Part shown: one piece after another, positions 1 to 64,000 of the stretch | Position numbering within the stretch: position 1 is the first letter of the stretch | Layout of the letters: each line of letters opens with the position of its first letter | DNA from: an uncultured Planctomycetota bacterium | GTDB lineage: Bacteria; Planctomycetota; UBA1135; GCA-002686595 | DNA length: 64,000 nucleotides | Assembly (NCBI GenBank): GCA_903928115.1 | Contig: CAIYPP010000054.1 | Location: 1-64,000, forward strand | Reading direction: 5' to 3' | Made by a program: the position numbers and the translations under genes | The notes under the pieces: generated by a model | Database searches by the model: none | Told to the model about the DNA's origin: nothing | What the model saw: the letters and a program-made list of their open reading frames with translations, nothing else

Positions 1-1867
1 GCCAGCGCGGGCGGTTGAACTCCGCGGCCTTCTTGAAGGCCTCGTCGCGCGTGAGCACGCCCTCGCGGATCATGTTCGAAAGCATGACCTCGTCTTCCGA
101 GAAGCCCGCCATCGTCATGTAGATGTAGTTGTAGAACGGCGCGGTGCCGTCGCCGATGCGCCAGGTCGTGGTCGTGTCGGTGGCGACCTCCCAGTCGTAC
201 TCGCCGCGGATCGTGTCGACGATCGTGCGCTCGTCCCACTTCAAGTAGTGGTAGAGGTACAGGAAGTCGTCCTTGACGACGAAGGTCTGGTAGTACGCGT
301 CGAGCGTGTCCTTGAGCGACTCGTTCCAGTAGCCGGGGTTCTTCAGGTAGTTCTTGAAGTAGTACCAGAGCAAGCGGTACTCGTCCCACTGGTGCAGGCC
401 CGTGAGCGTCATGCCGTGATCCTTCTCACGGATGCCGCAGAGGCCCGTCTTGTAGGGCGTGTCCTCGATCATGTTGCCCGTGCAGAAGATGACGAGCTTG
501 ATGCCCGTCTCTTTGCGCAGGTCGCGCGCGTACTTGTAGAACTGCTTGTCGCCCGCCGTGAACAGCGTGACCATGCCGAGCTCGGGCTTCTTGAGCCACG
601 CCTCGACGTTCTTGCGCACGTAGCGACGCTTCGTCGGGATGTCGGCCGAGCGCAGGATGTGCTCGACACCGAGCTTGCCGCACAGCCGCGCCTGATTGCG
701 GCGCGCGAGGTCGGTGACGAGGCCCCAGTCGTACGTGAACGCCACCGGGTTCATCCCGAGGTTCTTCTTCACGTAGTGCAGGCCGTAGGCGCTGTCGCGG
801 CCGCCCGAGAAGGCGACGATCACGTCGGGGCTGCCGTCCTTCGAGCGGTAGGGCGCGACGGCTTCGAGCAGGGCCTGCTCGCCCTTGACCTCGATCTTGC
901 GCCAGTTGCGGCAGTAGCGGCACACGCCCTCCGCGTCGAAGTCCATGAAGGGATACGTCGCCGGCAGGATGCACTTCTTGCAGCGCCGCAGGTCCTTGCC
1001 CGTCTTCGTGTGGTCGTGGATCGCGATCTTCGAGTGCACTTCGGCGCTCGTCGCGCGCGGCGCGTCGCTCACGGGCTTGCCGAGGCTGTTGAAGGACTCG
1101 ACGCCGAGGTCTTGGAGCCCGACGAGCATGCCCGTGCCCGCGTGCAGCTGCTCGATCTCGCACTTGCCGACGTGCTCTTCCACGCCGTGCGACTCCAACA
1201 GTCGCTGCAAGATGAAGCGCTCCGAAGCGAAGGCGAGGAACGAACGCCGCTCGTTCACGGCGAAGAAGAGTGAGCCCGTGTTCGTCGCGAGCAGGAGGTT
1301 CGACACGTCGTCGAGGAAGCACGCGACGCTCGCCGCGCCCTCGATCTCCGCAAACGTCTTGCGCGTCGCCCAAGCGATGTCCTGCGACGACTCGAAGTGC
1401 TTGCGAAGGATGCGCACTAGCACCTCGGTGTCGACCTCGGACTTCCGTTCCAAGTCGCTGTGGCGCTGCCAGAGCTTCGCTTCGTTGACGATGATGCCGT
1501 TGTGGATCATCACCGATCCGCGGGCGATCACCGGCTGGTTGTTGTCGCCCTCGGTCTGCGCGCCGTTGGTCACGAGCCGAGAGTGGCCGGTGAACGCGAG
1601 GGTCGCGGGGCGCCCTTCGCGCACCGCCGTACTCCAGCTCGCGAGCGCCTTGTCCATCACCTCGCCGTACTTCGGGTTGGCGAGGAACTGCTCGACCGAG
1701 CCCGCCTGCTTGAGCACTTGGATCGACTCGCCGTCGTGCACCGCGAGACCTGCGGCTTCGCGACCGCGCGCCTCGGAGCAGCGGAAGAGGGTCTCGACGA
1801 CCGAGCCCGCAAACGACGCGTCGAACGACGCGTCACGTCCGTAGACGACTCCGAAGATGCCGCACAT
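1..1867 (-). CDS. Fused class II glutamine amidotransferase / N-acetyl-sugar amidotransferase (3' end cut by window edge)
   Basis: Reading leftward from an ATG at 1867, an open frame of 622 codons runs off the window. It begins MCGIFG, so Cys2 would be the glutaminase nucleophile of an N-terminal-nucleophile GATase-II domain (about residues 2-245). After a linker comes a CxxC pair (Cys296/299) followed by ILPATYPF, a second pair (Cys316/319), and the ATP-pyrophosphatase loop SGGRDS (354-359). This order is that of PseA/WbpG-type N-acetyl sugar amidotransferases, which amidate nucleotide-activated or surface sugars. Known WbpG-type enzymes take ammonia from separate HisH/HisF-like partners, so a built-in glutaminase would make this one self-sufficient (inference). 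The C-terminus is not visible. Asparagine synthetase B is an alternative, but the two CxxC pairs argue against it. No Shine-Dalgarno is obvious. Confidence 0.8.
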   Translation of the reverse strand, partial: MCGIFGVVYGRDASFDASFAGSVVETLFRCSEARGREAAGLAVHDGESIQVLKQAGSVEQFLANPKYGEVMDKALASWSTAVREGRPATLAFTGHSRLVTNGAQTEGDNNQPVIARGSVMIHNGIIVNEAKLWQRHSDLERKSEVDTEVLVRILRKHFESSQDIAWATRKTFAEIEGAASVACFLDDVSNLLLATNTGSLFFAVNERRSFLAFASERFILQRLLESHGVEEHVGKCEIEQLHAGTGMLVGLQDLGVESFNSLGKPVSDAPRATSAEVHSKIAIHDHTKTGKDLRRCKKCILPATYPFMDFDAEGVCRYCRNWRKIEVKGEQALLEAVAPYRSKDGSPDVIVAFSGGRDSAYGLHYVKKNLGMNPVAFTYDWGLVTDLARRNQARLCGKLGVEHILRSADIPTKRRYVRKNVEAWLKKPELGMVTLFTAGDKQFYKYARDLRKETGIKLVIFCTGNMIEDTPYKTGLCGIREKDHGMTLTGLHQWDEYRLLWYYFKNYLKNPGYWNESLKDTLDAYYQTFVVKDDFLYLYHYLKWDERTIVDTIRGEYDWEVATDTTTTWRIGDGTAPFYNYIYMTMAGFSEDEVMLSNMIREGVLTRDEAFKKAAEFNRPRW

Positions 1868-2171
1868 GGGTTGGGGTTGGGGCTCGCTGGCTAGCTTGAG
1901 GGACGGCCGCGGCTAGGGCGGGGACCCCGGCGGCCGCGGGGAGTATCGGCCCCAGACTCCGCAGGACTCCATCCGAGCCGCGCGGGAGCCACGGACAGCT
2001 CCCAGTCGTCACCTAGCGCGGGAGAGTCTAGCGTCGGCGCAGCCTCCCCCCCTCGGAAGCCCTTTCCAGGTGGACGGGCTGGCGTGGAGCCATGCGGCAC
2101 TCCCAGCAGATCCGCGCGTCCCGCAGATGCGGCCCGTGCTCGCCGATCCGGCGGTCCGCTAAGCTCCCCGC
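1868..2171. other. Intergenic region between divergent genes
   Basis: This stretch of 304 bases separates the divergent amidotransferase and arylsulfotransferase-like genes and should hold both promoters. The palindromic 9-mer CGGCCGCGG occurs twice (1904-1912 and 1931-1939). No convincing -35/-10 pair, RNA gene or protein-like frame was recognised; the short frames here are low-complexity Arg/Pro/Ser. Confidence 0.5.
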
Positions 2172-3731
2172 ATGTTCGCCCTCGCCTTCCTCGCGCTGTC
2201 GTTGCCGTGCGTCCCGCAGGTGATCCAAGTCGACGGATCCGCTCCGCCCGAAACTGGGCTGATCACGCAGGACCGCCTCATGGCGCCCGGCTACGTGCTC
2301 TTCGCACCGCTGCGCTCCGGCACGATCTACCTGATCGACGAGAGCGGGAAGCCGGTGCACGAGTGGAAGCACGGGCTGCCTCCGATCACGGTGTACCTGA
2401 AGGACAACGGCAACGTCCTGCTCGCCTCGCGCATCGACGAGAACCCGACGTTCTTCGGCGGCGGCCTCGGCGGTCGCATCACCGAGTACGACTGGGACGG
2501 CAACCTCGTCTGGGAGTACGTGCTCTCCGACGACAAGCGCTCGCTGCACCATGACCTCGAGATCCTGCCCAACGGCAACCTGCTCGTGATCGCGTGGGAG
2601 CACCTGAGCGCGGCGGAGGCGATCGCGCTCGGACGCGACCCGCGCTTCGTCGAGGACAAGGGCTGGTGGCCGGACGTGATCCTCGAGCTCAAGCCCGAGG
2701 AGAAGACCGGAGCCTCGGTCCAGTGGGAGTGGCGCGCCCGCGACCACCTCGTGCAAGACTTCGCGCCGACGAAGGCGAACTACGGCACGGTCGCGGATCG
2801 CCCGGAGCGCATCGACATCAACGGCGACCACCGCGACCAGCCGCCGCTGACCGACGCCGAGCGCAAGCAGCTCGCGGAAGAGGCGCGGAAGCTGCGCGAG
2901 CTCGGCTATGCGGGAGGAGACGAGGAGAAGCACGCCGAGAGCGGCGACGCACCGCGCGAGCGCCGCGGCGACTTCCTCCACGCGAACTCGATCCACTACC
3001 TGCCGGAGCACGACCTGATCGCGCTCTCGACTCCCCACTTCCACGAGCTGTGGATCCTCGACCACTCGACCACGACGGCGGAGGCGCGCGGCTCGAAGGG
3101 CGGACGCTGGGGCAAGGGCGGGGATCTGCTCTACCGCTGGGGCAACCCGCGCACCTACGGCTGTGGCAGCGCCGCGAACCAGCAGCTCTTCTTTCAGCAC
3201 CAGCCCGACTGGATCCCGGCGGGCTTTCCCGGCGGCGGCAACATCCTCGTCTTCAACAACGGCACGCGCCGCGGCGAGGTCGAGTACAGCTCCGTCGACG
3301 AGCTCGTGCTGCCCTTCGATCCGAAGAAGGGCTTCCGTCGCGAGCCGGGCAAGGCCTTCGAGCCCGCGGCGCCGACGTGGAGCTACAGCGCGCCGGAGAA
3401 GACCGACTTTTTCTCCTTCTTCATCTCGGGCGCCCAGCGCCTCAAGAACGGCAACACCTTCATCTGCTCCGGCAAGCAGGGACGCTTCTTCGAGGTCACG
3501 AAGGAAGGCCAGATCGTGTGGGAATACAAGAACCCCTACGGCGGCGAGTTGCCCGTGACCGCGGGCAACGCCGCGCCGCCGCCCAAGGGACCGAGCCCCG
3601 TCGAACTGACGAGCTGCTTCCGCGCGACTAAGTTGCCGCCCGACCACAAGGGGCTTGCCCGCCTGCGCGGCGCAGCGAACGGCGAGCCGCAGGAGCGCGG
3701 CGAGGACGCGGGCAAGTCCACGGGCAAGTAG
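2172..3731 (+). CDS. Secreted arylsulfotransferase (ASST)-like protein
   Basis: This 519-residue protein has a short hydrophobic N-terminus (FALAFLALSLPC) suggesting export. The body shows the repeating pattern of ASST-type six-bladed propellers: HHDLEILPNGN with His126/His127, then DFLHANSIHYLPEHD, then HQPDW followed by GGGNILVFNNG. Family members transfer sulfate between phenolic compounds through catalytic histidines, but in Planctomycetota the substrates of such proteins are unknown. A charged insert near residues 230-270 contains LRELGYAGG (LGY at 244-246), a motif reminiscent of sulfatase C-termini and seen again in two other proteins of this window. The start is the first ATG and has no clear Shine-Dalgarno. 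The 2OG oxygenase gene follows after 10 bases, probably in the same operon. Confidence 0.75.
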   Translation: MFALAFLALSLPCVPQVIQVDGSAPPETGLITQDRLMAPGYVLFAPLRSGTIYLIDESGKPVHEWKHGLPPITVYLKDNGNVLLASRIDENPTFFGGGLGGRITEYDWDGNLVWEYVLSDDKRSLHHDLEILPNGNLLVIAWEHLSAAEAIALGRDPRFVEDKGWWPDVILELKPEEKTGASVQWEWRARDHLVQDFAPTKANYGTVADRPERIDINGDHRDQPPLTDAERKQLAEEARKLRELGYAGGDEEKHAESGDAPRERRGDFLHANSIHYLPEHDLIALSTPHFHELWILDHSTTTAEARGSKGGRWGKGGDLLYRWGNPRTYGCGSAANQQLFFQHQPDWIPAGFPGGGNILVFNNGTRRGEVEYSSVDELVLPFDPKKGFRREPGKAFEPAAPTWSYSAPEKTDFFSFFISGAQRLKNGNTFICSGKQGRFFEVTKEGQIVWEYKNPYGGELPVTAGNAAPPPKGPSPVELTSCFRATKLPPDHKGLARLRGAANGEPQERGEDAGKSTGK

Positions 3732-3741
3732 GACGACGGTC

Positions 3742-4431
3742 GTGAGCTTCCCGCCGCTCGGGCCCTCGGACTTCACGGCCGATCTTTGGAGCGCGCTGCA
3801 ACCGAGCACGAGCGAGCGCGGCCGCGGACTGCGCGCGCTGTGCGGCGGTGCGTACGCACTGCCGCTGCTCGTTCCGAGCGCCTGCGAGCGCTGGCTCACG
3901 GAGATTGCGCAGGCCCGCTCGCGCGCCCCTCACTCGGAGCCCCCCAACTCGATGCACGACCACGGCGTCGACCTCGTGCCGCTGGGCTTCGGGCCACGGC
4001 TGGACGCGCTGCTCTTGCGCTTGCAGCCCCTCCTCGCGCGACTCTACCCCCACTTCGACGGAGCGCACCTCGATGCCCATCACAGCTACCTCGTCGAATA
4101 CGGTCGCGACCTCGACGAGTCGCTCGCATGGCACGCCGATGACAGCGAAGTGACGCTCAACCTCTGCCTCGGCGAGGAGTTCAGCGGCGCCGAACTCACC
4201 TTCCTCGGCCTGCGCTGCCGCGAGCACATGCAGACGCGCCCGAAGCCGGAAGAAGTTCTGAGCATCGAGCATGAACCCGGGACCCTGATCCTCCACGCGG
4301 GACTCCACCGACATCGCGTCGAGCCCATCGTCTCCGGCACGCGCCGAAACTTGATCGTCTGGGCTCGCTCCACGCGCCTGCGCCGTGGCACGCCGCCGCC
4401 GGCAGCGAGCTATTGCCCGCTGCACGCCTGA
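3742..4431 (+). CDS. 2OG-Fe(II) oxygenase family protein
   Basis: A GTG start at 3742, ten bases after the preceding stop, gives 229 residues; an in-frame start further upstream would run into the preceding gene. The iron-binding facial triad is visible as His131-x-Asp133 in WHADDS and the distal His191 in RHRVEPI, with 2-oxoglutarate-binding Arg201 in GTRRNL. The layout (YLVEYG, then WHADDSEVTLNLCLG, then GAELTFLG) resembles prolyl-4-hydroxylase-like cytosolic oxygenases of the OGFOD2 type. The substrate cannot be deduced. It probably shares a transcript with the arylsulfotransferase-like gene and ends 16 bases before the convergent macroglobulin-like gene. Confidence 0.82.
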   Translation: MSFPPLGPSDFTADLWSALQPSTSERGRGLRALCGGAYALPLLVPSACERWLTEIAQARSRAPHSEPPNSMHDHGVDLVPLGFGPRLDALLLRLQPLLARLYPHFDGAHLDAHHSYLVEYGRDLDESLAWHADDSEVTLNLCLGEEFSGAELTFLGLRCREHMQTRPKPEEVLSIEHEPGTLILHAGLHRHRVEPIVSGTRRNLIVWARSTRLRRGTPPPAASYCPLHA

Positions 4432-4447
4432 GGTCCAACCGAACGTC

Positions 4448-7400
4448 TCAGCGCGCAGGCGGTGCGACTTCCGCGATGTGCGCGCCCGAGCTCTCGCTCG
4501 AGACAAGCACCGCGTAGCGAGTCGCATCGTTCGCGCCATCGCCGGACATCGACGCGTAGTCGAAGCGTCCGCGCAGGTCGGTGTAGCCATCCTTGTGGAA
4601 GCGCACCTGACCGTTCTGGAGCTTCGCGTAGACCTTCACGTACACCTTGGAGAGCGCGCGACCGCTCGCCGAGTCCGTCACGGAAACTTGACCCGAGCGC
4701 TCGAGGAACTGTGCGCGCAGCGTGCCCTGCAGGCACGGCTTGCGGCGCACGAGCGAGCCCGCGCGAACCTCGACGAGCAGGTTCATGCCGCGCAGCTCCT
4801 CGGGCACCTCGATCGACGTCGAGCGTGCCTCCGCACGCAACGCGACGACGTCCCTGCGACGCGGGCGAATGAACGCGAACTCGCGAGAGTCCTGCCCCAC
4901 GAACGGGTTCGTCGAGAACAGGAACTCGATGTCCATCGGGAAGTAGCTCACCTCGCACGACTCGAGGTTCGCGTGCTCGAGCGACAGACGCGGGCCTTCG
5001 ACCGAGAGCTCGAGGGCAGGTTCCGCAGCCGCGAGCGCCGCTTGACGGGTGTCGCGCTCGCTCGACTCGCCAGAGCGCTGTCCCTTGCCCGCGGCTTCGT
5101 CGAGCTGAGCAAGCACCTCGCCGAAGCGCAGGCGCCAACGTTCCACACCAGAGTCGCGATAGCGCTCCGCGATCGCGCGCGCCGACTCCGGATTCTCCGA
5201 GAAGAACGCAACGTACGCGCGGAGATAGTCGAGCTGCAGCGTCTCGATCACGGACGCGGCATCGACCTTGGCGAAGGACGCGAGTGCCTCTTCCGTGCGA
5301 TCTTGCAAGAAGAGGTGGTACGTGACCGCCATCCAGTCCTCCGCGGAGAGCTTCGGCTTCAGGCACAGGATCGACAGCAGCGCGCGCCACTGCGCCTCGA
5401 CCTCTCGATTGCGAACTTCCCGCGCGCGGCCGAATGGGTGGACGCGCGGATTGACGAGCGGATCGAACTCGATGTGCTCGTAGGCACGCTCCAACGTCGG
5501 ATCCAACTTCGCGAGCGGAGACTCCAGCCACTGCCCGACGCGCCACGCACCGAGCGCGCCACTCTCCAAGTACTCGCGCGTGCCCGCCTCGTCGCGGTGC
5601 AACAACGCATAGCTCCACAAGTCCGCGTCGTAGCGCAGTCGCTCGCGGAGAACGCCGAGCACCGCGTCGTAAGCCTTGCGGTCCTTCATACGCCACGCGA
5701 TTCGCGCCAAGTCCACGCGCTGCAAGTTGCTCCTACCGAGGTACGCGATCGTCTCGTCGAGCGTCCCGCGCTGCGAGAGATACGACCACGATGTCGTATC
5801 GACGGACTTCGGCTCCGCGAGTACTTCGAGTGTCGTCGCGTCCGCGTAGGCCACGAGCGCCTCGCCCTCGGAGACATGCACGGGGTAGTGCGCAAACTTG
5901 CCCGCACGAGGGAAATAGAACGTCGACTCGATCGCTTGCGTTGCATAGGGCGCGAGGATCAAGCGCTGCCCGCGCGTCGCGCGCGCGCCGCCGAGCGGCA
6001 CAGAGCCCGCGGGAACTTGGAGCAGGAGCTCGATCGGTCGCTGCGCCGATGTGGGATTCGTCACGACGACGCGAGTCCCGTAGGCGACGTTTACGAGGTA
6101 CTCGCCACGCACGAACTTGTCGACTCGCTGCGAGCCGCTGTCGTCGAAGCGATCGTCGTGCCGGAAGTAGTTCTGGCTCACGAGCAGCGGCGCGGCCTCC
6201 GTGGCTTTCTCGCTCGCCCGCAGCTCGCGTCGCACCGCGAGCAACGCCGTCGTCGACTTCAGCTCACGCTGATCGCCCTGCGTCTCGCGCTGCTGCTCGC
6301 CCGCCACGAACGGCAAGTCGAGCACCGCAAGTGCCAGCAGCATCTCCGTCACGCTGCGCGTCGCGAGCGTGAAGTGCGTCGAGAGGAAGGTCGTGCCCGC
6401 CGGCGTCTCCATGTAGTCGAGCCAGAAGCGGCTGGGCGACACGAGGTCGCTCGTTCGCGATCCCTGCGGAACCTTCCAATACTGGCTCTCCGCAAGCCGC
6501 TGCGTCTGCCCGACCGGAACGTACAGGCTCAACGCCAGCTTGCGTTCCTCGAGCCCCCCCGGACCGCCACCGCCGCCTCCGACGTAGCCGAGCCCTCGAA
6601 GCAGCTTGTCCTGCGCCGCGCCGTCGTTGGATTCCTCCGGCGCCTCCGCATCCTTCAGCGGCGCGTCATCGAAGTCCGCCTTGGCCTTTTCGGCCTCCGC
6701 GCGGAGCTCGGCGCCCTTCAGGCCACCGACCTCGCCCGCCGCGGCGGACTCCGGTGCGCGACTCGGCGCGGGTCCGGGAGAAGCCGGAGCCCCGGGCGCC
6801 ATGGGCTTGCCAGCCTGACCGAAGAAGAACGCATCGCCTCCCTCTGCGAGCGAATCTCCCGCAAGCACGGTGGAGAACGCCTGCTCTTCGGATTCGACAT
6901 CCACCGGCAGAAGCTCGACCGCATCGCGAACCAAGCGCACGCCGCTCTTGCTCCGTGCCGGCAACCTCTGGAGCAAGAGCGCGAGCTCGACCACGTTGAG
7001 CTGCGAGATGCGCTGCGGCGTCGCGAACTCCGCGAGGTCCTCGCCCAACAGCCAGCGATCGAAGAACTCCTTCTCGAGCTTGTTCGCGAGATAGGGCCGG
7101 ACGACCTCCGCGAAGAACTGCGGATCCTTGCGATACAGGAAGAAGTGCACTTCGTGGCAGGCATGCTCCGAGTACAACGCACGCTTTTCCTCAGCGCGGA
7201 GCGTCGGCCAACGCGTCAGGAAGCTGAAGCGCTCGAGCTCCGCATCGCCGGAGCTCGTCCGGAAAAAGCGGAACACGCTCTCGAGCGTGTCGTAGAGCTG
7301 CACAGCGTCGGTCGAGGCCGCGTCGAAGCGCAGCGCCTCGCCCGCGCGCACGACGTCGATCGTGCGCCGCTCCGCGAAGTGGCGCTGGGTGTCGAGCGCT

Positions 7401-10400
7401 TGCGCCAGCCGCTGATCTCGAACGGTGAGCGCAACGGAAGCCGTCGCAAGCGAGCGCTGCGCTTGCTCTTCGCCCTGCAGCGCGATCGCGTGAAGCCACT
7501 GCCCGTCTCCGAGCTGTGCGCGAGGAACGCGCACGACACCGCTGCGATCCACGGTCAGGTTCAGGGCCTTGCCGCGCAAGCCCGCGAGGAAGTCCAAACT
7601 TGCGAACTCGCTCGCTTCGCTCCCCCATGCGCCCCGACCACCGGCCGCAACACCTCCGCGCGCCTTCGAGTCCCGTCGACCCCCGGCGCGACCTCCGAAC
7701 GAGCTGCCGGAGCCCCCGCCGGTCGCGAGAACGGTGTCGCTCTCCTCGAGGCTCCACGGATTCAAGAGCAGGCTCGGCCGCGCGAGCATGTTGCCGGGGA
7801 ACTTCTTCGCGAAGCGGCGCTCCAAGATGTAGCGATACTCATCCGAGAGCTCGCGCCCCGCGCGCAGATCACTCTGGAGCGTGCCGAGCTCGACATCCTG
7901 CAGCTCTCCCGTGGCGGGACGCCAAAAACCGTAGCGCCCCAACGACGGCATGTAGCGCGTCGCGAACACGTGCACACGCGCGGCCTCGCTCGCGCCGGAG
8001 AGCGTCACGACGACATCCGAGCCATCGAGCGCAAGGCTCTGGATCGCGAGCGGCATCTTGGGGCTGAGCTCGATCACCCGCGTCCTCGCTGCGACCCATC
8101 CTTGGCTCGCGAGCCCTTCCGCGACCACCACGGCGATGCGGGTGCGCAGCTCCTTCAGCTCCAGCTGATAGGTTCCCGCAGAGAGTCCGCGGAGCTCGAG
8201 ATACTCGCCCGCCAGCGCGAGCTTCGCCGACTCGTCGCGCACAAAGGCGCCCTCGATGTTCGTGAGATACAGCGTCGCAACTTCGCGACGGACGCGAGTT
8301 GCCGCACTGCCGTGCAGCACGCGCAGCGTCTCACCCGCGAGACCGTGCAACCGCATCGGCTGCGAAGGCTCCGGCTGCGTCAACGTCCACCCGCGCACGC
8401 CGTCGAAGCCGCTGCAGCTCAGCCACTCGACGCCCGGGAGCTCACCCAAGCGTGCGCGACCCGCGGCGTCGGCCCGCAACTCAATCGAAAAGGCATCGTC
8501 GTAGTCGCGATGGCGCAGCTCGACCGAGAGCACGCTCCCAGCGAGCGCCTCGCCACTGCGGCCCAGCACTTCCAGGAACCACCCTTCGCTGTCCCGTCCC
8601 AAGAAGGGACTGCCGATGTGCTGCGTCCGCAGGATCTCCGAGAACTTGCCGCTGAAGAGCGTCTCGCTCAGGCGCAGCTTCTCTCCGTTCGAGAGCTGCT
8701 TCACCTCTCCCGACAGGATCACCTCCATCGTCTGGAGGCGCTGCGGCACCGTGATCTCATGGACGAGTTCGCGGTCGTCGCGGAGCTCCAGCCCGCGCAC
8801 GTCGACACTGACCGGAGTCCCATCCGCGTCCGTGGTACGCACCGTCAGTACAGGCTCTTCGAGCACCTCGAGCTTGACCGGCTCGCCTTGAAGCAAGAGC
8901 CACGGGCGAAGGACCAGCTTCGCGCGCTCGCCAGAGCGCAGCTCTTCGCGCTCCACCAGCGCCGTCCCGCGCAGAGAATAGGCTTCCTTGCGATGCCGGA
9001 AGCTCGCGAGCGCCGCGCGCGTGCCGCTCTCGAGCACGACGTTCTTCGTCGCCTCCGACGATGTGAACGGCACTCGCACGCGGCCTTGCGCGTCGGCCGC
9101 GTAACGCCGCCCATCGACATGCACGGCCGCCTTCTCCTGAACGACGCCGCGCTCGTCGAGCACGACCAGCTCGTGCCCCGCGGCCCCACTGCGCTCGACG
9201 AGCTTGAGCGTCCCCTTGCGAACCACCGCACGGCTCGCCGTGCCGTTTCCGATGAACTCGACGACGTATGTGCCAGCGCTGCGGAGCGCCGGGAACTCGA
9301 ACGTGCGCCGCACGCGTCGCAGCGACGGCTCGCCGTACTCGAACGTGCGCTCCTCGTTGGCGACGAGGCCATCGAGGTCGATCCCAGCGTCGACCTCCTT
9401 GCCCTGCGAGGTGTACCAGTTGAGCGCGTGAACCTCGAACACCTTCACGAGCAGAGTCGGGACGTTCTTCACGTCGACTTCGAGCGTCACGGGCTCGTCC
9501 GCGCCGTAGTACTCGCGCTGCGTGGGAGCAAAGCGTAGCTCGACACGCTGCTTCAGCCGCTCGTAGTACTCGGCATCGTCCAGCAGCGAGTACCAACGCT
9601 CCATGTCGCCCTTGCCGGCGAGGATCTTGGTCTCCGCGAACACGCGCGCGAGGTAGCGCGGCTCGACGAGCTCCTCGAACGCGCGTGCATCTTCCGCGTC
9701 GACGAGAAACGCCTCCAGATAGGCGCGCACGAGCGCCTCGTCCTCGCGCACGCTCGGCAAGCCCGTCGCGAAGCTCGCGCCGAACACGACCTGCTCGCGC
9801 AGGCGCGTCGCGTCTTCGAGCCGACGCGGCGGGACCGTCGGGCTCGGCCGCGGGAGCCGCAGGTAGCGCTCGAAGCGCGCGCGGTCCGGCGCGTCGGTCG
9901 AAAGATCGAGCACCAGCCGGTGGTACAGCACGTGGGCCTTGAGTGAGTTGAACGCACCCGACAGCCGCCCGACGAACGTCTCCAGCCGATCCAAGTGGGC
10001 GCGCTGCACGTCGCGGTCGCGCTCGACGTCCTCCAGTCCACCCGGCGCGAGCTTGGAGAGCCACGCCGCGACGAACCGCTCGTCGCCGAGGAGCTTCGGA
10101 TCGAGCCGCGCGCACTCCTCCAGTTGCGCCAGCGTGAGCACGCCGTGCAGCGCAATCGAGCCGAAGCCGCCGCTCGTGCGCAGCGCGAGGTGCCGCACGA
10201 CGAGCTCGCTCGCGCGCGCAAAGTCCGCGTGCCGCAGCTGCGGCATCACACTGGCGAGAAGCTCGTCGCTGAGTTCCTCCTGCGCCAGCGCATCGAGCGC
10301 GGCCCACTTGAGCCCCTCCGCCGTGCCCGGATGGAGCTCCAGCGCGCGCCGCCGCCACGCCGCCGCGCTCACCGCCTGCGGATCGAGCACCGTCGGGACG

Positions 10401-10792
10401 TCCGCCTTGACCCCGGGCAGCTCAGGCTGAGCGTCGAAGCGCGCGCCCGTGATCTCGGTCAGCCACTGCCACGTCGCGGCCGGATCCTGCTTGTACGCGA
10501 GCAGCATCTGCCGCGCCTTCGCGCGCTGCCACCGCTCGCCCTGCCCGTGCCGCTCCGCCCACGTGCGCAGGAGCTCGGCCGCAGCCGCGAAGTCCCCCGC
10601 CTGCTGGCGCTCCAAGGCCGAGTAGTAGTACGCATCCTCGCTCCCCGGGATCAGCTGCGCGAGCAACGCCCTGCGATCCGCCGCGAGCGCGAACTGCTCC
10701 TCGAAGTCCGCCTGCCGCGTCGCCTGCCCGAGCGCCACCGCCGCCATCGAGGCCCACACCACCCACGCCGCTCCCAATGCTCGGATCTGCAT
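4448..10792 (-). CDS. Giant secreted macroglobulin-like (MG2-type) protein without thioester
   Basis: This 2114-residue protein begins at ATG 10792 with AAGGAG ten bases upstream; a TTG two codons earlier is possible. A signal peptide (VVWASMAAVALGQA) is followed by an alpha-helical TPR-like region (to about residue 430) and beta-rich macroglobulin-like domains starting near YYGADEPVTLEVDVKN, as in MG2 domains of bacterial alpha-2-macroglobulins. I see no C-x-E-Q thioester motif, so covalent trapping of proteases is unlikely. Two low-complexity stretches stand out: a Gly/Arg/Ser-rich one near residues 1010-1050, and an Ala/Pro/Glu-rich one ending in GLGYVGG and a glycine run (LGY at 1401-1403). 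The C-terminus carries more helical repeats and a carboxypeptidase-regulatory-like module (FHKDGYTDLRGRFDY). It may be periplasmic or surface-exposed. Function is unknown. Confidence 0.75.
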   Translation of the reverse strand: MQIRALGAAWVVWASMAAVALGQATRQADFEEQFALAADRRALLAQLIPGSEDAYYYSALERQQAGDFAAAAELLRTWAERHGQGERWQRAKARQMLLAYKQDPAATWQWLTEITGARFDAQPELPGVKADVPTVLDPQAVSAAAWRRRALELHPGTAEGLKWAALDALAQEELSDELLASVMPQLRHADFARASELVVRHLALRTSGGFGSIALHGVLTLAQLEECARLDPKLLGDERFVAAWLSKLAPGGLEDVERDRDVQRAHLDRLETFVGRLSGAFNSLKAHVLYHRLVLDLSTDAPDRARFERYLRLPRPSPTVPPRRLEDATRLREQVVFGASFATGLPSVREDEALVRAYLEAFLVDAEDARAFEELVEPRYLARVFAETKILAGKGDMERWYSLLDDAEYYERLKQRVELRFAPTQREYYGADEPVTLEVDVKNVPTLLVKVFEVHALNWYTSQGKEVDAGIDLDGLVANEERTFEYGEPSLRRVRRTFEFPALRSAGTYVVEFIGNGTASRAVVRKGTLKLVERSGAAGHELVVLDERGVVQEKAAVHVDGRRYAADAQGRVRVPFTSSEATKNVVLESGTRAALASFRHRKEAYSLRGTALVEREELRSGERAKLVLRPWLLLQGEPVKLEVLEEPVLTVRTTDADGTPVSVDVRGLELRDDRELVHEITVPQRLQTMEVILSGEVKQLSNGEKLRLSETLFSGKFSEILRTQHIGSPFLGRDSEGWFLEVLGRSGEALAGSVLSVELRHRDYDDAFSIELRADAAGRARLGELPGVEWLSCSGFDGVRGWTLTQPEPSQPMRLHGLAGETLRVLHGSAATRVRREVATLYLTNIEGAFVRDESAKLALAGEYLELRGLSAGTYQLELKELRTRIAVVVAEGLASQGWVAARTRVIELSPKMPLAIQSLALDGSDVVVTLSGASEAARVHVFATRYMPSLGRYGFWRPATGELQDVELGTLQSDLRAGRELSDEYRYILERRFAKKFPGNMLARPSLLLNPWSLEESDTVLATGGGSGSSFGGRAGGRRDSKARGGVAAGGRGAWGSEASEFASLDFLAGLRGKALNLTVDRSGVVRVPRAQLGDGQWLHAIALQGEEQAQRSLATASVALTVRDQRLAQALDTQRHFAERRTIDVVRAGEALRFDAASTDAVQLYDTLESVFRFFRTSSGDAELERFSFLTRWPTLRAEEKRALYSEHACHEVHFFLYRKDPQFFAEVVRPYLANKLEKEFFDRWLLGEDLAEFATPQRISQLNVVELALLLQRLPARSKSGVRLVRDAVELLPVDVESEEQAFSTVLAGDSLAEGGDAFFFGQAGKPMAPGAPASPGPAPSRAPESAAAGEVGGLKGAELRAEAEKAKADFDDAPLKDAEAPEESNDGAAQDKLLRGLGYVGGGGGGPGGLEERKLALSLYVPVGQTQRLAESQYWKVPQGSRTSDLVSPSRFWLDYMETPAGTTFLSTHFTLATRSVTEMLLALAVLDLPFVAGEQQRETQGDQRELKSTTALLAVRRELRASEKATEAAPLLVSQNYFRHDDRFDDSGSQRVDKFVRGEYLVNVAYGTRVVVTNPTSAQRPIELLLQVPAGSVPLGGARATRGQRLILAPYATQAIESTFYFPRAGKFAHYPVHVSEGEALVAYADATTLEVLAEPKSVDTTSWSYLSQRGTLDETIAYLGRSNLQRVDLARIAWRMKDRKAYDAVLGVLRERLRYDADLWSYALLHRDEAGTREYLESGALGAWRVGQWLESPLAKLDPTLERAYEHIEFDPLVNPRVHPFGRAREVRNREVEAQWRALLSILCLKPKLSAEDWMAVTYHLFLQDRTEEALASFAKVDAASVIETLQLDYLRAYVAFFSENPESARAIAERYRDSGVERWRLRFGEVLAQLDEAAGKGQRSGESSERDTRQAALAAAEPALELSVEGPRLSLEHANLESCEVSYFPMDIEFLFSTNPFVGQDSREFAFIRPRRRDVVALRAEARSTSIEVPEELRGMNLLVEVRAGSLVRRKPCLQGTLRAQFLERSGQVSVTDSASGRALSKVYVKVYAKLQNGQVRFHKDGYTDLRGRFDYASMSGDGANDATRYAVLVSSESSGAHIAEVAPPAR

Positions 10793-10921
10793 CGCCAACG
10801 TGCTCCTTCGCCGCGGACTCTACTGAACGCGCGTACCTAGGTCCCGAGCAACGCCGCGGCCACGCGGCCGGTTGGCACTTTCCGTCCGAAATCCGTCGTA
10901 GAGAGAGCCCCGGACCCCGCG

Positions 10922-11839
10922 CTAGGCCTGCTGCGCCCCCCACGCATCCTCGGCGAGGGCCAGCGCCCCGCAGACGCCCGCGTTGTCGCCGAGATCCGGC
11001 GGAACGAGGAAGCCCGCGATGCGCCCGGCGTCGAGCTCCGGCGCTTGGATGTATCCCGCGAGCGCAGCGCGATAGTGACGCCGCATGGCCTCGAAGAACG
11101 CGGATTCGCCCAACCGACCGCCCTTGCGCACGCTCCCTCCGAGGAGGATGCGCCGCGGCGAGAGCACGCAGGTCAGAGTCACGAACGCGTGCGCCATGTA
11201 GCGCGCCGTCAGGTCCCACGCCGGATCGTCCGGCGCAAGCTCCTCCGCAGCGCGCCCCGTGCGCCGCTCGATCGCCGGTCCCGAGCACAGCCCCTCCCAG
11301 CAGCGCCCGTGATACGGACACACGCCCTCGAAGGTGTCTCCGTCGAGCATGGGCATCGGAATGTGCCCCATCTCGGGATGCAGCAGCCCGTGCAAGAGCC
11401 GCCCGCGCGCCACCGCGCCGCCGCCGATCCCGGTCCCCGCGGTCACGTACACGAAGTCCTCCAGCCCGCGCGCCGCGCCGTAGCGTCCTTCGCCGAGGGC
11501 CGCGCCGTTCACATCCGTGTCGAACCCGATCGGCCGCCCCTCGAACGCGCGCCGCAGCGGCCCGAGCACATCCGTGTGCGCCCATCCGCGCTTGGGTGTC
11601 GTCGTGATGAACCCGTACTTCGGCGAGCGATCGTCGAGCTCGACGGGCCCAAACGAAGCCACACCCAAGGCCGCGAGCCGCCCCCACTGCTGCTCCCGCT
11701 CGCGCAGCCACTCCACCACCTGCGCGAGCACCACCTCCGGCCGATCGCCCGTCGCAAACTGCGCCCTCTCGACCACCGACCCCGCACGCCCCACCGCGCA
11801 CACGAACTTCGTGCCGCCCGCCTCGATCGCCCCCAACAT
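10922..11839 (-). CDS. ROK-family sugar kinase, fructokinase-like
   Basis: This 305-residue protein starts [12 protein letters not shown], the ATP phosphate-binding DxGGTK-like loop of ROK kinases (here EAGGTK). Predicted catalytic Asp109 lies in [12 protein letters not shown], followed by TAGTGIGGG (about 134-141). The zinc site of the family is intact: His159 (GHI), then Cys174, His177 and Cys180 in CPYHGRC, followed by EGLCSGPAI. The CPYHGxC spacing is that of YdhR-type fructokinases, so phosphorylation of fructose or a related hexose is likely. The ATG at 11839 is preceded by AGGTGG; longer in-frame extensions are Arg-rich and unlikely. It reads in the same direction as the macroglobulin-like gene, with a gap of about 130 bases. 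Confidence 0.85.
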
Positions 11840-11973
11840 CCCACCCACCTGCGCCGCTCTCCTCCGCCGCAGCCTACCCGAACGCCCCACCCCGTCGCAC
11901 CGTCGCGAGCCCTCCATGTCCAACTTCCAACGCCGAGGAGCCGCGATCCGCGCCGCTGCGCGCGCTACGATTT

Positions 11974-12008
11974 GCGAACTCCGGCTCGGCGCCTCCAAGC
12001 GAGTTCGC
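11974..12008. promoter_or_regulatory. Inverted repeat in the hsdM leader
   Basis: Perfect 8-base arms GCGAACTC (11974-11981) and GAGTTCGC (12001-12008) enclose 19 bases. The second arm ends 19 bases before the hsdM start and just upstream of its GGAAGAG ribosome-binding site. It could be an RNA hairpin near the ribosome-binding site or a dyad operator. Either role is inference. Confidence 0.45.
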
Positions 12009-12027
12009 GCCCCCGGAAGAGTCCCCC

Positions 12028-13766
<1,739 letters not shown>

Positions 13767-13770
<4 letters not shown>

Positions 13771-15050
13771 GCTTCCCGAGGTACCCGCGGTACAAGCCGA
13801 GTGGCGTCGAGTGGCTCCGCGAGGTGCCGGAGCATTGGAGCGTGATTCCGTTGAAGCGAGTGCTTCGACTCGAGAATGGCGCGGACCACAAGCCCTTCGA
13901 AGCAGACGATGGCTTTCCCGTCATCGGCTCCGGTGGACAGTTCGCGTGGGCGACGCAGTTCATGTTCGACGGTGAGTCTGTGCTTCTTGGCCGAAAAGGC
14001 ACGATCGATCGCCCTCTCTATGTGAACGGGCCCTTCTGGACCGTCGACACCATGTATTGGAGTCGCATCCACCCCTGTGCGTCAGCCCGTTTCTGCTACT
14101 ACGCGGCGCTCACGATCCCGTTCGGCATGTACTCCACCAACACGGCTTTGCCGAGCATGACCAAGAGCGACCTTGAATCGCATGCGCAGGCGACGCCACC
14201 ACTCGCCGAGCAACGCGCCATCGCCGCATTCCTGGACCGTGAGACGGCGAAGATCGACGCGCTGATCGCGGAGCAGGAGAAGCTGATCGAGCTGCTCGCG
14301 GAGAAGCGCCAAGCCGTCATCTCCCACGCCGTCACCAAGGGCCTCAACCCCGCCGCCCCCATGAAGCCCTCCGGCATCGAGTGGCTCGGCGACGTCCCGG
14401 AGCACTGGCAAGTGGTTCAGTTTCGTCGATGCATCATCAGTATCGAGCAGGGATGGAGCCCGGAGTGCGAAGCGGACGCCGCCGGAATCGGTCAGTGGGG
14501 CGTTCTGAAGGTCGGCTGTGTAAATGACGAACAGTTCGACCCCCGCGAGAACAAGGGCTTGCCGGAGGGCAATACACCTCCAGAGGCGTTAGAAGTTCGG
14601 GCTGGAGACCTCTTGATGAGTCGAGGCAATACTGAGGAGCTGGTAGGGATGGCAGCAACTGCCAGCACATCCGATTCTCGCCTGCTTCTTTCCGACCTTC
14701 TGTATCGCGTCCACCTGAATCCGGAGCTTGCCGTCAGTAGCTACTTTGCTGTTCAGCTTCGATCAATCGGATGCAGGCACCAAATTCGGTGTCTTTCGAC
14801 TGGGACAAGCGCGTCGATGAAGAAGGTGTCACAAGCCGACATCCGCAACATTTCAGTGGCGGTTCCACCGCTGAACGAGCAGGCCGCAATCACGCAGGAG
14901 CTGAATCAGCTTGGAAATCAGGCTCGACGGGCCCGCCACGAGGCATCGACGGCTGTGGCTCTACTTCGCGAACGCCGCTCCGCCCTCATCTCCGCCGCGG
15001 TCACGGGCCAGATCGATGTCCGCAACGCCGTGCCGGAGAACGCAGCATGA
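13767..15050 (+). CDS. hsdS: Type I restriction-modification system specificity subunit HsdS
   Basis: This 427-residue specificity subunit is built as two half-proteins. Each target-recognition domain (TRD) is introduced by the same segment, [15 protein letters not shown] near residue 12 and [15 protein letters not shown] near residue 200. Each is followed by a helical spacer ([18 protein letters not shown] and [16 protein letters not shown]) that docks HsdM. It defines the bipartite DNA target, which cannot be read from sequence alone. The GTG start at 13767 overlaps the hsdM stop, with GGAGGAG upstream. The second TRD (about 14400-14900) is visibly less GC-rich than its neighbours, which fits TRD exchange by recombination. 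The gene ends in an ATGA overlap with hsdR. Confidence 0.95.
13796..14407 (+). repeat. Internal repeat introducing the two HsdS target-recognition domains
   Basis: The coding segment for PSG(V/I)EWL..VPEHW occurs near 13799-13840 and again near 14368-14407. The two copies are nearly identical in protein and clearly similar in DNA. Such repeats are the usual crossover points for swapping HsdS half-subunits. Confidence 0.7.
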
Positions 15051-18000
15051 ACCTCCACAAGGAGATCAGCTTCGAGGTCGAGATCTGCGAGCACCTCGGG
15101 CGCCACGGGTGGCTGTACGAAGCGGGCGACGCGGCGAAGTACGACCGGGCGCGGGCGTTGTGGCCCGAGGACCTGACCGCGTGGGTGAAGGAGGCGCAGC
15201 CGGAGACTTGGGAGGCGCTCGCGAAGAACCACGGCTCGAAGGCCGAAGCGACGCTGCTCGATCGCGTGCGGGAGCAGCTCGACCAGCGCGGGACGCTCGA
15301 CGTGCTGCGCTTTGGCATCGACATGCTTGGGCTGCGCAAGCCTCTGGCGCTGGCGCAGTTCAAGCCCGCGTTCGCGCTCAACGCCGAGATCCTCGCGCGC
15401 TACGGCAAGAACCGCCTGCGCGTCGTGCGGCAGGTGAAGTACTCGCTCGCGAACGAGAACTGCCTCGACCTCGTGCTGTTCCTCAACGGCCTCCCGGTCG
15501 CGACGGTCGAGCTCAAGACCGACTTCACACAGAGCGTGCAGGACGCCATCGACCAGTACCGCTTCGATCGCGAGCCGCGGCCGAAGGGACAAGCGGTCGA
15601 GCCGCTGCTCTCGTTCCCGCAGGGCGCGCTCGTGCACTTCGCGGTCTCCAACCGCGAGGTCTACATGGCGACCCAGCTCGTGGGCGCCGCGACGAAGTTC
15701 CTGCCGTTCAACAAGGGCGACAACGGCGGCGCGGGCAACCCGCCCAACCCGACGGGCGGCCATCGCACCGCGTACCTGTGGGAAGAGGCGTGGGAGCGCG
15801 AGGGCTGGCTCGAGATCCTCGGGCGCTACCTGATCGGCGAGCGCGACAAGAAGCAGCAGCCGTCGCGCACGATCTTCCCGCGCTACCACCAGCTCGACGC
15901 GACGCGCAAGCTGCAGGCGGCGGTGCTGCGGGACGGGCCGGGAACCAAGTATCTGGTCCAGCACTCGGCGGGCTCGGGCAAGACGAACTCGATCGCCTGG
16001 ACGGCGCACTTCTTCTCGGAGCTGCACGACGCGCAGGCGAAGAAGGTGTTTGACAGCGTGCTGGTCGTGTCCGACCGCAACGTGATCGACGCGCAGCTCC
16101 AGGACGCCCTCTTCAGCTTCGCGCGCACGACGGGCGTGGTCGCGACGATCACGGGCGAGAGCGGTTCGAAGAGCAAGGAGCTGGCCGACGCGCTCTCGGG
16201 CACGAAGAAGGTCGTGGTGTGCACGATCCAGACCTTTCCGTTCGCGCTGGAGGCCGTGCGGGAGCTCGCTGCGACGAAGGGCAAGCGTTTTGCGGTGATC
16301 GCGGACGAGGCGCACAGCAGTCAGGCGGGCGAGGCGGCCGCGAAGCTGAAGGCCGTGCTGTCGGCGGAGGAGCAGAAGGAGCTCGAAGACGGCGGAGAGG
16401 TCAGCGGCGAGGACGTGCTCGCGGCGCAGATGAGCTCGCGCGCCGACGACCGCGGCATCACGTTCGTGGCCTTCACGGCGACGCCGAAGAACAAGACGCT
16501 GGAGATCTTTGGGACGCGGCCGGACCCGACGCGCAAGCCCGCCGGCGACAACGTGCCGAAGCCCTTCCACGTGTACTCGATGCGGCAGGCGATCGAGGAG
16601 AAGTTCATCCTCGACGTGCTGCGCAACTACACGAGCTACTCGGTGGCCTTCAAGCTGGCGCACCGGGGCGAGGAGCAGGACTCGACCGAGGTCGAGCGCA
16701 GCGCGGCGCTCAAGAAGCTGATGGGCTGGGTGCGCCTGCACCCCTACAACATCGCCCAGAAGGTCGAAGTGGTCGTCGAGCACTTCCGCTCGCACGTGGC
16801 GCCGCTGCTCGACGGGAAGGCCAAGGCGATGGTCGTGGTCGGCAGCCGCGTGGAGGCGGTGCGCTGGAAGCTCGCGATCGACAAGTACATCCGCGAGAAG
16901 CGCTACGCGATCGGCACGCTGGTGGCATTTTCCGGCGAGGTGAACGACAAGGAGTCGTCGCCCGATGCGGTGAGCGAGCACTCCAAGCTCCTCAATCCCA
17001 GCCTCAACGGGCGCGACATCCGCGAGGCGTTCAAGGGCGACGACTACCGCATCCTGCTCGTCGCCAACAAGTTCCAGACGGGGTTCGACCAGCCGCTCCT
17101 GTGCGGCATGTACGTCGACAAGCGGCTCGCGGGCATCCAAGCCGTGCAGACGCTCTCGCGCCTCAACCGCGCGCACCCGGGCAAGGACACGACGTTCGTG
17201 CTCGACTTCGTGAACGACCCCGACGAGGTGTTGGCGGCGTTCCAGACCTACTACGAGACGGCCGCGCTGGAGACGACGACCGATCCCAACCTCGTCTTCG
17301 ACCTGCGGGCGAAGCTCGACGCGACGGGCTTCTACGACGACCACGAGGTCGAGCGCGTCGTCAAAGTCGAGCTGGACCCGCGCGCAAGGCAGGGCGACCT
17401 CGTGGCGGCGTTGGAGCCGGTGTTCGACCGAGTCATGAAGCGCTATCGAGCGGCGCGCGAGGCGCTACTGCTCGCGCGCTCGGCCGCCGACTCCAAGGCC
17501 GAGGCCCATGCGCAGGAGGCCCTCGATGTCCTCGTGCTCTTCCGCACGGACATGGGCTCCTACGTTCGCCTCTACACGTTCCTGTCGCAGATCTTCGACT
17601 ACGGCCAGACCGCCCTCGAGAAGCGCGCGATCTTCTACCGGCGGCTCGTGCCGCTGCTCGACTTCGAGCGCGAGCGCAGCGGGATCGACCTCTCCAAGGT
17701 CCAGCTCACGCACCACGCCCTGAAGAACCGCGGCAGCGGAAACTTGGGTCTCGTCGCGGCCGCAGGCGAGGCGCTCGCTCCGATCACCGCCACGGGCGCC
17801 GGTACGGTGCAGGAAAAGCAGAAGGCGTACCTTGCCGAGCTGATCGAGCGCGTCAACGAGCTCTTCTCCGGCGAGCTCACCGACAGCGACAAGCTCGTGT
17901 ACGTGCAGGAGGTGCTCCGCACCAAGCTCCTCGAGTCCCCCACCCTGCGTCAGCAAGCCCTGAGCAACACCAAGGAGCAGTTCGCCTCCTCCCCCGACCT

Positions 18001-18160
18001 CTCGAAGGGCCTGCTCGACGCCATCATCGAGACCTACGACGCCCACACCGCCATGAGCCAGCAAGCGCTCGCCTCCAAAGCGGTCCAAGAAGGCCTCCTC
18101 CGCCTCCTCCTCGACTACTCCGGCCTCTACGAGAGCCTCCAAGCCACGGCCGCCCGATAG
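15047..18160 (+). CDS. hsdR: Type I restriction endonuclease subunit HsdR
   Basis: This 1037-residue restriction and translocation subunit is intact. The nuclease domain carries the PD-(D/E)xK signature in LDLVLFLNGLPVATVELK (Glu155, Lys157). The SF2 motor follows: Walker A GSGKT (309-313), DEAH (420-423), motif III FTATP and motif VI QTLSRLNRAHPG. A helical C-terminal region docks it on the methylase. The start is the ATG at 15047 inside the hsdS stop (ATGA); in-frame sequence upstream belongs to hsdS read in another frame. It cuts unmethylated foreign DNA after ATP-driven translocation. The gene is followed after about 130 bases by the 3' end of tRNA-Cys. Confidence 0.96.
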   Translation: MNLHKEISFEVEICEHLGRHGWLYEAGDAAKYDRARALWPEDLTAWVKEAQPETWEALAKNHGSKAEATLLDRVREQLDQRGTLDVLRFGIDMLGLRKPLALAQFKPAFALNAEILARYGKNRLRVVRQVKYSLANENCLDLVLFLNGLPVATVELKTDFTQSVQDAIDQYRFDREPRPKGQAVEPLLSFPQGALVHFAVSNREVYMATQLVGAATKFLPFNKGDNGGAGNPPNPTGGHRTAYLWEEAWEREGWLEILGRYLIGERDKKQQPSRTIFPRYHQLDATRKLQAAVLRDGPGTKYLVQHSAGSGKTNSIAWTAHFFSELHDAQAKKVFDSVLVVSDRNVIDAQLQDALFSFARTTGVVATITGESGSKSKELADALSGTKKVVVCTIQTFPFALEAVRELAATKGKRFAVIADEAHSSQAGEAAAKLKAVLSAEEQKELEDGGEVSGEDVLAAQMSSRADDRGITFVAFTATPKNKTLEIFGTRPDPTRKPAGDNVPKPFHVYSMRQAIEEKFILDVLRNYTSYSVAFKLAHRGEEQDSTEVERSAALKKLMGWVRLHPYNIAQKVEVVVEHFRSHVAPLLDGKAKAMVVVGSRVEAVRWKLAIDKYIREKRYAIGTLVAFSGEVNDKESSPDAVSEHSKLLNPSLNGRDIREAFKGDDYRILLVANKFQTGFDQPLLCGMYVDKRLAGIQAVQTLSRLNRAHPGKDTTFVLDFVNDPDEVLAAFQTYYETAALETTTDPNLVFDLRAKLDATGFYDDHEVERVVKVELDPRARQGDLVAALEPVFDRVMKRYRAAREALLLARSAADSKAEAHAQEALDVLVLFRTDMGSYVRLYTFLSQIFDYGQTALEKRAIFYRRLVPLLDFERERSGIDLSKVQLTHHALKNRGSGNLGLVAAAGEALAPITATGAGTVQEKQKAYLAELIERVNELFSGELTDSDKLVYVQEVLRTKLLESPTLRQQALSNTKEQFASSPDLSKGLLDAIIETYDAHTAMSQQALASKAVQEGLLRLLLDYSGLYESLQATAAR

Positions 18161-18291
18161 CGGCGTGCACCTTCCGCAGGCCTACTCAGCCTGAGAAACC
18201 AACCGCCGGGGCCGAACTCGGCGCGCCAGACACGCGGCGCACGCAGCCCGAGTTGCGTCAGAGGTACGTCGGAGCTACGCGCGCGGAGGGT

Positions 18292-18366
18292 TGGAGGCGG
18301 CACCCGGGATCGAACCGGGGAATAACGGATTTGCAATCCGTCGCCTTACCGCTTGGCTATGCCGCC
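18292..18366 (-). tRNA. tRNA-Cys (GCA), CCA encoded
   Basis: Reading the minus strand from 18366, a full cloverleaf folds. The acceptor is GGCGGCA/TGCCGCC, the anticodon arm ACGGA-TTGCAAA-TCCGT has anticodon GCA, and the T-arm contains GGTTCGATCC. The discriminator is U, as expected for cysteine, and CCA (18292-18294) is encoded. Its 3' end faces the hsd operon. Confidence 0.95.
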
Positions 18367-18377
18367 TCACTTGGCTT

Positions 18378-18398
18378 GGGACCGAGGCTATCGGTCCC
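18378..18398. other. Perfect hairpin upstream of tRNA-Cys
   Basis: Arms GGGACCG and CGGTCCC with a 7-base loop lie just upstream of the tRNA 5' end on the minus strand. It may be part of the tRNA precursor leader or a terminator of the upstream gene. There is no T-run on either side. Confidence 0.4.
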
Positions 18399-18462
18399 GC
18401 GGGGCCGCGAAGGTTAGCGCGCGGCTGGCGGGCGGTCCACAGGTGGGGCTCGCGATCGGCCG

Positions 18463-18488
18463 CGCAGGGAAGCACTTTCCCGTCTGCG
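18463..18488 (-). terminator. Candidate hairpin terminator after the small membrane protein gene
   Basis: CGCA-GGGAA pairs with TTCCC-TGCG around a 5-base loop, with a 3-base bulge. It starts 4 bases beyond the stop at 18492 in the direction of transcription. No T-tract follows, so intrinsic termination is only suggested. Confidence 0.35.
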
Positions 18489-18491
18489 GGC

Positions 18492-18842
18492 CTAGCCGTA
18501 GGCGTGGACGTACAGGTACAGCGCGCGCAGGAAGGCCCACAACGCCAGGGCGGCAAAGACGAGCTTCAGGCCTCGCTTCACCTTAGGGCGGCGCACCAGC
18601 CACGCGGTGGCGAAGAACGCGAGGCCGAGGACCGAGCCCATGCGCCACGCCTGCGTCAGCGGGGCGCGATCGGGATCGTCGGGCGCGAGGCCGTCGAGGT
18701 AGCTCCAGCCGACGAGGGTCCACAGGAGCGTGAACCAGAAGATCCACGGCAGCGCGCGCTTCTTGAGCAAGCCCAGCACCCCGAGGAAGGGCAGGAAGAG
18801 CAGCGTGAAGAAGCCGACGACGGACTGCAGCGCGGGATCCAC
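18492..18842 (-). CDS. Small hypothetical membrane protein
   Basis: This 116-residue protein has about four predicted membrane helices (residues 8-26, 31-49, 68-83 and 92-113), with short charged loops such as LKKR and RRPKVKRG. The positive loops alternate in a plausible topology, supporting a real gene. The start is a GTG at 18842; no strong ribosome-binding site is visible. I do not recognise the family. It follows the secreted-protein pair on the same strand after 81 bases. Confidence 0.6.
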   Translation of the reverse strand: MDPALQSVVGFFTLLFLPFLGVLGLLKKRALPWIFWFTLLWTLVGWSYLDGLAPDDPDRAPLTQAWRMGSVLGLAFFATAWLVRRPKVKRGLKLVFAALALWAFLRALYLYVHAYG

Positions 18843-18923
18843 GCAGGGATGGAACCGAGCGCAGCGCGCGGATGCAAGAGCGCGGTCCAGAGAGGCACGC
18901 CGCGCGAGCAGGCTGGCGGAACC

Positions 18924-20006
18924 TCAGGTTCCCACGAACCACGCGCGGATGCGCGCGAGCGAGTCGGCGGGCACGTGCTTCAGGAACACCTGCTCCTGCT
19001 CCGGAACGGGGATCTCGTACTCAGGCACGCGCTCCCACGCACCACCGCCGAGGTCGCGGCGCGAGTTCTTCTCCCACAGCTCGTGCAGCTCGCGCATGGC
19101 CGTGTCGAGCGCCGGGCCGGAGTGCTCGCACAGGTACGCCATCGTCCCCCACGCCTGAAGCGCCGCTACGTCCTCAAAGGAACCGCGCCGCAGCGTCGCG
19201 AGCTCCGTCAACTTGGGCTCCGGCTTCTCGCGCCACAGCTTGCCGAGGCGCGCGCGCCAGCCGGTGTGCTCGCCCGCGCGGACGAACCCCGTGCGATACG
19301 GAAAGCAGTAGATCCCGCGGCAGAGGCTCTGCTCCGCATGCCACGCGAAGCCCTGCAACATCCAGTACGGCTGGCGACCGAAGCGGCGGTGGAACGCGAG
19401 CTCGGCGGCACGGTGCACGAACTCGTTGTCGGCGTTCCACTCCTTGTTTTCGGGCAGACCGAGCACGACCGCGCCCGCGAGCGGCTCCTCCAGCGCGAAT
19501 CCCGGCGTCGGCGTCGAGCCCTTCGCCCAGCTCGCGAGGTAGGGCGAGAGCTCCGCGAGGCGCGCAAGCAAAGCGGGGTGATCCTTCGGCGTGCGAACGA
19601 CGGCGAGCACGAACGTGCCTGTGTTGGGGACACGCGCACCGCTGCCCCACGCGACGGGACTGGCCGTCGCCGTGCCCGAAGGCTCCTCGTTCGACGCAGC
19701 ACCCGCGCGCCCGTCGAAGGTCTCGTCCGCGAGAGCGAGCACGGCTTCCGCGCGCTTCACCCACTTCGCGCCGTCCTTCGCCGAAACGACGAGAGCGCGC
19801 GCCGAAGTGTCGAGATCGAGGCGGTAGTCGTGCTCGGCGGCCCACGCGGAGAAGCTCTCGACGGCCACGCGTGCGTCGGCGGGCAGCTCGGGCGGAAGCG
19901 CTGCGAGGTCGAGCTTCTTGCCACGCCATGTGAGCGTCGTGTCCGCGGCACTCGCAACCCAAGCCAGCGCAGCGACGGCGAGCGCGATGCGCGCGAGCAA
20001 TCTCAC
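18924..20006 (-). CDS. Secreted degenerate peptidase-like protein (downstream copy of a tandem pair)
   Basis: This 360-residue protein has a signal peptide (LLARIALAVAALAWVASA). The segment FVHRAAELAFHRRFG followed by PYWMLQGFAWHAE has the layout of DUF1570/peptidase-MA-like proteins (HExxH, then P-x-W-x-x-E-G-x-A). Here HExxH is replaced by HRAAE and the Glu of EG by Gln, so the zinc site looks lost. The C-terminal stretch KLTELATLRRGSFEDVAAL aligns by eye with KIEALATRSIDKFGVDDVL of the upstream neighbour, suggesting paralogy. Its ATG overlaps that neighbour's stop by 4 bases, so they are co-translated. Role unknown; possibly a non-catalytic periplasmic binding protein. Confidence 0.65.
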   Translation of the reverse strand: MRLLARIALAVAALAWVASAADTTLTWRGKKLDLAALPPELPADARVAVESFSAWAAEHDYRLDLDTSARALVVSAKDGAKWVKRAEAVLALADETFDGRAGAASNEEPSGTATASPVAWGSGARVPNTGTFVLAVVRTPKDHPALLARLAELSPYLASWAKGSTPTPGFALEEPLAGAVVLGLPENKEWNADNEFVHRAAELAFHRRFGRQPYWMLQGFAWHAEQSLCRGIYCFPYRTGFVRAGEHTGWRARLGKLWREKPEPKLTELATLRRGSFEDVAALQAWGTMAYLCEHSGPALDTAMRELHELWEKNSRRDLGGGAWERVPEYEIPVPEQEQVFLKHVPADSLARIRAWFVGT

Positions 20007-21418
20007 TTCCGCTCCCCCATCCAGCGCACGAGCCGCGCGTCGAGCTCCGTGGGGCTCAACTGGAGCACCTCAGAGAGCGCCTTGTCCGCACCCGACGCGC
20101 CGATCGCCGCATAGAGCGGGCCCACCGCGTCCGCACGACCTTCGAGCAAGTACGCCGCAAGCGCGTAGGCCGTGAGCACGTCGTCGACGCCGAACTTGTC
20201 GATGCTGCGCGTCGCGAGCGCCTCGATCTTCGTGCCCTTGCCGCGCTTCGAGCGCTGGAACGCTTCGTTCAGCCAATTGGCGTCGCCCATCATCAGCTTG
20301 CCGAGCAGCTCCTTGCTCTCCGCGTCGCCGCTCGTCGGACCCGTCGAATACCACGTGTAGTGCGTACCGACGAGCTCGCGCGTGAGGTACAGACCGAAGC
20401 CTTCCCATGCCCACGCGCACTTCTGGTGGTCGAAGCCAAAGTTGTAGAGCGTGAGGAGACCGAGCATGTGCCTCACGGCACCATCGAGTCGGCGAGGTGC
20501 ATCGACGTCCCAGCGCGCGTGATGAATTTCGTTGGGGAGCCCTGTGCCCGCCCAGCTCTTCATGCGCGTGCGCTCCTCGGCGCTCCAACCGGGCCAGGCC
20601 GCGAGAAACGCGTCGCGCGCCGCCGGTGTCGTCAGCAGATAGATGTCGACGACGTCGGGCACATCCTTCGGCGCGGCCGTGAGCTTGCGGAAGAGCTCGA
20701 CCGCGGCGGTGCACTGGATCGCGACGTTCTTCGCTTCGTCGGCAGCGCCACTAGAGAACACGCGCACCTTCGGCGTCGCGACGCACGCGGTCCACGTCAC
20801 ACCGAGAGGCTTCTCGCGCTCGCGCGGCTCGATCGCGCTCGGCGCCGCGACGGCGCCGACGAGCTCCTTCACGAGCGCCTTCAGCTCACCGCGACGGGCC
20901 TTGGCGGCGACCGTCTCTTGCAGCACCCACGCATCGTCGCGCCGCGCTTCGCCGAGCAGCGCGCGCGAAGCCTCGTCATCCGGCTCAATCGCGAGCAGGT
21001 CTTCGTACAACGCGCGACGAGCCGTCGCCGCGAGCGAGTGCGCCTCGCACAGCGCCATCAAATCCTTGCGATAGCCGGCGGCGACCTCGAGGCGACGGCG
21101 CGTGCATTCACTCAAGTCCTTGGAGAGGTTCTTGGATTGCGTCGGCTTCTCCGGGACCTTCCACGAACCGTCGCGCTGACGCTGATGCTTGAGCCCCTTG
21201 TGCGCGGCTTCGTTGCTCGGGTCGAGCCGCAGGATGGCCTCCCACGCCTTGTCACGCTCGGAGTAGAGCTTCGCGGTCGCCGTCCATTCGACGAAGCTCT
21301 CCAGCTGCGAGACCGCGGCCTTCCGCGCGGCAGCAAGGTCCGCGTCCTGCGAGCCCTGCGCGCGGGAGAACGGGACGAGAAGGATGCAGCAGAGGGCGAA
21401 GGCTTGGATCAGGCGCAC
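20003..21418 (-). CDS. Secreted degenerate peptidase-like protein (upstream copy of a tandem pair)
   Basis: Started at GTG 21418, where a signal peptide begins (RLIQAFALCCILLVPFSRAQG), it has 471 residues; the longer in-frame version has no signal-like start. The N-terminal half is helical and TPR-like (SERDKAWEAILRLDPSNEAA, ALYEDLLAIEPDDEA). The C-terminal half contains AWEGFGLYLTREL, the EG-x-x-x-Y part of a DUF1570/peptidase-MA-like fold, but no HExxH (the corresponding position reads VRHML). It overlaps the next gene by 4 bases and resembles its C-terminal region. The function is not known. Confidence 0.65.
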   Translation of the reverse strand: MRLIQAFALCCILLVPFSRAQGSQDADLAAARKAAVSQLESFVEWTATAKLYSERDKAWEAILRLDPSNEAAHKGLKHQRQRDGSWKVPEKPTQSKNLSKDLSECTRRRLEVAAGYRKDLMALCEAHSLAATARRALYEDLLAIEPDDEASRALLGEARRDDAWVLQETVAAKARRGELKALVKELVGAVAAPSAIEPREREKPLGVTWTACVATPKVRVFSSGAADEAKNVAIQCTAAVELFRKLTAAPKDVPDVVDIYLLTTPAARDAFLAAWPGWSAEERTRMKSWAGTGLPNEIHHARWDVDAPRRLDGAVRHMLGLLTLYNFGFDHQKCAWAWEGFGLYLTRELVGTHYTWYSTGPTSGDAESKELLGKLMMGDANWLNEAFQRSKRGKGTKIEALATRSIDKFGVDDVLTAYALAAYLLEGRADAVGPLYAAIGASGADKALSEVLQLSPTELDARLVRWMGERK

Positions 21419-21583
21419 GGCGGGCTCCGGCGGAGTTTGGGGGCAGAGAAGGTAGCGACGCTGGAAGTGGCGCACTACCGGCTCCGGCCAAGATGAACCC
21501 AACCGTTGCGCAGCAGTTCCGAACGTGGCCCCGGATTCGGTCTTGAGTCGCGATTCGCTACCATCGTCCAAAGTTCGTTCAGC

Positions 21584-21667
21584 GGGGAAGTGGCGGAACC
21601 GGCAGACGCAGCGGACTTAAAATCCGCAGCCCGCAAGGGCATGAGGGTTCGAGTCCCTCCTTCCTCA
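21584..21667 (+). tRNA. tRNA-Leu (UAA), CCA not encoded
   Basis: The cloverleaf is complete. Acceptor GGGGAAG pairs with CTTCCTC (one G-U), the anticodon arm GCGGA-CTTAAAA-TCCGC reads anticodon TAA, a long variable arm (AGCCCGCAAGGGCAT) marks it as class II, and the T-arm is GAGGG-TTCGAGT-CCCTC. The discriminator A is followed by CCC, so CCA must be added enzymatically. Confidence 0.95.
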
Positions 21668-21674
21668 CCCCCGC

Positions 21675-24600
21675 TCAGCGCCGCGCGCCGCGGAGCCTCG
21701 CGAACCACTGGGACACGTCGTCGAAGAGCGAGTAGGCGACGGGCGTCACGAGCAGCGTGAGCAAGAGGCATAGGCTCTGACCGCCGATCACGACAACCGC
21801 GACGGCCCGACGCTCTTCGGCTCCCGGCCCCGAGCCGAGCGCGAGCGGCAGCATGCCCGCGACGAGCGCGAGCGTCGTCATCAGGATCGGGCGCAGTCGA
21901 TCGCGGTTCGCGCGCAAGATCGCCTCGCCGCGCTCGAAGCCCTGCGCTCGCAGCACATTCGTGTGGTCGATCTGCAGGATCGAGTTCTTCTTCACGACAC
22001 CGAACAACACCAAGATCCCGAGCGCCGAATAGAGGTTCAGCGTGCCGTCGACGAGCCACAGCGACGCGAGAGCGAACGGTACCGACAGCGGGAGCGAAAG
22101 CAGGATCGTGAGCGGGTGGACCAAGCTCTCGAACTGCGACGCAAGGATCAGATACATGAACACGACCGACAGCACGAAGGCGATGAGCAGCTCATCGAAC
22201 GTGCGCTGCAGCTCGCGGCTACGTCCGAGCAACGTCGTCGTGTAGGCGGGCGGCATCGCGAGCTCCTCCGAGGTCGCTTGCAAGAGCTCGAGTTGATCGC
22301 CGAGCGCGAAGCCGGGCGCCACGCCCCCGCGAACGGACACCATGCGCTGCCGGTTGAGACGGTCGATGCGCGAAGCCGCGAGCGCCGGCTCCACGGCGGC
22401 AAGGTTGGACAGCTCGACGCTCGCCCCTTCTCGACCCGGCAGCAGCAGTCGATCGACAAGCTCTGGCCGATCGCGATCCCCTTCTTCGAGGCGCAGGCGC
22501 ACGTCGTAGCTCTCGCCCGTCTGCGGATCGCGAAAGCGCGAAACCTCCTCGGCGCCGCCGACGAGCAAGCGCAGCGCCGTCCCGATGTCGCGCGCTCGAA
22601 CGCCCAGGTCCGCGGCTCGCTCGCGATCGATCTCGACACGCAGCTCCGGTCGATTGAGGCGCAGCGACGTGTCGAGGCCGCGGAAGCCGCCCTTCTCGTT
22701 GGCACGGTTGCGCAGATCTTCCGAGTAGCGCGCGAGCTCCTCGAGCTCCGGCCCGCGGATCACGAAATCCACGTCGAACGGCCCGCCACCGACCGAGAAG
22801 GACTGGAAGTTGCGCACCTGACAGCGCAGGTCTCGATAGCGACGCAACTTCCCGTCGATCGCGGTCATCACATCGGCTTGCGTGTAGTTGCCCTCGAACG
22901 CCGCCTTGGGGTTCCCATCGAGCGTCGCGCGCCACAGGCGTGCAAAGCTGAAAAGCCGTTCGTCGTGCGGCGCGATGCGTACGTACACCGAGCCCGTGTT
23001 CGTCTGACCGAGGAAGCCTCCGCCGTTCGTCACGAGCACGTCGCGCACGCCGGGTGTCGCTCGAATGTCGGCCTCGACCGCCGCGAGCACCTCGTCCATC
23101 GCGGCGACGCTCGTCCCTTCGGGAGCGTTGACGTTGACCGAGAACTCGGCCTCGTCCGCATCCGCGGGAACGAACTCGCGCGGCACATTGGCGAGCAACG
23201 GGAACGACGCGGCGATGACTCCGAGCGCGAGCACTGACAACACGAAGCGATGCCGCATCGAGCGCTTCAGTAGCCCCTCGTAGACGCGCTCGATCCACGC
23301 ATAGAAGCCGCGACGCGATGCGGGCTGTGTGCCGTGAGCGACCGAGGGCTTCAGCATGCGCGCGGCCATCATCGGCGTCAGCGTGAACGAGACGAACAGG
23401 CTGACGAGCACGGCGACCGCCGCCGTGATGCCGAACTGATAAAGGAAGCGCCCGGCGATGCTCGACATGAACGCGACCGGGACGAAAATGACCACGAGGC
23501 TGAGCGTCGTCGCGAGCACGGCAAGCCCGATCTCGCGCGTGGCCTCGCGCGCCGCCTCCATCGGCGCCATCCCCTTCTCTTCCACGAAGCGGAAGATGTT
23601 CTCCAAGACGACGATCGCGTCGTCGATCACGATCCCCACCATCAAGACGAGAGCGAGCATGGTCACGCTGTTCAGCGTGAAACCAAGCGCCCACATCGCA
23701 CCGAACGTCGCAACTACCGAGGCTGGAATCGCGATGGCAGCGATCACCGTCGAGCGCCAGCTGCGCATGAAGAGCAGCACCACGAGGCTCGCGAGGATCG
23801 AGCCGAGCACCAAGTGCACGTTGATCTCGTGCAGCGCCGCTTCGATGTACTGCGACTGATCTCGCGTGACCTCAAGTCGAACGTCGCTCGGCAGCTGCGG
23901 CTCGACCACGGCGAGGATCGCCTTGCACTTCTCGATCACGGCGATCGTGTTGGCGCCGGACTGGCGGACGATCTCCAGCACGACGGTCGGGGTTCCGTTC
24001 CAGCGCGCGCTGCCACGGCGCTCTGCCGTCCCGTCTTCGACTCGCCCGAGATCCGCAAGCCGGATGGGCACGCCGTCGATCGTCGCGACGACGAGTGCCT
24101 CGAACTGCTCGCGGGTCTCCAACCGACCGAGCGTCCGCAGGGTCTGCTCGCGCTCGCGCCCTGTGACGTTTCCGCCGGGCACGTCGGCGTTCTGCGCAGC
24201 GATCGCATCCCGCACGACCGTCACGGGCAAGCCGTACGAGGCGAGCTTGTCCGCGTCGAGCCAGACGTTCATCGTGCGCTCGGTGCCGCCCGTGATACGC
24301 ACCTCCCCCACACCCGACGCGCGCTCGAGCTGAACACGCACGAGCTTGTCCGCGAGCTCGGTGAGCTCGCGCACGGAACGCTCGCCGATCAACGCGACCT
24401 GCAGCACAGGCTCCGAGTCGTTGTCGACCTTCGCCACGAGCGGCGGGTCTGCCTCGTCGGGCAGGTCGCGCAGGACCGACGAGACGCGATCGCGCACGTC
24501 CTGCGCCGCGAGGTCGATGTCGCGGTCGAGCTCGAAGGTCGCGAGGATGATGCCGTTCCCCGATCCGGAGATGGAGCGCAGCTGCTCGACGCCCGCGACC

Positions 24601-24821
24601 GTGTTGACAGACTCCTCGAGTCGCTCGGAGACCTCGGTCTCGACTTCTTCGGGGGAGGCGCCGGGCAAGCGCGTCTGCACGCGCACCGAGGGCACGTCGA
24701 CCGACGGATAGCGGTCCACGGCGAGGCGGAACCAGCTCACGCCGCCGACCACGCACAGAGCGAGGATCAGCATCGACGCGAAAACCGGCCGACGAATGCA
24801 GATCTCAGCGAGCTTCTGCAC
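21675..24821 (-). CDS. RND efflux pump, AcrB/HAE1-type inner-membrane transporter
   Basis: This 1048-residue proton-driven pump begins QKLAEICIRRPVFASML, the usual first helix of the HAE1 family. The GTG at 24821 has a strong GGAGGGAGAGC ribosome-binding site; in-frame upstream sequence is a shadow of the tolC-like gene. The periplasmic porter loop follows (YPSVDVPSVRV...PGASPEEVE). Proton-relay Asp-Asp lies in VGIVIDDAIVVLENI, and the second membrane half ends near SLFDDVSQWF. Two large periplasmic loops and twelve helices are expected for the family. It overlaps the upstream TolC-like gene by 17 bases. The substrate (drug, metabolite, lipid) cannot be told from sequence. The stop lies 7 bases after the opposite-strand tRNA-Leu. 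Confidence 0.95.
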   Translation of the reverse strand: MQKLAEICIRRPVFASMLILALCVVGGVSWFRLAVDRYPSVDVPSVRVQTRLPGASPEEVETEVSERLEESVNTVAGVEQLRSISGSGNGIILATFELDRDIDLAAQDVRDRVSSVLRDLPDEADPPLVAKVDNDSEPVLQVALIGERSVRELTELADKLVRVQLERASGVGEVRITGGTERTMNVWLDADKLASYGLPVTVVRDAIAAQNADVPGGNVTGREREQTLRTLGRLETREQFEALVVATIDGVPIRLADLGRVEDGTAERRGSARWNGTPTVVLEIVRQSGANTIAVIEKCKAILAVVEPQLPSDVRLEVTRDQSQYIEAALHEINVHLVLGSILASLVVLLFMRSWRSTVIAAIAIPASVVATFGAMWALGFTLNSVTMLALVLMVGIVIDDAIVVLENIFRFVEEKGMAPMEAAREATREIGLAVLATTLSLVVIFVPVAFMSSIAGRFLYQFGITAAVAVLVSLFVSFTLTPMMAARMLKPSVAHGTQPASRRGFYAWIERVYEGLLKRSMRHRFVLSVLALGVIAASFPLLANVPREFVPADADEAEFSVNVNAPEGTSVAAMDEVLAAVEADIRATPGVRDVLVTNGGGFLGQTNTGSVYVRIAPHDERLFSFARLWRATLDGNPKAAFEGNYTQADVMTAIDGKLRRYRDLRCQVRNFQSFSVGGGPFDVDFVIRGPELEELARYSEDLRNRANEKGGFRGLDTSLRLNRPELRVEIDRERAADLGVRARDIGTALRLLVGGAEEVSRFRDPQTGESYDVRLRLEEGDRDRPELVDRLLLPGREGASVELSNLAAVEPALAASRIDRLNRQRMVSVRGGVAPGFALGDQLELLQATSEELAMPPAYTTTLLGRSRELQRTFDELLIAFVLSVVFMYLILASQFESLVHPLTILLSLPLSVPFALASLWLVDGTLNLYSALGILVLFGVVKKNSILQIDHTNVLRAQGFERGEAILRANRDRLRPILMTTLALVAGMLPLALGSGPGAEERRAVAVVVIGGQSLCLLLTLLVTPVAYSLFDDVSQWFARLRGARR

Positions 24822-26172
24822 GCTCTCCCTCCGGATCGATCGGCCGTTCGAGCCCGAGCCACGCGTGCAGCGTGCCCGTCGCCCGCAGGAGGTCGAGCCG
24901 GAAGATCCCGAGCTCGAGCTCTGCGTTCTCCAGTGCAAGCGCCGTGCGCAGGCGCTGATCCTGCGCCGTCACGCGCTCCAAGTTCGTCGCGAGGCCCGCA
25001 TCGTAGAGAGCCTCCGCCTGCGCGAAGGCCTCGTCCGCTGCCGCGAGCTGCAAACGCAGCGCCGTGACGCGCTCCTTGCCCGTCGAGAGATTCGTATGAG
25101 CGACCTCGACATCGCGCCGGATCGAGCGCTGAAGGAGCGACTGACGCAACTTCGCTTCGCGGAGGAACGAGAAGGCATCTGCGATGTCCGCGCGGATCTT
25201 GCCGCCCTCGAACAGCGGGAGCTGTACGCGGAACAAGCCCGTCCAGTCGATGTCGGAGGGTAGCGAATCCCGCGCGAGGAATCCGGCGAGATCGACCGAG
25301 AGCCGCGGCCACCACTGTGCCTGCGCGACCTCGATCGCATGCCCCGCCGCTTCGACCTCGTTCAAGATCGCCGCGAGGTCCGGTCGCTGTGCGAGCGCCA
25401 GCGCTTCGAGTTCGTCCACGCTGCGCAGCTCCTCCGGCAATTCGAGCGTACGGACGAGCACCGCCCCGTCGATAGAAGCACCTGTGAGAAACGCGAGAAG
25501 CGAGCGGCCATTGCGCGCCGAGCGCTCCGTATTGATCAGTGCGACACGCGCGTCCACGAGGCTGGACTCGCTGAGCGCCACGTCGAGCGGACGAGCGACG
25601 CCAACCTCGTTGCGAGCGCGCACGTCGTCGACACGCGCTTGCTGGAGCGCCAGCGAGCCTTGCAAGACGACGCGCGCACGCTCCGCCTGCAGCACCCCGA
25701 AGTGGGTGCGAGCGACGTCGATCAAGAGCGTGTCCTGCGCAGCGTAGAGCAGCGCAAGCCGCCGCCGAGCCTCGAAGCGCGCGCGACGCTGCTCGTTCTC
25801 TACGCCATGCGGATTGACCTCGTACGTCGCGACGAGCGGTAGGTCGAGCCCGTTGTCCGGTCCCGTGCCGCTCTCGCGCAGGAAGTAGCTCGGCGTGAGA
25901 TTGAGGCGCGGGAGCCACGCCGCCGCGGCGCGCCTGCGGTCGTTCAGCGCCCGCAGATAGCCCTCGCCTTCGAGCCCGAGGCGCTCGTTGCGTGCGTTCG
26001 CGCAGAGCATGGAAGCACGGACATCGACGCCCGCTTCGAGCGTCGCCAGCTCGACGGGCTCCGCCGGTGCGCCCGCATCGAGCGCGAAGCGGTAGCGCTC
26101 TACGGCGTCGCCGGAATCGTCCACCGTCGTCTGGCACGCCGCCAGAATCAGCGCGAGAGCGAGTCCCCTCAC
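24805..26172 (-). CDS. TolC-family outer-membrane efflux lipoprotein
   Basis: This 455-residue protein opens with a lipobox (ILAAC, Cys13), as in OprM-type channels. Two long helical repeats rich in Ala, Leu, Arg and Glu follow, e.g. ARVVLQGSLALQQARVDDV and TALRLQLAAADEAFAQAEAL, the latter followed by LYDAGLATNLERVTAQ, a typical TolC hairpin sequence. It forms the outer-membrane exit duct for the RND pump. The GTG start at 26172 overlaps the adaptor stop (GTGA), and its own end overlaps the pump gene, so the three are made together. Confidence 0.92.
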   Translation of the reverse strand: MRGLALALILAACQTTVDDSGDAVERYRFALDAGAPAEPVELATLEAGVDVRASMLCANARNERLGLEGEGYLRALNDRRRAAAAWLPRLNLTPSYFLRESGTGPDNGLDLPLVATYEVNPHGVENEQRRARFEARRRLALLYAAQDTLLIDVARTHFGVLQAERARVVLQGSLALQQARVDDVRARNEVGVARPLDVALSESSLVDARVALINTERSARNGRSLLAFLTGASIDGAVLVRTLELPEELRSVDELEALALAQRPDLAAILNEVEAAGHAIEVAQAQWWPRLSVDLAGFLARDSLPSDIDWTGLFRVQLPLFEGGKIRADIADAFSFLREAKLRQSLLQRSIRRDVEVAHTNLSTGKERVTALRLQLAAADEAFAQAEALYDAGLATNLERVTAQDQRLRTALALENAELELGIFRLDLLRATGTLHAWLGLERPIDPEGERAEAR

Positions 26173-27410
26173 TTCGCCGCTTCCGCCGCCGCTTCGCGGA
26201 TCGGCACGCCCGTCGCCAGCCCAGCCGGAGGGCGACGCACGATGCGTGCATCCGCCTCGAGGCCACTCGTGAGTTCCACGCGACCCCCTCGCACGGGCCC
26301 CAGCTCGACGATGCGCTCCTGCGCCTTGCCGTCCTTCAGCGTGAACACCTTGTGCACGCCCGCGAACACGGCCACCGACTCGCGTTCGACTTCGAGCACT
26401 TCGTCGATCAGCGAAGTCTCGACCTCCGCAGTAGCAAACGCACCTGCGCGCAGCCTGCCCGACGGATTGGGCACGCGGATCTCGACCTCGAACGTCCGAG
26501 TGCGCACATCGATCGCAGGGTTGATGCGCACGACGCTTCCCTCAAAGCGCTCGTCGAACGACTCGACGGAGATCCACACGGGGCGCCCCGTCTCGACGTG
26601 AGCGACGTGCCGCTCCGGCACGCGCACGCGGAGCTCCAGCGGATCGGTGTCGAGCAGCTCGAAGAGCGGCGCGCCGACCGTCACGTAGTCGCCTACCGAC
26701 ACCCGACGAGCCGTGACGGAGTACTGTGCCCCGACGCGACCGGCGCCCGGCACGCCATGCAGCGTGTCCGCCAACCGCTGCGCCGCGGTGTCGAGCTGGG
26801 CCTTCTGCGCCCGCGCCTCGGCGAGCTGCGCGCGTGCGTTCAGCTGCGCGATGCGATGATCGGCCTTGGCCACCGACCACGCCGTCTGCAGGTCGAGGTA
26901 GTCCTGCTCGCTCATCGCGGGCGGAGTGCGCTCGCGCAGGAGCCTGCCGCGCTCGTAGCGCGCAAAGCCATTTTCCGCTTGGAGCCTCGCACGTTCGACG
27001 GCCGGCAGCTTCTCGACGTCGACGTCACCCTCGGGCAAGGCCTCGATTCCGAGCCTCGCCAGACTCTGCTCGAACGCGCGGCGTCGCTCGTTCAGCGCGA
27101 GCTCGTAGTCGATCTTCTCCAGTTGCACGAGCGCCGTCTCCGGCGCGAGCGAGTCTCCCACGTCGTGGAAGAACGCCGCGACGCGCCCAGGCACCTTCGC
27201 AGAAACGGTCGCTTGTTCTTCGCCGAACAGCGTGCCCGTCGCTCGCACGGTCCGCTGCACGCGAACACGCACGGGACTCGAGAGCTCGAGCGAGAGCGGC
27301 TCTCGCGCAGCGACCTGCGTCGCCGGCGCACCGGACTCGCGCGGCTCGGGCGCGCAAGCACCGAGCAACGCGAATCCCGCGATCCACAGCGCGCCGCGGA
27401 GCGCGCTCAC
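26169..27410 (-). CDS. RND efflux periplasmic adaptor (membrane fusion lipoprotein)
   Basis: Start GTG 27410 gives 413 residues and a lipoprotein signal (LWIAGFALLGAC, Cys19). The family order is visible: beta-barrel/lipoyl half (SPVRVRVQRTVRATGTLFG, ATVSAKVPGRVAAFFHDVGD), a long helical hairpin (LNERRRAFEQSLARLG to LAEARAQKAQLDTAAQRL), the second lipoyl half (SVTARRVSVGDYVTVGAPLF) and the beta-barrel (GSVVRINPAIDVRTRTFEVE). It links the pump to the TolC-like channel. The GTG overlaps the stop of the upstream aminopeptidase (GTGA), which ties efflux expression to that gene. Confidence 0.93.
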   Translation of the reverse strand: MSALRGALWIAGFALLGACAPEPRESGAPATQVAAREPLSLELSSPVRVRVQRTVRATGTLFGEEQATVSAKVPGRVAAFFHDVGDSLAPETALVQLEKIDYELALNERRRAFEQSLARLGIEALPEGDVDVEKLPAVERARLQAENGFARYERGRLLRERTPPAMSEQDYLDLQTAWSVAKADHRIAQLNARAQLAEARAQKAQLDTAAQRLADTLHGVPGAGRVGAQYSVTARRVSVGDYVTVGAPLFELLDTDPLELRVRVPERHVAHVETGRPVWISVESFDERFEGSVVRINPAIDVRTRTFEVEIRVPNPSGRLRAGAFATAEVETSLIDEVLEVERESVAVFAGVHKVFTLKDGKAQERIVELGPVRGGRVELTSGLEADARIVRRPPAGLATGVPIREAAAEAAK

Positions 27411-28882
27411 TTGCCCCCGTGGGTCTCGAGCCAGCGCAGGAGCAGGCGCACGCCGACACCCGAGCCCATCGGACCGCCGACGTAGTCGCGGTTCGCGCCG
27501 CCCCACGCCACACCGGCGATGTCGAGGTGAACCCACGGCGTCGAGCCAACGAAGTGCTGCAGGAACGCCGCGCCGATCGAGGCTCCGGCGCCCGGATCGC
27601 CGAGCGCGATGTTGCGGAGGTCGGCGACCTCGCCCTTGAGCGCGTCGCGATGCAGCGCATCGACCGGCAGCGGCCAGCACTTCTCGCCCGTCTCGTTGCC
27701 GGCCGCCACGAGCTCGTCGCGCAGCACGTCGTTGTTCGTGAAGAGACCCGTGTACTCGTGGCCCACAGCGATCACCACGGCGCCGGTCAGCGTCGCGAGG
27801 TCGATCACGCAGTCAGGCTCGACCTTCGAGAGCACGTAGCTGATCGCGTCGCACAAGATCAGGCGACCTTCCGCGTCGGTGTTGAGCACTTCGATCGTCG
27901 TGCCGTTCATGGCCGTGACGAGGTCGCCCGGCTTCACCGCGCGCCCGTCGGGCAGGTTCTCGCTCGCGGGCACCACGCCGTGCACTTCGAACGGGCAGTC
28001 GAGCTCGGCGAGCGCATGGAACACGCCGAGGACGGCGGCGCCGCCCGACATGTCGTACTTCATGTCCCACATCTTGCCCGCGGGCTTGATCGAGATGCCG
28101 CCCGCGTCGAACGTCAGGCCTTTGCCGACGAGCGCCACGCGGCCGCGCGCGCGGCGCGGCGGCGTGTACGTGAGATGGATCAGCTGCGCCGGCTCTTCCG
28201 AGCCCGCGCTCACTCCGAGCAGCGCGCCCATGCCGAGCTTCGCCATCGCCTTCTCGTCGAGCACCTTGCAGCGGATGCGCTTGCTGCGCTTGGCGAGCTT
28301 GTGCGCCGCCGCGGCGAGGCCGCGCGGAGTCATGCAGTTGCCCGGCTGGTTTTGAAGGTCGCGAGCGAACGAGTTGGCCTGCGCGAGCACTTCGCCGCGC
28401 TCGACACCGTCGGCGAAGTCACGGCCGTCGCCGCTCAGGATCGCGAGCTTGGTCTTCGCGTCCTTCGCCTTGCTCTTGTACTGCAGGAACCGGTAGAGCC
28501 CGAGGCCCGCGCCCTCCGCAGCCGCCTGCCCCGCGGCGCGCGGACCGCCCGCCGCGGCGCACACCTCGGGAGCGAACCACAGGTTCACGCTCTCGCAGCC
28601 CGCCGAGTCCGCGCGCTGCACCGCGAGCGCCGCGACGCGCCGCAGGCGCTCGAGGTCGAGCTCCGCACGCTTGCCGAGGCCGATGACGGCGACGCGCTCG
28701 AACCCGCCCTCCGCCGCGTCGGTCAGCTTCACCTCGCGGAAGTCGCCCTGCACGCTGTCCTTGAAGCGCGCGCCGAGCTTGACGGACTTCGGAGTGAGCG
28801 GCGCCTCGCCCGCGAAGGCGAAGCACACGAGGAGCGCGGCGCGCGCGGGCGTGGCAGACGTGGAGTGGAACGAGAGCTTCAT
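27407..28882 (-). CDS. pepA: Leucyl aminopeptidase, M17 family
   Basis: This 491-residue di-metal aminopeptidase is intact. The M17 signature NTDAEGRL is present, preceded by the metal and catalytic segment GKGLTFDAGGISIKP and DMKYDMSGGAAV. The N-terminal domain (about 1-170) is the divergent regulatory part typical of the family. It removes N-terminal residues from peptides in the cytosol. The start is the ATG at 28882; open frame further upstream is a shadow of the ETF oxidoreductase gene. The ribosome-binding site is weak (AAGAAG). It is followed by the efflux operon through a GTGA overlap, an uncommon pairing. Confidence 0.95.
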   Translation of the reverse strand: MKLSFHSTSATPARAALLVCFAFAGEAPLTPKSVKLGARFKDSVQGDFREVKLTDAAEGGFERVAVIGLGKRAELDLERLRRVAALAVQRADSAGCESVNLWFAPEVCAAAGGPRAAGQAAAEGAGLGLYRFLQYKSKAKDAKTKLAILSGDGRDFADGVERGEVLAQANSFARDLQNQPGNCMTPRGLAAAAHKLAKRSKRIRCKVLDEKAMAKLGMGALLGVSAGSEEPAQLIHLTYTPPRRARGRVALVGKGLTFDAGGISIKPAGKMWDMKYDMSGGAAVLGVFHALAELDCPFEVHGVVPASENLPDGRAVKPGDLVTAMNGTTIEVLNTDAEGRLILCDAISYVLSKVEPDCVIDLATLTGAVVIAVGHEYTGLFTNNDVLRDELVAAGNETGEKCWPLPVDALHRDALKGEVADLRNIALGDPGAGASIGAAFLQHFVGSTPWVHLDIAGVAWGGANRDYVGGPMGSGVGVRLLLRWLETHGGK

Positions 28883-28909
28883 GGGAGTTCGATTCTTCTT
28901 GGGCTTCGG

Positions 28910-28934
28910 TGTGAGCGCGCGGCGCGCGCTCACA
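28910..28934. other. Long perfect inverted repeat across the ETF-QO stop codon
   Basis: Arms TGTGAGCGCGC (28910-28920) and GCGCGCTCACA (28924-28934) are perfectly complementary around 3 bases. The minus-strand stop codon of the oxidoreductase (28930-28932) lies inside the stem. No T-run follows on either strand, so it may be a processing or attenuation hairpin rather than a classical terminator. Confidence 0.5.
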
Positions 28935-30636
28935 TGTCGATGTACTTGGGGCCACCGCCCGCTTCGGGCACGATCCACTCGATCACCTGATACGGGTCTG
29001 CGATGTCGCAGGTCTTGCAGTGCACGCAGTTGGACGCGTTGATCACGGGGCCCGCGGCGCGATCCGTGCCGTGGCCCGCGGGCCACTCGTAGACCGCCGC
29101 CGGACAGAAGTGCTGGCAGGGGTTGCCGTACTCCTTCGTGCAGCGGTCGACACAGATCGAAGGATCGGTCACGACCAAGTGCGACGGCTGGTCTTCCTCG
29201 TGGATCGCGCCCGACCAGTACACGTCGGTGAGCTTGTCCATCGCGTTCGAGTCGTTGTACGCAGGCTTTTGGAGCCGCGACTCGCTCACCGGACGCATCG
29301 TCTCGCAGTCCTTGTGGCTGTGGCGATGCGCGACGAGGCCGCGGCCGCCCGTGAGCATTTGGACGCCGACATCGAGCGCGCCGGCGAGCATCCCGCCGTC
29401 GAACGCCTGATGGAAGTTGCGAACCTTCCAGAGCTCTTCCTTGGCCCACGAAGCCTCGAAGAGCTCCGTGTAGCGCGCGAGCGACGCCGCGCTCGTGTCG
29501 CCCTTTTGCAGCGCGCCGCAGATCGCCTCGGCCGCGAGCAGGCCGGACTTGATCGCGAGGTGGATGCCCTTCAGCCGTGCGGAGTTCAGGAAGCCGGCGC
29601 TGTCGCCGACGATGCAGAAGCCGTCGCCCTGCAGCTTGGGCATCGCGAAGTAGCCACCGTAGGGAATGGTCTTCGCGCCGTAGCGCACGACCTTGCCGCC
29701 CGCGAGCAGCTCCGCCACCGCAGGGTGCTGCTTCCACTGCACGAACAACGCGTGCGGATCGAGCTTCGCGTCGTGGTGCGAGAGCCCGATCACGTAGCCG
29801 ATCGAGAGCTTGTTGTCCTTCTGTCCGTAGATCCAGCCGCCTCCGTAGCCGTCGAAGCCGATGGGCGCGCCGGCGGTGTGGATCACGTGGCCGAGCAGCT
29901 TCTCGCCACGCTCCGCCGGGATCTCCCAGATTTCCTTGATGCCCGTGCCCCACGTCTGCGGGTTCTCAGGCCGCGCGAGCTTGAGGCGCTCGATCAGGTG
30001 CTTGGCGAGCGAGCCGCGCGTGCCCTCGGCGAACACCGTCACCGCCGCGCGGATGTTCGCGCCGGGCGTGAACGTCCCCTTGGGCTCGCGCTTCTTGTCG
30101 ATCCCCGCATCGCGCGTCTGCACGCCGACGACACGGTCGCCGTCGAACAGGATCTCCGCGCCCGCGAACTGCGGGAACACTTCGCAGCCCTCCGCCTCGG
30201 CCTGTTCCTTCAGCCAGCGCACCACGTGGTACAGGCTGACGATGTAGTTGCCGTGGTTGTGCAGAGTCGGCGGGACGAGCTTGCCGGTGAGGCGCGTCTT
30301 CTTGCCGTTCTTGCGCAGGAAGTCGAGGCAGTCGAACTTGACCTCGCTCTCGTAGGGACAGCCGCGCTCCTTCCAGTCCGGAAAGAGCTCGGCCATGCCG
30401 CGCGGGTCCATCACGGCGCCCGAGAGCGTGTGGTAGCCGATGTCCTCGGCCTTCTCGAGCACGAGCACGCTCTTGTCCGCCAGCCCAGCGGCCTTGAGAG
30501 CCCGCTTGAGCGCGATGGCGCAGGCGAGGCCGGCCGGACCTGCGCCGAGGACGAGCACGTCGACGTCCATCGAGTCGCGCTCGGGGACGTCGGCCTGCCA
30601 GGAGACCTGTCGGAGGGGCGTGTCTTGGGGGCTCAT
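28930..30636 (-). CDS. Electron transfer flavoprotein-ubiquinone oxidoreductase
   Basis: This 568-residue enzyme passes electrons from electron-transfer flavoprotein (fatty-acid and amino-acid oxidation) to the quinone pool at the membrane. FAD-binding GAGPAG sits near residue 31, and a second FAD contact is GDSAGFLNSARLKGIH. The C-terminal [4Fe-4S] ferredoxin domain has CVDRCTKEYGNPCQHFCP and a second CVHCKTCDIADP motif. The length fits the family. The ATG at 30636 has no strong ribosome-binding site. It reads toward pepA with a gap of 47 bases that holds a strong hairpin. The partner ETF subunits are not in the window. Confidence 0.95.
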   Translation of the reverse strand: MSPQDTPLRQVSWQADVPERDSMDVDVLVLGAGPAGLACAIALKRALKAAGLADKSVLVLEKAEDIGYHTLSGAVMDPRGMAELFPDWKERGCPYESEVKFDCLDFLRKNGKKTRLTGKLVPPTLHNHGNYIVSLYHVVRWLKEQAEAEGCEVFPQFAGAEILFDGDRVVGVQTRDAGIDKKREPKGTFTPGANIRAAVTVFAEGTRGSLAKHLIERLKLARPENPQTWGTGIKEIWEIPAERGEKLLGHVIHTAGAPIGFDGYGGGWIYGQKDNKLSIGYVIGLSHHDAKLDPHALFVQWKQHPAVAELLAGGKVVRYGAKTIPYGGYFAMPKLQGDGFCIVGDSAGFLNSARLKGIHLAIKSGLLAAEAICGALQKGDTSAASLARYTELFEASWAKEELWKVRNFHQAFDGGMLAGALDVGVQMLTGGRGLVAHRHSHKDCETMRPVSESRLQKPAYNDSNAMDKLTDVYWSGAIHEEDQPSHLVVTDPSICVDRCTKEYGNPCQHFCPAAVYEWPAGHGTDRAAGPVINASNCVHCKTCDIADPYQVIEWIVPEAGGGPKYIDM

Positions 30637-30710
30637 GGGGCGAGCAGATTACCCCTGCGCACGGGGGCCCTGCCACGCTCCAAGGCCGCAGAAAACCCCT
30701 ATTCCAGCCC

Positions 30711-31415
30711 CTAGGAGCGCTCCCCGACCCAGTGCTCGCCGTCGGGGTAGTGCTCCTTCTTCCAAATCGGCAGGGAAGCCTTCAGTTCGTCGATCAGGAA
30801 GCGCGCCGCGCGAAAGGCCAAGTCCCGGTGCGGGCTCGCGACCGCGATCACGACGCTGGGCTCACCCACGCCGACGGTGCCGACACGGTGCTGCACGAGC
30901 ATCCGCAGCGCCCGCGCGCCTTCATCCGCGCCGAGCTCGGCCGTGCAGCGCGCGAAGATGCGGGCCATCTCCGGCCCGGTCATCGCGTCGAAGGCTTCGT
31001 ACTCGAGCTTCACGACGCGCTTGCCGCGGTTGTGGCCGCGCGTCGTGCCCGTGAACATGCACACCGCTCCGCAGCGCGCGTCCTCGACGCGGCGCTGAGC
31101 CAGCGCGGGATCGAGCGGGCTCGCGCACAGCTCGAACACGCCGCGCGCGAGCTCCGCAGGGTCATCGGGCGCGCCACCGGACACCGGCGGAAGCAGCGCC
31201 ACGACCGCACCGTCGCACAAGGGCGTCGAATCGGCCACGTAGCAGGTTCCGATCACGCCGCGCACGAACGCGAGGTCCCCGAGCTCGGGATGGCGTCGCG
31301 CGAGCTCACGCTTGAGCCCCGCGACGTCGAGCGGCCCCTCGAGTGCGTCGAGCGCGAGGGTCGAACGACCCGCGCGCTCGCGCAGCGATGCGAAGAGCTG
31401 GATTTCCAGCCTCAC
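30711..31415 (-). CDS. Fused molybdopterin synthase (MoaD-MoaE)
   Basis: This 234-residue protein joins two subunits that are normally separate. Residues 1-81 are MoaD: ubiquitin-like fold ending LLPPVSGG, with the di-Gly at 80-81 where sulfur is carried as a thiocarboxylate. Residues from about 90 are MoaE: FTGTTRGHNRG, LEYEAF, HRVGTVGVGEPSVVIAV and IWKKEHY with its catalytic lysine. Molybdopterin synthase converts cyclic pyranopterin monophosphate to molybdopterin. In mycobacterial MoaX, the same fusion is cleaved after the di-Gly before use; a similar step is likely needed here because GG is followed by APDDPAEL. The start is GTG 31415, 23 bases after ssb, so the two are probably co-transcribed. 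Confidence 0.92.
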   Translation of the reverse strand: MRLEIQLFASLRERAGRSTLALDALEGPLDVAGLKRELARRHPELGDLAFVRGVIGTCYVADSTPLCDGAVVALLPPVSGGAPDDPAELARGVFELCASPLDPALAQRRVEDARCGAVCMFTGTTRGHNRGKRVVKLEYEAFDAMTGPEMARIFARCTAELGADEGARALRMLVQHRVGTVGVGEPSVVIAVASPHRDLAFRAARFLIDELKASLPIWKKEHYPDGEHWVGERS

Positions 31416-31438
31416 GGCACGAACTCGCGCGTGCGCGC

Positions 31439-31927
31439 TTAGAACGGCGTGTCGTCGACGTCGATCGGGCCAGCGTCGTTGCCGCCACCACCGCCGCCGC
31501 CGCTCTGGGCACCGCTGTAGCCGCCGTAGCCGCCCGAACCTTCGTCGGAGCCACCCATGTCGCGGCCGCCACCGCCGCCCATGCCGCCACGCTCGCCCGC
31601 GCCGACGAACTGCCAGTCGTCGCCGACCACGTAGAGCTTCGAGCGCTTCTCGCCCGACTGCTTGTCATCCCACTGATCGAGGCGCAGCGAACCCTCGATG
31701 AAGGCCGTCTTGCCCTTGTCGTGGTACTTGGCGAAGGCCTCGCCGCGCTTCCCGAAGAACGTGACGTCGACGAAGGTCGCCTCTTCCTTCCACTCGCCCT
31801 GCGCGTCCTTGAAGCGGCGGTTCACCGCCAGTCCGAACTTGCAGACTGCATTGCCGTTGGGCAAGTAGCGCACGTCGGGCTTGCGCGTCAGATTGCCCAT
31901 CAGGATCACTTTGTTGTAGCTCGCCAT
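31439..31927 (-). CDS. ssb: Single-stranded DNA-binding protein
   Basis: This 162-residue SSB binds single-stranded DNA in replication and repair. The OB fold runs over the first 110 residues (ASYNKVILMGNLTRKPDVRY, KFGLAVNRRFKD, EATFVDVTFFGKRGEAFAKY). A glycine-rich flexible linker follows, and the acidic tip DVDDTPF binds partner proteins. The ATG at 31927 has GGAG upstream; an in-frame N-terminal extension lacks similarity. It shares a short intergenic region with the divergent PilZ gene and is followed by the molybdopterin synthase fusion. Confidence 0.96.
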   Translation of the reverse strand: MASYNKVILMGNLTRKPDVRYLPNGNAVCKFGLAVNRRFKDAQGEWKEEATFVDVTFFGKRGEAFAKYHDKGKTAFIEGSLRLDQWDDKQSGEKRSKLYVVGDDWQFVGAGERGGMGGGGGRDMGGSDEGSGGYGGYSGAQSGGGGGGGNDAGPIDVDDTPF

Positions 31928-31986
31928 GACTCGACTCCGTTCTCCGCTCGTCGGACTAGGTAGGGAAGGAATTTCTAGGGCTCGGG

Positions 31987-32015
31987 AGTATAGCCGCGCG
32001 GGGTGCATGGACAGT
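31987..32015 (-). promoter_or_regulatory. Candidate ssb promoter
   Basis: On the minus strand a -10-like TATACT (31992-31987) sits about 60 bases before the ssb start. The -35 position 17 bases away (ACTGTC) is a poor match and overlaps the -35 proposed for the divergent PilZ gene. Confidence 0.3.
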
Positions 32016-32037
32016 TCCGCCCCGCCGCACTTAGGAT
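32008..32037 (+). promoter_or_regulatory. Candidate promoter of the PilZ gene, possibly giving a leaderless mRNA
   Basis: TGGACA (32008-32013) and TAGGAT (32032-32037) are 18 bases apart. The ATG at 32044 lies where transcription would start, and no ribosome-binding site intervenes. Confidence 0.3.
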
Positions 32038-32043
32038 GTTTCC

Positions 32044-32418
32044 ATGGCTCACAGCGACACGTCGACGGGCGGCAAGCGCGGTGCGGAGCGCCGCCGCTAT
32101 CCGCGCGCGGAATCCGAGTTCCCGATCTCCCTCGTCCTCGACGGCAAGTCCTACGAGGCCCGGGTGCGCGACGTAAGCCGCGCGGGCGTGTGCTTCTACC
32201 TCGAGCGCTCGATCCCGCTGATGACCGTGCTCGCGCTCGACTTCGCGCTCAAGGTCAACGGCAAGTCGCACCGCGTGCGCGGCAGCGGCGCCGTCGTGCG
32301 CTGTGAGAAGATCAGCCCGACGCTGCAGCACTTCGAGTGCGCGGTGTTCCTGCACGACGCGAGCGAGAGCGACCGCGAGGTCATCGACGCGTACGTGAAG
32401 TCGAAGCTCGCGAGCTGA
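32044..32418 (+). CDS. PilZ-domain protein (predicted c-di-GMP receptor)
   Basis: This 124-residue single-domain protein has both ligand motifs of the PilZ family: the RxxxR-type site in RRRYPRAESEFP (residues 16-27) and DVSRAGVCF (D-x-S-x-x-G). It should bind cyclic di-GMP in the cytosol and relay it to an unknown partner, such as motility or surface polysaccharide. No effector domain is attached. It is convergent with prmC, leaving 2 bases between the stops, and divergent from ssb. Confidence 0.88.
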   Translation: MAHSDTSTGGKRGAERRRYPRAESEFPISLVLDGKSYEARVRDVSRAGVCFYLERSIPLMTVLALDFALKVNGKSHRVRGSGAVVRCEKISPTLQHFECAVFLHDASESDREVIDAYVKSKLAS

Positions 32419-32420
32419 GC

Positions 32421-33278
32421 TCAGACGCGCGCGCGGACCTCGAGCACCCGCTCGATGCCCGCGAAGTCCTTGTGGAGCCGCGCGTCGTGCTGCGCGGCGA
32501 GCGCGAGCGCCCGCGGGCCTTGTCGATGCCCGAGCTCCACGAGCAACGCTCCGCCCGGAGCGAGCAACGCCATCCCTGCGGCGAGCAAGCGCCGGAGCCA
32601 GTGCTCGGGATCGCCGCGCGGGGTGAAGAGCGCGAGCTCGGGTTCGTGGTCTCGCACGTCGGGAGCGAGCGACGCGCGCTCCTGCGGCTCGATGTAGGGC
32701 GGGTTCGACACGACGAGGTCGAAGCGCGGCGCCGCCGCGAGCGCCTCGGGGCCGTCGCCTTCGACGAACTCGACCGCGGCGCCGAGCGTCGCGGCATTCG
32801 CACGCGCAACCTCCAGCGCGCGCGGCGAGATGTCGAGTGCCGTCACGCTCGCGCTCGGAACTTCGAGAGCCAGCGTGATCGCGATGCAGCCGGAGCCCGT
32901 GCCGATGTCGGCGATGCGCACGCCCTCGCGTCCCTTCGCACGTTCCCGCGCGAGGTCGACCAAGAGCTCGGTCTCCGGCCGCGGGACCAGCACGCCGGAA
33001 CCCACGCGGAACGAGCGTCCGTAGAACTCTCGCGAGCCCGTGATGTACGCGACGGGCTCGTGCTTTCCACGGCGAACGAGCAGCTCCCGAGCCCGCGCCA
33101 CCTCGGCATCGACCACCGGCTGATCGAGCCGCAAGAAGAGCTGCAGCCGCGAGAGCCCGAGGGCGTGCGCGACCAAAAGCTCCGCCTCGAGGCGCGGCTC
33201 GGCCGTGCCCTTGCGCGCGAGGAACTCCCGCGCGCGCGCGAGCATTTCGCCCGCGGTGCGCGGAGACTCGCTGACCAC
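32421..33278 (-). CDS. prmC: Release factor glutamine methyltransferase PrmC
   Basis: This 285-residue AdoMet enzyme methylates the Gln of the GGQ motif in release factors. An N-terminal helical domain (RLEAELLVAHALGLSRLQLF) is followed by the Rossmann fold with ADIGTGSGCIA and catalytic NPPY in VVSNPPYIEP. GTG 33278 is the likely start. Its substrate gene prfA lies two genes upstream on the same strand, with a membrane-protein gene between them, a variant of the common prfA-prmC pair. Confidence 0.94.
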   Translation of the reverse strand: MVSESPRTAGEMLARAREFLARKGTAEPRLEAELLVAHALGLSRLQLFLRLDQPVVDAEVARARELLVRRGKHEPVAYITGSREFYGRSFRVGSGVLVPRPETELLVDLARERAKGREGVRIADIGTGSGCIAITLALEVPSASVTALDISPRALEVARANAATLGAAVEFVEGDGPEALAAAPRFDLVVSNPPYIEPQERASLAPDVRDHEPELALFTPRGDPEHWLRRLLAAGMALLAPGGALLVELGHRQGPRALALAAQHDARLHKDFAGIERVLEVRARV

Positions 33279-33290
33279 GACGAGCGCCGA

Positions 33291-34010
33291 CTAGCCGCGC
33301 TTGGCGCGGCGCTCGGCCATGCGCGCCTCGGACGCGGCGCGCTTCTTCGCCTCGCCGTGCGCCTTGGCTTCCTTGATCGAGACGAACATCGTCTGTCCCG
33401 CGAAGCCGCCCGCCCCGGCGACACCGAGGGAGCCGAGGATCGCAAGGGCCTTCGCGAGGCCGGGGACGTCGAGGCCGAACACGACGAAGATGTTGACGAG
33501 CGCCGCGAGGCCGAACATCGGGATGATCAACGCCCACGTCGGGTTGAACTTGCCGCCGAGCGAGTAGCCGTGCACCTGCGTCCACGCGAGCGCCGCGACG
33601 GCGAGCGCCGACACCTCGATCATGCCCTGCCAAGCGTCGGAGAGCTGCGTGAGGCCGATACCCGCGAGCAGGAGGAGGTACGACAGGATCGGCAGCGCCA
33701 GCTTGTTCGCGTTGCCGACGCCATCGAGCGGAGTCTTCTTGCCGTGGGCGTGCTCGGCGGCGCAGTACGCGACGTAGCCGCCGATCAGCACCACGACCTT
33801 GCCTACGAGGCGCCACATGTCGAAGCCCTGCGGCACGAGCCACGGCAAGAGCGCCGAGATGCCGAGCACCATCGACGCCTGCTGCAGCATCAGCGGCGCC
33901 TTCTCGATCGGCCCGCGCCCCGCCGCCTTGGGGGCGTCCGCGGAGCTCTCCGTCGGCAGTTCGGGCAGCGGCTCGAGTTCCTGGAAGTCGGGCTCGTTGG
34001 CGTTGGACAT
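33291..34010 (-). CDS. Hypothetical membrane protein between prfA and prmC
   Basis: This 239-residue protein has an acidic and proline-rich N-terminus, then about six hydrophobic helices between residues 43 and 205 (e.g. SMVLGISALLPWLV, VVVLIGGYVAYCAA, LALPILSYLLLLAGI, ALIIPMFGLAALVNIFVVF). The tail is strongly basic (EARMAERRAKRG). I do not recognise a family. It sits 12 bases before the prmC start, so it is probably co-transcribed with prfA and prmC. Confidence 0.7.
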   Translation of the reverse strand: MSNANEPDFQELEPLPELPTESSADAPKAAGRGPIEKAPLMLQQASMVLGISALLPWLVPQGFDMWRLVGKVVVLIGGYVAYCAAEHAHGKKTPLDGVGNANKLALPILSYLLLLAGIGLTQLSDAWQGMIEVSALAVAALAWTQVHGYSLGGKFNPTWALIIPMFGLAALVNIFVVFGLDVPGLAKALAILGSLGVAGAGGFAGQTMFVSIKEAKAHGEAKKRAASEARMAERRAKRG

Positions 34011-34121
34011 CGGGGGCTTCTAGGGGTTGGAGGCGTTGAGGGAGGGCTCGAAGGCTACCGCAGGGCCCGAGAACGCAGGAGGGCCGCCCCGGTTCGCGCC
34101 CGGGCTCTAGCCCCCCATCCG

Positions 34122-35192
34122 TCACAGGTTGCGGATGCGCTCCTCGCGGTCCACGGAGATCATGGCGTCGATGAGCGGGGTGAGCTTACCCGCGAGCACC
34201 TGCTCGAGGGAGTAGTTCTCGTTGGCCCGATGGTCCGTGACGCGGTTCTGGGGGTAGTTGTAGGTGCGGATGCGGGCGTTGCGATCGCCGGTCCCCACCT
34301 GCGTCTTGCGCAGCGCCGCACGCTCGGCGTCCTTGCGCGCCCGCTCGGCCTCGAAGAGTCGGGAGCGCAGCACGCGGAGCGCGCGGGCGCGGTTCTTGTG
34401 CTGGCTCTTCTCGTCCATGCACACCACCACCGTGCCGGTCGGGAGGTGCGTGATGCGCACGGCCGACTCGGTCTTGTTCACGTGCTGACCGCCCGCCCCG
34501 CCCGCGCGCATGGTGTCGATGCGCAGGTCCTGCGGGTTGATGTCGATGTCGACGTCCTCGGCCTCGGGCAGCACCGCCACGGTCGCGGCCGACGTGTGGA
34601 TGCGGCCCTGCGCCTCGGTCGCGGGGACGCGCTGCACGCGGTGGCCGCCGGACTCGAAGCGCAGCTTGCGCCACGCACCATCGCCCTCGACGGAGAACAC
34701 GATCTCCTTGAAGCCGCCGACATCCGAGCGCGCGACATCGAAGACCTCGTGCTTCCAGCCCTGCGCGTCGAAGTAGTGCTCGTAGATTCGGTACAGGTCG
34801 GCCGCGAACAGGCTGGCCTCATCGCCGCCCGTGCCCGCGCGGATCTCCATGATCACCTTGCGGCGCTCGTCGTCGTCTTCGGCGATCAGCGCGTCGACGA
34901 CCTCCTCGTCGAGCCGCTTGAGCTCCGCCTCGATCTCGGCGAGCTCTTCCTTCGCGAGCGCGGCCATCTCGGCGTCCGACAGCATGGCCTGCGCGTCCGC
35001 ACGGCGCTGCTCGAGCGCCTCGATGCGCCCGAGCAACTGAACGCGCTTCTCGAGTCCGCCGCGCTCCTTGAGGATGCCGGGGATCTTCTTGCCGTCGACG
35101 GCGCCGCCCTCGGCAGAGAGCACCGCGGTCAGCTCGTCGTAGCGAGCCTTGGCCTCACGCAGCTTCGTGAGGAGCGCTTCGGCGAGGGCCAT
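34122..35192 (-). CDS. prfA: Peptide chain release factor 1
   Basis: This 356-residue class I release factor terminates translation at UAA and UAG. The codon-recognition motif PAT is in [14 protein letters not shown], which marks RF1 rather than RF2. The peptidyl-tRNA hydrolysis motif GGQ is in [15 protein letters not shown]; its Gln is the PrmC target. The ATG at 35192 begins [14 protein letters not shown]. It is followed by a membrane gene and prmC, and preceded by rpmE. Confidence 0.97.
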
Positions 35193-35255
35193 GTCTCAGG
35201 CCGAGGTCCGCGAGCGACGCTGGGGCACGCGCGGAGCGCGACCGCCCTCGCGTGC

Positions 35256-35477
35256 TCAGGCCTTCGGCTTCGCGCCCGCCTTGTTGGCGTAGCGGCGGTT
35301 GAAGGAGTCGATGCGGCCGGCAGCGTCGACGAACTTCTGCTTGCCCGAGTAGAAGGGGTGGCAGACCGAGCAGATTTCGATGCGCAGCTCCTTGACCGTG
35401 GCGCGGGTGACGAAGTTGTTGCCGCAGCCGCAGTGGACCTTGCAGTCGAAGTACTTGGGATGGATGGAGCTCTTCAT
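35256..35477 (-). CDS. rpmE: 50S ribosomal protein L31 (zinc-binding type)
   Basis: The ATG at 35477 gives 73 residues starting [11 protein letters not shown]; an in-frame upstream extension is basic and unlike L31. The C+ form is recognised by CGC (HCGCGNNF) and CSVC in [11 protein letters not shown], the four zinc ligands. The protein lies at the subunit interface of the ribosome. It precedes prfA, a frequent arrangement, and has its own candidate promoter inside the end of maf. Confidence 0.95.
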
Positions 35478-35537
35478 GGCAGTTGGGTGCGCCGGGCGTT
35501 GTCGGCGCGGGGCCGAAGTTCGGTTCGAGGGGCGAAG

Positions 35538-35567
35538 AGCATAGCGCGACGGCGGGTCATGGGGCAA
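35538..35567 (-). promoter_or_regulatory. Candidate rpmE promoter within the 3' end of maf
   Basis: Minus-strand TTGCCC (35567-35562) and TATGCT (35543-35538) are separated by 18 bases and lie about 60 bases before the rpmE start. Confidence 0.35.
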
Positions 35568-36168
35568 GGGCGGCGCCGGCGCGCACCAGCAAGGCTCGCG
35601 CCAAGGCCACGGGGAGCCCGACCACGTTGTCGAATCCGCCCCCTTCGAGACCGGTCACGAAGCGATCGGCGCTCTCCTGAATGGCGTAGCCCCCCGCCTT
35701 GTCGCGCCACTCGCCCGAGGCGACGTAGGCGGCGCGCTCCGCCGGAGAGATCTCCCGCATCGTCACGATCGTGCGCTCGAAGGCGCTCCACGAGGACAGG
35801 TCGTGCGTGCGCACGACACACACGCCGGTGAGGACCTCGTGGCGCGAGCCGGAGAGGGTCGCGAGCATCGCCTCGGCTTCGCGCTCGTCCGCGGGCTTTC
35901 CGAGCAGCGAGTAGCGGCCGCCTCGCTCGAGCGCGACCACCGTGTCCGCTCCGAGCACGGCCCACTCTTCGCCTGCGTCCGCACGCAGCCGCGCCGCGGC
36001 GAGCGCCTTGCGCGTCGCGAGCTCGACCGCCGCTCGCGCGGGATCGGCGAAGGACTCCAAGTCCTCGACCACCGGCACGGGGCCGAGCGTGAACGCGATC
36101 CCAGCCTGCGCGAGCAGCTCGCGGCGGCGCGGCGAGGCCGACGCCAGCAGGATGGGCGCGCCCGCCAC
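35557..36168 (-). CDS. maf: Maf-family nucleoside triphosphate pyrophosphatase
   Basis: This 203-residue house-cleaning pyrophosphatase should hydrolyse non-canonical or modified nucleoside triphosphates (dTTP/UTP in the YhdE subgroup). Signatures are [12 protein letters not shown] at the N-terminus, GADTVV, LGKP and [11 protein letters not shown]. The length is standard. It starts 3 bases after the stop of the endonuclease III-like gene, so the two are co-translated. Confidence 0.93.
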
Positions 36169-36171
36169 GGC

Positions 36172-37329
36172 CTAGCGCTTCTTGGCCTTCTTCTTCGCCG
36201 CCTCGGCCTTTTTCTTGGCCTCGAGCGCCTTCTTCTCGGCGGCCTTCTTGTCCGCGAGCTTCTTCTGCTCGGCCGCCTTCTTCTCCGCGGCCTTCTTGGC
36301 CTCGAGCTTCTTGCGCTCCGCCTCCTTGCGGCGCAGCTCCTCGGCCTTCTTGCGCTCGGCGATCTGCGCGAGGCGCTTGTGCTCGAGCTCCTTCTGCTTG
36401 CGCAGGCGGTCGGCCTGTGCCTTTGCCTTCGCGTCGGCTGCGGCCTTCAGCTTCGCCGCGCGCGCGGCATCTTCGGCCTTCTTGCGCTCGGCGATCTTCG
36501 CCAGCCGCGCCTGTTCTTTCGCGCGCTTCTCGGCCTCGACGGCCTCGCGCTTCTTGCGCTTCTCCTCTTCCTTGCGGCGCTTCTCGTCTTCCTTCTTCTG
36601 AAGGACCGCCAGCCGCGCCGCCTCGCGGGCGCGCTGCTGCTCGAGGCGCTCCTGCGCGATCTTCCAGTCGCGGAAGGCCTTCTTGCCGTGCTTGCAGTCG
36701 TCGACGAGCACGCACTGGTGGCACAGGGGCTTGCGAGCGTCACACCAGCGCGAGGCGACCTCGCCGAAGCGCACGGCGAACTCGAGTTCCTTGCCGTTGG
36801 GGACGATCGGCTCGATGGCCGCGCGCGCCTTCTTGGGGCTGGCGGTGCGCGACACGAGGCCGACGCGGTCGAGGACGCGCATCAAGGCCGGCGTGACGGG
36901 CAGCTCCCCCTTCGATGCGAGCCACAGCAGGTAGTGCGCCGTGCCCATCCCGATGAAAGGCAGAATCGACACGAAGCGCTGGGTGCCCTGCGCATCGTCG
37001 CGCAGGAACTCGAGCTCCATGCCGTGGCTGCGCTGGAAGACCTCCTGCAGGTACTCGCGCACGTCCGCGGCCGCCGCCATGCCCTTCGCACCGAGCGAAA
37101 GGTGGCCGTTGATCTCCTGCGCCTGACAGATGCGCAGCTCGTTCCAGTCCTGATAGGCCGCGCGCAGGCGCTGCACCGTGTCCTTGGCCTCGTTCGGCGT
37201 CAGGCGGCGCAGCAAGATCGCATAGAGCCCCTGCTCGAGCAGGTTCGCGTCCTCCAAGGGCTCCGGCAGCGGGTGCTGCGTGTGGATCTTGGCGAGGAGC
37301 TTGACGGTCAGGTCGGACTTCTTGGACAC
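36172..37329 (-). CDS. Endonuclease III-like FeS protein lacking catalytic residues, with Lys/Ala/Glu-rich tail
   Basis: Started at GTG 37329, it has 385 residues. Residues 1-215 follow the HhH-GPD fold of endonuclease III: LPFIGMGTAHYLL aligns with the helix-hairpin-helix LPGVGRKTANVVL, and the [4Fe-4S] loop C-x6-C-x2-C-x5-C (Cys196, 203, 206, 212) is perfect. Both catalytic positions are changed: the hairpin Lys is Gly (GMGTA) and the VDTH Asp is Thr (PVTPALMRV). Glycosylase/lyase activity is therefore unlikely, although DNA binding may remain. Residues from about 224 form a highly charged helix of KKAEEKRKK-like repeats ending KKKAKKR. The start is uncertain because no ribosome-binding site is seen. 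It lies between rpsP and maf. Confidence 0.8.
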   Translation of the reverse strand: MSKKSDLTVKLLAKIHTQHPLPEPLEDANLLEQGLYAILLRRLTPNEAKDTVQRLRAAYQDWNELRICQAQEINGHLSLGAKGMAAAADVREYLQEVFQRSHGMELEFLRDDAQGTQRFVSILPFIGMGTAHYLLWLASKGELPVTPALMRVLDRVGLVSRTASPKKARAAIEPIVPNGKELEFAVRFGEVASRWCDARKPLCHQCVLVDDCKHGKKAFRDWKIAQERLEQQRAREAARLAVLQKKEDEKRRKEEEKRKKREAVEAEKRAKEQARLAKIAERKKAEDAARAAKLKAAADAKAKAQADRLRKQKELEHKRLAQIAERKKAEELRRKEAERKKLEAKKAAEKKAAEQKKLADKKAAEKKALEAKKKAEAAKKKAKKR

Positions 37330-37363
37330 GCGGCGGCTCGTGGGACGAGGGTCGATCGGGTGG

Positions 37364-37481
37364 CGCTGCGCAAGCGCGCAGCGGCGTCGGCACATCGCGG
37401 CCACGGGCGCCGCGAAACACACCGCGCGCGGCAGGGACCGCGCGCGAGGGACTTCCCGCCGCGCGGCGCGCGGCCGCGCGC
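37364..37481. other. Hairpin and palindrome between rpsP and the endonuclease III-like gene
   Basis: A perfect 8-base stem CGCTGCGC/GCGCAGCG with a 4-base loop is at 37364-37383. A 16-base palindrome GCGCGCGGCCGCGCGC is at 37466-37481. The 201-base gap holds no recognisable gene. The palindrome could help end the rpsP transcript, and the hairpin would sit in the leader of the next gene. Confidence 0.35.
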
Positions 37482-37530
37482 GGGAGAGCTCAGGAACACG
37501 GGCGCGGAGCGAGAGCCCGCGCGCGTGCGA

Positions 37531-37938
37531 TCAACCTTCGGCCTTCGCGTCCGTCTTCGGCTTGCGGCGGTGCGCCGGACGGGCCGCCTTGCGGCCAGCG
37601 CGCGCCTTCTTGGCGGCCACGCGGCGGGCCTTGGTGGCGGTCTTCTTCTTGCGGCCGTCACGGTCGCGGGCCACGTTCGCCTTGACGCCCTCGATCACCT
37701 TCAGCTGGCGGAACAGCGAGGCCACGGTGTCGGAGACGATCGCGCCTTCCTTCATCCAGTGCTTGGCGCGCTCGGCGTCGACCACCAGGCGCTTCTCGGG
37801 GGTCGAGGCGCGCGGATCGTAGTAGCCCAAGTTCTCCAGCGACGCACCGTCGCGGGCGCTGCGGGTCTCGGTGACGTGGATGCGGAACGAGGGAAGGTTC
37901 TTGCGACCTTCGCGCTTGAGGCGGATGGAGACGGACAT
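37531..37938 (-). CDS. rpsP: 30S ribosomal protein S16 with extended basic tail
   Basis: This 135-residue protein begins SVSIRLKREGRKNLPSFRI and contains LENLGYYDPR, diagnostic of S16. The core ends near residue 85. The remaining 50 residues are Lys/Arg/Ala-rich (e.g. KKKTATKARRVAAKKARAG) and exceed the usual length. It sits downstream of ffh as in many bacteria, but rimM, trmD and rplS do not follow. A well-formed candidate promoter precedes it. Confidence 0.95.
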   Translation of the reverse strand: MSVSIRLKREGRKNLPSFRIHVTETRSARDGASLENLGYYDPRASTPEKRLVVDAERAKHWMKEGAIVSDTVASLFRQLKVIEGVKANVARDRDGRKKKTATKARRVAAKKARAGRKAARPAHRRKPKTDAKAEG

Positions 37939-37998
37939 GCGATGACTTGGTTTCGTGCGGGGCCGTGGAAAGGCGCTGCCGGAATTCGAAGGGCGCAG

Positions 37999-38027
37999 AG
38001 TGTAGGGAGCGGGCTCGGCCGCGGCAA
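37999..38027 (-). promoter_or_regulatory. Candidate rpsP promoter
   Basis: Minus-strand TTGCCG (38027-38022) and TACACT (38004-37999) are exactly 17 bases apart, about 60 bases before the rpsP ATG. Confidence 0.45.
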
Positions 38028-38051
38028 GCGTCCGCCCCAGTCCCGGGGGAC

Positions 38052-39647
<1,596 letters not shown>

Positions 39648-39676
39648 GGTGTGGGCCCCGCGCGTGGAGGCGAGAG

Positions 39677-39705
39677 ATTATGCCCGCGGCCGGCGCCGCT
39701 GTCGC
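39677..39705 (-). promoter_or_regulatory. Candidate ffh promoter
   Basis: Minus-strand GCGACA (39705-39700) and CATAAT (39682-39677) are 17 bases apart, predicting a leader of roughly 20-25 bases before ATG 39647. Confidence 0.45.
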
Positions 39706-39717
39706 GCGGCGTCGAGC

Positions 39718-40593
39718 TCAGGCGGCAGGCAGCAGAGGCTCGCGGCCGCTGCGGCGCAGGTAGGCGTAGCAGAGGGCGACGTAGAGCATCATCGTCGCCG
39801 CAGGGATCGTGGCGAGCACCCCGACACAGCACAGGAGTAGGCCGAGGATGTAGGCCACGACGAAGAGCACCATGACGAGCAGGCCGAAGAGCACGAGGAC
39901 CCAGAGCTGTCCCGCCGTCAGGCGCCAAGAGATCCCAAAAGCCTCGAGGACGCCCACCGACCGCTCGGCGATCGCGGGCAGCAAAAGACACCAACGCGCG
40001 CTGAAGAACAGCGAGCTTGGCACGAAGACGAGGGCCCCGCCGACGAGGAGCGCGATCCCGACCCAATTCGGCTCTGCCGCGTCCGCCTGCAGGTCTCGCA
40101 CGAGCAGGAAACCTCCCGGCAGGAGCAGGAACGCTGCACCGATCACGAACGCCACGAACCACACGAGCTGGGCGCCGATCATGGTGAACAGCCCCTCGGC
40201 CCGGAACAGCTGGGCGAGGTCGGGCCGCTCGCCCCGCGCGAGCGCGAGCGCCACGCGGACCTGTCCCAGTCCCATCCACGCCTGCAGCGGAATGTTGAAC
40301 AGGAACACCGCGGCGTAGATCACCCACCCCAGCCAAACGAGGCTCGTATCGGTGGCAGCGAAGTACTGCGGGGCGAAGCTCGCGATCGACGGCAGCGCCG
40401 AGCCGATCAGCGTCGCGAGGAGCGCCGTGAGGATGTGGATCGGCTGGCGCTTCACGCACTCGAAGCCAAAGCGCAATGCCTCGACGGGCTCCCACTCCAG
40501 CGGCGCGCCGTCCGCACCCCCGCTTGGCACCGAACTCGACACGGTCTCCGAACGAGGTGCCTTGTAGGGATCGACTTCGCCAAACTCTGTCAT
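39718..40593 (-). CDS. Hypothetical multi-pass membrane protein
   Basis: This 291-residue protein has a short soluble N-terminus containing DPYKAP, resembling the NPYxxP start of many planctomycete membrane proteins. About six hydrophobic segments follow (e.g. ALLATLIGSALPSIASF, GWVIYAAVFLFNIPLQAW, AQLVWFVAFVIGAAFLLLP, LWVLVLFGLLVMVLFVVAY). The amphipathic stretch LEAFGISWRLTAGQLW is typical of DUF975-like membrane proteins. The function is unknown. The gene lies between murA and ffh on the minus strand. Confidence 0.75.
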   Translation of the reverse strand: MTEFGEVDPYKAPRSETVSSSVPSGGADGAPLEWEPVEALRFGFECVKRQPIHILTALLATLIGSALPSIASFAPQYFAATDTSLVWLGWVIYAAVFLFNIPLQAWMGLGQVRVALALARGERPDLAQLFRAEGLFTMIGAQLVWFVAFVIGAAFLLLPGGFLLVRDLQADAAEPNWVGIALLVGGALVFVPSSLFFSARWCLLLPAIAERSVGVLEAFGISWRLTAGQLWVLVLFGLLVMVLFVVAYILGLLLCCVGVLATIPAATMMLYVALCYAYLRRSGREPLLPAA

Positions 40594-40649
40594 CGAACAA
40601 GACTCCTCGGGACGTTGTCGGGGGCTCGTAGCCAGCGCAAGAAAGCACG

Positions 40650-40683
40650 CCGCCCGCTCCCGCAGACTCGCGGAAACGGGCGG
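40650..40683 (-). terminator. Candidate murA terminator
   Basis: Outer arms CCGCCCG (40650-40656) and CGGGCGG (40677-40683) plus inner CCGC/GCGG form a hairpin beyond the murA stop. In the minus direction it is followed by a T-containing stretch (GTGCTTTCTTGCG). Confidence 0.5.
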
Positions 40684-40741
40684 AGGTCGAGCTCCGCGCC
40701 GAGAGCTTAGCGGCTCCCGCGCGCGCTCAGAAACTCTGGCG

Positions 40742-42175
40742 CTAGCGCCGCGCCGCCTTGGGCCGCGCCGCGGGCTTCTTCGGCGGAGCCTTCGTCGGCG
40801 CGCTGCGAGCGGTGCTCGGCTTGGGCAGAGCGACGGCCTTCGCGGGCGTGAGCGTCTCCTTCGCCGGCGCCGTGTCCGTCGCGATCGCGTCCGGATCGTC
40901 GTCGATGCGCGCGATGTTGGCGCCGAGCTCCGCGAGCCGCGCCTCGATGCGCGCGTAGCCGCGGTCGATGTGGTACACGCGGTGCACTTCCGTGGTGCCC
41001 TCGGCGACGAGGCCCGCGAGCACGAGCGCCGCCGACGCGCGCAGGTCGGAGGCCATCACTTGCGTCCCCTTCAGGTTCGCCGGTCCCATCACGATCGCGC
41101 TCGCGCCCTGACGGCGGATGTTCGCGCCCATGCGCATCAGCTCGGCCACGTGCATGTAGCGATCCGTGAAGATCGTCTCCGTCACGAGGCTCATGCCGTC
41201 GGCCGTAGTCATCAGGGCCATCCACTGCGCCTGCAGGTCGGTCGGGAAGGCCGGGTGCGGGAGCGTGGTGACGTCCGTGGGCTTCGCGCGCTTCTTGCGC
41301 TGGTCGAAGGCCATGGTCTCGATCCAGTCGTTACCGAAGTGGTGCGGCAGCTCGGCCTCGCGCATGCGCTCGAGCAAGATCATCAGGTGGTCGGGGCGGC
41401 AGCCCTCGACGCGGATCTTGCTGCCCGTGATCGAACCCGCGATCACCAGCGTGCCCGCCTCGATGCGGTCGGGGATCACGGCGTGGGTGCAGCCGTGAAG
41501 CCGGTCGACCCCCTCGATCTCGATGCGCGGCGAGCCGAGCCCCGTGATGCGCGCGCCCATCTTGACGAGGCACTCGCCCAAGTCGACGACCTCGGGCTCG
41601 CAGGCGGCGCCGTGGATCACGGTGCGGCCCTTGGCGAGCGTCGCGGCCATCATCACGTTGGCCGTGCCGAGCACCGTCGGGCCCTGCGCGCCGCCCAAGT
41701 ACATCTCGTCGCCGCGCAGGCCGCCCGTCGCGGCCGCGATGATGTCCCCGCCGTCGAGCTCGACCTTGGCGCCGAGCGCCCGCATGCCCTTGATGTGCAG
41801 GTCGACCGGACGCACGCCGATGACGCAGCCGCCCGGCAGGCTGACGCGCGCGTGCTGGGTGCGCGCGAGCACGGGACCGAGCACCGCGACCGAGCCGCGC
41901 ATCTTGCGCACGCAGTCCCAGCCCGCTTCGTTGTGCGGGACCGGCGCGGAGCGCACGGTGAGCACGCCGTCCTTCGAGCGCTCCCACTTCGAGCCCAGTC
42001 CTTCGAGGACCTTGAGCATCTGCCGCACGTCGGAGACGTCCGGCGCATTCGGTATCACGACCGGCTCGTCGGTGAGCAGCGTCGCCGCAAGCACCGGAAG
42101 CACCGCGTTCTTGGAGCCTGAAACGCGCACACTGCCCTGCAGCTTGCGCCCGCCTTCGATCACGAACTTGTCCAT
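40742..42175 (-). CDS. murA: UDP-N-acetylglucosamine 1-carboxyvinyltransferase
   Basis: This 477-residue enzyme catalyses the first committed step of peptidoglycan synthesis, adding enolpyruvate from PEP to UDP-GlcNAc in the cytosol. The active-site loop reads PGGCVIGVRPVDLHI and keeps the cysteine targeted by fosfomycin. The N-terminal substrate-binding segment SGSKNAVLPVLAATLL is intact. Beyond the normal end (HIDRGYARIEARLAELGA) there is an extra Pro/Ala/Lys-rich tail of about 45 residues. The ATG at 42175 was chosen because MDKFVIEGG is the family start. Its presence supports a peptidoglycan wall. Confidence 0.96.
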   Translation of the reverse strand: MDKFVIEGGRKLQGSVRVSGSKNAVLPVLAATLLTDEPVVIPNAPDVSDVRQMLKVLEGLGSKWERSKDGVLTVRSAPVPHNEAGWDCVRKMRGSVAVLGPVLARTQHARVSLPGGCVIGVRPVDLHIKGMRALGAKVELDGGDIIAAATGGLRGDEMYLGGAQGPTVLGTANVMMAATLAKGRTVIHGAACEPEVVDLGECLVKMGARITGLGSPRIEIEGVDRLHGCTHAVIPDRIEAGTLVIAGSITGSKIRVEGCRPDHLMILLERMREAELPHHFGNDWIETMAFDQRKKRAKPTDVTTLPHPAFPTDLQAQWMALMTTADGMSLVTETIFTDRYMHVAELMRMGANIRRQGASAIVMGPANLKGTQVMASDLRASAALVLAGLVAEGTTEVHRVYHIDRGYARIEARLAELGANIARIDDDPDAIATDTAPAKETLTPAKAVALPKPSTARSAPTKAPPKKPAARPKAARR

Positions 42176-42302
42176 GTTTTCCCCTCTGCGCGCACCTCGC
42201 TGCGCGCGTCTCACTCTCTTCCGAAATGCGCGCGCTCGATTCAAGCGCCTCGCGGAAATTTCGCGCGCGTCGCGCACGCGTTCCGCACGAGCGACGCGAC
42301 AC

Positions 42303-42638
42303 TCACGAGCCGAGCATGCGGCCGAGGCGGCGGCCTCCGACGACGTGCAGATGGAGGTGTTCGACCTCCTGTCCGCCGTCGCGGCGCGCGTTCGTGATCA
42401 CGCGGAAGCCGCGCGCGAGCGAGCGCAGTCGCGCGACCTCCGCCGCGGCGAAGAGGAGCTCTCCGGCGAGCGTCTTGTCGTCGAGCTCGAAGAGCGAGTC
42501 GACGTGGCGCTTGGGGACCACGAGCACGTGGACCGGGGCCTGCGGGTGGATGTCCTCGAAGGCGAGCACGTGCTCGCTCTCGAACACCCGGCGAGCCGGG
42601 GCCTCCCCGGCGACGATGCGGCAGAAGATGCACTCCAT
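42303..42638 (-). CDS. HIT-family (HinT-like) nucleotide hydrolase
   Basis: This 111-residue protein begins ECIFCRIVAGEAPA and carries the histidine triad HLHLHVVGG near its end, as in HinT purine nucleoside phosphoramidases. The CxxC near the N-terminus is a common zinc pair. It probably cleaves AMP-lysine or similar phosphoramidates in the cytosol. It precedes murA on the same strand with 127 bases between them. Confidence 0.94.
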   Translation of the reverse strand: MECIFCRIVAGEAPARRVFESEHVLAFEDIHPQAPVHVLVVPKRHVDSLFELDDKTLAGELLFAAAEVARLRSLARGFRVITNARRDGGQEVEHLHLHVVGGRRLGRMLGS

Positions 42639-42700
42639 GGAGCGCGCAGCGAACGCCTCGGGACCGCGGAGATCAAGGGACGGCCCACCGGCCGGTCAAG

Positions 42701-42730
42701 TTGACGCCCTGCGGCGCCCATCGGTATCCT
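42701..42730 (+). promoter_or_regulatory. Candidate promoter for the TPR/alpha-CTD gene and ruvA
   Basis: TTGACG (42701-42706) and TATCCT (42725-42730) are 18 bases apart. Transcription would start near 42737, leaving an unusually long leader of about 150 bases before ATG 42888. Confidence 0.5.
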
Positions 42731-42887
42731 CCCCGCCCTTCCAGCCCCACCCGGGGGGTCGGCGGACGCGTCCCGCTTGGGACCGCGGCCCCGATCGTCC
42801 GTTGGGCGCCCGCTCTCCCCTCTGCCTGCCTCCCACCGACCGCCCGCTCTCCAACCCTGCGGCTCCGAAGCCGTGCAAGAAGCACCG

Positions 42888-44234
42888 ATGACCTCCAGCA
42901 CTGTCGAGATGTCGGCCACCCCCGAGGCCTTCGACCTCAAGAGCGCCTCGATCCCCAACTTCACGACCCTGGTGCAAGCGCGCGCGACGGTCTTCAAGAG
43001 CCGCGGTGCCCTCGAGGCCTTCGCGCGCATGGTCGACGGGCTCTCGAGCTCCGGTGAAGAAGGCCGCCGCAAGGGCCTCGGCCTGTGGATGGTCGCGCGC
43101 TACGAGGCGTGCGCCGCGCAGCTCTCGGGCTACGAGAAGACCGACGTGGTCGCGGCGTTCACGCGCGGCAGCGCGCTGATGTCGATCGGCCGCTGGGCCG
43201 ACGCGCTCGCGATCTTCGAGCGCCTCTCGTCGCAGTACCCCGAGGAGCCGCGCCCGCGCGGCAACAAGATCGAGGCCCAGCTCGAGATCGACCTCGCCAA
43301 GGGCGATCACGACGGCGCGCTCGCCCGCGCCCAGCAGGAGCTCGACCACGCGCCGGCGTCCTTCGCCGCGAGCGCCGAGCACAGCTACCTGAAGGGCCGC
43401 GTCGCCGAGCTGCGCCGCTCGCCCGAAGCCGCGCTCGACCTCTACGCCGCCGCGCGTGAGATCGACCCGACCCACCGCACGAACCTCGCGCGCTTCGCGG
43501 GCCTCGCCGAGCGCTGCGGCCTCGACGAGCTCGCACTGCAGGCTTACCAGTCGCTCGCGTCGATGCTGCCGATCGACCGCAACGTGATGTTCAACCTCGG
43601 CGTCCTCTACGAGGACCTCGGCCGCGATCAAGAGGCCGCCGCCTGCTACGACGTGATCGCGCGCAACGACCCGACCAACCGCCGCGCGCGGCTGTACTTG
43701 GAAGACGCCCGCTCGGGCATCGACATGTACTACGACGAGGATCTCGAGCGGAAGGAAGACCGCCTGAACCAGATCCTCAAGACGCCGATCACCGACTTCG
43801 AGCTCTCGGTGCGCGCGCGCAACTGCCTCAACAAGATGAACATCGTGACGCTCGGCGACCTCGTGCGCCTGTCCGAGCAAGAGCTGCTCTCCTACAAGAA
43901 CTTCGGCGAGACCTCGCTGAACGAGATCAAGGAGATCCTCGGCCAGAAGGGCCTGCGCCTCGGCATGAAGCACGAGGAGGCCGTGGCCTCGATCGAGGCT
44001 GCCGCTCGCCCACGCGCCGGGACGGAGACCTCCGAGGTCCTGAACACGCCGGTCAGCAAGCTCGACCTCTCGATCCGCGTCCGCCGCGCCGTCGAGAACT
44101 TGGCCTGCCTCACCTTGGGCGACATCCTTGCGCACAGCGAGGAAGAGCTGCTCTCGATGCCCAACTTCGGCCAGACTTCGCTGATCGAGCTCAAGCGCAA
44201 GATCGGCGAGTTCGGTCTGTCGCTGAAGAAGTAG
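42888..44234 (+). CDS. TPR protein with two tandem RNA polymerase alpha C-terminal domains
   Basis: This 448-residue protein has an N-terminal helical/TPR half (about residues 40-285, e.g. IGRWADALAIFERLSSQYPE, YLKGRVAELRRSPEAALDLY, FNLGVLYEDLGRDQEAAACY) and two copies of the RNA polymerase alpha-CTD fold. Domain 1 (about 292-360) has FELSVRARNCLNKMNI and NFGETSLNEIKEIL. The residues equivalent to E. coli Arg265, Asn268 and Cys269 are Arg309, Asn312 and Cys313, and Gly296, Ser299 and Glu302 equivalents are also kept. Domain 2 (about 382-448) keeps Arg397 but replaces the Asn and Cys with Arg and Ala. It is not RpoA itself because the N-terminal assembly domain is missing. A role binding DNA or transcription factors is inferred. 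ruvA follows after 10 bases. Confidence 0.85.
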   Translation: MTSSTVEMSATPEAFDLKSASIPNFTTLVQARATVFKSRGALEAFARMVDGLSSSGEEGRRKGLGLWMVARYEACAAQLSGYEKTDVVAAFTRGSALMSIGRWADALAIFERLSSQYPEEPRPRGNKIEAQLEIDLAKGDHDGALARAQQELDHAPASFAASAEHSYLKGRVAELRRSPEAALDLYAAAREIDPTHRTNLARFAGLAERCGLDELALQAYQSLASMLPIDRNVMFNLGVLYEDLGRDQEAAACYDVIARNDPTNRRARLYLEDARSGIDMYYDEDLERKEDRLNQILKTPITDFELSVRARNCLNKMNIVTLGDLVRLSEQELLSYKNFGETSLNEIKEILGQKGLRLGMKHEEAVASIEAAARPRAGTETSEVLNTPVSKLDLSIRVRRAVENLACLTLGDILAHSEEELLSMPNFGQTSLIELKRKIGEFGLSLKK

Positions 44235-44244
44235 TCCGCACGCC

Positions 44245-44823
44245 GTGTACGACTTCCTCGATGGCGAGGTCGCGGGCCGCTCGGCGGCGCGGCTGGTCCT
44301 CGACGTGCGCGGCGTGGGCTACGAAGTGCTCGTGCCTCCGGGCGCGAGCTTCCCCACTCAGGGCCGACTGCGGCTGTGGACGCACCTCGTCGTGCGCGAG
44401 GACAGCCACGCGCTCTACGGGTTCCGCGACGAGGCGACGCGCGACATGTTCCGCGCGCTGCTCGGAGTCACGGGCGTCGGCCCCAAGGTCGCGATGGCGG
44501 TGCTCTCCGGGCTCTCGTCGGACGAGCTCGTCGCCGCACTCGTCGCCGGTGATGCCAAGCGGCTCACCAAGGTGAAGGGCGTCGGTCAGAAGACCGCGGA
44601 GCAGATCCTGCTCGACCTGCGTGGCAAGGCCGCCGCACTCGCTCCGGCGGGCGCGAACGCGGCGCCCTCCGCCCGCGGACCGGCGCAGCTCGAAGACGCG
44701 GTCACGGCGCTCATCTCGATCGGCTACTCCGAGAAGGACGCGCGTCGCCAAGTCGAGCGCGCGTCGAAAACCGTCGATCCGGCGAACCTCGAGCTGCTCG
44801 TCCGCACCGCGCTGCAGGGCTGA
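44245..44823 (+). CDS. ruvA: Holliday junction DNA helicase subunit RuvA
   Basis: This 192-residue protein binds Holliday junctions as a tetramer and loads RuvB. The OB-fold N-terminus (YDFLDGEVAGRSAARLVLDV) is followed by two helix-hairpin-helix motifs (LLGVTGVGPKVAMAVL, LTKVKGVGQKTAEQILLDL) and the C-terminal RuvB-contact domain (AVTALISIGYSEKDARRQV). The GTG start lies 10 bases after the TPR/alpha-CTD gene, so they are probably one transcript. ruvB and ruvC are not in the window. Confidence 0.96.
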   Translation: MYDFLDGEVAGRSAARLVLDVRGVGYEVLVPPGASFPTQGRLRLWTHLVVREDSHALYGFRDEATRDMFRALLGVTGVGPKVAMAVLSGLSSDELVAALVAGDAKRLTKVKGVGQKTAEQILLDLRGKAAALAPAGANAAPSARGPAQLEDAVTALISIGYSEKDARRQVERASKTVDPANLELLVRTALQG

Positions 44824-44836
44824 GTCCAAGGGCGGA

Positions 44837-44865
44837 TCGAACCGCGCGCGCACGCTTCCTATGCT
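44837..44865 (+). promoter_or_regulatory. Weak candidate serA promoter
   Basis: A -10-like TATGCT at 44860-44865 lies 20 bases before ATG 44886, with a poor -35 (TCGAAC, 44837-44842) 17 bases upstream. The ribosome-binding site GGAGGAG lies between the -10 and the start. Confidence 0.25.
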
Positions 44866-44885
44866 GCGCGCGGAGGAGCCGCACC

Positions 44886-46535
44886 ATGACGACGCCGCTG
44901 CAAGAAGCACCCGCCCCGCACACCGCGCCCCCCGCGCACCGCGCCGATCGGATCCTGATCTGCGACGAGCTTTCGCCGGAGGCGCTCGAGGTCTTCGCGG
45001 CCCACGGTCTTCGTCCCGAGGTCTGCACCGGCCTCAAGGAAGCGGAGCTCATCGCGCGCGTCCACGACGCGGACGCGCTCGTCGTGCGCTCGGCGACGAA
45101 GGTCACGCGCGCGATCCTCGACGCAGCGCCGCGACTCAAGGTCGTCGGCCGTGCAGGCGTGGGCGTCGACAACGTCGATGTCGATGCGGCGACGGCGCGC
45201 GGAGTCGTCGTGATGAACGCACCCGCCGGGAATACGACCACCACGGCGGAGCTCGCGATTTCTCTGATGCTCGCGCTCGCACGCAACGTCTCGCGCGGTG
45301 ACCGCGCGGTGCGCGCGGGCGAGTGGAAGCTCCGCGGCAAGCTGCTCGGCAGCGAGATCTCGGGCAAGACGCTCGGCGTCGTCGGCCTCGGACGCATCGG
45401 GCGTGTGGTCGCGACGCGCGGGCTGGGGCTCGCGATGAAGGTTGTCGCGTACGACCCGTACCTCTCGGGACAGCGTTCACCGCTCGAAGGCGTGGAGCTC
45501 TTGGCGCTCGACGAGCTGCTCGCGCGCGCGGACTTCGTCTCGCTGCACGTCCCCTACAGCGACGAGACTCGCAACCTGCTCTCGCGCGAGCGGCTCTTCG
45601 CGATGAAGCCCGGCGCGCGCCTGATCAATTGTGCCCGCGGCGGCCTCGTCGACGAAGTGGCTCTCGCCGAAGCGCTGGCTGCAGGTCGCCTCAAGGGCGC
45701 TGCTCTCGACGTGTTCGAGAGCGAGCCGCCGCCGAAGGAACACCCGCTGCTCACGCGCGAGGACGTCATCCTCACGCCGCACCTCGGCGCGTCCTCCGAG
45801 GAGGCCCAGCGCAACGTGGCGCTCGAAATCGCGCAGCAGGTGAGCGAGTTCCTGCTCGAAGGAGTCGCGCGCAACGCCGTCAACTTGCCCGCGACGAGCT
45901 CGGCGACCCTGAAGGAGCTCGCGCCGTGGGTGCTGCTCGCCGAGAAGCTCGGCTCGACTCTGGCACAGCTCTGCGACAGCCCGATCCGCACGCTGGAGGT
46001 CTCGCTGTCGGGAGAGATCGCCCGCAAGGACACGAGTCACGTGAAGCTCGCGGTGCTCGTCGGCGCGCTGCGCAAGGGCTGCGACACGCCGCTGAACTTC
46101 GTCAACGCGCCGCGCCTCGCTCAGGAGCGCGGCCTCGCGCTCCACGAGCGACCGGATGAAGAGTCGCACTTCCTACACAGCCTCGTGAAGGCGCGCGCCG
46201 TATCGCGCGATGGCGAAGTGCACGTCGTCGGCGGCAGCGTCTTCGGCCGCGATCCGCGCATCGTGCGCATCGACGAGCACTACCTCGACCTCGTGCCCGA
46301 GGGTCCGCTGCTCGTCACGACGCATGTCGACCAGCCGGGCGTGGTCGGGCTGCTCGGGACCGCCCTCGGCGCCGCGAAGATCAACATCCGGCGCTTGGAG
46401 CTCGGCCCAGCCTCGCGCGCCAAGGATGGCCTCGCGCGTGGATTCCTCGCGCTCTACGACCAGCCCTCGGCGCAGGTCCTCGAGACACTCGCCAAGCTCG
46501 AGCCCCTGCGCTCCGTGCGCCTGATCCAGCTCTGA
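44886..46535 (+). CDS. serA: D-3-phosphoglycerate dehydrogenase
   Basis: This 549-residue enzyme oxidises 3-phosphoglycerate to 3-phosphohydroxypyruvate, the first step of serine synthesis. The NAD-binding motif is VVGLGRIGRVVA, and catalytic segments are NCARGGLVDE and HLGASSEEAQ. After the catalytic half come the allosteric substrate-binding domain and a C-terminal ACT domain (LLVTTHVDQPGVVGLLGTAL), the long form found in many bacteria and usually feedback-inhibited by serine. GGAGGAG precedes the ATG. The phosphatase gene follows after 2 bases. Confidence 0.95.
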   Translation: MTTPLQEAPAPHTAPPAHRADRILICDELSPEALEVFAAHGLRPEVCTGLKEAELIARVHDADALVVRSATKVTRAILDAAPRLKVVGRAGVGVDNVDVDAATARGVVVMNAPAGNTTTTAELAISLMLALARNVSRGDRAVRAGEWKLRGKLLGSEISGKTLGVVGLGRIGRVVATRGLGLAMKVVAYDPYLSGQRSPLEGVELLALDELLARADFVSLHVPYSDETRNLLSRERLFAMKPGARLINCARGGLVDEVALAEALAAGRLKGAALDVFESEPPPKEHPLLTREDVILTPHLGASSEEAQRNVALEIAQQVSEFLLEGVARNAVNLPATSSATLKELAPWVLLAEKLGSTLAQLCDSPIRTLEVSLSGEIARKDTSHVKLAVLVGALRKGCDTPLNFVNAPRLAQERGLALHERPDEESHFLHSLVKARAVSRDGEVHVVGGSVFGRDPRIVRIDEHYLDLVPEGPLLVTTHVDQPGVVGLLGTALGAAKINIRRLELGPASRAKDGLARGFLALYDQPSAQVLETLAKLEPLRSVRLIQL

Positions 46536-46537
46536 CG

Positions 46538-47287
46538 ATGGCCCTTCCCGCACGCATCGACGACTCCGCGCCGCCCTACGGCACGCTGGTGTTCGACTGC
46601 GACTCGACGCTCTCGTCCATCGAGGGTATCGACGAGCTCGCGGGGCCGCGCAAGCCCGAGATCGCGGCGCTGACCGAGCGTGCCATGGCGGGCGAGGTCC
46701 CGCTCGAAGCGGTCTACGGCAAGCGCCTCGAGCTCCTGCGGCCTTCGCGCGCAGCGATCGAGGCACTCGGCGCGCAGTACGTCGCGACGGCTCTCCCCCA
46801 CGCGGTCGAGCTCGTCAGAGCGCTTCGCTCGCTCGGGAAGCGCGTTTGCATCCTCTCCGGTGGCATCCGACAGGCCGTCTTCGCGCTCGCGGACCATCTG
46901 GGCGTCGATCCCAGCGATGTGCACGCCGTCGACGTCTTCCATGGACGTGACGGGAGCTACGCGGGCTTCGACGATGAGTCGCCGCTCGCTCGCGCCGGTG
47001 GCAAGCTCGAAGTGCTGCGCTCGATCGCGCGCGTCGATCGACGCGGAGGCGTCGTCCTCATCGGCGACGGAGCGACCGACCTCGAGGCCGCGCCTTCCGC
47101 GCGACGCTTCATCGCCTACGGCGGCGTCGTGCGTCGCAAGGACGTCTTTGCGCGCGCGGTCGTCACCTGCGACGCGCCCGACCTCGCGGCGCTCCTGCCG
47201 TTGCTCGTCGCCACCGACGAGCTCGAGGTCTTGGCCCAAGACAAGCAGCACCATCCCCTGCTCGTCGCCGCGCGCGTCGCGCGCTGA
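46538..47287 (+). CDS. serB: Phosphoserine phosphatase-like HAD hydrolase
   Basis: This 249-residue HAD phosphatase has the nucleophile motif FDCDSTLSS with Glu in the next helix (SIEGIDELAG), motif II SGGIRQAV and motif III GDGATDLEAA, as in SerB. Between serA and a class V aminotransferase, dephosphorylation of O-phosphoserine is the natural role. It begins 2 bases after serA, with the aminotransferase 19 bases downstream. No regulatory ACT domain is present. Confidence 0.88.
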   Translation: MALPARIDDSAPPYGTLVFDCDSTLSSIEGIDELAGPRKPEIAALTERAMAGEVPLEAVYGKRLELLRPSRAAIEALGAQYVATALPHAVELVRALRSLGKRVCILSGGIRQAVFALADHLGVDPSDVHAVDVFHGRDGSYAGFDDESPLARAGGKLEVLRSIARVDRRGGVVLIGDGATDLEAAPSARRFIAYGGVVRRKDVFARAVVTCDAPDLAALLPLLVATDELEVLAQDKQHHPLLVAARVAR

Positions 47288-47306
47288 TCCAAGCGGAGAA
47301 GTTCCC

Positions 47307-48431
47307 ATGAAGCTCTGGATTCCCGGCCCCACCGAAGTGCGCGCTTCGCTGCTCGCAGAGTGCGCGCGTCCCATGATCGGCCACCGCTCCGACGCGATGG
47401 CCAAGCTCCACGACCGCATCGATCCGCATCTGCGGCTCGCGTTCGGCCTCGATCCCTCCGCGGGCTCCGAGGCGGCGGTGCACACGTGCAGTGCGACAGG
47501 GCTCATGGAGGCGAGCCTGCACGGCACGGGCTGCCGCGTCCTGTGCGTCGTCAACGGCTCGTTCTCCAAGCGCTGGGCCGAGATCGCGCAGGTCCTCGGC
47601 TTCGAAACCGTCGTACTGAAAAAGGCCTTCGGCGAGGCGGCAAGCCCCGAGGAGATCGACCGCGCGCTCACGGAGAAGGGCCCCTTCGACGCTCTGACGC
47701 TGATCTCGAACGAGACGTCGACGGGAGTCCGCACGCCGCTCGCGGGCGTGGCCAGCGTCATGCGCCGACATCCGCAGACCCTGTGGCTCGTCGACGTCGT
47801 GAGCTACCTCGCGGGGATGCCGCTCGACTTCGATGCGCACGGCATCGACTTCGCGTTCGCAGGCTCGCAGAAGGCGCTCTCGTTGCCGCCGGGGATCACG
47901 GTCTTCGCAGCATCGAAGCGCTACCTCGAGCGCGTGCGCAAGGGACGTCGCCCGAGCTACTACCTCGACGCGGTGCGCGTCCTCGACGGTCACCGCGAGC
48001 GCAAGACTCCCGCGACCCCGTGCATTCCTCTCTACTTCGCGCTCGCGCAGCAACTCGAAGACATCACGAATGGCTTGACCCTTCCCGAGCAGGGTCGCTC
48101 TCTCAAGGGCCACGCCGCATGGAGTGCGCGCTACGCAAAGCACGAGCGCATGTACCGCGCGACCGAGGCGTGGGCTGCGCGACACGGGCTCGAGTACGTC
48201 CCGGCGAGCGAGCACCGTTCGTGGACCGTGTCGTGCATCAAGAAGGGCCCGCTCGACGTGGCCAAGCTGCTCTCCGAACTGAAGAAGCGCGGCCACACGA
48301 TCTCGAACGGCTACGGGGACTTGAAGGACGTCTCGTTCCGCATCGGTCACATGGGAGACCACACCGAGGCGGACCTTACGGCGCTGCTCGCCGCGGCCGA
48401 CGAGGTACTCCTGAGCGGGACCGCGCGATGA
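47307..48431 (+). CDS. Class V aminotransferase, probable phosphoserine aminotransferase
   Basis: This 374-residue PLP enzyme begins KLWIPGPTEVR, the PGPT motif of the serine-pyruvate/alanine-glyoxylate aminotransferase branch. The PLP lysine is in AGSQKALSLPPG, preceded by VDVVSYLAGMPLDFD. The context with serA and serB suggests conversion of phosphohydroxypyruvate to phosphoserine, although classical SerC is a different subgroup. Serine-glyoxylate transamination is the alternative. ATG 47307 follows GGAG; in-frame upstream sequence is a shadow of serB. Its stop overlaps the DUF1080 start (ATGA). Confidence 0.88.
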   Translation: MKLWIPGPTEVRASLLAECARPMIGHRSDAMAKLHDRIDPHLRLAFGLDPSAGSEAAVHTCSATGLMEASLHGTGCRVLCVVNGSFSKRWAEIAQVLGFETVVLKKAFGEAASPEEIDRALTEKGPFDALTLISNETSTGVRTPLAGVASVMRRHPQTLWLVDVVSYLAGMPLDFDAHGIDFAFAGSQKALSLPPGITVFAASKRYLERVRKGRRPSYYLDAVRVLDGHRERKTPATPCIPLYFALAQQLEDITNGLTLPEQGRSLKGHAAWSARYAKHERMYRATEAWAARHGLEYVPASEHRSWTVSCIKKGPLDVAKLLSELKKRGHTISNGYGDLKDVSFRIGHMGDHTEADLTALLAAADEVLLSGTAR

Positions 48432-49039
48432 GGTTCATGCGCGCACTGCTGCTGACGTCGCTCGGCGCGTGCGCAACGCCCGAGCCGCTCGCGCCACAGT
48501 CTCTGGCGCTCTTCAACGGACGAGATCTCTCGGGCTGGCGTGAAATCGGCGACGCGCGCTGGGAAGTCGACGGCGGCGAGCTCGTCGGCTCGATCGGCGG
48601 CGGCTCGCAGAGCTTCCTCGCGACCCAAGCGGAGTACTCCGACTTCGTCCTCGAGCTCGAGCTCTGCAACGAGCTGCCGGGCAACTCCGGGATCCAGGTG
48701 CGCTCGCACCAAAACGACAAGGGGCGAGTCTACGGGTATCAGATCGAAGTGGACCCGTCGGAGCGCGCGTGGTCTGGCGGCCTGTATGACGAAGGGCGGC
48801 GCGGCTGGCTCGTGAACCTCGAGGGACGCGCTGAGGCACGCGCGGCCTTTCGCAAGGGCGAGTGGAACCGCTACCGCATCGAGCTGCGCGGAATCCGCAT
48901 CCGCACTTGGGTGAACGACATCTCCATCGTCGACACCACCGACGATGCCGATGCGTCGGGCTTCATCGCGCTCCAGGTTCACTCCGGAAACAACACGCAC
49001 ATCCGCTTCCGCAACGTTCGCCTGACGCCGCTCGACTAG
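48428..49039 (+). CDS. DUF1080 (3-keto-disaccharide hydrolase) lipoprotein
   Basis: This 203-residue protein has a lipobox (LTSLGAC, Cys15) and the DUF1080 lectin-like fold: LFNGRDLSGWREIGD, NSGIQVRSH, YGYQIEVD, WNRYRIELRGIRIRTWVND and FIALQVHSG. Related proteins bind or cleave 3-keto-glycosides at the cell surface and are abundant in Planctomycetota. Its ATG overlaps the stop of the aminotransferase gene by 4 bases. It is convergent with the PVC cytochrome gene, leaving 4 bases between the stops. Confidence 0.92.
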   Translation: MRFMRALLLTSLGACATPEPLAPQSLALFNGRDLSGWREIGDARWEVDGGELVGSIGGGSQSFLATQAEYSDFVLELELCNELPGNSGIQVRSHQNDKGRVYGYQIEVDPSERAWSGGLYDEGRRGWLVNLEGRAEARAAFRKGEWNRYRIELRGIRIRTWVNDISIVDTTDDADASGFIALQVHSGNNTHIRFRNVRLTPLD

Positions 49040-49043
49040 CGCG

Positions 49044-51422
49044 TCAGGGGAGCTCGCTCACGTGCCACGGTCCGCGGCGCGCGGCGGTCTCCTCGCGGAC
49101 CTTGCGCACGAGCTCGGGCGCGACAGGATCCGCGCCATGATTCCATGCTCTGCGGATGTAGGTGAGCACGCTCGCCGTGTCCTCGTCGTCGAACGAGTGC
49201 GAAGGCATCTCGGAATCCCACGTCCACCCCTCCAGCGTCAGGGGACCCCGAAGGCCATTCAAGACGAGCTTGGCCGTGCGCTCCGCGGGTCCGAGCACCC
49301 ACGGCGAGTTGCGCAGCGGCGGCGCGAGCGCCACGTCGCCGCGCCCCGAGACCTGATGGCACGCCGCGCAGGTCTGCTCATAGATCGAGCGGCCACGCTC
49401 GAACCGCCCGTGCTCGATCGCGTCCAACTCACGGGGGAAAAGTCCTTCGCTTCCAGGCTTCCCGCGCCAGACGAGTGCTTCGGCGAACGCGACCGACTCG
49501 GGCAGATCATCGACGCTCGGCGGAGGCGCCTCTGCGACGAGGATCGGACGGAACTGCCCCTTCGCGTCCTTCGCACGTGCGCCGAGGGCACCCTTTGCGA
49601 GTGCCTTCCGCCACTCCACCGGCACGCGCAAGTCCCGCAGCTCTCCCAGCAGAACGCCGCGCACGAGCGCCGCGAGGAGCGGCCCGCTTCCTTCGTTCCC
49701 AGCACAGGTTCCGATGAGCTCGACGAGGGCCAATGCATCCGGAGTCGTAGGAATCGGAACCTCCGTACGCGCAAGCGTGCGCTGCAGGAAGTCGAGCTCC
49801 CGTCCGCCGAGCCCCGAAACGACCGCGCCGCGTCGGGTCGCATCGAGCCCGCCACTCCAAGCGACCTCGACGAGCGCGTCGAGTGCCTCAGAGCTGCGGA
49901 GATCGCCCAGCGCGAGCACGAGCGCGAGCGTGTCCAGCTCGCGATTCACTTCGGACAGCGCCGAGGCTCCAAAGGCGCGAATCGCGCTCAAGTGGCGCTT
50001 GGCAGTCTTTTCACTGCGCGCCGCGACCTCCCCCAATACCTCCGCTGCGTCGCGCGAGCTCGCCCCTTCCTCCGAAAAGAGCCGCTGCGCCGTCTGCCGC
50101 GTCCAACGATTCGTGGACTCGAGTGCCGTGCCGAGCTCGGTCCACGAGCACTCCGCAAGCTGCGCTCGCTTTTTCGGCTCGGCGTCCCGCGCGGTCACGC
50201 GCCAGATGCGCCCACGGTCGGTCGGCTCTTCGAGACCGCGCTCTTCCATCTGCGCGCGCAGCCAGGACGTGACGAACAGCCGGTGTTGAATCACACCGCG
50301 GTACATGTCGACGACGTACAGCGCGCCGTCGGGCCCCTCTGCGAGGTTCACGGGCCGAAAGCGCTCGTCGTGCGACTCGAGCAACACGCCGCCGCCGGGC
50401 GCGGTCTCGACCTTCGGCAGGTCCTCGCCGCGATGTTCGAGCTCGAAGTGATGCACGAGGTTCGCCGTCACCTCGCACACGAACGCATCGCCGCGATAGC
50501 GCTCCGGCAGGGCATCGCCTTCGTACACGAGCGGCCCGCAGGCGCCCGTGAACTCGTTGAGGCGACCGTCCACGAGCGTGGTTCCCCGATAACCGCGGTT
50601 GACCCCCGGAGTGAGGTGCGTCGGGTTCGGCTTCATGCCGCGCACGAGCGACACGCCCATCCCGTGCGCGACGCCGAGCGCCGGGTTGCGCACTGAATAG
50701 GACGATGGATATGCGTCCGTGCGCAGCGCGGTCGAGTTGTCGTTGAAATAGATGCGCCCGAAGCGATCTTCGGTGAGGCCCCACTGCCCCCCGCCCGCAG
50801 TGCGACCACGCACGAGCTGCTCGCCGCTCCAGCGGTAGCGCCAAGGCGCATTCGCACACCAAAACCAGCCGTCGCTCGCGTACCACAGGCCGTTGATCGC
50901 GTGCTCCGGGCTCGCGACTCCCTGCAGCCCGGTGTCGACGATCTTCACGTCGTCCGCACGCCCGTCGCCGTCGGTGTCGCGCGCGAACAACAGGTTGGGT
51001 GGGGAAAGCACGAGGGTTCCACCGCGAGTCGGAGCGACCGCGCGCGGCAGGACCAGCGAGTCGAGGAACACACTCCGCTCGTCCATGCGCCCGTCGCCGT
51101 CGCGATCGCGCAAGACCACCACCGCATTCTCCGGAGCTGCTTCGCCCGTTCCGTCGGCATCTCGCATGTAGGTGCGCATCTCGCAGACCCACAGATCACC
51201 GCGTTCATCGAACGTCGCGCACACCGGCGCCACGACCAGCGGCTCGGCCGCCACCAGCTCGACGCGGAGCCCCTCCGCGACACGGAAGCTCGCGAGAGCC
51301 TCTTCGGGCGAGAGAGGCTTGGGAGCCGGAACCCGCCAAGCCTGCGGAAGCGGCGGCTGCTCCTCTCCTTTCACATCGCCCGCTTGCGGCGCGAGCGCGG
51401 CGAAGAGCAACGCGAGGAGCAT
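49044..51422 (-). CDS. PVC-type membrane-bound dehydrogenase / cytochrome c protein
   Basis: This 792-residue secreted protein starts with a short signal (LLALLFAALAPQAG). A seven-bladed-propeller-like dehydrogenase domain follows (AEGLRVELVAAEPLV, FDERGDLWVCEMRTY, DRDGDGRMDE, DTDGDGRADDVKI, YVVDMYRGVIQHR), then helical HEAT-like repeats. A C-terminal cytochrome c module has CAACH near residue 693 and MPSHSF as a likely axial-Met region. The architecture is that of PVC-group putative membrane-bound dehydrogenases thought to oxidise sugars in the periplasm. It lies 13 bases after the sulfatase-like gene, in one operon. Confidence 0.92.
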   Translation of the reverse strand: MLLALLFAALAPQAGDVKGEEQPPLPQAWRVPAPKPLSPEEALASFRVAEGLRVELVAAEPLVVAPVCATFDERGDLWVCEMRTYMRDADGTGEAAPENAVVVLRDRDGDGRMDERSVFLDSLVLPRAVAPTRGGTLVLSPPNLLFARDTDGDGRADDVKIVDTGLQGVASPEHAINGLWYASDGWFWCANAPWRYRWSGEQLVRGRTAGGGQWGLTEDRFGRIYFNDNSTALRTDAYPSSYSVRNPALGVAHGMGVSLVRGMKPNPTHLTPGVNRGYRGTTLVDGRLNEFTGACGPLVYEGDALPERYRGDAFVCEVTANLVHHFELEHRGEDLPKVETAPGGGVLLESHDERFRPVNLAEGPDGALYVVDMYRGVIQHRLFVTSWLRAQMEERGLEEPTDRGRIWRVTARDAEPKKRAQLAECSWTELGTALESTNRWTRQTAQRLFSEEGASSRDAAEVLGEVAARSEKTAKRHLSAIRAFGASALSEVNRELDTLALVLALGDLRSSEALDALVEVAWSGGLDATRRGAVVSGLGGRELDFLQRTLARTEVPIPTTPDALALVELIGTCAGNEGSGPLLAALVRGVLLGELRDLRVPVEWRKALAKGALGARAKDAKGQFRPILVAEAPPPSVDDLPESVAFAEALVWRGKPGSEGLFPRELDAIEHGRFERGRSIYEQTCAACHQVSGRGDVALAPPLRNSPWVLGPAERTAKLVLNGLRGPLTLEGWTWDSEMPSHSFDDEDTASVLTYIRRAWNHGADPVAPELVRKVREETAARRGPWHVSELP

Positions 51423-51435
51423 CGGCGGCGCGCCC

Positions 51436-52944
51436 TCAGCGCTTGATCATCAACGGCGGCGACTGGCACTTGCCGCAGCGGGACTTCGGACCTTCGAGGA
51501 TCTCGTCCATGTGCTCGGGGCACGTCCAGCTCCACGAAGGATCCACCGTCTGACCCGAGGTGTAACCGAGCTCCGCGAGCGCGCGCTTCGAGGCCTCGTC
51601 CTGCTCGGCGCCGTCGGCGCTCTGATAGGGACCGGGCACCCACGGACTCGTCTTCGCGAGCTCGCGGCGCAGGCGCGTCGCCAGCGCAGGCTCGCTCTCA
51701 TAGAGGTTGCGAGCCTCGTCGGGATCCGCCGCGATGTCGTAGAGCTCGGAGCGCTCGGGGTGCAGCGGGCGATAGATCAGCTTGTGCGGCCAGTCGATCA
51801 CCATGTAGAGGAACTGATCGAAGCGTCGGTCCTCGCGGTACGCCATGCCCGCGTTCGTGTCATAGCCATTGATCTGGTCACCGAACGCGAGACGTTTCTC
51901 GTCCGCGCCGCCCTCGATCAGCTTGCGCAGCGAGCGGCCGTCGAGCGGCTTCTCCGGCGCGATGCCGCAGTAGTCGAGCACAGTCGGCACGACGTCGATC
52001 GTGCGGACGAGGTCCTTCACCGCGGCGGTTTGCGGCCCCGTCGGCAGCTTCACGATCAACGGCACGTGGACCTGCTCCTGATAGAGCAGTCGGTGCGCGG
52101 CCCAGCCGTGCTCCATCAGACCTTGGCCGTGATCCGCGGTCACGACGACGATCGTGTTCTCCAAGAGCCCGCGAGCCTTCAGGCCGGCGAACATGCGCCC
52201 GATCTGCTCGTCTTGGTAGCGCAGCTCGGTCTTGTACAGCTCGATGCCGGGTCGGATCGGGTTCCCCTCGGCGTCGTAGTACTTCTCCTTGGGTTGGAGG
52301 AGCTCCTCCGGAGGAAGCTTGTCCCAGTCGTGCGGATCCCAGTAGTGGATCCACAAGAAATAGGGTTCCTCCCCCTTCAAGCTCTGCTCGACCAAGTCGC
52401 TCGTCGCGTCGGAGCGCCGCTGGAAGTTCTGCACGTCCCACAGCGACTTGACCTGCCCCTTGTCGGTCTTGATGTGGTGCATCTCGGTGTTCAGGTCCTC
52501 GAACACCTCGAAGCCGCGCTTGAAGCCGAAGTGACGCGAGACCGGAAACGCCGAGTGCACCGCGACGGTGTGGTAGCCATTCTTCGCGAGCGTCGTCGCC
52601 AGCGTCGGCACGTCGTCGGGCAGCGTGAAGCCGCTCGCGGCGGAGAGCACGCGCAGCTGGTGCGTGTGGTTGTTCATCCCCGTCAAGATCGACGCGTGCG
52701 AAACCGGGGTCACGCCCGCGGTGCTGATCGCCATGTCGAAGCGCGTGCCTTCGCCCGCGAGCGCATCGAGGTTCGGTGTGACGCCCGAGTGGACCCCATA
52801 GCACGACACATAGTCCGCGCGGGTCGTGTCGAGCGTGATCAAGATCACGTTCGGTTTCGACGGAGCGCGCTCCCCACAGCCGAAGAGCAGGGCCAGCGGA
52901 GCGAGCGCGAAAAGGACGTGTCGCATCGATGAGATGTGCGCCAT
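51436..52944 (-). CDS. Sulfatase-like (alkaline phosphatase superfamily) lipoprotein with threonine at the nucleophile site
   Basis: From ATG 52944 (or 52926) the protein has 502 residues and a lipobox (ALLFGC, Cys23). The metal-binding start ILITLDTTRADY (Asp39) and DHG (TADHGQGLMEHGW) are those of sulfatases. The active-site segment reads GVTPVSHASILTG, however, with Thr79 where type I sulfatases have the Cys/Ser converted to formylglycine and His83 where they have Arg. Thr nucleophiles occur in phosphatases and phosphotransferases of this superfamily, so the substrate may be a phosphodiester. Near the end, AELGYTSG precedes CPEHMDEILEGPKSRCGKC, similar to a heavy-metal-binding zinc-ribbon module. 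It is flanked by the HEQAH lipoprotein and PVC cytochrome genes on the same strand. Confidence 0.85.
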   Translation of the reverse strand: MAHISSMRHVLFALAPLALLFGCGERAPSKPNVILITLDTTRADYVSCYGVHSGVTPNLDALAGEGTRFDMAISTAGVTPVSHASILTGMNNHTHQLRVLSAASGFTLPDDVPTLATTLAKNGYHTVAVHSAFPVSRHFGFKRGFEVFEDLNTEMHHIKTDKGQVKSLWDVQNFQRRSDATSDLVEQSLKGEEPYFLWIHYWDPHDWDKLPPEELLQPKEKYYDAEGNPIRPGIELYKTELRYQDEQIGRMFAGLKARGLLENTIVVVTADHGQGLMEHGWAAHRLLYQEQVHVPLIVKLPTGPQTAAVKDLVRTIDVVPTVLDYCGIAPEKPLDGRSLRKLIEGGADEKRLAFGDQINGYDTNAGMAYREDRRFDQFLYMVIDWPHKLIYRPLHPERSELYDIAADPDEARNLYESEPALATRLRRELAKTSPWVPGPYQSADGAEQDEASKRALAELGYTSGQTVDPSWSWTCPEHMDEILEGPKSRCGKCQSPPLMIKR

Positions 52945-52976
52945 GAGCGTGGGATTTAGCATACGTCGCGCGCGCT

Positions 52977-55499
52977 TCAGCGCTCGAACAAACCCTCGCG
53001 GCGCGCGAGCTCGCGGGCGAGCCGACGCACCGACTCCGGCCGAAGGTGGTGCAGTTGGTGGCACAGCACGTGGCGCGGCGAGAGCTCGGGCCACGCCGAG
53101 GGATCCCGCGCGAGCTCGGAGTCGAGCAGGGCGATGAAGTCGTCCAAGAGCTCGCGATAGGCATCGCCGTGCGGCGTGATGTCATTCGCGCCGCCCTCCG
53201 CCGAGCGCAGCACCGAGACGAACGGCACGCGCGGATCGCGGACCTCGCACAGCGCGACCAACTGCGCGCGGTACTCGAGCCGACGGGAGATCCCTTCGGG
53301 CGAGAGCCCGCTTCGAACGGCGAGCGCGATCAGGCGGCCGAGGTTGCGCTGAAGCGGCAGGAAGCGCGTGCGATCGCACAGGTGGGCCTGCTCGTGAATC
53401 GACGTCGCCTCGAGCAGCTCGTCGAGCGAGATGCCCATGCCTCGCGCGCCGCTCGCTCGCCGTTCCGCGAGGACCGCAAGTCTCACGCGGTCCGATTCCT
53501 GAAGCAGCGCCGAGTCGTCGCGGCGCGCGCGGCGCATCGTAGGCCCGTCCCCTAGCGATCCGTCGAGTTCGAGCCCGCGCGTCGCGAGAGCACGCGCGAT
53601 GCGAGGCTCCGCGTTCGATCCCCACATACGCCGCTCCAAGTCGACCCACGGCGCACGCTCGCGCCGGAGCGAGTCGATGTCGACCCAATAGCCCTCGTGC
53701 AGCGCGGCGCCGGAGATCTCTGCGCCGAGCCGCCCCGCGCGGCTGCGCAGGTCGGCCCCCTCGCACCACACGACGGTCCCGCTCCACGGCACGCCGAGAT
53801 GCTCGCCTTCTCGCCGCTCGGCGAGTACACGCGAGAGGATCGTCCCATCGACCTCATCGCCGACGAGCTTCCCAAAGAGCCCGAAGCGACCGAGCCCATC
53901 GAGCAAGCTCGCGAGTCCGCCGACACGCTCGCCCTCGCGTCCACGCCCTTCCGCTTCGTCGAGCGCCGAGAAGCTCGGACCGGGGTGCACCAAGGTCGCG
54001 AGCGCTGCGTACGACATCCGCGGAGACGCCGCGAGCTGTTCGCTCAGCCGCTGCGCGTCCGTCTCGCCGCCGCGCAGCACGTTGGCGCGCGCAAACGCCT
54101 CGGCCATGTTCGCGAGCAGAAGATCGAGGTCCGAGGGTGCCCGCGGGTCCGCGGTCGCGGCTGCGCCCTCCTTGCGCCCGTCGATCGACGCGAGCGCCAG
54201 ATCGGCGAGCAGCTGCTGGCTCGCGCTCGCGGCGTCGTCGAGCGCAAGCGCGCGATCCAAATCCGCCGCCGCAAGAGACGCGGCGACCGCGCGCGCTTCG
54301 CGGAACCATCCGGCCGCGAGCAGCGCGCTGCCGAGCCGCTCGAGAGCCTCGGAACTCGAGTCCGCTGTCGTCGCACGGGCCGCCTCGACAAGGGTTTTCA
54401 AGCGCGCGTCGCGCGGCTCGCCCTGCTCGTCGAGCACTGCGGCAGGCAGATCGGAGAGCCATTCCTCGACGGCCACGGCGAACTGGCCCGCAGCGAAGCG
54501 CGCGGCGCGCAGGAGCGGTCCCGTGCCCGCCGACGCACCGTGCCCCGCGCGACGCAGCAAGCCCAGCGCAAGCGCGGAGGGGCGCTGATCGAGCAGGATC
54601 TCGGCGCGCGCGCGGTCGCGTGCAGCCCCCGAGCGCGACGCCAGAGCGAGCTGCAGCTCGAGCAACGCCGAGTCACTGCTGCGGAACATGCGCATGCGCC
54701 GCACGAGCTCGTCGACTTCCTCGTCGGTGAGGTCGCTCTCCCGCAGCAACGCGAGCGCGCGCTTCCAGCCGCTCTGAAACTCTGGCTGAAAGTACATCGA
54801 GAGCTCGATGGCCGCGGTCTGCACCGTCAGCTCGACGCGATCGAGCGCCGACAGGTCGGGAGCCTCGAGGCGTTCTCGCAGCACTTCGAGCGCCTTGCGC
54901 GGCGCCTCCGCCAGCAAGTGATAGCGCGCGATGGCGGCCGTGAAGTAGCTGCGCTCCCACGGATCGCGGGCGAGCTCGACGGCGCGCGAGCAGTGCGCGA
55001 TCGCCGCGGCGAAGTCGCGGCGCTGTGCGGCGCTCCAGCCGAGCCCGTGGTGTGCCCACGCCAGCTCGGGCGCGACGCGCGCTGCGAGCTCGAAGCGCGT
55101 GGCCCCGTGCTCCCCCTCCAAGCGCCCCACGAGATACAGGCGCAGAGCGTCCTCGGGACTGCGCGCGAGATCCGAGCGCCGCGCGACGAGCGCGTCGAGG
55201 CCGAGGAGGTCCTCGGTGTCGAGCGCGTCGGCCATGCGCAGCGGCGCGACCCAGTCCGGCGCCGCGGACGCGGCCCGCGCGAGCGCGTCGCGGGCCCGGT
55301 CGCGAGCCACCGGATCGTCGCTGCGCGCCCAAGCCCGCGCCTCCTCGAACGCTGCCGAGGCCTCGCTCGTCACTGGGTCGTGAAACTCAGCGACGCGCGG
55401 CCCCGCGCAGGCACCGAGGACGAGCCCAAGCCCCACCGAAGCGAGCGCCCAAAGGGCTCGCCTCACAGGCCACAGACAGGCTCTCTCGCGGGGCTGCAT
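52977..55499 (-). CDS. Large TPR lipoprotein with HEQAH zinc-peptidase motif
   Basis: From ATG 55499 it has 840 residues and a lipoprotein signal (SVGLGLVLGAC). The first 500 residues are helical and TPR-like (LAWAHHGLGWSAAQRRDFAAA, AIARYHLLAEAPRKALEVL). The C-terminal third contains HEQAH (702-706), an HExxH zinc site, with Glu742 in EYRAQL a candidate third ligand as in gluzincins. I do not recognise a named family. It is probably an envelope metallopeptidase. The sulfatase-like gene follows closely on the same strand. The start was chosen because it places the signal peptide at the N-terminus. Confidence 0.75.
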   Translation of the reverse strand: MQPRERACLWPVRRALWALASVGLGLVLGACAGPRVAEFHDPVTSEASAAFEEARAWARSDDPVARDRARDALARAASAAPDWVAPLRMADALDTEDLLGLDALVARRSDLARSPEDALRLYLVGRLEGEHGATRFELAARVAPELAWAHHGLGWSAAQRRDFAAAIAHCSRAVELARDPWERSYFTAAIARYHLLAEAPRKALEVLRERLEAPDLSALDRVELTVQTAAIELSMYFQPEFQSGWKRALALLRESDLTDEEVDELVRRMRMFRSSDSALLELQLALASRSGAARDRARAEILLDQRPSALALGLLRRAGHGASAGTGPLLRAARFAAGQFAVAVEEWLSDLPAAVLDEQGEPRDARLKTLVEAARATTADSSSEALERLGSALLAAGWFREARAVAASLAAADLDRALALDDAASASQQLLADLALASIDGRKEGAAATADPRAPSDLDLLLANMAEAFARANVLRGGETDAQRLSEQLAASPRMSYAALATLVHPGPSFSALDEAEGRGREGERVGGLASLLDGLGRFGLFGKLVGDEVDGTILSRVLAERREGEHLGVPWSGTVVWCEGADLRSRAGRLGAEISGAALHEGYWVDIDSLRRERAPWVDLERRMWGSNAEPRIARALATRGLELDGSLGDGPTMRRARRDDSALLQESDRVRLAVLAERRASGARGMGISLDELLEATSIHEQAHLCDRTRFLPLQRNLGRLIALAVRSGLSPEGISRRLEYRAQLVALCEVRDPRVPFVSVLRSAEGGANDITPHGDAYRELLDDFIALLDSELARDPSAWPELSPRHVLCHQLHHLRPESVRRLARELARREGLFER

Positions 55500-55635
55500 T
55501 CTGCGCACAGTTACGGATCTCGGACCACCCGGGCTAGAGCGAATCCACGGCGCGCGCGCCTCCCAGCCCGATCCCGGCATTTCGCGCCCCTCGCGCGCTT
55601 GCGGAAGCTCGGGTCGCGGTTGGAAACTGGTGCCC

Positions 55636-56757
55636 ATGTGGAAGACAGCGCTCTCGGGGTTCCTCGCAACGTCGATCTTCGCGCTCGGCGCCGCCGGGTT
55701 CCAGAGCAAGAAGCCGACGTCCCAAAAGCTCGTGGTTCCTTTCGCCGGCTCCTACGAGGAGGCGCTGACGCGTGCGGTCGACCGCAACGTCCCGCTCTTG
55801 CTCTTCGCGTTCCACGTCGAGCCCGGCGAGACCCATGAGGACGTCGATGCGTATCGCAAGGAAATCTTCGCGCGCCCCGACATGGCGGCCTTGGCATCGC
55901 AGCTCGTCCTCGCCGTCGGCGCGACGGGCGTGCACGAATCCACGGCGCTCGACGTAGAAGTCGACGGGGCGAAGACGAAGCTCTCCGTCTGCTCGCAGTA
56001 CCGCAGCGAGACCTGCCTGCAGCACCAAAAGCTCTTCGACAGCATCTACAAGGAGCACAACGTCGAAGGCGAGCTGAAGAGCCCGGCCACGATTCTGATC
56101 GGCCCGGATCGCAAGGTCGTTCAGACGTGGCTCACGGGCAGCGCGGCGAGCTGGGACGACGTGCTCACGGCAGTGAAGCAGGCGCAGGCGAAGGCCGGCG
56201 AGGGGCTCACGGACGTGCAGCTCACCGAGGTGCGTGCGCTGCTCGCGCGCGCCGCGGGCGAGCTCGACAAGGGCGCGTACGGCGCGGCGTGGTCGAGCTA
56301 CAGCCGCGTCCTCGGCATCACGACGAAGACGACGTACGCGCAGAGGGCCCGCGAGGGCGAGGCGAGGGCGCGCGAGTCCATCGAAGAGGCACGCAAGTCG
56401 GCGCGTGCGACCTTTGCGGAGGGCAAGCACGTCGACGCGTACCGCGCGCTCGACGAGCTGCGCGCCGCGCTCGTGGGGACTCCGCTCGAGAAGGAGCTCC
56501 TGCGCGAGCTCGCCGCGATGGAAAAGGACAAGGCCGCGAAGGACGCGATCGCGGCTTGGAAGCGCTCGCAAGAAGCCGAGAAGCTGTGGAACGAAGCGCT
56601 CGAACTCGACGCTCGCGAACCGAAGAAGGCCGAGGCCAAGCTGCGCACCCTGCTGCGCAAGTTCGCGGACACTCCCGCAGGCCAGCGCGCGGCCGTCCGC
56701 TATCCCGAGCTCGCGGCCGACGAGGCGCGCAAGAAGCAAGACGCCGGCGGCGGCTGA
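55636..56757 (+). CDS. Secreted thioredoxin-like protein with helical tail
   Basis: This 373-residue protein starts at ATG 55636 (GTG two codons earlier is possible) with a signal-like segment (ALSGFLATSIFALGAAGFQ). Residues 25-180 resemble a thioredoxin fold (YEEALTRAVDRNVPLLLFAFH ending in SPATILIGPDRKVVQTW, with the cis-Pro position). The usual CxxC is missing: FHVEPGE stands at the active-site position, and two Cys occur elsewhere (VCSQYRSETC). The C-terminal half is a helical repeat rich in Lys/Glu/Ala (EEARKSARATFAEGKHVDAY). Redox catalysis is doubtful. It is divergent from the HEQAH lipoprotein and convergent with ribD. Confidence 0.65.
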   Translation: MWKTALSGFLATSIFALGAAGFQSKKPTSQKLVVPFAGSYEEALTRAVDRNVPLLLFAFHVEPGETHEDVDAYRKEIFARPDMAALASQLVLAVGATGVHESTALDVEVDGAKTKLSVCSQYRSETCLQHQKLFDSIYKEHNVEGELKSPATILIGPDRKVVQTWLTGSAASWDDVLTAVKQAQAKAGEGLTDVQLTEVRALLARAAGELDKGAYGAAWSSYSRVLGITTKTTYAQRAREGEARARESIEEARKSARATFAEGKHVDAYRALDELRAALVGTPLEKELLRELAAMEKDKAAKDAIAAWKRSQEAEKLWNEALELDAREPKKAEAKLRTLLRKFADTPAGQRAAVRYPELAADEARKKQDAGGG

Positions 56758-56764
56758 GCCGCGC

Positions 56765-57925
56765 TCACTCGCTCGGCAGCACGAAGCTCTCGAGCACAGC
56801 GTCGGCAGCGACCTCGCGGTCGAGGCGTTCCGCAAGCCGCATGCGCGTGAACCACGGCGCCATCGTCGGGCCTTCGCCGCCCATGACATCGCCCGTGTAG
56901 ACGCGCACCTGATCGACGAAGCCGGACTCGAGGTGGCGCGTGAGCAGCTGCGGCCCCGCCTCGAGGAGCACGCGTCGCACTCCCTTGTGCCAGAGCCACT
57001 CCTGCACGTCGCGCAGCGCGACGTGGTCCTCTTCGCTGGAGTGCAGCCCCGTCACCTTGGCGCCCGCCGCCTCGAGCGCGCGGTGGCGCGCGGCGTTCGC
57101 GCCCGCTTGGCAGAGGATGTGCACCTCGCCCGCGCCCTCGCCCGGCCCCGGCGGCGCGAAGAGCTTGCAGTCCGTCGGCGTGCGCAGATAGCTGTCGAGG
57201 ATCACGCGCAAGGGCGGCTTCGACGGATCTCCCGGCGGCCGCACGGTGAAGCGCGGATCGTCGTGCAGCACGGTGGTGACGCCGCTCACGATCGCGTCGA
57301 CGCGACCGCGCAACATCTGTACCTCGCGCAGCGAGTCCGGTCCGCTGATCCAGCGCCCACCTCCGACCTGAGGCGGAGGCGAGAGCTGCCCGGAGCGCGT
57401 CTGCGCCCACTTGGCGATCGTCCACGGCCGAGGACGGCGCTGACGGTCGATATCGACCCAGCGCAGGAAGTGCGGCGCCGTGCGCTCGAGCTCGCTCGCG
57501 CGCGGCACGAACTCGACCTCGATGCCCGCCTCCTGCAAGAGGCGCAGGCCCGCGCCGCGGTGGCGCGGATCGGGGTCGAGCGCGCCGACGATGACGCGCC
57601 GGATGCCGCTCCGCAGGATCGCCTCGGTGCAGGGCGGCGTCTTGCCGGTGGTCGAGCAGGGCTCCAACGTGACCACGAGCGCCTCCCAGTTTTCGGGACC
57701 GACGCCGCTCGCGCGCGCCGCGCGCAGCGCCTCGACCTCGGCGTGGGGCCCGCCCCAGTACTCGTGGAAGCCGCGGGCGAGCACCTGACCGCCCGCGATC
57801 ACCGCCGCGCCGACGCAGGGGTTGGGCGCGACGTCGAAGCGTCGACGCCGGGCCTCCGTCGCGAGGTCGACGAGGATCTCGCGCAGGCTCTGCTCGCTCA
57901 GGCTGGTGGTGGCCATCTCGCTCAT
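56765..57925 (-). CDS. ribD: Bifunctional riboflavin biosynthesis deaminase/reductase RibD
   Basis: This 386-residue enzyme performs the second and third steps of riboflavin synthesis. The N-terminal deaminase has PNPCVGAAVI, the zinc/catalytic HAE (GGPHAEVEAL) and PCSTTGKTPPC, with DPDPRHRGAGLRLL. The usual His after PCS is Thr. The C-terminal NADPH-dependent reductase includes AKWAQTRSGQL, VSGVTTVLHDDPRFTVR and VLLEAGPQLL. The ATG at 57925 has AAGGAG about 11 bases upstream. It stands alone without other rib genes. No FMN riboswitch is recognisable in the 273-base gap to mdh. Confidence 0.94.
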   Translation of the reverse strand: MSEMATTSLSEQSLREILVDLATEARRRRFDVAPNPCVGAAVIAGGQVLARGFHEYWGGPHAEVEALRAARASGVGPENWEALVVTLEPCSTTGKTPPCTEAILRSGIRRVIVGALDPDPRHRGAGLRLLQEAGIEVEFVPRASELERTAPHFLRWVDIDRQRRPRPWTIAKWAQTRSGQLSPPPQVGGGRWISGPDSLREVQMLRGRVDAIVSGVTTVLHDDPRFTVRPPGDPSKPPLRVILDSYLRTPTDCKLFAPPGPGEGAGEVHILCQAGANAARHRALEAAGAKVTGLHSSEEDHVALRDVQEWLWHKGVRRVLLEAGPQLLTRHLESGFVDQVRVYTGDVMGGEGPTMAPWFTRMRLAERLDREVAADAVLESFVLPSE

Positions 57926-58198
57926 CGGGACCGGCGCTCCTTCACGGGCCCTCTTCTGGCCCCCGAAGCCCGACGATCCAAGCGCCTCATCGGCCAAAGG
58001 ACCGCCGTGGCTCCAAGGTAGCGTCCGGCGCGGACGGTTCGAGCGCCCAGCGACGGGATCCCCCCGCGGAGGCCTGCGCACAAGGGCCCACAGCGGCCCG
58101 ATCCACGAGCTTTTGTGGCCCTAGCGCGTGCAAGAACGCCCATCCGGTCGGCAAACTACGCGTTCGGCTCACCCCCTCCCCTTCCCCACACGACCCCC

Positions 58199-59194
58199 AT
58201 GACTCCCGCCCCGATTCGCGTCGCCGTCACGGGCGCTGCCGGCCAGATCGGCTACGCGCTCCTCCCCCGCATCGCTTCCGGCCAGATGTTCGGGCCCGAC
58301 CAGCCCGTCATCCTGCACATGATCGAGATCCCCAACGAGAAGGCCATGGCCGCTCTCAAGGGCGTCGCGATGGAGCTCGAGGACTGCGCCTTCCCGCTCC
58401 TGCAAGGCATGGTGCTGACGAGCGACCCCAAGGAGGGCTTCAAGGACGTGAACTGGGCCTGCTTGGTCGGCGCGAAGCCGCGCGGCCCGGGCATGGAGCG
58501 CAACGACCTGCTCAAGGACAACGGGGCGATCTTCGTCGGTCAGGGCCGCGCGATCGCCGAGAACGCCGCGTCGAACGTGCGCGTCGCCGTGGTCGGCAAC
58601 CCGTGCAACACCAACGCGTGGATCGCGATGCACGCTGCCAAGGGCGTGCCGAAGGAGCGCTTCACCGCGATGACGCGCCTCGACCAAAATCGCGCGCAGG
58701 CGCAGCTCGCGCTGAAGGCCGGCGTGCCGATCACGTCCGTGCGCGGCGCGCTCATCTGGGGCAACCACAGCGCCACGCAGGTGCCGGACTTCTACAACGC
58801 GAAGATCAACGGCCAGTCCGCCGCGAAGGTGATCACCGACGAAGCGTGGCTGAAGGGCGACTTCATCAAGACCGTCCAGCAGCGCGGCGCGGCGATCATC
58901 GCGGCGCGCGGCGTGTCGAGCGCGGCCTCCGCGGCCAACGCGCTCGTCGACCACGTGCGCGACCTGCACCACGCCACGCCGGCTGGCGAGTACCGCTCGG
59001 TGTGCGTCTGCTCCGACGGCTCCTACGGCGTCCCCGAAGGCCTGATCTTCGGCTACCCGGTCCGCTCGGACGGCAAGGGCGGCTGGAGCATCGTGCAGGG
59101 CCTCGAGATGAACGACTTCCTCAAGGAGAAGCTCGCGGCCACGATCAAGGAGCTCGAAGGCGAGCGCGAGATCGTCAAGGGCCTGCTCGGCTGA
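58199..59194 (+). CDS. mdh: Malate dehydrogenase
   Basis: This 331-residue NAD-dependent enzyme interconverts malate and oxaloacetate in the TCA cycle. It begins [20 protein letters not shown], with the GxxGxxG nucleotide loop, and has catalytic RLDQNRAQ and [12 protein letters not shown] with the active-site His. The FGYPVRSD region and total length place it in the cytosolic-type MDH group 2 found in many bacteria. ATG 58199 starts the conserved region. A strong hairpin terminator follows the stop. Confidence 0.96.
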
Positions 59195-59214
59195 GCACGC
59201 GCCAGCGCAGCACC

Positions 59215-59253
59215 GCGCGCCCGCCGCAGGAACCACTCCTGCGGCGGGCGCGC
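59215..59253. terminator. Strong bidirectional hairpin terminator between mdh and the SGNH gene
   Basis: Two perfect 16-base arms (GCGCGCCCGCCGCAGG at 59215-59230 and its complement at 59238-59253) enclose AACCACT. TTCGCTT follows on the plus strand. It lies between convergent genes and could end both transcripts. Confidence 0.75.
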
Positions 59254-59281
59254 TTCGCTTGGGAGGCCACGGGGCGCGCTC

Positions 59282-60448
59282 CTACTTCACGAGCGCGAGC
59301 TCGGCGATGCGTGTGGCAAGCGTGCGCGCGAGGAGCAGGCAGCCTTCGTCGGTGAGGTGCACCTCGCCGTTTTTCTTGTCGGGCCGCACGAAGATGCGGT
59401 CGGCGCCGCTCTCGGCCCGCTGGAGGTCGGCGGTGCTCTCGAGCACCGTGCGCGCGTCGCACAAGGGGACGCCGCGCTCCGCCGCGACCTCCTTCAGGAT
59501 GCCCGTCATGCGCTCGAAGCCGTCCTTCTGCAGCTGCGCGGAGCCGAAGCGATCGAAGTCGCCCATGCGCGTGCCCTGCGTGACGAGCATCACCTCCGAG
59601 CCGTGCGCCTTGGCGATCGCGACGATGTTGATCAGGTTGCGACGGAAGTTGGCGAAGCCCAAGTCGGGATCGGTCGGGTGCGCGTAGTCGTCCGGTGCGT
59701 GCTTGCCGAAGTCCACGATCACGTACGCCCCGAGATTCTGGCGCTCTTCCCACCAGCTCGTGTAGTAACGCCGCCACGCCTTGTAGGTGATGCTCTGCTC
59801 CAGCGCGGCTTCGAACGGCAGCTTGCGGTCGACCGGCCACACCGCGCGCCAGTGCGTGTTGTCGCGCACGACGCCCGGGTAGAGCGCGCAGCGCAGGTCG
59901 TTGATCGTGTGGTAGACGAGCACGAGATCGGGCTCGAGGTCCACGCCGCGCAGCGCGAGGTTGATCTGGCTCTCGAAGGTCGAGTAGCCCTGACAACCGA
60001 GGTTCACGACCTCGATCGGCCGCGACGAGCGCGCGGCGAGCTCTTCTCCGAGCTTCACGGGCCAGTTGGTCCACGTCGAGCTCGGCCCGATGCCGTAGGT
60101 GCTCGAGCCGCCGAGGCACACGATGCGGTAGGTGCCCGCAGGCTTCTTCCACGCGACTTCCGCGCTGTTGAAGCCGAGGCTCGAGTGCTCGACCACCACC
60201 GGATCCTTCTCGCTCGCGGGCTTCTTGAAGCCCTTGCGATTCGAGTAGGCCAAGTACGGGTGCGGCTCGATGCGCGAGTCCTTGAAGGCCGCCGCGAGCG
60301 GGTCGAGCTCCGAGGGAGTCAGCTTGTCGATCTCGAAGAAGCGGGGCAGCGTCTCGAGGAGCACGAGCAGCCCCGCGAGCGTGCCGAGCACGACCCACGC
60401 GAGGCGCCGCAGCTTCGAACGGGAGGGTGTCGGTGCGCTCGTGCTCAT
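59282..60448 (-). CDS. Membrane-anchored SGNH/GDSL hydrolase
   Basis: This 388-residue protein has one N-terminal membrane anchor (AWVVLGTLAGLLVLLETLP) and then an SGNH esterase domain. The nucleophile Ser is in VCLGGSSTYGIG, the Asn block in YHTINDLRCAL, and a catalytic His candidate in GEVHLTDEGCLLLA. Such proteins deacetylate or esterify cell-surface carbohydrates or lipids; the substrate here is unknown. The start ATG 60448 was chosen for the basic residues before the anchor. It is convergent with mdh and divergent from the propeller lipoprotein, with 70 bases between starts. Confidence 0.85.
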   Translation of the reverse strand: MSTSAPTPSRSKLRRLAWVVLGTLAGLLVLLETLPRFFEIDKLTPSELDPLAAAFKDSRIEPHPYLAYSNRKGFKKPASEKDPVVVEHSSLGFNSAEVAWKKPAGTYRIVCLGGSSTYGIGPSSTWTNWPVKLGEELAARSSRPIEVVNLGCQGYSTFESQINLALRGVDLEPDLVLVYHTINDLRCALYPGVVRDNTHWRAVWPVDRKLPFEAALEQSITYKAWRRYYTSWWEERQNLGAYVIVDFGKHAPDDYAHPTDPDLGFANFRRNLINIVAIAKAHGSEVMLVTQGTRMGDFDRFGSAQLQKDGFERMTGILKEVAAERGVPLCDARTVLESTADLQRAESGADRIFVRPDKKNGEVHLTDEGCLLLARTLATRIAELALVK

Positions 60449-60518
60449 GGGTTGGACCCCGTCGGGGCAGCGTGCGATCCTACGCGCGCCCCGCTGGCCC
60501 CTCAACGCACCTGCCGCC

Positions 60519-61559
60519 ATGCACCTCTTCCGCCGCACGCTCCTCTTTGCCGCGCTTGGAATCGCAGCCGCCTGCGCGAGCACCCCGCCGCCGCCCCCGC
60601 AGCCGCTCGGAACGCTCGTCGTGCTCAGCAAGCGCGAGGCGTCGGCGATGTGGTACGACCTCGATGCGCGCCTCGAGCGCCAGCGGGCGGCGACGGGTGT
60701 GGGACCGCACGAAGCCGCCGCGCGGGACGAGCTCGTCGTCGTGTGCGACTACGGAGCGCAAGCTCCCGGATCGACGCTGACGGTGCTCGACGCTTCCACG
60801 GGTCGCCTCGTGCGCACGCTCGCGCTCGGCCACGAGCGTCCGCACGGCATCGAGTGGCTCGATGACCGTTCCGTGCTCGTGACGAGCGAAGCGAGCGACG
60901 CCGTGCTGGAAGTCGACGTGCTCGCCGGCGCGGTGACGCGCGTGCTGCCCACCGGCGCCGAGCTCTCGCACATGCTCCGCATCTCGCCCGACCGCTCGCG
61001 CGTGTTCACCACGAACATGCAGTCGAACACGCTCTCCGCGATCGACCTCTCGAGCGGCTCGCTGATCGCGCAGGTTCCGACCGGCAAGGGTCCCGAGGCC
61101 CTCGACATCTCTCCCGACGGACGCGAGGTCTGGGTCGGCAACCGCAACGACGACACGCTCTCGGTGTTCGACGCTCGCTCGCTCGAGCTCCTCGCGACGC
61201 TCCCGTGTCCGCGCTTCCCGATCCGCCTCGCGTTCACGCGCGACGGCCGCCACGTGCTCGTGAGCTGCGCGCAGTCCGGCGACCTCGCCGTGTTCGACGC
61301 CCGCAAGCGCACGCAAGCGCGCCGCATCGCCCTCGACCTCACCCCCACCGAGAGCGCCGCCCAAAACCTCCTCGGCCGCGACTTCGCCGCGAGCCCGACG
61401 CCCATCGGCATCCTGATCCACCCCACCGCCCCGCGCGCCTACATCGCCGCCACCAACGCCGACCTCGTGAGCGAGCTCTCGCTCGACACCTGGACCTTCC
61501 TCGCCCGCATCCCCACCGCCCCCGAACCCGACGGCCTCGCCTGGCTCCCCGCGCGCTAG
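60519..61559 (+). CDS. YncE-like beta-propeller lipoprotein
   Basis: This 346-residue protein has a lipobox (GIAAAC, about Cys18) and seven-bladed YVTN-type propeller repeats: VLDASTGRLVRTLALG, LRISPDRSRVFTTN, SAIDLSSGSLIAQVPTGKGPE, ALDISPDGREVWVGNRNDD, SVFDARSLELLATL and AYIAATNADLVSEL. It is probably a periplasmic or surface binding protein; no enzyme motif is visible. The ATG at 60519 begins the signal peptide. Its TAG stop shares the palindrome CTAG with the stop of miaB on the opposite strand. Confidence 0.82.
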   Translation: MHLFRRTLLFAALGIAAACASTPPPPPQPLGTLVVLSKREASAMWYDLDARLERQRAATGVGPHEAAARDELVVVCDYGAQAPGSTLTVLDASTGRLVRTLALGHERPHGIEWLDDRSVLVTSEASDAVLEVDVLAGAVTRVLPTGAELSHMLRISPDRSRVFTTNMQSNTLSAIDLSSGSLIAQVPTGKGPEALDISPDGREVWVGNRNDDTLSVFDARSLELLATLPCPRFPIRLAFTRDGRHVLVSCAQSGDLAVFDARKRTQARRIALDLTPTESAAQNLLGRDFAASPTPIGILIHPTAPRAYIAATNADLVSELSLDTWTFLARIPTAPEPDGLAWLPAR

Positions 61560-63016
61560 TGCGCGGGAGCGGGCTCGGGCGGCGGTGCGGGGAGTTCGCT
61601 GGCGAGGGTGCCGGCGAGGCTGTAGGCGGTGCAGTCTTCGATCTTCACCGACTGAGTGGTCCCGACGAGCGTCGTGGCGCCCTTGAGCGAGACGGAGAGG
61701 CCGGTGTGGGCGCGGGCGCGCAGGAGGCCTTCGTGCTTGTCGTGGGGCTCTTCGACGAAGACGGGGAGCGTGCGGCCGATGTTCTCGCGCAGGCGGGCGA
61801 GCTGCACGGACTCGGCGAGCTCGAGGAGGCGGTTGTTGCGCTCGCGTTTGATGGCGGCGGGCACGTCGTCGGGGAGCGCCTCGGCGGCGGTCGAGGGGCG
61901 CGGGCTGTACTGGAAGACGTAGTTGACGACGAAGCGCTGCTCGGCGAGGAAGCTCTCGGTCGCGGCGAAGTCCGCGTCGGTCTCGCCGGGGAAGCCGACG
62001 ATCCAGTCGGTGCCGAGCTCGATGTCCGGGCAGTGCTCGCGCAGAATGTCCGCGCGGCGGCGGTAGAGGTCGGTCGTGTAGCCGCGCTTCATGCGCCGCA
62101 GGACGTCGTCCGAGCCCGACTGCGCGGGCAACGGCAGGAAGCGGTCGCACTTGTCGCAGTCCCGCAGCGCCTGCCCGAGCGCAGGCGTGACGTACGAGGG
62201 GTGCAGCGTGATCAAGCGCAGGCGCGAGAGGCCGGAGAGCTCCTGCAGGCGATAGAGCAGGTCCGCGAGCGCGGGGCGGCCTTGGCGGCCGCGACCGCGC
62301 GGCTCGCCCTCGGCGGGTGCGGCGAGGTCCTCGCCCCAGCTGTTCACGGTCTGGCCGAGCAACGTGATGACCTGCGCGCCGGAGTCGATCATCCAGCGCG
62401 CCTCGTCGACGATCGCCTCGATCCCGCGCGACAGCACGCGGCCGCGAACCTTGGGCACGATGCAGAACGTGCAGTTGAGGTCGCAGCCGCGCATCACCGT
62501 CAGGTAGGCGTGTCGGCCTCCGACGTAGGGCTCGTCCGCGCGCGCGGCGTCGGGCTCTTCGTCGAAACCAAGGCGCGTGATGCGAGGCGTGCGGGCCGGA
62601 TGCGCCGCGCGCTTCTCGCGCAGCTCGTCGACGAGCGCGGGCAAGTGCTGGAACGAACGCGTGCCGACGACGAGGTCGACCACCGGCGAGCGGCCGTAGA
62701 TCTCGTCACCCAGGCGCTCGGCCATGCAGCCCATGACGCCGACCATCAGCTCGGGGCGCCGCTCCTTCGCCTTGCGCAGCTCCCCCACCCAGCTGAACAC
62801 GCGCTCCTCGGCGTGCTCGCGCACGGAGCAGGTGTTGAAGAGCACCAGATCCGCCTCGTCGATCGCCTCCGTCGTCTGCCAGCCCTGACGTCGGAACTTG
62901 CCCTCGACGGAGAGCGAGTCGTACTTGTTCATCTGGCAGCCGAACGTCACCACGTGCAGCTTGGGAGCCGCGCCCGTGTCGCCGTGGGTCTTGGATTGAA
63001 AGCGCGGCAGGGACAT
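61556..63016 (-). CDS. miaB: tRNA-2-methylthio-N6-dimethylallyladenosine synthase
   Basis: This 486-residue radical SAM enzyme adds the methylthio group at position 37 of UNN-reading tRNAs. The N-terminal cluster domain has TFGCQMNKYDS, NTCSVREHAEE and GCMAERLGD. The radical SAM motif CxxxCxxC is in RGCDLNCTFCIVPKVRGR, and a TRAM domain ends the protein. The ATG at 63016 has GAGG upstream and a candidate promoter beyond it. Sequence further upstream in frame is not conserved. Confidence 0.96.
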   Translation of the reverse strand: MSLPRFQSKTHGDTGAAPKLHVVTFGCQMNKYDSLSVEGKFRRQGWQTTEAIDEADLVLFNTCSVREHAEERVFSWVGELRKAKERRPELMVGVMGCMAERLGDEIYGRSPVVDLVVGTRSFQHLPALVDELREKRAAHPARTPRITRLGFDEEPDAARADEPYVGGRHAYLTVMRGCDLNCTFCIVPKVRGRVLSRGIEAIVDEARWMIDSGAQVITLLGQTVNSWGEDLAAPAEGEPRGRGRQGRPALADLLYRLQELSGLSRLRLITLHPSYVTPALGQALRDCDKCDRFLPLPAQSGSDDVLRRMKRGYTTDLYRRRADILREHCPDIELGTDWIVGFPGETDADFAATESFLAEQRFVVNYVFQYSPRPSTAAEALPDDVPAAIKRERNNRLLELAESVQLARLRENIGRTLPVFVEEPHDKHEGLLRARAHTGLSVSLKGATTLVGTTQSVKIEDCTAYSLAGTLASELPAPPPEPAPAH

Positions 63017-63026
63017 AGTCGTGCGA

Positions 63027-63059
63027 CCTCGGGGGCGCAAGATTGTGCCCGCCCCGAGG
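63027..63059. promoter_or_regulatory. Inverted repeat between divergent miaB and thioesterase genes
   Basis: CCTCGGGG (63027-63034) and CCCCGAGG (63052-63059) are perfect arms around 17 bases. The dyad overlaps the proposed miaB -10 element, so it may be an operator. Confidence 0.4.
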
Positions 63060-63070
63060 CTGCCTGTCAC
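63042..63070 (-). promoter_or_regulatory. Candidate miaB promoter
   Basis: Minus-strand GTGACA (63070-63065) and CACAAT (63047-63042) are exactly 17 bases apart, placing the transcript start about 20 bases before the miaB ATG. Confidence 0.5.
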
Positions 63071-63112
63071 CCCGCGCGAGCCCCGCGCGCCGAGAACGAG
63101 GAGCCCGACGCC

Positions 63113-63574
63113 ATGACCACGAGCCTTCAGGACCGCTACGCGCCCTCCAACCGCTGCTTCGGCTGCGGACCCGCGAACGACAAGGGGCTGCGCATCAAGA
63201 GCGTCGCGCAGGGCGATGTCGTGGTCGCCGATTGGCAGGCCGAGCGGCACCATGAGGCGTTCGAGGGCATGCTGAACGGCGGGATTCTCGGCGCCCTGCT
63301 CGACTGTCACTCGAACTGGACGGCGGCGTGGCACCTGATGACGCGGCGCGGCACGGATGCACCGCCCTGCACGGTGACGGCCGAGTTTCACGTGAAGATG
63401 AAGCGCCCCACGCCTTCGAAGCAGCCGGTTCACCTCGAAGCGAAGGTCGTCGAATCGAGCGACGACCGCGCGACGATCGAAGCCACGCTCTCCTCGGGGG
63501 GCGTCGTCACGGCGACCTGCCGCGGGGTCTTCGTAGCCGTCAAGGAAGGCCACCCGGCCTACCACCGCTGGTGA
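63113..63574 (+). CDS. PaaI/THEM4-like hotdog-fold thioesterase
   Basis: This 153-residue protein opens with NRCFGCGPANDKGLRIK, a common start of THEM4/PaaI-type hotdog proteins. It continues with the central helix segment (HHEAFEGMLNGGILGALLDCHSNW, where GALLD supplies a catalytic Asp) and TVTAEFHVKMKRPTP. It probably hydrolyses an acyl-CoA; the substrate is unknown. ATG 63113 has GAGGAG upstream; longer in-frame sequence is antisense to miaB. It is divergent from miaB. Confidence 0.85.
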   Translation: MTTSLQDRYAPSNRCFGCGPANDKGLRIKSVAQGDVVVADWQAERHHEAFEGMLNGGILGALLDCHSNWTAAWHLMTRRGTDAPPCTVTAEFHVKMKRPTPSKQPVHLEAKVVESSDDRATIEATLSSGGVVTATCRGVFVAVKEGHPAYHRW

Positions 63575-63719
63575 GCGCGCGCGGGGACGCCTGTCCACGC
63601 CAGAGGACGCGGGGGGGGCCCAAGGACGCTCTGAAGACCCGCTGTTCGCTTGGCACGTGGGTTGCCGTTCAGGAGAGCACCGGGGGCGCGGAACACCCTC
63701 GGGAAAAGGATCCCCCGCC

Positions 63720-64000
63720 ATGCGCACCTCCCTGCTCACGGTCCTTCCCCTCGGGCTCGCGCTGCTCCCGCTCGCCGGCTGCTACGAATGTGGCGGCTGC
63801 GGGACCCCCGACAACGACGACCCGCCGCCGGTCGCGTACTACGACATCTGGGAGCTCGAGCCCAACGACGACGGCTGCTGCCCCGACTCTCTCGGCACGA
63901 CCTACATCGGCGACACGTTCGTGATCGGCGGCATGATCCGCGACGACCTGTACGACCCGTACGACGGCTTTGGACTTTCCGCCGGAGAGCCGCAGGACGT
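63720..64000 (+). CDS. Lipoprotein of unknown function (cut by window edge)
   Basis: The first 93 codons are visible. A lipoprotein signal (LLPLAGC, Cys21) is followed by a Cys/Gly/Asp/Pro-rich segment (YECGGCGTPDNDDPPPV), then WELEPNDDGCCPDSLG and TYIGDTFVIGG. The EPND pattern resembles N-terminal parts of planctomycete surface proteins with pre-peptidase-like beta domains, but this is only a suggestion. AAAGGA lies about 10 bases before the ATG. The C-terminus is outside the window. Confidence 0.65.
   Translation, partial: MRTSLLTVLPLGLALLPLAGCYECGGCGTPDNDDPPPVAYYDIWELEPNDDGCCPDSLGTTYIGDTFVIGGMIRDDLYDPYDGFGLSAGEPQD

Follow-up and report, generated by a model that had tools for sequence, protein, structure and literature searches.

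What does a protein do that joins TPR repeats to two alpha-CTDs of RNA polymerase and lacks the alpha assembly domain? Such a protein is encoded in the window, by which we mean the whole 64,000-nucleotide stretch of planctomycete DNA that was analysed, and a first-pass annotation made from the sequence had described it in these terms and proposed a regulatory role for it. We followed up this description by profile searches, structure prediction, alignment of relatives and surveys of other genomes.

Domains and predicted fold

The profile searches bear out the proposed architecture. The 448-aa protein matches RNA_pol_A_CTD (PF03118) in two stretches (E 7.2e-36, 122 bits in Pfam, cut-off 23.8) and, in a scan of the genome, each of the two domains (CTD1 and CTD2, Table 1) exceeds this cut-off alone. 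Several TPR models also score above their Pfam cut-offs (TPR_16, 49.1 bits vs 32.7; TPR_2, 41.4 vs 27). A profile search found no match to the alpha N-terminal assembly domain in the protein, and the RpoA equivalog models match only its CTD part, with scores far below their cut-offs. The one further alpha-CTD of the genome, detected in the same scan, is the end of a separate, ordinary RpoA of 331 aa. In family f61, shortened members of 312-340 aa have shrunk to about three TPRs, the helix and both CTDs; as a natural minimal version, they mark the core of the family.

Table 1. Positions of the gene, its domains and its surroundings in the window, and of two shortened relatives in other loci
Feature	Position	Strand	Description and evidence
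HIT-domain protein, divergent	42303..42638	-	bounds the upstream intergenic region; PF01230, E 9e-24
Promoter-like site	42701..42730	+	TTGACG-18-TATCCT; sole site found
TPR / twin alpha-CTD gene	42888..44234	+	448 aa, ATG start; TPR repeats, helix, CTD1, CTD2
TPR solenoid	42960..43673	+	residues 25-262; Pfam TPR models, helical pairs in AlphaFold model
Helix between TPRs and CTD1	43674..43781	+	residues 263-298; AlphaFold model helix 265-297
CTD1	43782..43970	+	residues 299-361; PF03118 82.7 bits, residue table, fold match
CTD2	44043..44228	+	residues 386-447; PF03118 50.6 bits, residue table
ruvA	44245..44823	+	TIGR00084, E 2.1e-54; start 10 bases past the TPR-CTD stop codon
Shortened member, 340 aa	L257:1482-2501	-	about three TPRs, helix, both CTDs
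Shortened member, 312 aa	L258:2009-2944	+	about three TPRs, helix, both CTDs

An AlphaFold model of the full protein, built with 41 family members (mean pLDDT 90), predicts a TPR solenoid, one unbroken helix, CTD1, a flexible stretch (residues 375-380, pLDDT <50) and CTD2. A fold search with this model returned mostly TPR proteins and was little informative. For a model of the CTD tandem alone (pLDDT 81), the top PDB match was 9zum, the Caulobacter alpha-CTD on A/T-rich DNA (51% identity, rmsd 0.7-0.9 Å over ~68 residues), followed by E. coli alpha-CTD structures including 3n97, in which the alpha-CTD is seen with sigma region 4 and UP DNA. Generic helix-hairpin-helix domains, the outcome that the first-pass annotation had set against its own assignment, are rejected by these matches and, by profile and predicted fold, both C-terminal domains are genuine RNA polymerase alpha-CTDs.

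Residues and spacing of the two CTDs

The alpha-CTD binds DNA through residues 265, 268, 269, 296, 299 and 302 and touches sigma region 4 through 259/261. Arg309, Asn312 and Cys313 of CTD1, previously pointed out as retained contact residues, do align with E. coli Arg265, Asn268 and Cys269, and the domain keeps the full DNA-contact set. The same residues recur almost without exception in 41 relatives (R265 in 41, N268 in 40, C269 in 40, G296 in 41, S299 in 41, E302 in 40), as do the acidic sigma-contact positions, 259 being acidic in all (D 37, E 4) and E261 present in 39. On the other side of this contact, the housekeeping sigma of the source genome keeps K593, R596, R599 and R603. CTD1 also has fixed letters of its own, namely Phe260 (40 of 41), Met273 (39) and Glu297 (39); position 297 is Lys or Arg in 18 of 21 RpoA sequences, in contrast to the Glu of CTD1. 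Judging from the alignment, two of these fixed residues, Glu297 and Met273, suggest an additional contact of CTD1 that is missing from the RpoA CTD; Glu297 is next to the loop that contacts DNA and might even make CTD1 bind DNA less well.

CTD2 had been said to have lost two of the contacts, and the equivalents of Asn268 and Cys269 are indeed changed: the domain carries Arg, Arg and Ala at the equivalents of 265, 268 and 269 (the first being Arg397), and among the DNA-contact positions only 265, 296, 299 and 302 are kept. Since R265 and E302 are found in 41/41 relatives, and Arg or Lys in 34/41 both at 268 and at 315, CTD2 has not simply decayed, and the replacement of Asn268 by Arg/Lys looks, at the level of sequence, more like a change of mode than decay.

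Conservation is distributed unevenly along the protein. Mean pairwise identity, calculated over the same eight genomes, is 78% for CTD1, 59% for the RpoA CTD, 52% for CTD2 and 28% for TPR residues 81-262. The segment from the TPRs to CTD1 is 36 residues long, without gaps, in 41/41 relatives, while the tether between CTD1 and CTD2 varies from 22 to 49 residues among them; CTD1 thus keeps a constant spacing from the TPR scaffold, which CTD2 does not. The RpoA linker is likewise variable in length.

A tree of CTD1, CTD2 and RpoA CTDs, from which five Verrucomicrobiota rows apparently read in the wrong orientation were disregarded, separates the three sets, its 69 columns being too few to place their origin. 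Descent from a copy of rpoA that kept its linker and gained a new N-terminus was considered because of a weak phmmer extension into the linker, and was rejected, as a profile comparison aligned convincingly only the CTD.

Distribution, gene order and other alpha-CTD proteins

Relatives were found in 235 of 246 Planctomycetota genomes (E <= 1e-15), and in 131 of the 133 that are >=90% complete and <=5% contaminated. A second search, made in the phylum of a Candidatus Brocadiaceae MAG with up to 5 candidates scored per genome, was positive at E <= 1e-35 in 278 of 294 genomes, with one match each except in one genome. It overlaps the first, the loci lying on equal contigs at positions within a few bases (e.g. 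C9:167512 vs C9:167506), which places the window in Planctomycetota, and is the positive control for the searches outside the phylum, which used the same query and threshold. By table count, 118 of 149 genomes of the phylum contain exactly three alpha-CTDs, the number that one RpoA plus one tandem protein would give. The family is, then, a near-universal single-copy core protein of Planctomycetota. Within family f35, genomes G031 and G075 are without the protein and G093 has it, a pattern that lineage loss or incomplete assembly may explain.

The TPR-CTD-CTD arrangement might be confined to this phylum, as the first-pass annotation had asked, and for the groups tested the answer supports it. 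At E <= 1e-35 the family was detected in 0 of 289 genomes of the phylum of an Akkermansia MAG (up to 6 candidates scored per genome), 0 of 68 of that of a Hydrogenedentes MAG (up to 25) and 0 of 151 of that of Longilinea (up to 11); with only these candidates scored, the absence is strong and not absolute. Among 50 named genomes (Verrucomicrobiota, Chloroflexota, Armatimonadota, the Hydrogenedentes MAG and others), the sole full-length match was Candidatus Brocadiaceae, the rest being RpoA CTDs and unrelated TPR proteins. Plasmid and phage collections gave RpoA-type CTD matches only, and no full-length family member.

The claim that a good promoter and a long leader precede the gene is reasonable. 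The promoter-like site of Table 1 is unique (0.0 expected in shuffles), similar sites lie upstream in 5/7 genomes of the same family, window included, and the site is followed by a leader of ~150 bases; Rfam gave no match in the leader and gene region. Downstream, the short gap to ruvA agrees with the coupling that had been proposed in the window, and the two genes probably share a transcript. Across relatives this adjacency is common and not universal: of 40 loci from 24 families, 26 have ruvA near the gene, and in 22 of these it follows immediately on the same strand; at a further 8 loci the gene that follows is spoIID or tgt. The long order of TPR-CTD gene, ruvA, ruvB, queH, spoIID and tgt is present at two loci, L052 and L072, with yajC also in L052. 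Gene order was taken from tblastn, automatic ORF calling around these loci being noisy at high G+C. The gene heads an old housekeeping block (ruvA-ruvB-queH-spoIID-tgt-yajC), which tells little about function.

The closest relative in kind is the RpoA alpha-CTD itself, which CTD1 resembles in sequence, predicted fold and DNA- and sigma-contact residues. The TPR protein differs from it in having two tandem copies, no alpha assembly domain, a fixed helix to the TPRs and CTD1-specific letters at 260, 273 and 297. An alpha-CTD-like domain outside RNA polymerase has been described in BREX PglW (PMC12839542), the nearest described re-use, where, as here, it is a module of a larger protein; PglW and similar proteins, however, have defence or accessory functions and carry kinase or nuclease domains, whereas the TPR protein is encoded by a core gene present in one copy and combines its alpha-CTDs with TPRs only. 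Neither the Ser/Thr kinase nor the NERD domain of PglW was found by Pfam in the 448-aa protein, and the PglW model NF033442 matches only its CTD region (37 bits vs a cut-off of 990). A TPR chaperone is reported to be linked to an alpha-CTD interaction in SicA-InvF of Salmonella (PMC10761746); this resembles our case in the association of a TPR protein with alpha-CTD contact, and differs in that separate proteins of another lineage are involved and the TPR chain, as described there, has no alpha-CTD.

Other alpha-CTD proteins were seen in planctomycete genomes. Two of them combine alpha-CTDs with sigma-70 region 4 and HARE-HTH, with three alpha-CTDs in a 795-aa protein (L248:2674-5058, +) and two in a 686-aa protein (L249:2083-4140, +), and would, by their sequences, be several promoter-reading parts in one chain. 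A DUF1016 / YhcG PDDEXK nuclease has a C-terminal alpha-CTD (L253:1816-3153, -). Two proteins of ~1,420-1,450 aa carry an alpha-CTD; one (L247:1485-5738, -) also has NERD and Ser/Thr kinase, like BREX PglW, and the other (L256:1466-5815, +) resembles it by its ends. Small free-standing alpha-CTD proteins of 113-141 aa occur in a few genomes (L246:1547-1951, -; L252:1445-1783, -; L254:480-857, +; L255:570-992, +).

Possible roles of the protein

Our preferred reading, to which we give a probability of roughly 0.45, is that this core single-copy protein is a transcription factor of Planctomycetota acting as a stand-alone alpha-CTD in trans, with the TPRs docking a partner. CTD1, set at its fixed distance from the TPR scaffold by the one long helix, would bind upstream of promoters, in the minor groove of A/T-rich DNA, and could contact sigma region 4 or activators, like the alpha-CTD of the polymerase itself. 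CTD2, on its flexible tether, may provide a second, more basic contact to DNA or to a partner nearby, and the TPR half would dock another protein, the outcome being that RNA polymerase, or a regulator, is recruited or stabilised at some promoters. The analysis shows the domains, their predicted fold, conservation, distribution and gene order; we infer that the protein binds DNA and is linked to sigma and RNA polymerase, as well as the direction of the effect, the TPR partner and a regulatory role of the kind first suggested, by promoter bridging or by competition with RNA polymerase. The reading rests on the two strong PF03118 matches, the fold matches to 9zum and 3n97, the contact residues kept in CTD1 and in sigma, the higher conservation of CTD1 than of the RpoA CTD and the near-universal single copy. 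Against it stand the fixed changes of CTD1 that the RpoA CTD does not share (Glu for Lys at 297, Met273) and the neighbouring genes, which are for repair, tRNA modification and secretion, none for transcription. Also, alpha-CTDs occur in proteins that may well work without RNA polymerase; with nuclease, kinase, and sigma region 4 plus HARE-HTH proteins all carrying them in the phylum, an alpha-CTD by itself is no proof of a role with the polymerase.

Three rival explanations were considered. The alpha-CTDs could be minor-groove binders only, in a DNA-binding or chromosome-maintenance protein that works with RuvAB or other DNA-repair enzymes and not with RNA polymerase, as the ruvA gene directly downstream in 22 of 40 loci, the nuclease and kinase proteins with alpha-CTDs and the basic residues gained in CTD2 would fit. 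We consider this unlikely, because the link to ruvA is not kept in at least 8 loci, where the gene stays with spoIID or tgt, and CTD1 retains acidic sigma-contact residues unneeded for DNA binding alone. If instead the protein tied transcription to, for example, the Tgt/YajC-Sec block encoded alongside, as an adaptor whose CTDs bind proteins and not DNA, the altered surface of CTD1 (Glu297, Met273) and the proximity of spoIID, tgt or yajC in several families would be accounted for, and TPRs are docking scaffolds; yet the complete DNA-contact set of CTD1 would be needless in a pure adaptor, and we hold this to be quite improbable. Free alpha-CTDs without the assembly domain cannot join the polymerase core, which, together with the contact surfaces kept, is consistent with a decoy or anti-activator. 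By keeping activators, sigma or UP elements from RNA polymerase, it would make selected promoters less active, and a ligand of the TPRs might control it. A positive core role, however, better fits a universal single copy and the finding that CTD1 is conserved more strongly than the CTD of RpoA, and a decoy does not require a fixed helix to the TPRs, so that we give it just as little credit as the adaptor.

In a genome-wide essentiality screen of Planctopirus limnophila, 108 phylum-specific proteins whose function is unknown were counted as essential, and the passages of the paper that we consulted do not name the family (PMC10632474). In the open literature (subscription papers fell mostly outside the scope) neither a TPR protein with alpha-CTDs nor this planctomycete family was found described. 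Each domain is a known one that automatic annotation can recognise; the combination of TPRs with twin alpha-CTDs is apparently undescribed. To our knowledge, transcription in Planctomycetota has been little studied, and P. limnophila is genetically tractable. Being near-universal in the phylum, and not found in the other groups or papers searched, the protein suggests an unrecognised core transcription factor of Planctomycetota. The stronger proposal, that part of promoter recognition in these bacteria is run by a phylum-defining two-alpha-CTD protein in trans, an extra scaffolded module of RNA polymerase absent from the other bacteria studied, we regard as rather doubtful. A phylum-wide single-copy protein whose alpha-CTD is under tighter constraint than that of the polymerase itself points to a component of the basic machinery for transcription (or DNA handling) in Planctomycetota that has gone unrecognised, and would show that the alpha-CTD is separable from RNA polymerase and can be retained as an independent core factor.
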